A stretch of DNA of 44,697 nucleotides, taken from Candidatus Hydrothermarchaeota archaeon (GTDB lineage Archaea > Hydrothermarchaeota > Hydrothermarchaeia > Hydrothermarchaeales > BMS3B). Shown here piece by piece: positions 1 through 44,697 of the stretch. The notes under the pieces are model-generated. The model made no database searches and was not told where the DNA came from. It was given only the letters and a program-made list of their open reading frames with translations. Positions within the stretch are counted from its first letter, which is position 1; each line of letters opens with the position of its first letter. The stretch spans positions 1 to 44,697 of the forward strand of contig WANW01000076.1 in NCBI GenBank assembly GCA_015521615.1, in the 5' to 3' direction. The translations under genes and the position numbers were made by a program.

Positions 1-199
1 CTAAATAAACCTTTCGATTTGTTTTTTGCGTAAATTTAATTCAAAAGTAAATGTGAGTGTACTTTTGGTGGGAGATAACGTTTCGAAGAAAACAGGAAAA
101 TGTAAGCGAAGTTTGTGCTTAGTTTATATGCGGGTTAGAGAGGACCCTATATATGTTATTTTTCCAACAAATTAAGCAACTATCTGGTAGACAATTGCT

Positions 200-403
200 A
201 TGAATATAAAAATAAGAAAATCGGTTGTTAATGCGGTTTTTGCCGCATATATTGGTTTGTTCATTGTTATCATGCTGCTCGGCGAGACCTATTATGAGCT
301 GGCAAGCCTGCTGATGAAGGCGTGGCTTGCGGTGTTTATTTTGCTGGTGGTTCCATTCTACCTCTACCTGCTGGTAACCTGGCGGATTGGTGGCAAAAGC
401 TAG
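200..403 (+). CDS. small membrane protein of unknown function (67 aa, about 2 TM)
   Basis: ORF with two hydrophobic helices; ends convergently with a 4-nt overlap on the nth stop; no strong RBS seen. Confidence 0.45.
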   Translation: MNIKIRKSVVNAVFAAYIGLFIVIMLLGETYYELASLLMKAWLAVFILLVVPFYLYLLVTWRIGGKS

Positions 404-1056
404 GCTTTCACTCCCACCTTCGGGCAGGCTTCGGCGAGGGGGCAGGCATCGCAAAGCGGCCTCACGGGTTTGCACACCACCTGCCCGAAGGCGACGAAGG
501 CGCGGTTAAGCTTCGACTTGAGCTCCTCCGGAACAATGCGGTGGAGCTCGCGCTCCGTCTCCTCCGGCTTGGAGGTGCTAACAATGCCCAGGCGGTTGCT
601 TATCCTGTGCACGTGCGTGTCCACAGCAATAGCCGGCTCATTGAACATGTGCGAAAGCACAACGTTTGCGCTCTTCCTGCCTATCCCCGGAAGCTTCACC
701 AGCTCCCTGAAGGTGCGGGGCACCTCGCCGGCGTGCCTCTCAATCAGAGCCCTTGCAAGCTCGCGAAGCTTTCTCGCCTTAACGCGGTAGAAGCCTACAG
801 GGTAAATAAGCTCCGCGAGCTCCTCCTCGCTCAGCGCAAGAAGCTCCTCGGGTGAGGAGACGCGCTGAAAGAGGCGCTTCGTAACCGCTGCGGTTGTTTC
901 GTCTTTTGTTCTTGAGCTCAGGAGCACAGCCACAAGGGAATGGAAGGGCGTGGTGATGTGCTTCTTAAACTCATACACAGGTGCGTGTCGCTTTCTCGCC
1001 TCCCTCTCCATAGCCTCAAGAAGCTCCTCCCAGGTGAAGCGGTTAAGCACGCTCAT
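400..1056 (-). CDS. nth: endonuclease III (HhH-GPD DNA glycosylase/AP lyase)
   Basis: HhH motif LPGIGRKSANVVL, VDTHVHRISNRLGIV, and C-terminal 4Fe-4S loop CKPVRPLCDACPLAEAC. Confidence 0.95.
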   Translation of the reverse strand: MSVLNRFTWEELLEAMEREARKRHAPVYEFKKHITTPFHSLVAVLLSSRTKDETTAAVTKRLFQRVSSPEELLALSEEELAELIYPVGFYRVKARKLRELARALIERHAGEVPRTFRELVKLPGIGRKSANVVLSHMFNEPAIAVDTHVHRISNRLGIVSTSKPEETERELHRIVPEELKSKLNRAFVAFGQVVCKPVRPLCDACPLAEACPKVGVKA

Positions 1057-1943
1057 AGCACCACCATCAGCATTACCAGCAACGCAAGAGCCTCGAAGGC
1101 TATCTTGAAGAAGATTATCCGCATTGCCATGCCGCGCGAAAAAAGCGAAGCCACCACCGGCAGGGTATGCTGGGCGTATATTCTCGGTAGAGAAAGCACC
1201 AGGCCGAAAACGAGGGTAACAAGTGCCTCCCTTTCGCTCATTATGCCCTGCTTCAAAAACTCCCCCGCCACCGCGAAGCCTGCGATAACATTCGCTAGCT
1301 GCGTGGCTATAACAATAGCCGCCTCTCCTGGCAGGGAAAAGAGGCCCATCACCGGCTGGGCTAAAACAGCAAGCTTTGTGAGCATTCCAGAGGCGAGGAG
1401 ATAGCGCACCGCAAGGTAGGCGCCCAGGAAGAGGGGTACAACACGGAGCAGCGTCTTTAAGCTCAGCGCCAGCGCCCTGCGCACGCTCCCCTTAGTCAGG
1501 TGTTCCCCGAGGTTTATCTCCCTTTCAGGTAATACCATCCTCGCATAGACAAGGGCGGCAAAGCTCTGGATAAACCCGCTGCCCAGCTTAACCAGCATGT
1601 ATTTCATCGCCAGTGGAGCGCCAAGTAGAGGTACCACCACAGGCAGGTAGAACTTGGGCACTCGGAGTACCTCATAGGGGAAAGTCGTGAGAAAGGTTGT
1701 TAGAAGCACCTCCCGCTCATCCAGCTCCCCACGGCGGTGAAACTCCGCCAGCGTGGAGTAGCCAGCGCTGGGGCTCAGCACCCTCGCCAGTGCGCTTGCT
1801 GCAACTTCACCGCTTAAATGAGAAGCGGTAAGAAAGGGCTTTATTGCCCTCGCGAGGTAGTTTGACAATCCAAGCTCAAGAAAAAGGTTCGCAAGCACTA
1901 TGCCTGCGCACAGGTATGCCAGGGTTTCAAGGATATAGCTCAC
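1053..1943 (-). CDS. nucleoside recognition (Gate) domain membrane protein
   Basis: polytopic membrane protein with pattern typical of archaeal nucleoside-recognition/SpmA-like proteins (SPSAGYSTLAEFHRRGELDEREVLLTTFLTTFPYEVLR); overlaps nth by 4 nt. Confidence 0.65.
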   Translation of the reverse strand: MSYILETLAYLCAGIVLANLFLELGLSNYLARAIKPFLTASHLSGEVAASALARVLSPSAGYSTLAEFHRRGELDEREVLLTTFLTTFPYEVLRVPKFYLPVVVPLLGAPLAMKYMLVKLGSGFIQSFAALVYARMVLPEREINLGEHLTKGSVRRALALSLKTLLRVVPLFLGAYLAVRYLLASGMLTKLAVLAQPVMGLFSLPGEAAIVIATQLANVIAGFAVAGEFLKQGIMSEREALVTLVFGLVLSLPRIYAQHTLPVVASLFSRGMAMRIIFFKIAFEALALLVMLMVVL

Positions 1944-1952
1944 GCTGACCCC

Positions 1953-2951
1953 CTAAAACTCTCTTCTTATCGCATACTCTGCAATCACCCTAAGGGCGCG
2001 CCTCGCGGGGGTACTGCGAAGTTGCTTGAGTTGCTTCTTTGCCTTCTCGATAAAGTGTTTGGCTCTTTTGCTGGCGTATTCTATTGAGCCAGAAGCCTCA
2101 AATATCTCCAGCGCCCTCTTCACATCGTCCTCTGTCTTATTCTCCTTTTTAAGTATGCTCTCCAGCACCTTTCTTTTATCATCAGGTGCATTGCGGAGCG
2201 CATGCAGAATAACAAAGGTTGGTTTTCCGAGAGAGATGTCCATCCCCACCTTCTTTCCGAGCACCTTCTCGCCAGAGATTACATCAAGAAGGTCATCCGT
2301 CATCTGGAATCCTATTCCCAATAGGTATCCGAAACGCGAAAGTGCAGCCACCTCCTCTTTGCTACCCTCTGCGGCAAGTGCTCCACATTCTGCAGAAGCC
2401 TCGAAGAGGCTGGCGGTTTTCCTCTCAACGATCTCTAGGTAAACCTCCTCTGTTAGAGAAGCGTTGCCCGTGTGGAGCGTCTCAAGAACCTCCCCCTCGG
2501 CCAGACGCATACACGCCCTGCTCACCACCTCGCTTACCTTTCTCACAGGATGCACACCTATAAAACCAAAAGCGCGCGAGAATATGAGGTCTCCCGCAAG
2601 GATTGCAATGTCATTGCCCCATCTGGCGTTGACTGTCTCCGCACCCCGTCGCATTGTGGCCAGGTCTATTATGTCGTCGTGGATTATGGTAGCCGTATGA
2701 ATAAGCTCAATTCCCACGGCGATGGGCGCAACATAAGAAACCTCACCTTCGGGATTAGCCGCCTTATAAGAGAGCAGAACCAGAGCGGGACGGATTCTCT
2801 TTCCGCCGGTCAGAATAAGATGCCTCGAGGCGCTGTAAAGCTCTGTGGGCGTAGCCTGAGGGATACTATCAATAAGCAGATTCTCAATTCTCTCCATATC
2901 ACTTCTAAACCCTGGATAGGCATCCTCTACCAGCTGCCACAGTGCGTCCAT
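1953..2951 (-). CDS. idsA: polyprenyl (geranylgeranyl/farnesyl) diphosphate synthase
   Basis: LTGGKRIRPALVLL, first Asp-rich motif IIHDDIIDLATMRRG, second Asp-rich motif QMTDDLLDV. Confidence 0.93.
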   Translation of the reverse strand: MDALWQLVEDAYPGFRSDMERIENLLIDSIPQATPTELYSASRHLILTGGKRIRPALVLLSYKAANPEGEVSYVAPIAVGIELIHTATIIHDDIIDLATMRRGAETVNARWGNDIAILAGDLIFSRAFGFIGVHPVRKVSEVVSRACMRLAEGEVLETLHTGNASLTEEVYLEIVERKTASLFEASAECGALAAEGSKEEVAALSRFGYLLGIGFQMTDDLLDVISGEKVLGKKVGMDISLGKPTFVILHALRNAPDDKRKVLESILKKENKTEDDVKRALEIFEASGSIEYASKRAKHFIEKAKKQLKQLRSTPARRALRVIAEYAIRREF

Positions 2952-3006
2952 TACAAAAAACCTCTGGGTAATCCCCCTGGCTAACGTCTTAAAAAAGGTG
3001 TTGGAA

Positions 3007-3186
3007 TTAAACCTTTATAAGGTGATTCTTTCCCCCATCCGAGACTATCAGGAGCAGATCTCCGTCCTTATCCCTCTTGGTTTTTACTCTGTAGCCTGCA
3101 AATACGCCCACCACATCGCAGAGCCTGGGAGGGTATGCCTCAAGGTCAGGCCCGCGATATACTTTTGGGTCTCTTGGTCCTTCCAT
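3007..3186 (-). CDS. small protein, 59 aa, unknown function (not in supplied ORF track)
   Basis: Own translation of the reverse strand: MEGPRDPKVYRGPDLEAYPPRLCDVVGVFAGYRVKTKRDKDGDLLLIVSDGGKNHLIKV*; preceded by AAAGGTGATTCAAA-ATG (good SD spacing); lies directly upstream of idsA. Confidence 0.7.
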   Translation of the reverse strand: MEGPRDPKVYRGPDLEAYPPRLCDVVGVFAGYRVKTKRDKDGDLLLIVSDGGKNHLIKV

Positions 3187-3316
3187 TTTGAATCACCTTT
3201 TATTACTAACCCATTCGCTCATTTATAAATGTTGCTATCGACAATCGCCGGTAATGTGAAAAATGTTTTTTTAGGTTAGAAAGCAATAATAGGCAGTCTT
3301 TTGCAGGAGGAATTTC

Positions 3317-4183
3317 ATGAAGGTCAGTATTATCGGTGGAGCTGGCAGGGTTGGGTCGACTGCAGCTTATACTCTTGTAAATTTAGGTCTGGTTGATGAG
3401 ATTTACCTTCTGGATATAGCAAAGGAGCGTGCTGCTGGCGAGGCTCTTGACATCACCCATTCGCTCTCTGGCATGAACAGCGATGTGGTTGTGGAGGGTG
3501 GGGACGACTACGCTGGCATAAGGGGTTCTGATGTGGTTATGATTACCGCCGGCGTGCCGAGAAAGCCCGGGATGAGCCGCCTGGATTTGAGGCACAGGAA
3601 TGTGGGGATAATTCGTGAGGTCGTGAGGAAGGTTGTGGCTGAATGCAGGGATGCTCTGCTGTTTGTGGTTTCCAACCCCGTGGATGTGCTCACCTACTAT
3701 GCGTGGCGGGAGTCGGGCCTGGATGAGGAGCGGGTGTTTGGGCTTGGCACACTGCTTGACACGCTGCGCTTAAAATCCATGCTGAAGAAGAGGCTTGGGG
3801 TAGGCTACGAGGAGGAGGCCTACATCTTCGGCGAGCACGGCGACAGCATGCTTCCGGTGTTCAGGCTGAGGGGTAACCACCCCAGGGAGGAGTTAATGCG
3901 CGTGTTTGACGAGGTCCGCGAGGGCGCCGCGAGGGTGATAGAGACAAAGGGTGCAACCTGGTTTGCGCCCGCGGTGGCTATTGCAAGGGTTATAGAAGCT
4001 GTGCAGCAGGGCGGCGTCCTGCCGGTGTCAACCTTTATTCGGGAGCACAGGCTATACCTGGGCCATCTCGCGAAGATATCCCGCAGCGGCGTGCGCAGGG
4101 CAGAGTTTGAGCTTACCGAAGAGGAGGCGCGCCTCTTCCAGCACTCCGCCGAGGTGGTTAGACGGGCGATTGAGGATGTTTAA
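3317..4183 (+). CDS. mdh: malate dehydrogenase (LDH/MDH family)
   Basis: Rossmann motif GGAGRVGSTAAY, TAGVPRKPGMSR, VVSNPVDVLTYYAWRESG, catalytic GEHGDSMLP; SD GGAGGAATTTC. Confidence 0.93.
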   Translation: MKVSIIGGAGRVGSTAAYTLVNLGLVDEIYLLDIAKERAAGEALDITHSLSGMNSDVVVEGGDDYAGIRGSDVVMITAGVPRKPGMSRLDLRHRNVGIIREVVRKVVAECRDALLFVVSNPVDVLTYYAWRESGLDEERVFGLGTLLDTLRLKSMLKKRLGVGYEEEAYIFGEHGDSMLPVFRLRGNHPREELMRVFDEVREGAARVIETKGATWFAPAVAIARVIEAVQQGGVLPVSTFIREHRLYLGHLAKISRSGVRRAEFELTEEEARLFQHSAEVVRRAIEDV

Positions 4184-4186
4184 GCA

Positions 4187-4693
4187 TTAAAAGCTCTCCA
4201 CGAGCGCACCAAGCTCCTCTTCGCTCAGCATGCCCGAGATCCACACCACTCTGTTCTTGTGGGCGTAGTAGTAGTGCCACTCTCCCATTCCCCTCGCTTT
4301 AAACACCTCAATGCCAGCCACGCTCTGGCTGCCCTCCGGCGTAAAAATGCCCGAGGTTCCGAGCTTCGCGCGCATCTGCTCTACCATTTCCCTTGCTGTG
4401 TTCTCATCGCGTGCTATGCCCACCCACACCTTCACCAGCCTGCCGTCCTGGGTTATGTACTCGGCGACGAGGGCGTCCTCCAGCTCAATCGCTGTGCTTC
4501 CCCGGTGGAGTGCCATGACCTCTCTCATCGCCTCCTCGCCGCCCTTGAGACTGGCGAGGGTGAAGTTCGGCGGGTGGAGCCTTATCGCCCCCTCTGGCTG
4601 GGTCTCGCTTCGGATCTCCTCCTTCTGGGCAGAGAAGGCAAAGACGAGCAGGGCTATACCTAGCAGCACAAGCGCAGCGTTTCTAGCTTTCAT
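4187..4693 (-). CDS. exported/membrane-anchored protein of unknown function linked to ccmF
   Basis: Start MKARNAALVLLGIALLVFAFSA chosen because ATGA overlaps the ccmF stop (4690-4693); N-terminal hydrophobic signal/anchor. Confidence 0.7.
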   Translation of the reverse strand: MKARNAALVLLGIALLVFAFSAQKEEIRSETQPEGAIRLHPPNFTLASLKGGEEAMREVMALHRGSTAIELEDALVAEYITQDGRLVKVWVGIARDENTAREMVEQMRAKLGTSGIFTPEGSQSVAGIEVFKARGMGEWHYYYAHKNRVVWISGMLSEEELGALVESF

Positions 4694-7071
4694 TTCTCTG
4701 AGCCTCTGGCTTCGTAGAAGATGCACAGAACTATACCCAGCACAAATAAAACAACGCCCAGCCAGATTTCATTTATCAGGGGCTTTATCCTGACTGTTAT
4801 TGAAAGGTCCCCCTGATATGTGGGCGAGTCCAGCACCACAAAGACGTCCCTCACAAGACTGCGGTCTATTAAGGGACGCCTGGCATCTCCATTCTTGTAC
4901 ACCTCAAACTTCACGTCGCCCTCCCCCAGCTTTGCGTTGCCCTTGTAAACCGCAACGCGAGCGAGCTGAACGCGCTTGAAGGCATTTTCAAGGGTGTCGC
5001 TAACCTGATTTGCAAGAAGCACCACATCAGTAACATTGTCCGGAGTTTTAACCCCGCCCAGCGGCATACCGCTGGCAACTACCACATCACCCACGGGAAT
5101 TCTCAGCCCCGGGTCGGCTGCCACCCAAAGTTCACCGCTCCCGTCGCTGAGCTTTATAAATGCGGCATGCTCTCCTCTGAGCACTCTGCTCACAGTGCCC
5201 CGCACAGTGTACTCGCTCCTCGCGTCTCCCCTGGCAATTGCAGCACGGAACTCCTGTATGCTCATTCCCCGCTCCGAGCTAACCCCCGAGGCGCTGCCGT
5301 AGTCTATGTACTCCCTGTAGTCCAGGAGCTTTATCCTGTAGTCGGTGAGCACCTCTCCCTGGTGCACACCCCAGGTGCCAAGCCTGCCGAAGCCCTCGTG
5401 GAATATCGCCTGAGCGAGAGCCTTCTCCTCACCTATGCGGTTCTTGTTCAGAGTCACAGAGAACTCGCTGGTAAACATGGAGGAGAATACCACACCTATC
5501 GCAATGAGGGCGACGCCAATGTGGATCGCTATGACTCCCGCCTCTCTCAGCTTTCTCCGCGTTGACGCAGAGGCAAAGAGGCGCCACCTCTCTATGGAAG
5601 CGTAGAAGATGTAGAAGGCGGGTGGAATTATGCTCAATGAGGAAATCTCGCCTATGGTGGAGTAGAGCAGCGGCTTTGAGGCAGAGATGAAGGATGTGTA
5701 GTCCACTATGTTGTAGTCCTCCGTGGGTTTTATGAACGCCGCCACTATGGTGAAGAGGGTGAAGATGAAGAAAGCTCTCAGAGCTTCGGCCTTTCTGCTC
5801 TCACGGTAGTGCAGCCCCAGACCTATGAGGAGCAGCATCAGCAGGAAGAAGGGATACAGCCAGAGGTTGAAGAACTGCTTTGTTATGGCGTACTTCTGGG
5901 TGGTTATCAGCTTCATCAGCGGCGGGAAGGTGATGCCGTAGAAGGAGATGAAGATGGTTATCAGGAAGACCAGGATGGCTGCGTAGAATATATTCGTCCT
6001 GTTTATAATCTCGTCCTCCTCCTCTCTCCTCGGTATGCGGGTGTACTTCCAGAGCCCCAGCGCTAAAGGCACGGCAAAGGATATGCCCACCAGGAGCATT
6101 ATATACTTCCCCACGCTGCCTGCGATGAAGGCGTGTACGCTCTCAAAGATTCCGCTGCGCGTCACTGCGGTGGCGTACACCACCAGTGAGAAGGAGAAGG
6201 CGACCAGTAGAGGGGCGAGGACGTTGTATTTCGTCTTGTCGCGACGGTGCTCCAGGGTAACGTGAACCGCTGCGGTGAGCATTAACCAGGGGAGAAGCAT
6301 AGCCGTCTCCACCGGATCCCACGCCCAGAAGCCACCCCAGCCCAGGGTTTTATACGCCCATATTCCGCCGAAGGCCATTGAGATTGTGGAGAAGAGCCAG
6401 GCGAAGCGGAGCCACTGCATACCCTTTGTCACCCACAGCCTCTGCGCAGCACCCTCCACGCCACCCGCTCTTGCGGTGATGAAGAGGTACACCACTGCGC
6501 CTGCGAAGGGTATCGTGGTGCCCGCGTAGCCCAGGAAGGTGGTGAAAGGGTGGGAGGCCATCCAGGGGTCTAGCAGCAGCGGATTTAGGCCGTTGCCGTC
6601 TTCTGGCAGAAAGCCAGGAGGTATGTCCGGAAAAGCCTCGTAGATGGTGGTGAATGGCGACTGGAGGAAGGTGAGAAAGGTGAAGTAGAGCCCAAGCACG
6701 ACGACCACAAGCTGGGTATGCCTCACGAAGGCGAGCTTCCGCTCCTCTCCCCGCTCAAGCCAGAGTGCACTAAGCGCTATCAGCATTGCCCAGAAGAGGA
6801 GCGTGCCCTCCTGCCCTGCCAACGCTCCTGAGAGCTTGTAGTAGAGGGGGTATGCGCTGCTGCTGAATTTCCAGACGTAGAAGAGGCGGAAGTCGCTTAC
6901 AGCGAAGTAGTAGAGGAGAAGTATAAAGTCAGCTGTGAGGGATGAAGCGAATAGTACCAGAGCGGCTCTTCTCAGTTTTTCCAGCCGCTCTTGATGGGGT
7001 AGCACCAGCAGCACAGCCACCACAGCGCCGGTGAGCAGGGCAAGCGATAGAAGCGCATCACCTATGCTCAT
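4690..7071 (-). CDS. ccmF: cytochrome c-type biogenesis protein CcmF, with an OB-fold-like segment in the C-terminal extracytoplasmic part
   Basis: Tryptophan-rich heme-handling motif WGGFWAWDPVETAMLLPWL; many TMs; segment VRGTVSRVLRGEHAAFIKLSDGSGELWVAADPGLRIPVGDVVVASG resembles an OB fold. Confidence 0.92.
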   Translation of the reverse strand: MSIGDALLSLALLTGAVVAVLLVLPHQERLEKLRRAALVLFASSLTADFILLLYYFAVSDFRLFYVWKFSSSAYPLYYKLSGALAGQEGTLLFWAMLIALSALWLERGEERKLAFVRHTQLVVVVLGLYFTFLTFLQSPFTTIYEAFPDIPPGFLPEDGNGLNPLLLDPWMASHPFTTFLGYAGTTIPFAGAVVYLFITARAGGVEGAAQRLWVTKGMQWLRFAWLFSTISMAFGGIWAYKTLGWGGFWAWDPVETAMLLPWLMLTAAVHVTLEHRRDKTKYNVLAPLLVAFSFSLVVYATAVTRSGIFESVHAFIAGSVGKYIMLLVGISFAVPLALGLWKYTRIPRREEEDEIINRTNIFYAAILVFLITIFISFYGITFPPLMKLITTQKYAITKQFFNLWLYPFFLLMLLLIGLGLHYRESRKAEALRAFFIFTLFTIVAAFIKPTEDYNIVDYTSFISASKPLLYSTIGEISSLSIIPPAFYIFYASIERWRLFASASTRRKLREAGVIAIHIGVALIAIGVVFSSMFTSEFSVTLNKNRIGEEKALAQAIFHEGFGRLGTWGVHQGEVLTDYRIKLLDYREYIDYGSASGVSSERGMSIQEFRAAIARGDARSEYTVRGTVSRVLRGEHAAFIKLSDGSGELWVAADPGLRIPVGDVVVASGMPLGGVKTPDNVTDVVLLANQVSDTLENAFKRVQLARVAVYKGNAKLGEGDVKFEVYKNGDARRPLIDRSLVRDVFVVLDSPTYQGDLSITVRIKPLINEIWLGVVLFVLGIVLCIFYEARGSEK

Positions 7072-7547
7072 TTCGTGGCTCCTCCAGCAGAGGCTTTAGC
7101 CTTGACGCTGAGCAGTACCTCCTTGAACTCATCCGCTGGCATGTACCCCGGGACGCGCGTGATTATCTCACCGTTGTAGGTCATGAAAATTACATGGGGC
7201 GGCGCAGCCACGTTAAAGCGTCGCGTATCCTCCTTGTTCACGTCCATGTCTATCGCCACCCTCACGAAGTCCTGGGCGAGAATCTGTCTTATGTCTTCCC
7301 GGGAGAACACCTCCTTGTGGTACTTTTCGCAGTAGACGCACCATATTGTCCAGAAGTAGACTATCATGGGCTTCTTTGCCCCCGCCGCTGCTTTTGCACC
7401 TGCGTCGTAGGTGTTGTACCACTCCAGCTCTGCAATGTATGTGTAGTTCTGGTCGCTTATCACAGGCGTTGCATTGGCGGCGTAGTATGCAAATACAAGT
7501 ACAGCCCCTATCGCAACAATGGTGAGTATCTTCCTGGTTTTTAGCAT
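7068..7547 (-). CDS. thioredoxin-fold exported protein (probable disulfide reductase for cytochrome c maturation)
   Basis: N-terminal signal anchor; active site FWTIWCVYCEKYHKEVF (CxxC); overlaps ccmF start by 4 nt. Confidence 0.85.
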   Translation of the reverse strand: MLKTRKILTIVAIGAVLVFAYYAANATPVISDQNYTYIAELEWYNTYDAGAKAAAGAKKPMIVYFWTIWCVYCEKYHKEVFSREDIRQILAQDFVRVAIDMDVNKEDTRRFNVAAPPHVIFMTYNGEIITRVPGYMPADEFKEVLLSVKAKASAGGATK

Positions 7548-7659
7548 GACAGATTCTCCTTTCTTTTAAATAATCTTTGCAGGTATTTAACTACTTTTTT
7601 ATTGACAAACTGAAAAAACAGCCGCAAAAATTCTTTTCAGGATGAAATTGAGGTTGGTG

Positions 7660-9150
7660 CTATCCCTTTGCTGCCGCCACCATCGCAAGGAGGTTCTCAG
7701 GCTTGGCATTGCCCGGCACGACGCAGCCGGAGCTGAGCACAACGCCGCTGCGCAGCTCCGCGATTTCCCTGCTCGCCTCCGCCACCTCCTCCGGGGAGCC
7801 GTTCACCAGCAGCGAGGGCGAGACGTTGCCCCAGGCTACTGTCTTCTTCCTGAGCGCAGCCATGTCCATGCTCTCGTCAACGCTTATGGCGTCCACGCCC
7901 AGGGTGAGCATGTCCTCAAGCAGGGCAGAGACGTCGCCGCAGATGTGCAGCACCACCTTGGCTCCACGGCTCTTAATCTCGCGGATGAGCCTCTTCTCAT
8001 AGGGGTAGGCGAACTCGCGGTAGTGGGAGGGGGATATAACGCTGCTCGAGGCGCTGGGGTCTTCGGTGAATATAAGCTCCGCCCCCGCCTCTAGCATAGC
8101 CCTCGCGAGCTCCAAATTGTAGCGCAGCGCGTAGTCAAGAAGCTCGTGCACAAAGCGCTTATCCAGGTTGAGGTCGAGCAGGAAGCTCTCTAAGGGGTAA
8201 AGAAGCGTTGCGGCGAAGGTGAAGGGCATCCTGAGGTTTCCGGCTGCGAAGCCCTCGCTTTCCAGAAGGAGCTTAAGCGGCGCCATCTTCTCCTCCCCCA
8301 CCTCGGGCACCTCCAGCGAGGAGAGTTCCTCCTTGCTCGAGAGCGCCACGCTGAGCACGCGGGGCATACTCTTAGAGGGTATCAGAAGCTTTGCCCCGAA
8401 GTCGAGGGTAATGGTGATGCCCGCGTCGCCGCGCTTCGCGAGTTCCACGGCTTCTGCTACGCTAGCCTCGTCGTCGTTCTCGTTCGGCACGAGGACCATC
8501 ACAACCTCGAGGTGGATGCCCGCCCTGCGAATCCTCTCCGCAAGCGCGTGCAGGTGCTCCCTCGCGTAGGTAAAGCCGCACCTGCGGGAGTAGAACTCCG
8601 CGCTGCCCTTCACAGTGAGCGCCACCGCATCCAGGTAGGGCTCCAGCATTGAGAAGGCTTCCAGGGTAACGTAGCCGTTGGTGGCGAGCACATTCTTCAG
8701 CCCGCGCTCCCTCGCTGCCTTCATTACCTCAAGATAGAACTCCAGGTTGAGCGTCGGCTCCGAGTGGGTGTAAACTATGCCCCTGCACCTCGTGGCGATG
8801 GCGGCGCTCACTATCTGCTCTGGCGTCAGCCTCGATGTCCTGACCTCTTCCGGCTCGACCTGCGTGATGTTCCATGCGAGGCAGAACTCGCACGCCAGGT
8901 TGCAGCCCACGCCTCCAAGGTTCAAAAACTGGTGGTTCGGGTAGAAGAGGTAGAGCGGTGTCTTCTCTACGTAGTCCACTGAGAAGCTGGAGAGCTCACC
9001 GTAGTAGAGGTTGTAGAGCCTGCCCCCACGGTTCCCGCGAACCCTGCAGAAGCCGCGCTCGCCCTCGCCGATTGTGCATCTCCTGATGCACAGGTTGCAC
9101 CGCACCCTGCCCTCGCTCAGGCGCTCATAGCAACACGCTTCCCTAAGCAT
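7660..9150 (-). CDS. radical SAM domain fused to MtaA/uroporphyrinogen-decarboxylase-like methyltransferase domain
   Basis: N-terminal half: CX3CX2C at GCNLACEFC (C83, C87, C90), THSEPTLNLEF; C-terminal half: FTEDPSASSSVISPSHYREF, VVLHICGDVSALLEDM, GVDAISVDE, GNVSPSLLVNGSPEEV, SSGCVVPG. Confidence 0.88.
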   Translation of the reverse strand: MLREACCYERLSEGRVRCNLCIRRCTIGEGERGFCRVRGNRGGRLYNLYYGELSSFSVDYVEKTPLYLFYPNHQFLNLGGVGCNLACEFCLAWNITQVEPEEVRTSRLTPEQIVSAAIATRCRGIVYTHSEPTLNLEFYLEVMKAARERGLKNVLATNGYVTLEAFSMLEPYLDAVALTVKGSAEFYSRRCGFTYAREHLHALAERIRRAGIHLEVVMVLVPNENDDEASVAEAVELAKRGDAGITITLDFGAKLLIPSKSMPRVLSVALSSKEELSSLEVPEVGEEKMAPLKLLLESEGFAAGNLRMPFTFAATLLYPLESFLLDLNLDKRFVHELLDYALRYNLELARAMLEAGAELIFTEDPSASSSVISPSHYREFAYPYEKRLIREIKSRGAKVVLHICGDVSALLEDMLTLGVDAISVDESMDMAALRKKTVAWGNVSPSLLVNGSPEEVAEASREIAELRSGVVLSSGCVVPGNAKPENLLAMVAAAKG

Positions 9151-9195
9151 AAAACCACTGCTTAATCTTTGGAATAGCTCCCAAAAGTAACGGCG

Positions 9196-9864
9196 CTAAA
9201 GCTCGTAGCTCTCCCCGGGCTCGAGAACCACCACCTCTATGCCGAGCTCCTCAACCAGGCGCTTAAACTCCTCCGCACTATCGGCGAGAATCGGGAAGGT
9301 GGCGTAGTGCATGGGTATCGCAACCTTCGGCGAGACCAGCTCCACAGCTTTTGCTGCTATTCGCGGGCTCATGGTGTACCTGTCGCCCATAGGCACGAGC
9401 ATCACGTCGGGAGAGAAAAGCTCGCCTATTAGCCTCATGTCACTGAAGATGCCCGTGTCGCCGGCGTGGTAAACCCTAACCCCATCGAGCTCAACCACGA
9501 AGCCACAGGCGGAGCCCATATAGCGCCCAGCATGGCTGCTGGAGTGCAAGGCCGGCACCATGGTAACCCTTACCCCGTCGAGCTCGACGCTGCCGTAGAT
9601 GTTCATCCCCTCCGCCTCTATACCCTGCTCCTGCAGGAAGACGGCTATCTCGTGAATTACGGCTATCTTCGGCTTGGCTCGCTTGGCTATAGCCACCGCA
9701 TCGCCTAAGTGATCCTCATGCCCGTGGGTTATAAGCAGCACCTCGGGTGAGAGCTCCTCGGGCTTAACCTTAGCGAGGGGATTGCCTGTTATAAAGGGAT
9801 CGATAAGCACGCGCCTGCTGCCGGCAAGCTCAAAACACGCGTGGCCATGCCAGGTTATCTTCAC
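9196..9864 (-). CDS. metal-dependent hydrolase, UPF0173-type metallo-beta-lactamase fold
   Basis: MKITWHGHACFEL, THGHEDHLGDA, YHAGDTGIF, IPMHYATFP. Confidence 0.92.
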   Translation of the reverse strand: MKITWHGHACFELAGSRRVLIDPFITGNPLAKVKPEELSPEVLLITHGHEDHLGDAVAIAKRAKPKIAVIHEIAVFLQEQGIEAEGMNIYGSVELDGVRVTMVPALHSSSHAGRYMGSACGFVVELDGVRVYHAGDTGIFSDMRLIGELFSPDVMLVPMGDRYTMSPRIAAKAVELVSPKVAIPMHYATFPILADSAEEFKRLVEELGIEVVVLEPGESYEL

Positions 9865-9938
9865 ATCTCCACCTCCTGCTAATTTGTGGAATAAGAAGGG
9901 AAAAATACCGTCCTAAAAAGAGAAAAGGAGCCGCCGCT

Positions 9939-11294
9939 TTAGGGCGGTCCCGGCTCATACCATGGCGGAAGCTCAAACTCGGCTTCCTTCAGGTTCTCTG
10001 GCCAGACTATCACCGGGCGTGGCTCGCCTATCTTGGGGTCGTAGCGCAGCTGCTGCATATACAGCTCGAACTTGCTCTCACGGTACTGGTTCTTGAAGGA
10101 TATCTTCCCGCCCTTCATGGGCTCCACTAGCTCGTCCATCTCCAGCCGGTTGAGCGCCTCCACTACCTTCGCCTTGTCCAGGCTGCCCGCGAGCTCAATA
10201 GCCTTTGCTGCGATATATATGCCCTCGTAGGTTGAGGCACCCATCATGCTCGGGTAGTCGCCGTACTTCTTGTAGAAGGCCTCCTTGAAGCGCTTTGCGC
10301 GCTCGCCCACAGGTGTTGGTGGCGTGGTGTAGGGTGAGAACCTGCTCTCCTGAATGGAGTAGTCGCCCCACTCGCCCACATCATGGTAGTAGTCCGGGTC
10401 GTCAGTGGCCTCTACAGCGAGGTAGATGGTGTTTAACCCAACGTCACGCCTGCCCTGCGTAACAAGAGGCACCTGCTCGTTAAGGAAGGTCGCCGGATAA
10501 ACAACATCCGGCTTAGCCGCCTTAACCGCCGTGAGTATTGTGCGGAAGTCGCTCTCGCCGCGCTTGAACTTCTCCTCCGCCACGAGGGTTATCTTGAGGT
10601 TGTGCTTTTCAATCGCCTTTTTCACACCCTCGAGCACACCCTCGCCGTACTTGCCCTCCTGATATACCATGGCTAAGCGCAGCTTGCGGTCCTCGCTGAA
10701 GCCGAACTTCTTGTTTATAGCGGGCCTTATCACCTGATCAACGAAGAGCATCGTCGCCTCAGAGTAGTCCTCTGTAGTCGGGCAGTGGTGGAAGAAGGTA
10801 GAGGTGTCTATGTCGGTTCTCCTGGTTATAACTGGCGAACTCGCACCTGTAATTATGAAAGGCATCTTGTGCTCCGCCGCAACCACCTGGTCGGCGTAGG
10901 TGATACTGCTCGAGAATCCGCCCACGAGCACGTGCACCTTGTCCTCGGTTATCAGCTTTGTGACCGCCTTAACGCCGCCCTGCGTGGAGGTCTCTGTATC
11001 GCCCTTGTATAGCTTGAGCGGCAGCTTCTTTCCATACTCCTTTACATAAACTCCACCCTGGGCGTTAATCTCCTCTATCGCGAGCTCCGCCGCCTCAAGC
11101 ATGTCGTTGCCCGTGGTGCTCGCAGGTCCTGTGAGCGGCGCCACCAAGCCTATGCGTATCGCCTCCGGTGCTTCAGGAGCAGCTTCCGTCGCTTTGGACG
11201 CCCCCTCCTCCGCCGGCTTCTGGGCGCATCCCGCTATGAGCGCCAGAAGCATAAGCGGCAGCAGTATCTTCCATGCATTTCTCAACCTCGGCAC
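9939..11294 (-). CDS. ABC transporter substrate-binding lipoprotein, branched-chain amino acid (LivJ/Peripla_BP_6) type
   Basis: Lipobox LIAGCAQ; IRIGLVAPLTGPASTTGNDMLEAAELAIEEINAQGGV. Confidence 0.9.
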   Translation of the reverse strand: MPRLRNAWKILLPLMLLALIAGCAQKPAEEGASKATEAAPEAPEAIRIGLVAPLTGPASTTGNDMLEAAELAIEEINAQGGVYVKEYGKKLPLKLYKGDTETSTQGGVKAVTKLITEDKVHVLVGGFSSSITYADQVVAAEHKMPFIITGASSPVITRRTDIDTSTFFHHCPTTEDYSEATMLFVDQVIRPAINKKFGFSEDRKLRLAMVYQEGKYGEGVLEGVKKAIEKHNLKITLVAEEKFKRGESDFRTILTAVKAAKPDVVYPATFLNEQVPLVTQGRRDVGLNTIYLAVEATDDPDYYHDVGEWGDYSIQESRFSPYTTPPTPVGERAKRFKEAFYKKYGDYPSMMGASTYEGIYIAAKAIELAGSLDKAKVVEALNRLEMDELVEPMKGGKISFKNQYRESKFELYMQQLRYDPKIGEPRPVIVWPENLKEAEFELPPWYEPGPP

Positions 11295-11447
11295 CTCCTG
11301 TGCTATGTCATTTCATAGCACCCTAAGGAAAGAAGATTATTTAAAATTTTGGGGAGGAGATGGCTAAACAGCAATCTTTGAGCAGCAGCAATGAATAAAA
11401 AGGTACGTTGAGGTATAGAAAACTACTTTTTGGAGAAATTGGTTTAA

Positions 11448-12326
11448 TCAGCTTACCACCGTCAGGAATATCTCCTCCAGGCTTGGGGCATGGCTCTCTA
11501 TATCCAGAATCTCGCCACCCCGGCGTACAACTTCGCGGGCAAGTGTGTTAACCTCCTCGACGCTGGAGCAAAGGGCCACTTTGCACCCATTTCTGCTCTC
11601 CACAGGCAGGTGGATGCCGGTCAGGTTGCCAAGCCTGAACCGGAGGGTGTACTTCACCCCGCCAAACCTTTGCTTGATCCCGTCCACTCTATCGAGAGCG
11701 ACCATTCTACCGTCCTTCAGTATCAGGATCCTGTCGCATATCTTCTCTGCCTGGTAGAGGTTGTGGGTGGTCAGAAGTATGGTTTTTTCACCCTTCAGAT
11801 TTCTGATATATTCCATTACATAGTTGGAGGTTATCGGATCTAAGCCGGAGGTGGGTTCATCGTAAACGAGCAGTTCCGGGTTGTTTATCAGAGAGCGCGC
11901 AATCGCAACCTTGCGCCTCATGCCTTTGGACATCTCTCCAAGCTTCCTGTTCAGGTGTTTAAGATTTAAGTCATTTAAGATAGCCTCAGCCCTTTCCCTT
12001 ACCTCCTGCCTTCCTATTCCATATATCTCCCCGAAAAAATCCAGGTACTCCATTGCTGTCATGTCCTCATACACGGGACTCTCCTCGGGCAGATACCCTA
12101 TGAGCTGCTTTGCCTTTTCACCCATGGTTTTGATGTTATAGCGCGAGATCCATATTTCACCTTCTGACGGCTCAATTAAACCCACAATCATTTTAATAAT
12201 GGAGGTTTTTCCAGCACCATTTGGGCCAACTATTCCAAATATTTCCCCCTTATCTATCCTGAAAGATATATTATCAACAGCCTGAAAATCGCCATACTTT
12301 TTTGATACGTTCTCAACTTTTAACAT
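11448..12326 (-). CDS. ABC transporter ATP-binding protein (ABC-2/NatA type)
   Basis: Walker A GPNGAGKTS, signature EMSKGMRRKVAIARSL, Walker B LLVYDEPTSGLD, TTHNLYQAEKICDRI. Confidence 0.93.
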   Translation of the reverse strand: MLKVENVSKKYGDFQAVDNISFRIDKGEIFGIVGPNGAGKTSIIKMIVGLIEPSEGEIWISRYNIKTMGEKAKQLIGYLPEESPVYEDMTAMEYLDFFGEIYGIGRQEVRERAEAILNDLNLKHLNRKLGEMSKGMRRKVAIARSLINNPELLVYDEPTSGLDPITSNYVMEYIRNLKGEKTILLTTHNLYQAEKICDRILILKDGRMVALDRVDGIKQRFGGVKYTLRFRLGNLTGIHLPVESRNGCKVALCSSVEEVNTLAREVVRRGGEILDIESHAPSLEEIFLTVVS

Positions 12327-12429
12327 AAAAATACCTCTCCCTTAGTTTTTTGAAACAGTTTATTTAAGCATTATTTTTCAGTAGTCGAAACAAAAAGGTT
12401 AAGAAATCCATTGGTAATCCTGATTAAAA

Positions 12430-14214
12430 ATGAATTTTAGAAATATCCTGGTCATAGCAAAATGGGAAATTAAACGTTCAAAGCCAAAATTTGGATTAAA
12501 TGTTACGATTCTTACTCTTTTACTCTTCATATCTTTTATAACTCTTTTTTTATTGTCTGTTTCGTCGCCATCAACTGGACAGGCTCTATATTCAGTTGGT
12601 ATATCTGGAGAAGACAGAATAATAAAGTCTGTCCTTGAATATGACGGAAGGTTCAGACTGGTGAACACAGAAGATGGCGGAAAGCTTCTTGAGAGAGGAG
12701 AACTGGATTTGCTTGTTGTCTCTGATGAAGGAACGAGGATAATTTATACAGACTCTAAAAGGTCGCTCGCAGCCCTGGATGCTCTCTCCCAAGCTTTAAG
12801 GCTGTACAAAACCCTGACTATTTTTGTTGTGGATGAAGAGCATATAAATTACGCCTTCCCACTGTGGATTCAGACCCATTACTTAAAGCGCAGTGAAGAG
12901 TTCCAGTTTTTCACCTCCGCTCAGCCTGAGAAGCAGGAAGTTTCAGCTGCGGTTGAATCTTTACCGGATAAAACCCTTAACCCAAAATCACTCCCCAGCT
13001 CTGAAGTTGTGGATCTTATTGAGGAGTATAGAAAGGCGGGGTTTGATGTTCGTGGAATAACCCAGGAAGAGGCAAGAATAACTCTCCCGGCTATTTTTTC
13101 TCCACCCCTGCCTTTTAAATCGGTCCTCCTGACCTTCCTGCTGGCTTTTCCGATATACCTTTTTTCACAATTTTATTCTTCGAGCATGCTGGAAGAGAGG
13201 GTCAACCGCCGTGCTGAGCTGCTCCTGACATCTCCTCTAAGCGCGGGAGACGTAATAATTGGCAAAACTCTTGCACACTTCCTGTTAACCCTGGTCAGTG
13301 TAATAGCAATAACGCTGATTATAAGAAGGAAGCTAGAGGTTGAGATAATTTTTGTTCTTATTCCGGTTGTTCTTTTCTTCCTGTCCCTCTCTTTCATGGC
13401 ATCCATACTGAGCAGGAGCTATAAAGAAAATTCTTTTATCGTAATTTTTGTTTCAGTAATATTCTTCTCTTTTCTATTCTTTCCAGCCATGTTCGTGAAT
13501 ATACATACAGTTAGCAACATATCCCCTGTTTCAATGATTGTGAACATTATGGATGGCGAAAAAGTAGAATTTTCAAAATTTATTTTTACAACTCTCCCTC
13601 TGTTTGCGATGGGCACAATTATATTTTTCATGGGTGCAATAATGTTCAGGGAGGAGGTGCTATTTTCCCAGAAGGGCATTTTTGACAAAATTTTTTATGG
13701 CATTAATCTTCTGTGGGAGATGGGTGGCGAAAGGTTAATTGCAGGCGTATTCTTTGGAATTCTGGCAGCGATGACGGCGTATATGCTTGAATTAATATTT
13801 ATAGTGGCCCTATTTCAGGTCCCGCTCCCGCTATCTCTATATCTGATGCTGACCCTCTCTGCCTTCTCGGAGGAGATTATCAAGATAGCCTTTGTAGCCG
13901 GTGTGGTGAGGTACTCGGTGCTGAGCGCTGGAAAAACATTACTTCTCGGCGCGTCATGCGGTGTGGGTTTCTTTATCGGTGAGAAGCTGATAGCTCTTGT
14001 AGCTCTTGCACAGATTTCCGGGTCCCTGTTTGGCATTTTCTTCAGTGAATATCTGCTAAATGCGTTGCTGCTTCACGTGGTGCTAACTTCCATCGCCGCC
14101 CTCGGGCTTGTGTGGAGCAGGGGAAGAATAAACTGGAGGTTCCTGTTCCTCTTAACACTTTCAGGCGTTGCTCACCTTCTTTACAACTACTCTTTGATTG
14201 GAGGGGGAGCATGA
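12430..14214 (+). CDS. ABC-2-type permease with C-terminal PrsW-like intramembrane protease domain
   Basis: ABC-2/NatB features (KWEIKRSKPKFGLN, LTSPLSAGDVIIGKTLAH); C-terminal SEEIIK (E481, E482, K485), GVGFFIGEK (E518), HVVLTSIAALG (H549), GVAHLLYNY (H582, N586). Confidence 0.82.
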   Translation: MNFRNILVIAKWEIKRSKPKFGLNVTILTLLLFISFITLFLLSVSSPSTGQALYSVGISGEDRIIKSVLEYDGRFRLVNTEDGGKLLERGELDLLVVSDEGTRIIYTDSKRSLAALDALSQALRLYKTLTIFVVDEEHINYAFPLWIQTHYLKRSEEFQFFTSAQPEKQEVSAAVESLPDKTLNPKSLPSSEVVDLIEEYRKAGFDVRGITQEEARITLPAIFSPPLPFKSVLLTFLLAFPIYLFSQFYSSSMLEERVNRRAELLLTSPLSAGDVIIGKTLAHFLLTLVSVIAITLIIRRKLEVEIIFVLIPVVLFFLSLSFMASILSRSYKENSFIVIFVSVIFFSFLFFPAMFVNIHTVSNISPVSMIVNIMDGEKVEFSKFIFTTLPLFAMGTIIFFMGAIMFREEVLFSQKGIFDKIFYGINLLWEMGGERLIAGVFFGILAAMTAYMLELIFIVALFQVPLPLSLYLMLTLSAFSEEIIKIAFVAGVVRYSVLSAGKTLLLGASCGVGFFIGEKLIALVALAQISGSLFGIFFSEYLLNALLLHVVLTSIAALGLVWSRGRINWRFLFLLTLSGVAHLLYNYSLIGGGA

Positions 14215-15287
14215 AGGAGCTAATTCTGGTCAAGAAGGAGTTCAGGAGTTTGATAAAGGAAAAGACGCTGATTTTAACGGTGCTGATCCAGCTTTTAATA
14301 GCTTCTTTTTCCGCCTTTCTTGTTGTGGGAATTATGAGTTATGTTTCCCCAGAGACTTTAAGTACCTATGGTCTTGAGAAGGTGAATCTGGCGGTTATAT
14401 CTGAGGACAGAGGGCTTGTGAATCTTCTCCAGCAGGAGGGGAAGTTCAATCTGAAATTTTACAGGGATTTCTCCAGAGCGCTTAACTCCTTTTATAAACA
14501 CGAGGTGGATGGGATACTGGTTGTGTCTACGGGGAAGGATCCGCGTTCAGACCCTGTTAAAATAGACTTATATCTGCCCAGAAATGATATCAGGGCCACG
14601 CTAATAGCCTCCTATCTCAAGGAGCCCCTTGAGAGATATGAGGAAAATCTCCGCAGGGAGAGGCTTAGCTACCTTCCCGCTGACATAAGGAAGGTGCTGG
14701 AGTATGAGCTCAATATCGGCAAAACCGGTGTTAAATCAAGTTATTTTGAATTTGTCTATGGTATACTTATTCCTCTGCTGATACTTGCTCCAGCCTTTAT
14801 TGCAGGTGGGTTGATTATTGACCTATTTACAGAGGAAATGGAGAAAAAGACTCTGGATATCCTCATTTCTTCACCTTTAAGCTTGCTTCAGGTTATAAAT
14901 GCCAAGATCATTGCATGCCTTGCAATAGTACCTGTGCAGTCCTTCCTGTGGATACGGCTGCTGGAGTTTAATGGCATTACCATTGAGCGGGAACCTCTAA
15001 TCCTCCTTTTAACTATCAGCATTGCTCTTATTTTGATTATCTCCGCCAGTCTTCTTGTCCTTGGCTACAGAAAAAGGGGTACAGCCCACTTCCTTTATTC
15101 GCTCCTGTTGATGAATCTCTTTCTTGCGGGCGTGCAATTCAGCACCTTCTCACCCCTGAATCTGGTTGCCAGTCTCTCCATGGGTGGGAGTTATGAGATT
15201 ACCCCTGTCCTCCTGTTCGTGCTGATGCCCCTGCTCCTGTATCAGGTTTTGATTAAAAGGGTAAGCAAATTCAAAAGCTGTGGATAA
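14211..15287 (+). CDS. ABC-2-type permease
   Basis: Start MKELILVKKEFRSLIKEKTLILTVL at 14211 (ATGA overlap with upstream permease, SD GGAGGGGGAGC); EMEKKTLDILISSPLSLLQVINAKI. Confidence 0.85.
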   Translation: MKELILVKKEFRSLIKEKTLILTVLIQLLIASFSAFLVVGIMSYVSPETLSTYGLEKVNLAVISEDRGLVNLLQQEGKFNLKFYRDFSRALNSFYKHEVDGILVVSTGKDPRSDPVKIDLYLPRNDIRATLIASYLKEPLERYEENLRRERLSYLPADIRKVLEYELNIGKTGVKSSYFEFVYGILIPLLILAPAFIAGGLIIDLFTEEMEKKTLDILISSPLSLLQVINAKIIACLAIVPVQSFLWIRLLEFNGITIEREPLILLLTISIALILIISASLLVLGYRKRGTAHFLYSLLLMNLFLAGVQFSTFSPLNLVASLSMGGSYEITPVLLFVLMPLLLYQVLIKRVSKFKSCG

Positions 15288-15289
15288 AT

Positions 15290-15982
15290 TCATGGATATT
15301 CATCGGGTGAATTCTTCAGCATGCCGTCCTCCATGTACAGCACCCTGTCGGCGAAGCTCTTCACCCTGGGGTCGTGGCTCGCTATTATGGCGCACCTTCC
15401 CTGCTCCACCCTCTCCCGAATCAGCTCCATCACCTCCCTGCCCTTCTTTGAGTCGAGATTTGCGGTGGGCTCGTCGGCAATGATTATCTCGGGCTTGGCT
15501 ACAACCGCCCTCGCCACAGCTACGCGCTGCTGCTCGCCCCCCGAGAGGTCCTCGGGCAGGTGGTGCATCCTCTCCGCCAGCCCGAAGGCTCTGAGAAGCT
15601 CCTCCGCCCTCGCGCGTGCCTCCTCCTCGCCCACCCCCTTTATTAAGAGGGGCACCATCACATTCTCCAGGGCGGTGAGTGCACTCAGGAGGTTAAAGTG
15701 CTGGAAGATGAAGCCTATCTTCTCCAGCCTCAGCCTGGCAAGCTCCCTCTGGCTCAATTTGGTTATCTCCACACCGTCAATATAAATCTCCCCCGAGGTG
15801 GGTTTCAGCAGACCGCTAATAAGCGTGAGCAGTGTTGTCTTTCCGGAGCCGCTCGGGCCCATGAGCAGCACTAGCTCGCCCCTGTCAATTGAGAAGGACA
15901 CGCCGCTCACAGCCCTCACCGCAGTTCTTCCCGAGCCGTACACCTTTGTCACGCCTCTCGCCTCTATCAGCATGCCGCCCAC
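15290..15982 (-). CDS. ABC transporter ATP-binding protein, LolD/MacB type
   Basis: Walker A GPSGSGKTT, LSGGEQQRVAVARA, IIIADEPTANLD, FIFQHFNLLSALTALENV. Confidence 0.95.
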   Translation of the reverse strand: MGGMLIEARGVTKVYGSGRTAVRAVSGVSFSIDRGELVLLMGPSGSGKTTLLTLISGLLKPTSGEIYIDGVEITKLSQRELARLRLEKIGFIFQHFNLLSALTALENVMVPLLIKGVGEEEARARAEELLRAFGLAERMHHLPEDLSGGEQQRVAVARAVVAKPEIIIADEPTANLDSKKGREVMELIRERVEQGRCAIIASHDPRVKSFADRVLYMEDGMLKNSPDEYP

Positions 15983-17113
15983 CTACGCCTGGAAAACCGT
16001 CGCCGGGTCCACCCTCTCAAGCTTCCTGATTGGCACCAGCGAGGCAAAGATGCTCATCGCTATGATGGCGACGAAGGATATCACCAGGTTGGAGGTGTTG
16101 ATTTCCACGTAGAACTCTGGAGCAACGGCAGGCACCAGTCTCGCCGCCGCCAGGGAGAGGGCAGCACCGCAGAGAAAACCAAGAATTCCGATGGTAAAGG
16201 CCTGCTCCATCACTATCCTGACCATAAACCCCTCACCGGCACCTATCGCTTTTAGAATTGCATACTCCTTTATCTTCTCCAGTGTTGCGGTGTACAGTGT
16301 GAGACCTATCACCGTAACACCTATGAAGAAGCCTATGAGCACCAGGGGCAGGAGGATAACGCTGAAGCTCTCGTCTATCACCTCCTTGTGGTTGTCTATG
16401 AACTCCTGCTTTGTGAGCACATCCGCCTTTATGCCACGCGCTCTCAGCCTGCTCTCTATGTTGGCGGCGATTTTCTCAGCAAAGAAGGGATTCTCCACCT
16501 CCACCATGTAGTAGTTCAGGAAGTCCCTGGCTCCGAAAATCTCAGCTGCATCCTCCTTTGTTACGAAGGCATAGGAATAGACCAGTACAAAGGTGTCCTT
16601 TGATATGCCCACCACCGTTAGCTCCACACCACCCGCTTTTATCGTATCGCCTATGTCAATGCCCTTCCTCATCGCAAACACCCTGTCCACCACCACTTGC
16701 CCCTTCCTCGGGATTTTCTTCCCCTTTATAACTTCCCAGGGGCCACCGACGCCACTGCTGGTGTCAAAGCCGATGATGAACACCGTCTCCTTGCTTTCTG
16801 AGATCTTGGAGACCTCAGCCATTACCGCTCTGCCTATGAACTCGTGCACCTCCTTGACGCCACCCACCTGCATTATCTCGGTGTCTAGGCCCCTGGGGAG
16901 GAGAGAGTAGGTGTGCCAGGTGTCGTGAATGCCCTCCTGCCCCACCCAGAGGTCCGCTCTGGTCTTCTTCAGATACATGGTGCTCTCAGTGAAAATGCCG
17001 TAGTAAACGCCTATCAGCGTCATTATCAGCATCGTGGCGAAGGCAACACCTCCAACGCTTATCACCAGCCTTCCCCTGTCGTGGAACAGGTTCTTTCTGG
17101 CTATTGAGACCAC
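15983..17113 (-). CDS. FtsX/MacB-type ABC transporter permease
   Basis: N-terminal TM, large extracytoplasmic loop, C-terminal 3 TM; KEYAILKAIGAGEGFMVRIV, AARLVPAV; abuts ATPase gene. Confidence 0.9.
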   Translation of the reverse strand: MVSIARKNLFHDRGRLVISVGGVAFATMLIMTLIGVYYGIFTESTMYLKKTRADLWVGQEGIHDTWHTYSLLPRGLDTEIMQVGGVKEVHEFIGRAVMAEVSKISESKETVFIIGFDTSSGVGGPWEVIKGKKIPRKGQVVVDRVFAMRKGIDIGDTIKAGGVELTVVGISKDTFVLVYSYAFVTKEDAAEIFGARDFLNYYMVEVENPFFAEKIAANIESRLRARGIKADVLTKQEFIDNHKEVIDESFSVILLPLVLIGFFIGVTVIGLTLYTATLEKIKEYAILKAIGAGEGFMVRIVMEQAFTIGILGFLCGAALSLAAARLVPAVAPEFYVEINTSNLVISFVAIIAMSIFASLVPIRKLERVDPATVFQA

Positions 17114-18541
17114 TCACCTCCTCCTCCAGAACCACGCGCCTGAGGCTATGAGGATTAGCAGCACCGCTGCAGCTGCTATTTTACTCAGCGGCACACCTCC
17201 GGCAGGGTGGTGCACCTCTATCTGCTTTTCCTCCTCAAACTCCCGACCGAACACGTCCCTGTAAGTAAGCGTGAGGCTTACGTTGTACCTGCTGCTGGCG
17301 CCCCTCTCCGTCACCTCGATTATCTCCTCATCTCCAGCCTCAAGGTCCCCTATGAAGCTCTCCGCCCTTCCATAGGGGGAGCTGGCGAGCGCCACCAGGT
17401 TCTTTGCCGGGGCGTTGCCGGTATTAGCAATGGAGATGAACACCTTCCCCGTCTCTGCCCTGAACAGGGTTGCAACCAGTGATACCTCCCCGGTCACCTC
17501 CACGCCAAAGGTGCGGTTCTCCCTTACTTCCATGCCCGAAGAGTCGTACCTCAGGCTCACGTAGAGGGGGTAGTAACCCGGCTCTGCATCCTCATTCACC
17601 AGCACGCTGAAGGAGATTTTACTGCTCTCTCCAGCACCTATTGAGCTGAGGAACTCTGAGCTGGACGAAGCCGGAAACAGCACCTCGCTGCTCCAGCTCA
17701 GCAGCACATTTCTGAGCTCCTCATCGCCTTCGTTGGACAGGCTGAAAAGGAGTCTCCCGGCCCCGCCGGTTTTCAGCGCCTCGGGCTTGAGGGTTACCCT
17801 TAGGTAGTCCTCCTCCCGGCTCCTGACCTCAAGACCCAGGGTGTGGTTCTCGCTCCTCAAGTTGCCTGTTGAGTCGTAGTAGGTGACCGAAAACTTCAAA
17901 ATCGCCGTTCCGGTGCTTCCGGCTCGCACGCTTAGGGGTACCTTCAGCGTGGCTCCAGAGCCGAGGCGGCGTATAAAGATGCTGGAGGAGCTACCGACGG
18001 GCACAACACCCTCACCGCTCCAAGATATATGCAGGTCGCGAAGCTCACCGCCGGGGTTGTGAATTTTAAGCGTAACATTCTCTGTTTTCTCAGCCTCAAT
18101 TTCAGCAGTCGAAAGGCTGAGCTGCAGGAAGCTTTCTTCAGTAACCTCGAGGGGGATGTCATACCTTATGCTGCTGGTTTTGCCTATGTAGTTGGCACTC
18201 AGAAAGATTTTAACCACATAGAACCCCGGGACAGTGCCCTCGGGCACTCTGAACCTGAGCACCACCTGCTTCACATCCCCTGGATACAGGGCACCAAGCC
18301 TTGTGCTAAAGCCATAAACTTCGAGCGGAGCATCAGCTTCCACGCGAGTCAGGTAAAGATAGCTTATTGTCTCAGTGCCTGGATTTGTGATTTTTAGCTG
18401 TATATAACCCGAGGTTCCTGGCTTTATAACCTCCGGCAGGGTTGAATATTCCACATAAATCTTCTCTGACAGCTCTGCATTTACAGTAAAGCTGAGGAGA
18501 ATTACGGCGACGATTGTCCAGACTATTTTTAAAGATGGCAT
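17114..18541 (-). CDS. secreted, C-terminally anchored protein with repeated NEW3/CARDB-like beta-sandwich domains (COG1361-like)
   Basis: Signal peptide; repeats such as IKPGTSGYIQLKITNPGTETI, EKTENVTLKIHNPGGELRDL, GGAGRLLFSLSNEGDEELRNV; C-terminal TM plus RRR; start set at MPSLKIVW. Confidence 0.82.
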   Translation of the reverse strand: MPSLKIVWTIVAVILLSFTVNAELSEKIYVEYSTLPEVIKPGTSGYIQLKITNPGTETISYLYLTRVEADAPLEVYGFSTRLGALYPGDVKQVVLRFRVPEGTVPGFYVVKIFLSANYIGKTSSIRYDIPLEVTEESFLQLSLSTAEIEAEKTENVTLKIHNPGGELRDLHISWSGEGVVPVGSSSSIFIRRLGSGATLKVPLSVRAGSTGTAILKFSVTYYDSTGNLRSENHTLGLEVRSREEDYLRVTLKPEALKTGGAGRLLFSLSNEGDEELRNVLLSWSSEVLFPASSSSEFLSSIGAGESSKISFSVLVNEDAEPGYYPLYVSLRYDSSGMEVRENRTFGVEVTGEVSLVATLFRAETGKVFISIANTGNAPAKNLVALASSPYGRAESFIGDLEAGDEEIIEVTERGASSRYNVSLTLTYRDVFGREFEEEKQIEVHHPAGGVPLSKIAAAAVLLILIASGAWFWRRR

Positions 18542-18804
18542 ACATCTTCCCCTATATTTCTCATAACGCACAACTTACCTCGAGATTAACTTAAATTGAT
18601 TCTAACTAATAATCTTTATTATTTACACAATGTAAAGTGCGCATTTTTGCTAAATTTAAAAATAAAAATTGGAAATATCTCCATTTCTGAGAATTTCATC
18701 TGCCCTGAAGGCATCCATTATTACATCTGTATAAAAAAACTGTACAAAATTTCCATTTTGAAATGCGAAAAGAATATATGCATACATTTTGATAAAATAT
18801 TTAG

Positions 18805-19917
18805 ATGAACGAGTATGATGTGATAATTGTCGGCGGGAGTTTTGCGGGTCTGGCAACGGCATATTTTACTCAGGCGGAAAATCTGCTGATTATAGAAAAA
18901 GAAAAGGAAATCGGGGCAAGGCAGAGGTCGACCTGCGGTGCACCTGTGGATTGGGTCAGAAGGTTGGGCGCTGAGAGAAGCATCCTCAGAACCTTTGACA
19001 CCATCACCATTCACTCCCCAAACGGTAGGGAGCTGATAATTGACCTCCCGATGCCCTACTGTACCATAGACTACAGGACCTTCTGCGCCTCGGTAGCAGA
19101 GCACCTGAAGAACGCCGAGATAAGGACCGGCACGGAGGTTACCGGTGTCGAAGCCGGAGACCCGGGAAAAGTGCTGTGCGGTCATGAGGCATACTCCTCA
19201 GGGCTTATCGTGGATGCCAGCGGCTGGCGTGCCGCTGTAGCTTCGCACCTTAAGCATGGGTATGCCCACCTTCCACGGAGAATTGCAGGCCTTGAAACGG
19301 TGGCTGAATACGACGCAGATTCCATCCACATCTACTTTGGAAATAAGCTGATTCCCGGAGGTTATGCGTGGGTTTTCCCGCTGACAGGTGGCCTATCCCG
19401 GGTTGGCCTTGGCAGTCTTAAAAAAGTCAACCTTATGGATTTGAACAGGAGGTTTTTAGATTTCCTTGGCATAGAGCACTTTGAGGCTGAGCACCACGGT
19501 GGAATCATCCCCTGCCTGGGCATGCGGGATCCTGTCGTTGGGGACATATTTGTCGTGGGCGATGCCGCGGGACAGGTTCTGCCCGGGACAGCGGAGGGTA
19601 TAAGAAAGGCGTTCATCTACGCAGAGGTGCTCGGAGGTCTTATTTCGAGAGTTCTAAAGGGGGAGCTTGAGCGCAGCAGAGCTCTTGAAATATACCGACA
19701 GGAGGTGCTGAGGTCAAAGAAATTCTATGATATTATGCTCACCATCCAGAATATAGCGTACAATGCCCCCGACTGGGTACTGGAGAGGGTGATAGGGAAG
19801 GTTAAATCGGACAGGTCTATTCTTAAGCGCCTTTTAAGGGTGTATTTTGAGGAAGACTCGGGCCACGCAAACATGAACAGCCTCTTAGCCTCGCTGAAGC
19901 ATATACTAAAGCGCTGA
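18805..19917 (+). CDS. geranylgeranyl reductase family FAD-dependent oxidoreductase
   Basis: DVIIVGGSFAGLATAYF, GYAWVFPLTGGLSRVGLG, VVGDAAGQVLPGTAEGIRKAFIYAEVLG. Confidence 0.88.
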   Translation: MNEYDVIIVGGSFAGLATAYFTQAENLLIIEKEKEIGARQRSTCGAPVDWVRRLGAERSILRTFDTITIHSPNGRELIIDLPMPYCTIDYRTFCASVAEHLKNAEIRTGTEVTGVEAGDPGKVLCGHEAYSSGLIVDASGWRAAVASHLKHGYAHLPRRIAGLETVAEYDADSIHIYFGNKLIPGGYAWVFPLTGGLSRVGLGSLKKVNLMDLNRRFLDFLGIEHFEAEHHGGIIPCLGMRDPVVGDIFVVGDAAGQVLPGTAEGIRKAFIYAEVLGGLISRVLKGELERSRALEIYRQEVLRSKKFYDIMLTIQNIAYNAPDWVLERVIGKVKSDRSILKRLLRVYFEEDSGHANMNSLLASLKHILKR

Positions 19918-19923
19918 GGAATT

Positions 19924-21096
19924 CTACAGCTTCTCCCTCAGGGAGGCTATCTCCTCAAAGGCGGCAAGTACGCGCTCGCGCTCTTCGTCGCTCAGGCCGT
20001 AGACGCTCAGCTTTATGTGCTTGCTCAGCCCCTTGTGCAGCCCCACAATGCGGCGCTTGAGCATCTCCTCAGCCAGGAAGAAGCCCTTCCGCTTGTGCTT
20101 CTTTGAAATCTCCCAGAAGAGCGGCGTCTCAAAGTGGAGCAGGTGGTGGCGCTTGGGGCGCTCCCCAAGGAGCATTATGTCGCCTCCGCCTATGTCTTCA
20201 AGCTTATCAACAAAGTCGTTAATCTTCTTAAGTTCATCCTCCCAGCGCTTTACGCGCGCCTTAACGTAGTCGAAGCTCAGCATCGCAGAGATTAAGGGTA
20301 TACCTCCCACGCTGCAACCGAAGACATTGGGAATCTTCTTGCCAAACACCCTGCCAGTCCACTCTGCCTTTGACTTTGAGGTTGCAAAGGCACGTTTGCT
20401 CCACTCATAGGTGGTGACCATGAAGCCAAGCGGCGCTAGGGAGGCCATGCTCTTGTGGGCACTCACAGTGAGAAAGTCGGCGCGCATTTTCTTCATGTCC
20501 ACAGGGGCGACGCCAGCGGTGTAGGCGGCATTCACCATGAAGGGTATCTCCAGGTCTTCGCACAGCTTACCCAGCTCCTCCACCGGCTCAATGTTGCCGA
20601 AGTAGGGGTCCGCGTGTGTCGCAACCACGAGCGCTGGCCTGCCCACCTCCTCAATCTTCTCCTGAAATGCCTCAACTGTAACCTTATACTCCGGGTAGCC
20701 CGTGTGCGGGGGCTCGACCACGCGCAGGCCCACCATCTCCGCCGCTATGTTGGTGGAGTAGTGCGAATTCGGGTCCACCACAACCACTGGCTCCAGGTTC
20801 TCCTCCTTTACGTATTCTGCGATGGTCTTCATAACCACGTACTGCGCCGCCCTGCACCCGAAGGTGTGCTCCGCCTCGTCGCCGCCAAAGAATTCTGCCA
20901 CCTGCTTCAGAAACTTCCTCACAGGAGGCTTCGTGATAAGGCTGCTTCTCCCCTCTATGCAGTCGTGGCATACCGAGTAGCCTATCTCAAGCCAGCCGTC
21001 CTGGCAGAGCTGCTCCTGCACTTCCTGCGGGAGTATGCCACCGCGCATCAGCGGGTTTATCACCACGTAGTCCTTGTAACGATTAACAAACTTCAA
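19924..21096 (-). CDS. pscS: O-phospho-L-seryl-tRNA(Cys):Cys-tRNA synthase (SepCysS)
   Basis: PLMRGGILPQEVQEQL, GYSVCHDCIEGRSSLITKPPVRKFL, PLP lysine region VSAHKSMASLAPLGF, FGCSVGG. Confidence 0.93.
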   Translation of the reverse strand: MKFVNRYKDYVVINPLMRGGILPQEVQEQLCQDGWLEIGYSVCHDCIEGRSSLITKPPVRKFLKQVAEFFGGDEAEHTFGCRAAQYVVMKTIAEYVKEENLEPVVVVDPNSHYSTNIAAEMVGLRVVEPPHTGYPEYKVTVEAFQEKIEEVGRPALVVATHADPYFGNIEPVEELGKLCEDLEIPFMVNAAYTAGVAPVDMKKMRADFLTVSAHKSMASLAPLGFMVTTYEWSKRAFATSKSKAEWTGRVFGKKIPNVFGCSVGGIPLISAMLSFDYVKARVKRWEDELKKINDFVDKLEDIGGGDIMLLGERPKRHHLLHFETPLFWEISKKHKRKGFFLAEEMLKRRIVGLHKGLSKHIKLSVYGLSDEERERVLAAFEEIASLREKL

Positions 21097-21201
21097 GCTT
21101 TCACCTTCCTTCTGGAGGAGTGTTAACCTTGTAAATTTATCCGGTGCGTAACTCTTTATTAAAATGAGGTGTTAGATAAAGATTTTCCGGCCCTTTGTGA
21201 G

Positions 21202-21523
21202 CTAGGCAACCAGTTCCGGGTAGCTTGGATAGTCCGGCATTGAACGGAAGTGCTCATCTACCGCCGCCATCACCGCAAGCACCACATCCTCCCTCCAGTG
21301 GCGGGCAACAACCTGCACCACGCCCACGGGTAAGCCAGTGCTCTACTCACCGGGGCGCACTCGCGTGGCAGCCACCACTCCGGCGGGTGCTCACCACTGC
21401 GTTGAGCTGAGGGTTAACCTCTTCAATACGCTGGATGTGTGCCTCAACAACCTCAACAGCACTCAATTCCCCGGATTTGATTCAGTTTACAATTTCAACG
21501 GCGCCAAGTTTGGTTATTTTCAA
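21202..21523 (-). pseudogene. internally deleted FAAH-like amidase (amidase signature family) remnant
   Basis: Reverse strand reads KITKLGAVEIVN*IKSGELSAVEVVEAHIQRIEEVNPQLNAVV, then in another frame APAGVVAATRVRPGE*STGLPVGVVQVVARHWREDVVLAVMAAVDEHFRSMPDYPSYPELVA*; N- and C-terminal amidase pieces without the catalytic centre. Confidence 0.85.
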
Positions 21524-21635
21524 TTATTCCACTCCATTTTTAACAGTGATTCTCTTTTTATATAAACCTTTTGAGTGAAAGGTGGAAGAAACCGCAGTCG
21601 TTACTTTTAAATACCTCACTTCCGACTCTACCACC

Positions 21636-22634
21636 ATGGACTTGGGGGTCGCAGCTGGCTTATTTGTCATCAGCTTTTTCACCACGCTGATAGCACTGCC
21701 AAAGTGGATACACCGCGCGAGGAGCACCGGTTTCGTGGGGAGGGATGTGCATAAGCAGGATAAAAGGGAGGTTGCAGAGATGGGGGGTATAACCGTCGTA
21801 TTTGGGGTGCTCCTTGCGCTGCTTGTGATGATCGCCATTGAAACCTTCTACTATGGGGACGGTTCTATAATAGAGTTGCTTGCCGCCACGCTGAGCCTGC
21901 TTATAGCCGCGTTAATAGGCATGGTGGACGACATGCTCGGCTGGAGGATAGGGCTTAGGCAGAGTGAAAAGGTGCTTCTCACGTTTATGGTGCCCATCCC
22001 AATAATGGTGGTCAATGCCGGGCATGCGATGATGACCTTCCCCTTTTTAGGACAGGTGGAGCTGGGCCTGCTCTACCCCCTGCTGATTGTGCCTGTAGGA
22101 ATAATCGGCGCCACCAACGCCTTCAATATGCTCGCTGGCTACAATGGCCTGGAAGCGCTGCAGGGGATTGCGATATTCTCCACGCTGGCATACCTATCAT
22201 GGGAGGTCAATGCCTTCGACGCCTTTTTAATCTCCGCATGCATCGTCGGAGCGCTGCTAGCCTTCCTGATATTCAACCGCTACCCATCAAAGGTGTTTCC
22301 CGGTGATGTTTTCACCTACTTCGCAGGTGCGGGTGTTGCGATAGTGGCTATTCTGGGAAACATAGAGAGGTTTGCTGCAATGCTGTTTACGCTGTACTAC
22401 ATTGAGCTGGTGCTCAAGGCGAGGGGGAGATTTAAACCCGAGTGGCCGGCGCGGGTGCTGGGGGACGGCTCCCTGGCTGTGAAGAGCAGAATCTACAGTG
22501 TGCCCCACCTTGCAATCACATTACTCAGAAAGATGAAGGGGAAAGCCTATGAATATGAGGTTGTGGCGACTGTGCTGCTCTTCCAGCTTGTCATAGCCGT
22601 TGTAACCATAGCCACGTTTAAGAAGTGGATTTAG
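21636..22634 (+). CDS. glycosyltransferase family 4 / UDP-HexNAc:polyprenyl-phosphate HexNAc-1-P transferase (MraY/GPT-like)
   Basis: VDDMLGWRIGLRQSEK, NAFNMLAGYNGLE, NRYPSKVFPGDVFTY; start MDLGV chosen, GTG at 21582 also possible. Confidence 0.88.
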   Translation: MDLGVAAGLFVISFFTTLIALPKWIHRARSTGFVGRDVHKQDKREVAEMGGITVVFGVLLALLVMIAIETFYYGDGSIIELLAATLSLLIAALIGMVDDMLGWRIGLRQSEKVLLTFMVPIPIMVVNAGHAMMTFPFLGQVELGLLYPLLIVPVGIIGATNAFNMLAGYNGLEALQGIAIFSTLAYLSWEVNAFDAFLISACIVGALLAFLIFNRYPSKVFPGDVFTYFAGAGVAIVAILGNIERFAAMLFTLYYIELVLKARGRFKPEWPARVLGDGSLAVKSRIYSVPHLAITLLRKMKGKAYEYEVVATVLLFQLVIAVVTIATFKKWI

Positions 22635-23951
22635 CTACGGTTCAAGGCGGTGCCTGTCACGCGGGAAGAGCACCGCCTCCCGTATATTTGGCAGGTCTAG
22701 AAGGAGCATGAGGAAGCGCTCTATGCCCATGCCAAAGCCTCCGTGGGGGGGCATCCCGTACTTAAACGCCTCCAGATAGCTGGAGAAGCTCTCCACGCGG
22801 AGCCCCTTTGCCTTTATGCGTTCCACGAGGAGATCATAGTCGTGGATACGCTGTGAGCCCGAGATTACCTCCCTGCCCTTGAACTCAAGGTCGAAGCTGG
22901 CGCTCAGCTTTGGGTCATCGCTGTCCGGCATGGTGTAGAAGGGTTTTGCGTCGAGGGGGAAGCGGGTGACAAAGTACAGCTCGTGCCCTTGCTGGAGCAT
23001 TATCTCGCCCAGCTTCTTCTCAGCTTCGGTGGTTAAATCCTCGCCGAAGGGCAGCTTTAAGTTCGCCTCTTCCTCAAGCAGTGAGAGCACCTCCTCATAG
23101 CTCAGCCTGGGGAAGTGCTCCGGAGGCTCTTTGAGCTCCACGCCCAGAAGCTCCAGCTCCTCTCTGCAGTGTTCCCTTACCTCGAGTATCATGGCGCGGA
23201 TGAGACCTTCGATGACCTCGAGAACGTCCTCGTAGCTGGAGATGAAGGCAAGCTCACAATCGACAGCGGTAATTTCATTAAGGTGCCAGATGGTGTCGTG
23301 CTCTTCAGCACGGAAGTAGGTGGCTATTTCAAACACGCGGTCTAAGCCAGAGCCCATGAGCATCTGCTTGTACAGCTGCGGGCTCTGGGCGAGGAAGGCC
23401 TCGCGCTCGAAGTAGCTTATCGGGAAGAGCTCCGTGCCGCCCTCGCTGGCGGTGGAGATTATTCGGGGAGTGTGCACCTCGATGAAGCCCCTGCTGAGAA
23501 GGTGCTCCCTCGCCGCCTTCAGGGCACGGCTCCTTATCTTGAAGATCGCCGCCACGCTTGGCCTGCGCAGGTCGAGCACGCGGTGGTCCAGGCGGGTGTC
23601 CAGATTGGCGGGAACCTTGCCCGTAGGATCGAGAGGCAGAGGCGAGGCGGCGCTGCTCAGCACCTCTATCCGCGAGGGTATGATCTCAACTCCTCCCGGA
23701 GCTTTATCCATTGCCTGGAGTTTGCCCCTGACCACGACTACGCTCTCCTTGCTCACCCCCTTGGCAAGGTCGAAGACCTCTGCGGGGACGAACTTCTTGG
23801 GCAGGGTTACCTGCACTATTCCTGAGCGGTCTCTGATGAGGAGGAAGAGGAGCCCGCCCAGCTTGCGCTTTTCATGCACCCAGCCTGCGATGCTTACCTC
23901 CTCTCCGTCCTTCTCAGGAGAAAGCTCATCCGAATAAACGCGCTCAATCAT
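22635..23951 (-). CDS. aspS: aspartyl-tRNA synthetase, archaeal type
   Basis: OB domain VSIAGWVHEKRKLGGLLFLLIRDRSGIVQVT, class II motifs FIEVHTPRII, TYFRAEEH, GFGMGIERFLMLLLDLPNIREAVLFPRDRHRL. Confidence 0.96.
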   Translation of the reverse strand: MIERVYSDELSPEKDGEEVSIAGWVHEKRKLGGLLFLLIRDRSGIVQVTLPKKFVPAEVFDLAKGVSKESVVVVRGKLQAMDKAPGGVEIIPSRIEVLSSAASPLPLDPTGKVPANLDTRLDHRVLDLRRPSVAAIFKIRSRALKAAREHLLSRGFIEVHTPRIISTASEGGTELFPISYFEREAFLAQSPQLYKQMLMGSGLDRVFEIATYFRAEEHDTIWHLNEITAVDCELAFISSYEDVLEVIEGLIRAMILEVREHCREELELLGVELKEPPEHFPRLSYEEVLSLLEEEANLKLPFGEDLTTEAEKKLGEIMLQQGHELYFVTRFPLDAKPFYTMPDSDDPKLSASFDLEFKGREVISGSQRIHDYDLLVERIKAKGLRVESFSSYLEAFKYGMPPHGGFGMGIERFLMLLLDLPNIREAVLFPRDRHRLEP

Positions 23952-25227
23952 GCTCTCGCCTCGCTATTCTTGCTTCCACGCTTTTAGCGTGCATCTCAAG
24001 TCCTTCCGCCTTTGCAAGTGGCAATATTGCCTTTGCAAGCCTTTCAAGTGCTGCTCTGCTCAGCCTCTGGAAGGATATTACCTTAAGGAAGTCGTAAACG
24101 TTTAGCCCGGAGTAGACGCGCGCATACCCTGCGGTGGGAAGCACGTGGTTTGTGCCGCTCGCATAGTCGCCGCAGGCAACCGGCGAATAGCTGCCCAGGA
24201 AAACTGAGCCCGCGCTCTCTATCCTGCGTAGCACCTCATCGTCGTTGCGGGTAATAATCTCAAGGTGCTCGGGGGCAAACATATTTGCAAAGTCTATCGC
24301 CTGGGCTATGTCGCTGGCTACAAGTATCGCACCATTAGCCTCAATCGCCTGACTTGCCTCAGCTCGAGAGGGTGTTTCCCTTTCGACGATTTCCCTCACC
24401 CGCTCTGCAAGCTTTCGCGAGGTGGTTACGAGCACACTGCTCGCAAGGGGATCGTGCTCCGCCTGGGCAAGCATGTCCAGCGCTATGAAGTGCGCGTCCG
24501 CCGAATCATCGGCAATGATGAGCACCTCGCTCGGACCGGCGGGCAGGTCTATTGCCACGTCTCCGCTCACCAGGCGCTTGGCGGCGGTTACGTAAACATT
24601 GCCCGGTCCCACGATCTTTTCAACCCGCGCTATGCTCTCCGTGCCGTAGGCGAGGGCTGCTATCGCCTGGGCACCGCCGACGCGATAGACCTCGTCCACA
24701 TCCGCGATGGAGCAGGCGGCCAGGGTCAGGGGGTTCACCTCTCCATTCTGCGCTGGCGGCGTGGTCACAACCACCCTGCCCACGCCCGCCACCTTCGCAG
24801 GCACCGCGCACATAAGTACGGTTGAGGGGTAGCTTGCCCTTCCTCCCGGCACGTAGCACCCCACACTGGCGATGGCACGATAAACCTGCCCCAGGGTAAT
24901 GCCGTCCCTGGTATAGCTCCAGTCGCCGCGCAGCTGCCTGCGATGGAAGTCGGCAATGTTCTCCTTCGCAATTTCCAGCGCCTCTATGAGCTTTCCATCC
25001 ACCCTCTCCCTAGCCTTCTCTATTTCCTCCTCGCTGACCCTGAGCTCCTCCACATCGACGCCGTCGAAGCGTCGCGTGAAGTCGCGCAGCGCTTCGTCGC
25101 CTCGTGAGCGGACCTCCGCGATAATCTCCGCTACCTTCGCCTCAACTCCCGCGAGGTCTGCCCTGCCCCTGTGGAGGAGCTTGTCCCTCTGCTCCCGGGT
25201 GAGCTCTGAAATCTCAGAGAAAAGCAT
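23944..25227 (-). CDS. hisD: histidinol dehydrogenase
   Basis: VGCYVPGGRASYPSTVLM, IVGPGNVYVTAAKRLV, DLPAGPSEVLIIAD, AEHDPLASS, FAPEHLEI; start MLFSEIS at 25227. Confidence 0.96.
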   Translation of the reverse strand: MLFSEISELTREQRDKLLHRGRADLAGVEAKVAEIIAEVRSRGDEALRDFTRRFDGVDVEELRVSEEEIEKARERVDGKLIEALEIAKENIADFHRRQLRGDWSYTRDGITLGQVYRAIASVGCYVPGGRASYPSTVLMCAVPAKVAGVGRVVVTTPPAQNGEVNPLTLAACSIADVDEVYRVGGAQAIAALAYGTESIARVEKIVGPGNVYVTAAKRLVSGDVAIDLPAGPSEVLIIADDSADAHFIALDMLAQAEHDPLASSVLVTTSRKLAERVREIVERETPSRAEASQAIEANGAILVASDIAQAIDFANMFAPEHLEIITRNDDEVLRRIESAGSVFLGSYSPVACGDYASGTNHVLPTAGYARVYSGLNVYDFLKVISFQRLSRAALERLAKAILPLAKAEGLEMHAKSVEARIARREHD

Positions 25228-25506
25228 CCTGATGAAGTAGGGCTTGAAGGTATTTAAATTTGTTGTGGAAGCATGCGGCTGCAGCAGGTGGAGAATAATC
25301 AGAAGGCATAAGCGCCCTTGCATCCTTGGTGTACGCTTCAGATAGGGTATTATGGAAATTGGGAGTTAAAATGTGCCCGGAGTACCGTTTTGGACGGTCT
25401 TATGAGTAGTTGTTGCAAGAGGGTGTCTTATGAATTTCCACTCGCCTACAGTTCTACGAACAAATTTCTTCATCCTTCAGGTGTGATTAGGGTGTGAGGT
25501 GATGAA

Positions 25507-25995
25507 ATGAGAGGAATCGTTATAATTTTACTGATTGGCTCGATTGTGCTGTTTACGGGCTGTACATCGTCTGATAGCGGAAGTAGCACTTCCATCTCAA
25601 CCGCCTCCGGGAAAACCCTCAATGAGAGGGACCTGATGAGGAAAAGCAGTCAGGGCGAGGTGGATGTGGATGTGGTTTACCTCAATCCGCTGATGCCGGA
25701 GGAGAAGGAGAAAATAGTATTTAAGGTGTACCTGAACACCCACACTGTCGATCTCTCCGGCTACAGGGTTGAGAAGTTATCCACCTTCAGGAACAGTCGC
25801 GGAATCCAGGTCAGTGAGGGCTTCAAATGGGTGCCGGAGATGGAGTCCGGGCACCACCGCTACGGCTACCTTGTACTTCCTGCAAGAATAAACGGCACAG
25901 AGCTTGTGACGCCGGAGGACGAGTACATAGAGCTGGTTATTGACGGCATTCAGGGCAGGAGAATCTTCAGGTGGGACCTGAAGGAGTTGAGTTGA
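25507..25995 (+). CDS. lipoprotein of unknown function
   Basis: Lipobox LFTGCTSS; ends in a 1-nt overlap with the next gene. Confidence 0.8.
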   Translation: MRGIVIILLIGSIVLFTGCTSSDSGSSTSISTASGKTLNERDLMRKSSQGEVDVDVVYLNPLMPEEKEKIVFKVYLNTHTVDLSGYRVEKLSTFRNSRGIQVSEGFKWVPEMESGHHRYGYLVLPARINGTELVTPEDEYIELVIDGIQGRRIFRWDLKELS

Positions 25996-26588
25996 TGCAA
26001 AGCGAGGATTTCAATACGCTAAGGACTCGAGCGATTATCGCAGGCTTCGGAGGTGCTTCCCTCCTTCTCCTCCTCTACTTTGGCATTCTCACCGCTGTGC
26101 AGAGCTTTGAGCACGCCCTGAGGTCTTTTCTGGAGCTCTGGTACTGGATTATCGCTCTTTTCGCAGGTTTTGGCACGCAGATGGCATTGTACTACTACAT
26201 CAGAGCAGTTTCAAAGCTCAGAAAAGCTCATGCCGGTGCAGGTGTCGCCGCAAGTGGGGGCATGAGCGGCGCCGCTATGGTAGCGTGCTGCGCCCACCAC
26301 GTCAGTGATGTTCTTCCGCTTTTCGGCGTCTCTGCGGCGGCGCTTTTCCTGACTGAGTACCAGCTTCTCTTTATGGTGCTTGGCCTGCTTTCAAATCTCG
26401 TGGGTATTGCCTTTATGCTCAAAATTATTGCTCAGGGTGCTCTCTTCCAGGAAGGAAGCAGGCTCCGGGTGCTCTGCAGGGTGGACATGGAGAGGGTGTT
26501 CAGACTCACCCTCGTGGCGGCGGCGCTCACCTTTGTTCTCGTGGCCATCGCTGGCTACCTGGGCGCAATTGACCTCTCCCCTTACTAA
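25995..26588 (+). CDS. polytopic membrane protein with CCAHH motif
   Basis: Start ATG at 25995 overlapping the TGA of the lipoprotein gene; GGMSGAAMVACCAHHVSDVLPLFGVSAAALFLTEYQ. Confidence 0.8.
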   Translation: MQSEDFNTLRTRAIIAGFGGASLLLLLYFGILTAVQSFEHALRSFLELWYWIIALFAGFGTQMALYYYIRAVSKLRKAHAGAGVAASGGMSGAAMVACCAHHVSDVLPLFGVSAAALFLTEYQLLFMVLGLLSNLVGIAFMLKIIAQGALFQEGSRLRVLCRVDMERVFRLTLVAAALTFVLVAIAGYLGAIDLSPY

Positions 26589-27445
26589 ACCCCCAAAAGC
26601 ACCTGAAGCGAGTTGTGCAGGCCCATGGGCAGGCTGAGCACCAGCAGGATAAGCTTGGTGAGCCAGTGGGTTTCGTCTTTGCGTGGCACGTCTCTCTCAA
26701 CGAAGTAAAGGATAGTCAGGTAGAGGCCCATCTTGAAAAGGGGGTAAATTAGAGGGTGCGCAGATAGCATGCTCTGGGTGAGGGGCTGCTCTGCTGCATA
26801 ACCCAGGGAAAGCGAAGCCAGGCTCACCGAGGCGGCGTCGAAGGCAACGCCCCACACAATTAGGGTATTCAAGCGGGAGGCCAGGTTGAGCCGCCTCAGC
26901 GGGAGCATGGCAATGAGAGCAAGCCCCAGAGAGAACAGAAGGATGCCTGTGAAGACCCTCACCTGGAGCCTGAGCGGCTCACCCGAAAAGAGAGATATCG
27001 CGCGCTGCGAGGCCACGAGGTAGAGGTCATGGAGAAAAAGCACAGAGGCGAAGGCGCACAGGACCATGCCCGAGTAGAAGACCACCCGGTGATACCTCCC
27101 CTTCTCCAGCGCTATCCCGGCGGTGAGGGATAATAAAACAAGGGAGAGGATTAAAAAGTAAACCCCGGGCGTGAGGAACAGAAAGCTGTGGGGAACCAGG
27201 CCTGAGCCACTTACCCTTGCGAACTCTTCCAGTGCCCTTATCAGGCCGCCCAGAATCACAAAGGGGACAAGAGCTCTGAAAAGCCCCTCATCCAGGCGAA
27301 CGTCGAGACGCCTTAAGAGTCGCAGCACGGCGTAGGCGCCTAGGATAAGGAGGATTCCGTAGGCTATGGTATTGTAGGGGTTGTAGCCTGAGCCTGTCTG
27401 GAGAGGTTTGACGAAGTATTCGTAAAAGAAGTTGCTCAGACTCAT
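26585..27445 (-). CDS. DUF63-family archaeal membrane protein
   Basis: FFYEYFVKPLQTGSGYNPYNTIAYGI, VPFVILGGLIRALEE; start MSLSNFF at 27445. Confidence 0.75.
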   Translation of the reverse strand: MSLSNFFYEYFVKPLQTGSGYNPYNTIAYGILLILGAYAVLRLLRRLDVRLDEGLFRALVPFVILGGLIRALEEFARVSGSGLVPHSFLFLTPGVYFLILSLVLLSLTAGIALEKGRYHRVVFYSGMVLCAFASVLFLHDLYLVASQRAISLFSGEPLRLQVRVFTGILLFSLGLALIAMLPLRRLNLASRLNTLIVWGVAFDAASVSLASLSLGYAAEQPLTQSMLSAHPLIYPLFKMGLYLTILYFVERDVPRKDETHWLTKLILLVLSLPMGLHNSLQVLLGV

Positions 27446-27517
27446 GGAGAATCTGGGAACCTGCTCACTATTTATAGTTTTTATTTGCCACAATGGAAAA
27501 TTTCTGATGGAAATCTT

Positions 27518-27883
27518 TTACTTCTCTTCCAGCAGCCTCCTTGCTTCTTCGTACTCCTCCCGGGTTATCTCCCCGCGGGCAAATCTTGCGTTAAGCTCAT
27601 CTATGGCGCTGGGTTTGCGCTCTCCGCCAGAGAGCAGCAGGTAGAGGAAAGCTATGACAAGCACCCAGAAGGCCAGACCAAAGCCGCGGAAGCCATACCA
27701 GGACATGTGACGCAGGTGCATCTGCTGCATGCTATCAGCGGCACCCCATGGTGCAGCGCCTGTTAGAAAGCTCCCCCAGACGCGGCACACCCCTAAGGCG
27801 GAGCCGCCGCTCTCGTAGTGCCAGGTCAGGAGGAGCAAAAGTGCGAGAAGCCCGAAGGCTGCATATGCAATATACCTGCTCAT
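27518..27883 (-). CDS. membrane protein with C-terminal SHOCT domain
   Basis: TM segments followed by AIDELNARFARGEITREEYEEARRLLEEK. Confidence 0.8.
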   Translation of the reverse strand: MSRYIAYAAFGLLALLLLLTWHYESGGSALGVCRVWGSFLTGAAPWGAADSMQQMHLRHMSWYGFRGFGLAFWVLVIAFLYLLLSGGERKPSAIDELNARFARGEITREEYEEARRLLEEK

Positions 27884-27884
27884 T

Positions 27885-28154
27885 TCAACCTCCTATCTCT
27901 TCCTTCATTCTCAGGTACTCCTCGCGGGAGATTTCGCCTCTCGCATACCTCTCCTTCAGTATCTCCAGTGCGCTCTTTTCTTTCTCCTCTCTGCCGGCAA
28001 GGGCATAGTACAGTAGCGCAGCAACCGCTATCCAGAAGAGTACCCCTATGCCCATGCCTATGCCCATCATACCGCCCATTCCAAAGCCCGGAATGAGCAG
28101 GATGAGGAGGAGTATTCCAAGACCTATCGCCACGAGTGTATTCTTTTCGCTCAT
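27885..28154 (-). CDS. small membrane protein with C-terminal SHOCT domain
   Basis: SALEILKERYARGEISREEYLRMKEEIG; start ATGAGC with SD AGAGGTGATG. Confidence 0.8.
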   Translation of the reverse strand: MSEKNTLVAIGLGILLLILLIPGFGMGGMMGIGMGIGVLFWIAVAALLYYALAGREEKEKSALEILKERYARGEISREEYLRMKEEIGG

Positions 28155-28182
28155 TTGCATCACCTCTAAAAAGGCGAGAGGG

Positions 28183-29022
28183 CTACTCCTCGTGCCCCTC
28201 GCCCTCGTATTCACCATGCCAGCTGTGGAACCACACCTCGCCGGTGAAGCCGTTGACGCTCAGCATACCAGTTATGTTTCCGTTCTCGTCAAGGGTGTGC
28301 AGCGTGTAGTAGCCGTAGAACTCGTCCGCGTGGTCATCCGCCTTCCAGCCGGGGGCAAAGACATCGAGATAACGCTGGGCTATCTTTACCGCCTCTTCCT
28401 CGGTTATTTTATTCTCTGTTACGTAGCCGAAGCTGTGATGCCCGTACTTCAGGTTCCACATCATGTTGGGCCCGGGCTCGGGCGTAACCACACCAGTGCG
28501 CTTATCAACGAGAAGCTCAAAGGCAGCCTTGCCGGTGTCCTTCTCCTCAACTATGGCGTAGTAGTTGTACTGGAACTCCATTATCTCCCTGATTCCCAGG
28601 TTGGGGTCGCCGATGTAGCCGAGATAGCTGGTGAGTGCCTCCTCTGCCTGCTCCCGGGTTATCTCCTCGCCATTCGCAGGTACACCCCAGAAGCCGCCGC
28701 AGCCACTCATTACGCCGCTATAGCCGCCGGGCATGCCATAGCCGCCCATCATACCACCGTAGCCAGCACCGCCCATCATCCCTGCGCCCATACCATAGCC
28801 AGCGAAGCCTCCACCGAGGAAGCCGCCGAGAAATCTATCTATAAAGCCTCTCTTGCTTGTCTGCGTGTAGTCGTCTCCCCAAGCATAACCTGGGGCAACG
28901 CCATAGCCGCCCATCATTCCGCCGCCCATGCCGTAGCCACCCATCATGCCCATGGCGAAGGTGTAGCCGAGCAGCAGGGCGTAGCTTGCAAGCACAGCGA
29001 TTGCAACCTTCTTCTTTTCCAT
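28183..29022 (-). CDS. Met/Gly-rich membrane-anchored protein with C-terminal PepSY-like region
   Basis: N-terminal TM, GMMGGYGMGGGMMGGYG repeats, C-terminal repeated units ITREQAEEALTSYLG... / ITEEEAVKIAQRYLDVF; SD AGGTGATTTGAA before ATG. Confidence 0.78.
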   Translation of the reverse strand: MEKKKVAIAVLASYALLLGYTFAMGMMGGYGMGGGMMGGYGVAPGYAWGDDYTQTSKRGFIDRFLGGFLGGGFAGYGMGAGMMGGAGYGGMMGGYGMPGGYSGVMSGCGGFWGVPANGEEITREQAEEALTSYLGYIGDPNLGIREIMEFQYNYYAIVEEKDTGKAAFELLVDKRTGVVTPEPGPNMMWNLKYGHHSFGYVTENKITEEEAVKIAQRYLDVFAPGWKADDHADEFYGYYTLHTLDENGNITGMLSVNGFTGEVWFHSWHGEYEGEGHEE

Positions 29023-29440
29023 TTCAAATCACCTCGCCACTTTCTTGGCGGCGGCGGAGCTATAATTTGCCTACACGACCGACACTTCCTGACGATTCCA
29101 CAAAGTTTGAATTTGATATAGAATGTCCAGGACCGTCCATAAATGCAAAATATGAGTAAAAACAACATATTATGTAATATCAAAAACAAACACGACATAA
29201 CGTAATGTTTTGATAAAAATAATAAGATATCAATCAGGTATTTATCTGGCTGGAATACTGTCGCCGCTGTCCAGTTTATAATTTTTGATTATAAATTAAA
29301 ATATTAATTTTTATAGTTATGAGGGTTTTATTACATTAATTTATATAAAGTAAAAATGCCCCGTGGGTATAAAATTTTATTTTAGAAAGATTTTTATTGT
29401 AGCCTATATAAATGATAAGATTATCCCATAAAATGGTGAG

Positions 29441-31996
29441 GTGTACTTGGGTTTGAAGAAGTTGTCCTCAAAAGCAGAAAAGAGCGAGCTACTGGAGGAT
29501 GTTTTTAACGCCATGGATGAGGGGGTAATTGTTGTCGACCTCGACAAAAATATTATTGAGGCTAACCCCGCTGCCCTGAAACTTTTCGGACGGAAGAGGG
29601 AGGAACTTATAGGCAGGAAGTGTTATGTGGTTGCCCATGGGGAGGAGAAGCCGTGTAAAGAGGTGGTTTGCACTCTGGAAGAGGTATTGAAGCGTGGGAA
29701 AATAAGCGGACTGGTACATGAGCACATAAAGGGTAGTGGGGAGAGGTGGATTGCAGAGATATCTGCCACGCCTCTGAGGGATAAAAATGGCAGAATTATT
29801 GGCATGGTGGAGATAAACAGAGATGTAACCAGGCAGAAACGTGCAGAGAAGGAGATTGAACACTTAAACAGTGTTTTAAAGGCTATAAATGAGATAAGCA
29901 GTGTTATAACCCGTGAGAAGGATGTATACTCTCTTCTGCAGAAGATATGTGATATTCTACACAGGGTCAGAGGATATAAGATGGTGTGGGCAGGTCTCCT
30001 CAGGGAGGAAACCAAGGAAGTTGTTCCCGTGGCCAAGGCAGGAATTGAGGAAGGTTATCTTGAGAATGTGCGCATAACCTATAACGATTCGGAAACAGGC
30101 AGAGGGCCCACAGGTATGGCGATAAAAACGCGCAAGCCTCAGGTCATGAAGGACATCCCCCATGATGAGCGCTTCAAGCCCTGGCGGGAGGAGGCGCTGA
30201 AAAGGGGGTATGTTTCATCCGCGGCGGTGCCTCTGGTTTATGGTGATCGGGTGTACGGCGCCCTCAATGTTTATTCAGATTCAAGTGACATTTTCACAGA
30301 TGAGGAGATAAAACTGCTCATGCGGGTGGGGGAGGACATTGCATTCGCATTAAAGGCTATTGAAGATGAGGAGAAGAAAAAGAAGGCAGAACTCGCCGCC
30401 AGGAAACGTGGAGAGCAGCATGCAGTTATTGCGAGGATTGGGGAGCTCTTCATGAGGGGGGCGGAGATTGAGGCACTTATGCAGGAGGCTGTGGAGCTGG
30501 TCGCCAGGGTAATGAATGTTGAGTTCTGCAAAATTCTGTGGCTCGAAGATGATAAACTGCGTCTTATCGCAGGTGTGGGCTGGCGCCCTGGTCTTGTGGG
30601 GAGGGCCACTGTTGACACAGAGACCGCATCTCAGGCGGGGTATACCCTTAAAGTAAGGAAGCCGGTTATTGTGGAGGACCTCCGTCAGGAGAAGCGATTC
30701 TCACCACCACCTCTGCTTAAGGAACATGGCGTAGTTTCGGGCATAAGTGTGCCCATGATTTATAAGGACAAGGTCTACGGGGTAATGGGAGTACACTCGC
30801 GGCAGAAGAGGATTTTTACCTCTGCTGATATCGACTTCTTGCAGTCAGTGGCAAATATTATAACTGTGGCATTTGAGCGAAAACGGGCGGAGAAGATACT
30901 TGAGGAGTCTCAGAAAAAGCTGCGTGAACTTTTGAGGGAGATGGACAGTATCCTCCACACGGTGCCGGCGGCGGTGCTCACCACTGACGGCGAGGGTAAC
31001 ATAACCTTCTTCAACCGCCGGGCCATGGCATATCTTGAGAGAGACGAGGATGAGATTTTTGGAACAAATATATGGGAACATTTTAAGGAGCCTCAGGTGG
31101 AGGAAAAGGTGCGTGAGCTGCTCAGCGGAAGTGCTGTGGAGGAGCCGATAACACTGGAGGCCACACTGCTCTCCGGCAGGATGGTTCAGCTTTCTATCTC
31201 TGCCATGCGTGATGAGGATGGCGGGATAGAGGGCGCAGTTGTTTCCTTTGTGGATATAACCCAGCAAAAGGAGGCGCAGCAAAAGCTGGAGCGGGCCTAT
31301 GAGGAGCTTAAGGAGATAGATGAGCTGAAGAGCAACATAATAGCCAACGTCTCACATGAGCTTCGAACCCCAATAACAATAGCCAAGGGCTTCATAGAGC
31401 TTGCAATGGTAGAGGATGATGAAGAGGACCGCATCAATGAGCTCAAAGCTGCTATTGGGGCGCTTCACAGACTTAACGATATTGTTGAGGACCTTATAGA
31501 AATTGCAACTGTTCAGCGGGGAGACCTCACACTGCACAAAAAGCGTGTGAACCTCGCTGAGATAATTACAGGTGCCGTTAAAGAAAAGGAGAAGCTGGCA
31601 AAGGAGAAAGGCATAAAGATGAAGGTGGAGCTCGGGTATGAGGGCGAAATGATGGCCGACCCCTTTAAGCTGAAGCGAGCTATTTTGAATCTCCTGGACA
31701 ATGCTATAAAATTTAATCGCATGGGTGGAGAGGTGAGGATAAGGGTATCGGAGGAGCAGGGGTGGATTAAAATAGCTATCACTGATACCGGAATAGGTAT
31801 TCCTGAAGACAGGCTGGAGGACATCTTTAAACCCCTGACACAGCTCGACTCAAGTCCTACCCGGAGATATGGAGGCACAGGCACTGGGTTAGCGGTTGCA
31901 AAGCGCATAGTAGAGGCGCATGGAGGTAAAATCTGGGTGGAGTCTGAGGTGGGGAAGGGTTCCACTTTTTATATAACCCTTCCTGCTAATATATAA
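29441..31996 (+). CDS. PAS-GAF-GAF-PAS sensor histidine kinase
   Basis: PAS ([26 protein letters not shown]), two GAF blocks ([47 protein letters not shown]), H-box [16 protein letters not shown], HATPase [55 protein letters not shown] start, alternative TTG just downstream. Confidence 0.94.
31326..31391 (+). repeat. 66-nt exact direct repeat, copy 1 (H-box of histidine kinase 29441-31996)
   Basis: TGAAGAGCAACATAATAGCCAACGTCTCACATGAGCTTCGAACCCCAATAACAATAGCCAAGGGCT identical to 32888-32953. Confidence 0.95.
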
Positions 31997-32130
31997 CGAA
32001 GTGCAGCCGTTGCTTTTGAAAAAATTTAAAATTTCCTGCTAAAAACTTAGAGATATTAAAAAGTCGTTCATTAAAAATGAAACAATTTAAAATAAAATCT
32101 ATTTTATAAAAATACTTAAATAACACATGG

Positions 32131-33621
32131 ATGATGACTTATGACATGCAGGCGTTCAGCAGTTCCAGAGAAATCAGAGACACAACCTATTCAAAATACA
32201 GAGTTCCGTCAAAAGAGTACGCGACTGGAATTTTTTTGATGAGCATTGGTGTGCTTCTGAACATCTTCTACTGGGGTTATGAGCTGGTTTTTATAAAAGT
32301 GGACTTCTATCAACATCTTCAGAGTAATCTTATGGCAAATGTGCTGATCATTCTCTCCATACCCGTGATGATATTTGTTGGTTATGAGTTTATTCAGGAA
32401 CGCAAACTCAGAGCGGAGGTGGAAGGAATCAACCTGTGCCTTGAGGAATCCTGGAATAAGCTGGAGGAGATTTTCAGGGAGCTGGAGAGCATTGTGCATA
32501 CAGTGCCTGCAGCGGTGCTCACCACTGACTGTGATGGCACTATAACCTTTACTAACCGTCGAGCCACGACAATGCTCGGGAAAAATGAGAAGGAGGTCCT
32601 GGGCACAAGCCTGTGGAGCCACTTCATGGAGGGTAGGGTGGAGAAGAGCGTGAAAAGGTTGCTAAAAGGTGACACAAGCGAAGAACCCATTACGCTTGAG
32701 GCAACACTCAATTCCGGCAGAGTGGTCGACCTTGCTCTTTCTGTCATGCGTGACGATAATGGCGAAATAAAGGGCACTGTTGCAGGTTTTGTAGACATAA
32801 CCCCTCTCAGAGAGGCACATCAAAAGCTGGAGCTTGCATACAGGGAACTGAAACGCACCTACAATGAGCTTAAGACTCTGGATGAATTGAAGAGCAACAT
32901 AATAGCCAACGTCTCACATGAGCTTCGAACCCCAATAACAATAGCCAAGGGCTCTATACAGCTGGCGCTGGAGGAAAGCGATCCGGAGCAGAGGAGTTCC
33001 CTTCTCAACATGGCACTCGCCGCACTCATGCGTCAGAACTTCATAATTGAGAACCTGCTAGAAGCAGCGAAGTTTGAAAAGGGTAGGGTAAAGCTCCAGC
33101 TTGAAGATGTGGACGTGGTTAAAATTATAAAGAAAGTGGTAGAGGAATTTGAACCCCTCCTTAGAGAGGAGAACCTGAAATTAAACATAAAGACAGAAGG
33201 TGGTCTTCCAAAGGCCAAGGCTGACGTGAGGAGTCTGGAACATGTGCTTCGCAATTTAATAAGTAACGCCATAAAGTTTAACAAGCAGGGCGGCAGCATT
33301 TTCATAGAAGTGATGCAAAAAAGAAATGATGTGATAGAGGTGTGTATAAGCGACACCGGGATAGGTATCCCCAAGGATAAACTGAGTAAAATCTTCGAAC
33401 GCCTATATCAGGTGGACAGCTCACCAACAAGGCGTTATGGAGGTACCGGAATGGGCCTGGCAATAGTTCGGGATATTGTTGAGGCACACGGCGGTAAAAT
33501 AACCGTGGAAAGTGAGCTTGGTAGAGGTTCAACTTTTTGCTTTACTTTACCTGTATGGAGGGAAAAGAATGGCCAGGATTCTGCTGGTGGACGACGAACC
33601 AGACATAAGATACATAACTAA
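32131..33621 (+). CDS. membrane-anchored PAS sensor histidine kinase
   Basis: Two N-terminal TMs, PAS, H-box [64 protein letters not shown]. Confidence 0.93.
32888..32953 (+). repeat. 66-nt exact direct repeat, copy 2 (H-box of histidine kinase 32131-33621)
   Basis: identical to 31326-31391. Confidence 0.95.
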
Positions 33622-33940
33622 AAGAATGCTTGAAAAAGAGGGGCATGAGATTATTGAAGCCTGCGATGGTGAGGAGTGCCTGCAGAAGCTGGAATCAGAG
33701 AAGCCTGATTTAATTCTGCTTGATGTGATGATGCCAGGGCTGAAGGGGTGGGAGGTTTGTAGAAAGATTAAAGCTGAGGAGAAAACACGGAGCATACCCG
33801 TGGTTATGTTCACTGTAAGGACCAGTGAGGAGGACCTAGAAGAGAGCAGAAAGTGTGGCGCGGAGGCACATATTAACAAACCCTTCGAGAGAGAGGAGCT
33901 TCTCAGGGTTGTGAACAGAGTTTTATCTGGCAGGCGGTGA
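33569..33940 (+). CDS. single-domain response regulator (receiver domain only)
   Basis: [63 protein letters not shown]; starts inside the end of the upstream kinase ORF. Confidence 0.93.
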
Positions 33941-33954
33941 GTAGGAGGATGTAA

Positions 33955-35310
33955 ATGAAGGGGGGCGATGGCGGAGATACCGACTATAAGCAGGGGATTC
34001 TTCCATCCATTATACAAAAGCTTGCCAGAGTGAACCTGTGGCATTTTGTGTGGGTTTCTGTAATTCTATCAGAAATTTTTACAGCAATATTGAATATCAT
34101 AAATAGTATAATATTTTATGGGAAAATTTCTTATGATTTATTGCTTATAGGTGTGATTGATGCTTTTTTTGTTGCTTTAATTGTTTCTTCGATCGTAATT
34201 TTTTTGATTATTCATATCCGAGAAATCGAAAAGCGGGCTGGAGATAAGCTGAGGGAAAGTGAGGAACGCTACCGCCGTCTTGTGGAGCTCCTTCCAGTGG
34301 GTGTGGCTGTTCACAGGGAGGGGAAGATTGTATATGTAAATCCTGCCGGGGCAGAGCTCATAGGTGCGAGGACCCCTGAGGAGCTAACTGGAAAGTCCGT
34401 GTTTGAGGTTGTCCACCCCGATTATCATGAGGTTGTCAGAGAAAGGATACGCCGAATGCAGGCCGGGGAAACAGTTCCGCCGATTGAAGAGAAGTTCATC
34501 ACCCTTAGCGGAGATGTAATTGACGTGGAGGTTGCTGCGACACCAATTGTTTATGAGGGCAAGCCTGCTATGCTCAGCGTCGTCAAGGATATTACTGAGC
34601 GCAAGAGGGTGGAGAAAGAAACCAGGCGATACCTTGAGGAGCTCAAACGAGCAAATCGCCTTAAAGACCTATTTACAGATATACTGCGCCATGACCTGCT
34701 CAATCCGGTGGGTATTATAAGAAATGCCACAGAACTGCTGCTGGATGAATTTCCAGACAGGGAGGAGCTCAAAGTGATAATGAGAAATGCAAACAGGCTT
34801 ATAAATATGATTGAGAGTGCTGCAAAGCTGTCAAAGCTTGAGTCTGTACAGGAGCTGGAGAAGGAAACACTGGATTTGAAGGAAGTTGTAGAAAAAGCAA
34901 TTGAGGCTACTCTGCCCCTCTTTGAGGAAGCGGGTATGGTTGTGGAGAACAGGCTGACAGAACCCCTGCACATTAAAGCTAATCCGATTGTAGAGGAGGT
35001 TTTCCTTAATTTGCTGACCAATGCAGCCAAATATGCCGCTACAGGTGGAAGGGTTGTAATAGATGGGCAGATTGAGGACGGGAGCATTAAGATAATGGTT
35101 AAAGATTTTGGGCCCGGGATATCTGATGAAGAGAAAGAGAGAATATTTCAGCGATTTGAAAGAGTGGATAAAGGCGGGGTGGAGGGCACAGGTCTGGGCC
35201 TGGCAATAGTCAAGCGGATAGTCGAACTGCACAATGGAAAAGTTTGGGTTGAGGACAACCCGGGGGGAGGGAGCATTTTCTGGGTAGAGTTGCCCCGGGG
35301 AGAAGAGTAA
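33955..35310 (+). CDS. membrane-anchored PAS sensor histidine kinase (HDLLNP-type H-box)
   Basis: Two TMs, PAS (VGVAVHREGKIVYVNPAGAELIGA), DILRHDLLNPVGIIRNA, NLLTNAAKYA, KDFGPGISDEEKERIFQRFERVDKGGVEGTGLGLAIVKRIVELHNG. Confidence 0.92.
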   Translation: MKGGDGGDTDYKQGILPSIIQKLARVNLWHFVWVSVILSEIFTAILNIINSIIFYGKISYDLLLIGVIDAFFVALIVSSIVIFLIIHIREIEKRAGDKLRESEERYRRLVELLPVGVAVHREGKIVYVNPAGAELIGARTPEELTGKSVFEVVHPDYHEVVRERIRRMQAGETVPPIEEKFITLSGDVIDVEVAATPIVYEGKPAMLSVVKDITERKRVEKETRRYLEELKRANRLKDLFTDILRHDLLNPVGIIRNATELLLDEFPDREELKVIMRNANRLINMIESAAKLSKLESVQELEKETLDLKEVVEKAIEATLPLFEEAGMVVENRLTEPLHIKANPIVEEVFLNLLTNAAKYAATGGRVVIDGQIEDGSIKIMVKDFGPGISDEEKERIFQRFERVDKGGVEGTGLGLAIVKRIVELHNGKVWVEDNPGGGSIFWVELPRGEE

Positions 35311-35314
35311 GGGA

Positions 35315-36319
35315 TTAGCTAGGTACCTCGACGCTCATGTTTATGGCTATCTCGGCGATGTCGCTGGAGTAGCTGGCAATACGGTTGAGGCTGTCCATTA
35401 TCCCCTTAAGGAGCACTGCCTTGCCCGCCTTTATGTTGCTCTGGAAGAGGCGGTTGAGTATTTCTTCCTGCAGCTCTCTTATTTCTTTGAGATGTGAGAA
35501 TACCTCCTGGGCAGGATGCATGTCCAGGGCGAAGAACGCCCTTGAAGCCTTTTGATACGCCAGAGATGCAAGCCTTGCGAGTGCTGCGCAGTCTTCAAAC
35601 TGGTTCTCACCCTCGGCGAGGAGTTTGAGATAAATCTGGGCGATGTTCTCGCAGTGGTCAGCGATGCGCTCGTAGCTCTTTACCACCATGCGGTAGCCAA
35701 GAGCATCGCGGGGGTTCGCTATACCAAGCTTCTCTGCCAGCTGGTGGTAGCGTACCGCTCCCTTTAGTTGCCTTACAACCAGGAAATATAGGCGATCCAC
35801 TTCCTTCTCTCGCTCAATAATGTCCCGCGCAAGGGCTTCATCCTCTCCTTCCAGCACGCGTATCAGCTCTGCCAGCATTGAGCTGACTATCAGATCTATC
35901 CTGCGCATCGCCTTTAGTGTTGGAAGCTTGCGCTCATTGAGGAGTATCTCCAGGGTGAGTGCCTCGTCCGTATCTTCCACGATTTCCACACCCACAAGGA
36001 GGTCTGGTATTCTGCGCGCTACCTCACGGTACTTCAGGTGCTGTGCATCGTCGAGGAGAATTTTAATGGTGTCGTAGCCGATGAGATAGTAGGATATGAG
36101 AAGCCTTTCAAGCACCTCGCCACTCTCCACCCGGGAGATTTTAATTGTCACTTCCCTGCTCTCCTCCTCCCTCTCTCTTGCCTCTATCGTAAGAGCACCC
36201 TCTCTCTCTGTTACTACGACACTATCCCCCTCTTTAAGCCCGACCCGCTGAACCCACTTCTTGGGGAGGGACATTATATAGGTGCTTCCACCACTCATGT
36301 ATATCTTGCGCGTCTGCAT
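35315..36319 (-). CDS. AbrB/SpoVT DNA-binding domain fused to PhoU (phosphate uptake regulator)
   Basis: N-terminus MQTRKIYMSGGSTYIMSLPKKWVQRVGLKEGDSVVV; PhoU-like helical domain with VKSYERIADHCENIAQIYL. Confidence 0.9.
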   Translation of the reverse strand: MQTRKIYMSGGSTYIMSLPKKWVQRVGLKEGDSVVVTEREGALTIEAREREEESREVTIKISRVESGEVLERLLISYYLIGYDTIKILLDDAQHLKYREVARRIPDLLVGVEIVEDTDEALTLEILLNERKLPTLKAMRRIDLIVSSMLAELIRVLEGEDEALARDIIEREKEVDRLYFLVVRQLKGAVRYHQLAEKLGIANPRDALGYRMVVKSYERIADHCENIAQIYLKLLAEGENQFEDCAALARLASLAYQKASRAFFALDMHPAQEVFSHLKEIRELQEEILNRLFQSNIKAGKAVLLKGIMDSLNRIASYSSDIAEIAINMSVEVPS

Positions 36320-36397
36320 AACATTTCACCATATAGTTCCCTAATAACCTATATACACTATATATTTTAAATTTTTCCCGTGGCCATGCTCAAAACT

Positions 36398-36886
36398 TCA
36401 CTTCCAGCCCCTCACCACGGCGAAATGTTCGTAGTAATCAACCTCCACCCTTGCGAAACGTTCAAACTCCGCTATGACCTCCTCTATGCCAAGCTCGTGC
36501 TCACACCGAAAATCGCGGAAGGCGAGAAGGGCGAGCTTTCCCCTGGGCTCGGCGGTAATCACCAGCCTCCTCGCAACGCGGAACATCTCCCTGACCACGG
36601 CACGCCACTCTGGGATGTGCGCCAGCGCAGACCAGCTTGCGACGACGTCGAAGCTCCCGCTGCGGAAGGGGAGAAGGCGCGCATCCCCCACAACAACCTC
36701 GCCTATTCTAGCAACCCTCGCTGCGTCTATGTCCAGGCAGACCACTTTGCCGCGAATCTTCCTCGCCAGGTACCCCGAGCCGGTGGCAACATCGAGCACT
36801 CTGCCCGAGCAGAAGCTGGCCACTCTGTGGAGCACCCGCTCTCGGCTCTCAATCTCGCCCAGGAGAGCAAGAAAGCTCATGAGCAC
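36398..36886 (-). CDS. class I SAM-dependent methyltransferase
   Basis: VLDVATGSGYLARKIRGKVVCLDID, FRSGSFDVVASWSALAHIPEW. Confidence 0.85.
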   Translation of the reverse strand: MLMSFLALLGEIESRERVLHRVASFCSGRVLDVATGSGYLARKIRGKVVCLDIDAARVARIGEVVVGDARLLPFRSGSFDVVASWSALAHIPEWRAVVREMFRVARRLVITAEPRGKLALLAFRDFRCEHELGIEEVIAEFERFARVEVDYYEHFAVVRGWK

Positions 36887-36901
36887 AAGGCGCCGGCGCC
36901 C

Positions 36902-37180
36902 TTACTTGCAGAGCATCTCGTTGAGCTCCTTCTCCTGCACGTGCCCGGAGACGCGCACCTTAACCTTCGTGACCCCCTCCACCTTCTCCAGCTTTTCTTT
37001 GATCTGCATGCTCAGCTGCACACCAAGAGGGCAGAAGGGTGAGGAGGGCACAAAGGTTAGCGAGACCTCGCCGTCACTGACCTCTAAATCTTTGATGAGC
37101 CCCATGTCGTACACGCTTATGCCGGTGTGCGGGTCTATTATCTCCTTAAGCGCCTTTACCACAGCCTCTTTTTCCACCAT
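36902..37180 (-). CDS. MIP18/DUF59 family iron-sulfur assembly protein
   Basis: VVKALKEIIDPHTGISVYDMGLIKDLEV, FVPSSPFCPLGVQLSMQIKEKLEKVEGV. Confidence 0.88.
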   Translation of the reverse strand: MVEKEAVVKALKEIIDPHTGISVYDMGLIKDLEVSDGEVSLTFVPSSPFCPLGVQLSMQIKEKLEKVEGVTKVKVRVSGHVQEKELNEMLCK

Positions 37181-37218
37181 GCTTTCACCTGCCTAAGCCT
37201 TGAGCCCTAACCTCTGAA

Positions 37219-38634
37219 CTATTTTCTCCACTTCCAGCGCGTGCCCTGGGGTGTGTCCTCAACAACCACCCCATGCTTAAGAAGCTCCTCTCTCAGCCTG
37301 TCTGCGGTTGCATAATCGCGCCGCTTTCTGGCTTCCTCGCGCTCTCGTATCAGCTTCATAAGCTCCGGGGGCAGCTCCTCCCTGCGCTCGCGCACAACGC
37401 CAAAGATGCGGTTGAAGTCTGCAAAGAAGCGCTTCAGTGCCCGCAGGTCTGCGGCGCTCGCCTCCCCTGCGTCCATCGCCCTGTTTGCTTCTCGCATAAG
37501 CCTAAAAACCGCGGCGAGGGCGCGCGGGGTATCAAGGTCGTCGCAGAGCGCCTCCTCGAACTCGCGCCTGGCTTCCTCAACCCGCTTTGAAAGCCCGGTG
37601 GCTTCTTCTGATGCCGGCGAGTAGCTCTCCAGCCTGTCTGCAAAGTCGTTGAGCCTCTCCACCGCTCGAGTGGCGTCTTCCAGGGCTTTAAAGGTGAAGT
37701 TGAGCTTCCTGCGGTAGTGCGTCGCCAGCAGCAGGTAGCGTATTGCAAGCGGGTCGTAGCCCCTCGCGAGGAGGTCCCTGAGCGTATAGAAGTTGCCGTA
37801 GCGCTTGCTCATTTTGCGCCCTTCCACGAGCAGGTGCTCATTGTGCACCCAGTAGCGCACAAAGGTCTTGCCCGTCGCGGCCTCGCTCTGGGCAATCTCA
37901 TTCTCGTGGTGGGGGAAGATCAGGTCCACTCCCCCCGCGTGTATATCCAGGGTCTCGCCCAGGTAGCGCATGCTCATGGCGCTGCACTCAATGTGCCACC
38001 CCGGTCTGCCTTTACCAAGAGGCGTGTCCCAGTAGACATCGCCGTCCTCCTCGCTCCACGCCTTCCACAGCGCAAAGTCGCGCGCCTCCTCCTTCGCATA
38101 CTCATCCTGCCTCACGCGTGCGCCCGCCTTCAGCCCCTCCAGCTTCAGCTTGGAGAGCTTCCCGTATTCTTTAAACTTTGAGATGTCGAAGTACACGCTT
38201 CCGTCTTCGCCGCGGTAGGCGTATCCCTTCTCCATGAGCTTCTGAATCAGCGCCACCATCTCCGGGATGTGCTCCGTGGCGCGGGGGTAGTACTCAGCCC
38301 TCTCTATGTTCAGCTTCTCCAGGTCCTCGAAAAAGGCGCGCTCGTAGCGCCGCGTGTACTCGCGCAGGCTTACCCCTGCCTCGCGGCTCCGCTTTATGGT
38401 CTTGTCATCCACATCGGTGATGTTCATCACCTGAAGCACGCGGTAGCCCAGGTACTCTAAAAACCTGCGCAGCAGGTCCTCAAAAACATACGCGCGGAAG
38501 TTGCCTATGTGGGCATAGTCGTAAACCGTGGGTCCGCAGGTGTACATCCTCACCTCGCCCTCACGCAGGGGCACAAAGCGCTCTTTCCTGCGCGTCATGG
38601 TGTTGTAGAGCCTGAGAGGCGGGTTTTTGGGCAT
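37219..38634 (-). CDS. cysS: cysteinyl-tRNA synthetase
   Basis: YTCGPTVYDYAHIGNFRAYVFEDLLRRFLEYLGYRV, GWHIECSAMSMRYLGETLDIHAGGVDLIFPHHENEIAQSEAATG, KMSKRYGN; start at MPKNPPLRLYN. Confidence 0.96.
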   Translation of the reverse strand: MPKNPPLRLYNTMTRRKERFVPLREGEVRMYTCGPTVYDYAHIGNFRAYVFEDLLRRFLEYLGYRVLQVMNITDVDDKTIKRSREAGVSLREYTRRYERAFFEDLEKLNIERAEYYPRATEHIPEMVALIQKLMEKGYAYRGEDGSVYFDISKFKEYGKLSKLKLEGLKAGARVRQDEYAKEEARDFALWKAWSEEDGDVYWDTPLGKGRPGWHIECSAMSMRYLGETLDIHAGGVDLIFPHHENEIAQSEAATGKTFVRYWVHNEHLLVEGRKMSKRYGNFYTLRDLLARGYDPLAIRYLLLATHYRRKLNFTFKALEDATRAVERLNDFADRLESYSPASEEATGLSKRVEEARREFEEALCDDLDTPRALAAVFRLMREANRAMDAGEASAADLRALKRFFADFNRIFGVVRERREELPPELMKLIREREEARKRRDYATADRLREELLKHGVVVEDTPQGTRWKWRK

Positions 38635-38774
38635 AGCAATAGTGTGTTTAATAACAACTAAAAGATGAATCATTGAATTCAAATCCGCAATATAAACCCG
38701 CGTTGAGCTATTCACAAAAATTTTTGCAATGTTAGTATTCTAACCACGGGTTAAAATAACCTGAGGTGAGGATA

Positions 38775-38900
38775 ATGGGAATGTGCGCCGGCAACTGCGG
38801 AACACACGCCCACGCTGCAGCGGAGGAGGGTGCCCAGCTCTACGACCCGCGCAAGGTCAGGAAGCTCACAGAGGATGACCTTCTCAAGACCTACTGGTAA
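38775..38900 (+). CDS. 41-aa Cys/His-containing small protein, unknown function (not in supplied ORF track)
   Basis: MGMCAGNCGTHAHAAAEEGAQLYDPRKVRKLTEDDLLKTYW*; SD GAGGTGAG 4 nt before ATG; fits between divergent cysS and convergent fae-hps. Confidence 0.75.
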   Translation: MGMCAGNCGTHAHAAAEEGAQLYDPRKVRKLTEDDLLKTYW

Positions 38901-38918
38901 GTTTAGTTTTTAAGCTTT

Positions 38919-40115
38919 TTAGAAGTCGGTCATTATTCTGAACTGGTCCACCTCTGTGACGCCCATCTCCTTGAGGAATGCCCTCGCGGCGCCGGTGACA
39001 TCCTTCGCGGCGGTAATCGCCCTGCCCACCACCAGGATATCTGCGCCTGACTTCAACGCCTCCTGCACGCGATCGACGCGTATTCCGCCGGCGACCGCAA
39101 CGAGAACCTTGTTGTTGCACACCCGCTTTATCTCCGCGATGTTGCCCCACTCGCTCTCCTGCGTCTGCTCAACGTCTATAGCACGGTGGAGTTCGACAAT
39201 GTCCGGCTTGACCTTCAGCTTCTTCAGCACCGCTACTGGGTCAGGGACGTTCAGCGTGTCCATCAGCGAGAGTGCGCCCACCTTCTTGCACTCCTCGATG
39301 AACTTCTCCATGGTCTTGAGCGGGGCCAAGCCCGAGAAGCCTATAACGTCGGCAGTGGCATCGCCCGCCATTCGTGCTTCAAGGTTGCCGGTGTCTAGGG
39401 TCTTGAGGTCCGCCACCACCACTGTTTCCGGGCGAAGCTGGTGGATCTTCTGCACAACCTCCACGCCGTAGCGCTTTATCAGCGGCGTGCCCGCCTCGAT
39501 GATAATTGCGTCGCTTCTTGGCAGTGCCCTGATAATCCCTTCCACCCTGCGCCAGTCTGGTATGTCAAGCGCCACCTCCAGGTAGGGTGGGTGCTTTAGG
39601 TTGTTTATTCTGAATCCTATCATGGCATGCATAGACTTATCCTTCTCCTCTAAAACTTTATCTATACACGGGAATTTGCTCATCGCTCTGCGCAGCGCCA
39701 GCTTTGTTGCGGCATAGTTGTAGCGGTAGATACGCTGATAATCTCTACCGCGCGGGTGTATGAACACCGAAACTATAACCACAAGCTCCTCTGCCTTCTC
39801 CTTTGGGATTATACCCTCCTCCACGGCGTCCGCCACAGCTTTGGCCACGGCGCTCTGTGCCGGGCCGAACATCTTCTCCGCATCCTCCAGGTTTCTTATC
39901 GTCACCTTGGGCACTATCAGCGTTGCCGGCTTAGCTGGGAGATTGGGGCGGATTACGCCGAGGATGGGTGTGTGACCTGCCCTGGGCTGGGCGAAGGAGT
40001 TTGCAAAGGCCATACCAGCTGTGCCGCTCTTCTTACCTATAATCAAATCAATGTGCGCTACTTCAGGCTCCTCTCCAACCAGAGCCTCTCCAACGAAAAA
40101 ATCCTCTTCAGTCAT
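38919..40115 (-). CDS. fae-hps: bifunctional formaldehyde-activating enzyme / 3-hexulose-6-phosphate synthase
   Basis: Fae: [47 protein letters not shown]; Hps: [69 protein letters not shown]. Confidence 0.96.
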
Positions 40116-40410
40116 AGTGGTCTATCCTGTACTCGTAGTCCATTTCCCTTGCGAACTCAACGAGCTCACTCTTTTCATGCCATATCCTTATGTGGATGAA
40201 GCCTCGCCTGTCGTCCAGGCCCATAATCTCCCTAGCGAAGGTGGGGAAGTCCGGCGGGAGGGGTCGGTCATTTCTCAGGAGGTAATCAAGGTAATCCTTA
40301 AGGAATAAAATCCGTCCCTCTTTGCCTTTCTCTTTCAGCTTTATTTTGAGTTTTTTGTGAAACACACTTTCCTCTTCTTCAGAGCCACAATTACCTGCCA
40401 ACACAATCAC
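40108..40410 (-). CDS. hypothetical protein, 100 aa, overlapping the fae-hps start
   Basis: GTG start; TATA-like AAATATACC about 25-30 nt upstream; stop overlaps fae-hps start by 8 nt. Confidence 0.6.
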   Translation of the reverse strand: MIVLAGNCGSEEEESVFHKKLKIKLKEKGKEGRILFLKDYLDYLLRNDRPLPPDFPTFAREIMGLDDRRGFIHIRIWHEKSELVEFAREMDYEYRIDHYD

Positions 40411-40519
40411 CAGAATTCAACAGTTATCGCGGGTATATTTAATATTTTCCATTTCCTCAGGAGTAGCATAGGCGCGCCCGGAGGACATCCCCTATCTTGG
40501 GGAGGTTTAAATACTTTAT

Positions 40520-40528
40520 GGTCTCGGG
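40520..40528. repeat. left target-site duplication GGTCTCGGG
   Basis: identical to 41528-41536. Confidence 0.9.
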
Positions 40529-41527
40529 GGCTTTGTATCCTAATCCTAAATAGACTTTTTTCAGTTAGTTTTTGGTGCAGCTGTTGTGGAATGCTATTGC
40601 GTTGAACAGCAATACTGCGTTCAGTACTGCGAAGAATGCGGTTTTAAGAGTTTTAGCTCTCAGTTTTTCTCCGAACAACCTTTTAAAGCTTGAGAACAGC
40701 CATTCCATTGCGAATCTCTTGAAGTAGCCAGTGATTCTGCTCCATCGCTGGTATCCATATTTTCTCAGCAGTTTTACCTGCTGCTGGAGTTCCTTGCAGC
40801 CCCTCCTTCTGGAGGAGAAGTTTCTCTTTGGAGGCGAGATAATCTTTATTCCCCTGCTTTTAGCGATTTTATAGATTTTTCTGGAGGAGTAAGCTCTGTC
40901 GCCATACACCTTAGTGCCGGGAGGCAGGTTCCTCACCAGCTCCTCAAAAACCTCGGAATCGCTAACCCTGCTCTCTGTCATAGCAAAGGCCACTATTCTG
41001 CCCCTTTCATCGTAGAGAACGTGAAGTTTGAACCACTTTCGCACACGCTTCTCCTCAAACCTTATTGTTCGCCACTCTCCAGTTTGAGAACATGCTAAGC
41101 CCGTGGAATCTATGAAATATTCCCCAGCCTCAACATCTTTTAAGGTGAAGAGGTAGCCTCCCCTGATTTCCCTGCAATCCCAGTGTTCGGCTTCCTTCAG
41201 AATGCGCTTCCTTAAAGTTACGTAGTGAGGGGCAAAGCCAAAAATGCCTTTTAAAGCCCCGGAAGCCTGCCTGTAAGGCATGAACTTGCTTAAACCCATG
41301 CCAACCTGAATGATAAATCTTGGATACTGATAGGGTCTGCCAACCTTGCCACGGTTGAGATCCTCAAGCTCTTGCTTAACCTTCTCAATGTTAAGCTGAA
41401 GAAAGCCGCTCGCTCCCGAGAACATCTCCTCTCCAAGCTTTACCAGCCGCTCGTCATACTCCCGCCAGTGACGAGCCATAAAGGTATGTTAAAAATGGTG
41501 CCGATAATAGGTTTGGGATACAAAGCC
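40529..41527 (-). mobile_element. complete IS5-family insertion sequence (about 999 bp), IS903-like ends
   Basis: Ends GGCTTTGTATCCTAATCCTA (40529-40548) and inverted GGCTTTGTATCCCAAACCTA (41508-41527), 18/20 matches; flanked by 9-bp direct repeat GGTCTCGGG. Confidence 0.93.
40565..41479 (-). CDS. IS5-family DDE transposase
   Basis: YFIDSTGL (D1), VYGDRAYSSRKIYKIAKSRG (D2), FAMEWLFSSFKRLFGEKLRAKT (E region). Confidence 0.9.
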   Translation of the reverse strand: MARHWREYDERLVKLGEEMFSGASGFLQLNIEKVKQELEDLNRGKVGRPYQYPRFIIQVGMGLSKFMPYRQASGALKGIFGFAPHYVTLRKRILKEAEHWDCREIRGGYLFTLKDVEAGEYFIDSTGLACSQTGEWRTIRFEEKRVRKWFKLHVLYDERGRIVAFAMTESRVSDSEVFEELVRNLPPGTKVYGDRAYSSRKIYKIAKSRGIKIISPPKRNFSSRRRGCKELQQQVKLLRKYGYQRWSRITGYFKRFAMEWLFSSFKRLFGEKLRAKTLKTAFFAVLNAVLLFNAIAFHNSCTKN

Positions 41528-41536
41528 GGTCTCGGG
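41528..41536. repeat. right target-site duplication GGTCTCGGG
   Basis: identical to 40520-40528; abuts rli1 stop codon. Confidence 0.9.
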
Positions 41537-43324
41537 CTAGAGGTAGTAGTACTCCCCACGTGCCTTCTGCTCCCTATCTTTAACGCTTCCCGGCTTGTTT
41601 GCCCTTGGTCTGCCTGTCTCAGGGTCTCTGCGGAAGGTTATGTCCACATTGCGAAGGAAGGTGTTCATGGCGGAGCGCATTTCAAGTGGTGGTGTGGCCT
41701 CACCTCTAACGCCGGGTTCGCCAGAGAAAACCATCGCCCTGTCAGAGATGTAGTCTATAAACAGTATGTCGTGGTCCACCACTATTGCAAGAGCCTCGCG
41801 CTTTTCCATAACGCGGCGGATCATCTTTGCCACGCGTAGGCGCTGCTCCACATCCAGGTAGGCACTGGGCTCATCAAGAAGGTACACATCTGCCTCCCTT
41901 GCCAGGCACAGCGCAATTGCCACGCGCTGAAGTTCGCCTCCGCTCAGTTCCTTCACCTTGTGGTCATAGAGAGATTTTAGGTCGAGGGGCCTTGCAATCT
42001 CATTCTCGAAAAAGGCATCGCCCAGTGTCACCACCTTGGCAAGAGCTTCAAGCACTGTTCCAGAGAATTCTGGCTTAATGTACTGCGGCTTGTACGCCAC
42101 CCTCGCGGAAGTACTCACCTCTCCCTCATCTGGCTCAATTACGCCGGCAAGCATCTTCACAAAGGTGGTTTTACCAGTAGCGTTAGGCCCGAGTACACCC
42201 ACGACCTCGCCGCGGTAAAACTCTCCTCCGGCCACCTCAAGCTCAAAGCCATTGTAGCTCTTGCTAAGCTTTGAGAAGCTCAGCAGCAGGTTTTCTTCCC
42301 TTGCCACGACTGGTGGGCGAACCTCAAACCTCACGGGTTCGCTCCTTATCCTCACATTCTCCTCACGCAGGTAGCCGTTAAGGTAGACGTTTATCCCCTG
42401 GCGCACACTGCGCGGGTGGGAGACTATGCCATAGGCGCCAGGTTTCCCGTAGAGCACATGCACATAGTCAGCGAGGTAGTCGAGAACAACCAGGTCGTGC
42501 TCCACCAGGATTACGCGCTTCTCCTGCGCCAGCTCACGTATAACCCTGCCCACCCTGAGGCGCTGGGCAACGTCGAGATAGCTCGAGGGCTCGTCAAAGA
42601 TATACACGTCGCCCTCCCGCAATAACGCTGCGGCTATTGCAACGCGCTGGAGCTCGCCTCCACTGAGCTGGTCGAGAGTACGCTCAAGCGCATGCTCAAG
42701 CTCCAGCTTCTCAACAATCTCGCGCATCTCACCCCGTTCATCTATGCTTGATAGAAGCTCGCGAACCTCACCGCTGACCACCTTGGGCAGGGCATCCACA
42801 TACTGGGGCTTGTGCACAGTCTTAATTTCTCCTGCATAGAGCGCCTTGAAGTAGTCATAGAGCTGCGTTCCTGCGAAGTGCTCAAGCACACGCTGTTTAT
42901 CAGCACTATCCTCGCCAAAGTTTGGCACGAGTTCGCCCGCCAGGATCTTCAGGATGGTTGTCTTGCCAATGCCATTCTCGCCAATCAAGCCTGTAACTGC
43001 GCCCTCCTTCGGGTAGGGCAATCGAAAAACCCGAAAGCCGTTCTCCCCGTACTGGTGCACCTTGTCGCGGTCCAGCTCGTCTGGAAGGTTGACTATTGTT
43101 ATTGCCTCAAAGGGGCACTTTTTAACGCAGATTCCGCAGCCTGTGCACAATAGCTCGGAGATAACCGGCTTGCCCCTGGCATCATCCATAACAATGGTCT
43201 CATCACCCATGCGCACGCCGGGGCAGAACTTTATGCACTCCAGAGAACACTTCTTGGGCTGGCAGCGAGAGTAGTCTATAACTGCAATCCTCAAGCGCTC
43301 ACCCGTGCTCTGCATGCGCAACAA
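41537..43324 (-). CDS. ABCE1/RNase L inhibitor-like ribosome recycling ATPase
   Basis: Two 4Fe-4S motifs (CQPKKCSLECIKFCPG; CTGCGICVKKCPFEAI), two ABC cassettes (GENGIGKTT ... LSGGELQRVAIAAAL; GPNATGKTT ... LSGGELQRVAIALCL). Confidence 0.96.
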   Translation of the reverse strand: MLRMQSTGERLRIAVIDYSRCQPKKCSLECIKFCPGVRMGDETIVMDDARGKPVISELLCTGCGICVKKCPFEAITIVNLPDELDRDKVHQYGENGFRVFRLPYPKEGAVTGLIGENGIGKTTILKILAGELVPNFGEDSADKQRVLEHFAGTQLYDYFKALYAGEIKTVHKPQYVDALPKVVSGEVRELLSSIDERGEMREIVEKLELEHALERTLDQLSGGELQRVAIAAALLREGDVYIFDEPSSYLDVAQRLRVGRVIRELAQEKRVILVEHDLVVLDYLADYVHVLYGKPGAYGIVSHPRSVRQGINVYLNGYLREENVRIRSEPVRFEVRPPVVAREENLLLSFSKLSKSYNGFELEVAGGEFYRGEVVGVLGPNATGKTTFVKMLAGVIEPDEGEVSTSARVAYKPQYIKPEFSGTVLEALAKVVTLGDAFFENEIARPLDLKSLYDHKVKELSGGELQRVAIALCLAREADVYLLDEPSAYLDVEQRLRVAKMIRRVMEKREALAIVVDHDILFIDYISDRAMVFSGEPGVRGEATPPLEMRSAMNTFLRNVDITFRRDPETGRPRANKPGSVKDREQKARGEYYYL

Positions 43325-43347
43325 CGTGTAAAAAGATTTTTAAGCGC

Positions 43348-44328
43348 TCATACCAGAGCATTCAGCTCCTCAATAGCTCGTGAAGCGAGAAGAACCTCAC
43401 TCAACTTTACCCTTTCGCGCTGCGTGTGGCATGGTGCAAGTTCACCCGGTCCAAAAACCACCACATCCCAGCCAGCTTTCTTCAGGTTTGAGGCGTCGCA
43501 CCAGGAGGACATGGCAGCATTCTCTGTTTCCACCTGCGCCCGTTTCAGGGCTTCCTCTAGAAGCCTTGCAGCCTCCCCGTCCAGAATAAAAGCCTCTTCC
43601 TCCTCAACAACCTCAACGCTTCCGTAGGCTCTGCCTGTGGCAACTGCCCTGCTATGGACCTCCTTCAGGCTAACCCCGGGAGGGAATATAATGTCAACAA
43701 CCATGGTGCAGCTATCGGGTATGGCATAAATATCACCCCCTCCGGCAATCTTCAAAATGCTCACCTTTGCTGGAAGCTTTCTCAGCTCTTCTAGTAGTTT
43801 AAAGGCGCGTTCTACTGCATTGATGCCCCGTTCTGGTACAGCAGCATGCGCCGCCTTTCCTTCAATGTTGAAGACAAGTTCTATGCCACCATACTGCTCC
43901 CTTGCAATTCGCAGTGATGTGGGTTCCAGCACAACACAGCGTTTTGGCGAGAAGTGTCCTGCGATAAGTTCTGAGCCTTTTCCCGTGGTCTCCTCCTCCA
44001 CAAACAGAGCAAAGCCCAGCTTGAGTTCTGAGATGCGCTCAAGCGCGAGCAGCATAGCTGCAATACCAGCCTTGGCGTCGCATACACCAGCGCCAAAGGC
44101 ATAACCCTGGGATATGCGAAATTTGCTGCTCACAGTAAGGGCATCGAGATGTGTCGCTACCCAGAAGTCTGCCTCCGGATTCAGGAGGAGATTGCCTTTA
44201 AAGCGTTCGGCTGCATAGCCAAACTCCTCGAACTTCTCCTCAATATACCCTGTCAGTCTGTCCTCCTCTCCAGGGGGAGAGGCTATCTCGACCAGCTCAC
44301 GGAGCAGTTCAGCGACCTTTTCAATCAT
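43348..44328 (-). CDS. M20-family (ArgE/DapE/LysK-like) deacylase/peptidase
   Basis: ASPPGEEDRLTGYIEEKF, VATHLDAL, GAGVCDAKAGIAAML, FVEEETTGKGSELI, KAAHAAVPERGINAVE; start MIEKVAELL. Confidence 0.85.
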   Translation of the reverse strand: MIEKVAELLRELVEIASPPGEEDRLTGYIEEKFEEFGYAAERFKGNLLLNPEADFWVATHLDALTVSSKFRISQGYAFGAGVCDAKAGIAAMLLALERISELKLGFALFVEEETTGKGSELIAGHFSPKRCVVLEPTSLRIAREQYGGIELVFNIEGKAAHAAVPERGINAVERAFKLLEELRKLPAKVSILKIAGGGDIYAIPDSCTMVVDIIFPPGVSLKEVHSRAVATGRAYGSVEVVEEEEAFILDGEAARLLEEALKRAQVETENAAMSSWCDASNLKKAGWDVVVFGPGELAPCHTQRERVKLSEVLLASRAIEELNALV

Positions 44329-44359
44329 TAGGTTACATATATACTTTAGAAATAAAAAG

Positions 44360-44697
44360 ATGAGCATGATAAAGATACGCCGTGCAAGAAGGGAGGATCT
44401 GTCAGCGTTTATTGAAGTTTATACAAGGGCATACAGGGGGTTAGAGGAATATGCGTACACCACCCGCAGGAGAATAAAGGCATACTTCCACTGGCTGATC
44501 ACCCGCGATAGGGACGGAGTTTTTGTGGCGGAGGTAGATGGTGAAGTGATGGGCTTCATATGCAGCGACTCCCGCTGGATTAGCGACTTTGCAAAGGAGG
44601 AGGTGGGCGCAATACATGAGCTGGTGGTGCTTCCCGAGTACAGGCGCATGGGAGTTGCAAGACAGCTGATGGAGAAGGCTCTGGAGCACCTCAGGGA
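44360..44697 (+). CDS. GNAT-family N-acetyltransferase, 3'-truncated by window edge
   Basis: MSMIKIRRARREDLSAFIEVYTRAYRG...VFVAEVDGEVMGFI...IHELVVLPEYRRMGVARQLMEKALEHLR; not in ORF track because no stop lies inside the window. Confidence 0.88.
   Translation, partial: MSMIKIRRARREDLSAFIEVYTRAYRGLEEYAYTTRRRIKAYFHWLITRDRDGVFVAEVDGEVMGFICSDSRWISDFAKEEVGAIHELVVLPEYRRMGVARQLMEKALEHLR

Follow-up and report, generated by a model that had tools for sequence, protein, structure and literature searches.

Intramembrane proteases and ABC exporters

PrsW proteins (PF13367, MEROPS M82), among them PrsW of B. subtilis, carry the motifs EExxK, FxxxE, a histidine and HxxxN/D in successive transmembrane (TM) helices, and these are shared by the protein described here. 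In the published active site EExxK lies in TM3, the histidine in TM5 and HxxxD, as known from the B. subtilis protein, in TM6 (PMC4602095); PrsW, CPBP and APH-1 have been placed in one superfamily (PMC4602095, PMC6588880). Described members are either standalone proteins with about eight TM helices or they are fused to toxins, to signalling domains or to another PrsW-like domain (PMC3482391). PrsW is best understood in Bacillus alone, and little is known of what archaeal membrane proteases cleave in nature (PMC9263693).

A protease and an exporter united in one polypeptide are known from the PCAT or C39 transporters, in which cleavage is coupled to export (PMC10885120). Their protease is, however, a soluble N-terminal cysteine peptidase, and the chain contains an ATPase domain of its own. 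In the TMcin system (TmcP and TmcBC) an intramembrane protease is followed by an ABC exporter which is proposed to extract the membrane peptide (PMC13252029), but the proteins are separate, the protease is an S2P metalloprotease and the precursor gene is linked. The bacterial NCBIfam family NF041647, as described by its title and match pattern, combines an N-terminal ABC-2 permease and a C-terminal domain of the CAAX-protease superfamily, of the CPBP type, in one chain. Exporters of the NatAB/DrrAB type likewise consist of an ATPase and one or more ABC-2 permeases, yet without a protease domain. In a survey of archaeal gene fusions ABC-2 proteins were prominent among the composites and a protease is unmentioned (PMC11237513).

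In the locus described here a five-helix PrsW-type core, putatively an intramembrane glutamic protease, is joined to an ABC-2 permease. The protein does not match NF041647 (cut-off 435 bits), which is reached in 0 of 60 genomes; fused paralogs score about 54–93 bits. No description of a fusion of ABC-2 and PrsW, and no activity, substrate or complex for one, was found in the open-access literature, most subscription journals lying outside its coverage, and the architecture is provisionally taken to be undescribed, as it appears to be.

The fused gene and its cassette

The stretch of DNA analysed, hereafter the window (44,697 nucleotides), is contig C76 of an archaeal genome assembly of 1.80 Mb. 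The fused gene (12430–14214, plus strand) begins with ATG, is free of internal stops and encodes 594 amino acids. The N-terminal ABC-2 permease that the first-pass annotation had proposed is confirmed by a match to Pfam ABC2_membrane_3 (PF12698) over residues 25–412 (E 5.2e-11). This permease half (residues 1–412, 12430–13665, plus strand) contains a large extracytoplasmic segment, roughly residues 46–228, and the residues E263, L265, P269, K279 and E333 are conserved across fused homologs. In one of these, L006 of genome G021, a long low-complexity stretch rich in lysine and glutamate lies inside the extracytoplasmic segment. The C-terminal domain (residues 435–594, 13732–14211, plus strand) has five predicted TM helices and is supported by hhalign, an AF2 model and Foldseek. 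That the gene combines a permease with a C-terminal domain is near certain. Both halves are under purifying selection in comparison with the 84–88 % identical orthologs of genomes G001 and G002, dN/dS being about 0.10 for the permease half and 0.13–0.18 for the C-terminal domain. Between the very close pair G001 and G002 the C-terminal value is 0.43, resting on few synonymous changes.

The divergent partner of the fused gene (11448–12326, minus strand) encodes a DrrA-like ABC ATPase (PF00005, E 7.8e-33) with a DrrA1-3_C domain (E 3.8e-6), which scores 256.7 bits against TIGR01188 (drrA), under the cut-off of that model. The intergenic region between the two genes (12327–12429), as read from the sequence, measures 103 bp and leaves space for no gene longer than about 30 codons. 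Downstream a second ABC-2 permease (14211–15287, plus strand; PF12698, E 2.9e-17) overlaps the fused gene by 4 nt. The arrangement of divergent ATPase and overlapping permease is as it had been described, and the permease domain, the ATPase and a partner permease of an ABC-2 exporter are thus encoded alongside each other. In PADLOC neither permease is a defence match and the ATPase matches generically.

In distant archaea the cassette recurs: the ATPase gene again diverges from that of the fused permease, and the gene of a second permease overlaps or abuts the latter. The divergent position of the ATPase is kept in most of the distant cassettes inspected; exceptional cassettes are found in G130, with no ATPase adjacent, and in G202, with none recognised in the ORF list. 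The flanking genes differ from cassette to cassette. In a paralogous system the ATPase, the fused permease and the second permease all point in the same direction.

Assignment of the C-terminal domain to PrsW

The window protein gives no match to PF13367, neither at full length nor as an isolated domain, and its C-terminal 164 residues scanned alone matched nothing in Pfam or NCBIfam. Taken by itself this would speak for a fortuitous resemblance, in which the C-terminus merely adds helices to the permease; such an explanation is extremely improbable and is refuted in the main by the profile-profile match, the Pfam matches of orthologs, the invariant motifs and the structural neighbours. Aligned by hhalign with 25–30 standalone archaeal PrsW proteins, domains of the window type reach a probability of 95–97 % over about 145 columns (E 3e-8 to 4e-11). 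All four motif blocks are in register, with E454, E481/E482, E518, H549, H582 and N586 among the aligned positions. Reversed sequences stayed below or around 1 %. Five standalone PrsW rows of doubtful reading frame proved on checking to be genuine PrsW, and the result is unchanged without them. The relation to PrsW claimed at the first pass is therefore borne out.

A second line of evidence comes from the homologs. L004 (genome G004, contig C73) is an ortholog 53 % identical to the window protein and is encoded in the same cassette. Its domain, scanned alone, reaches 27.7 bits against PF13367, for which the gathering threshold is 23.5. Scanned as a whole protein L004 has no PF13367 match, so the signal lies near the threshold. 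The gathering threshold is also exceeded by the fused homologs L009, L015 and L021, the last being a paralog from the window's own genome, and at E ≤ 1 a PF13367 match is obtained for 9 of 20 fused domains. Membership in the CPBP/Rce1 family (PF02517) was considered as well and rejected: the motif is EExxK and not EExxxR, and hhalign against archaeal CPBP gives about 1 % or less.

By profile-profile alignment the C-terminal domain is shown to belong to the PrsW family, with the predicted active-site residues retained. Its five helices compare with the about eight that are typical of most, though not all, PrsW proteins. The published four-helix catalytic core fits within them, and the order of the motifs corresponds to the published active-site pattern (PMC4602095).

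Motifs, topology and predicted structure

The four blocks SEEIIK, GVGFFIGEK, HVVLTSIAALG and HLLYN lie where the first-pass annotation had placed them, each in a predicted helix of its own in the domain model. Their conservation was followed in 22 fused proteins of the same architecture, most of them 20–30 % identical to the window protein. In the first motif, EEIIK (13870–13884, plus strand), E481, E482 and K485 are invariant in 22/22, as are F514 and E518 in the second, GVGFFIGEK (13960–13986, plus strand). H549 of the third motif, HVVLT (14074–14088, plus strand), is present in 21 of the 22, and T553 is a threonine in only part of the rows; of the HxxxT signature that had been proposed, the histidine stands and the threonine falls. 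In the fourth motif, HLLYN (14173–14187, plus strand), H582 is found in 22/22 and N586 in 21/22, the remaining protein (L043) having an aspartate. Position 454 is E or Q throughout. A separately built domain alignment of 20 rows yielded the same set of invariant residues. Since they are invariant or nearly so across 22 homologs of the same architecture, the blocks are not due to chance.

The one exception at H549 is L004, where a glutamine replaces the histidine and the remaining motif residues are intact. Judged from the sequence, either the histidine may be dispensable or the L004 copy may be inactive, and the protein represents a natural test of whether this histidine is essential.

The loops after TM2 (RYSVLSAGK) and TM4 (WSRGRINWR) carry positive charges and should be cytoplasmic, while those after TM1 and TM3, which carry none, should be outside. 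With this topology, drawn from the positive-inside rule, all motifs sit inside helices.

The AF2 model of the domain (pLDDT 88, pTM 0.83) consists of five long helices. In a Foldseek comparison with the PDB, three of its four best neighbours are chains of APH-1 and the fourth belongs to the BOS complex, each with a probability of 0.99 and weak E-values of 0.06–0.11 (best 0.058). The BOS chain is presumably TMEM147, an APH-1-like protein. APH-1 is the non-catalytic scaffold of gamma-secretase, and the domain could likewise be a non-proteolytic module of the PrsW/APH-1 fold which stabilises the permease as a scaffold or by binding lipids or peptides. The loss of H549 in L004 and the count of five helices instead of the usual eight (PMC3482391) would agree with such a role, but against it stand the predicted catalytic acids and H582, which remain invariant over 22 mostly distant proteins, as would not be expected of a pure scaffold; we consider this possibility unlikely.

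A search of the viral structure library gave no match for the model. Sequence searches of the PDB found nothing with the domain profile and only NosY, weakly, with the full profile. The full-length AF2 model, built from seven sequences, was poor (pLDDT 59) and was kept out of the conclusions; its Foldseek search was uninformative.

Distribution and history

The fusion of ABC-2 and PrsW is widespread: of 299 archaeal genomes at least 21, belonging to 10 family-level groups, have it. Counted were matches that reach the end of the domain within an open frame longer than 500 codons. Unfused relatives of the permeases, or standalone PrsW, are present in many of the other genomes. A tblastn search of plasmids with the fused homolog L022 gave no match.

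The window's own genome encodes a second fused permease–PrsW protein, L021, together with a second permease (contig C20, 13953–16744). L021 belongs to a separate subfamily, its PrsW domain exceeds the Pfam cut-off, and it is the sole PF13367 match in this genome. As far as detected, PrsW therefore exists in this organism only in fused form.

In the PrsW-domain tree the 22 fused domains all fall to the same side of one branch (99/97), which fits a single origin of the domain. In the tree of the permease halves the fused members form two groups which do not fall on one side of any branch. The history may thus have been a single fusion, after which the domain was lost in some members, or two separate fusions. 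Compared by eye, the trees of the fused and of the second permease have a matching branch order within the window's subfamily, and this supports the view that both would be inherited in parallel as an obligate pair.

Proposed function

The reading preferred here, to which we give about an even chance, is that the three genes encode a heterodimeric ABC-2 exporter into which a glutamic intramembrane protease of the PrsW type is built, and that this machine cleaves a membrane-held peptide and expels a fragment. Two different permeases would pair over a dimer of the ATPase. Inside the membrane E481/E482, with K485, E518, H549 and H582/N586 would activate water, and a membrane-spanning or membrane-anchored polypeptide may then be cut next to the channel. 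The ATP-driven movement of the permeases would pull the hydrophobic fragment from the membrane and expel it. The presumed proteolysis and its coupling to export fit the conserved cassette, and the covalent linkage of the two halves together with its long conservation suggests that they cooperate. Unfused versions of a related exporter pair exist, so export as such does not require the protease.

Candidate substrates are signal-peptide remnants, lipoproteins and small membrane peptides. Neither a precursor or substrate gene nor a modification gene was recognised beside the inspected cassettes among ORFs of at least 100 amino acids, and the substrates are thus more likely encoded elsewhere than in the form of a dedicated, linked bacteriocin. 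Leader-peptide processing, offered at first as one role, likewise lacks a recognisable co-encoded precursor. This also weighs, as do the unconserved neighbours, against an exporter devoted to maturing a single ribosomal peptide, which would resemble a PCAT with an intramembrane protease in the place of C39. PCATs and systems of the SKF and TMcin type do unite a protease with an ABC exporter, but such a specialised function seems quite improbable. A C39 peptidase domain is absent from all three proteins of the cassette.

The cleavage of an anti-sigma-like protein, the other substrate first considered, is unlikely as worded: archaea are not known to have bacterial sigma or anti-sigma factors. 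A broader signalling device might still be imagined, in which the PrsW domain cuts a membrane-anchored regulator in answer to an envelope stress or a substrate sensed by the permease pair, so that transport would report flux instead of disposing of a cleavage product. The best-studied PrsW, that of B. subtilis, is indeed a site-1 protease that cuts the anti-sigma factor RsiW, and other PrsW domains are fused to PilZ, cyclic-nucleotide-binding and FHA domains (PMC3482391). Apart from the missing sigma factors, however, in none of the distant genomes inspected does the cassette have a linked regulator gene, and a signalling function of this kind is regarded as doubtful.

For the exporter with a built-in protease, the presence of the joint protein in many archaea suggests, short of proof, that a single machine cuts a membrane peptide and exports it. 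The wider proposal of an ancient and widespread class of archaeal exporters, previously undescribed, in which one permease–protease chain forms a cut-and-expel machine for membrane peptides, is made more tentatively and falls somewhat short of an even chance. In this fusion the C39 transporters would have their intramembrane counterpart. Because the protease is covalently linked to a transporter, the search for its substrate becomes narrower, as this should be something that the transporter handles, and the coupling of membrane proteolysis to ATP-driven extraction would become testable within one complex.

Neighbouring genes in the window

Convergent to the cassette, genes on the minus strand (15290–18571) encode a LolD-like ATPase, an FtsX/MacB-type permease and a NEW3-domain protein. 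In the G001 and G004 regions used for comparison, these genes did not align between the corresponding flanks. On the other side an ORF on the minus strand (7660–9150) combines the N-terminus of a radical SAM protein with a uroporphyrinogen decarboxylase (URO-D) of which the C-terminal three quarters are present, from profile position 80 onward. The radical SAM protein of the congeneric G001 has 341 amino acids and lacks the decarboxylase part, and the similarity to G001 breaks at about 8417; from its sequence the ORF appears to mark the junction of a deletion or to be a chimera of the assembly.
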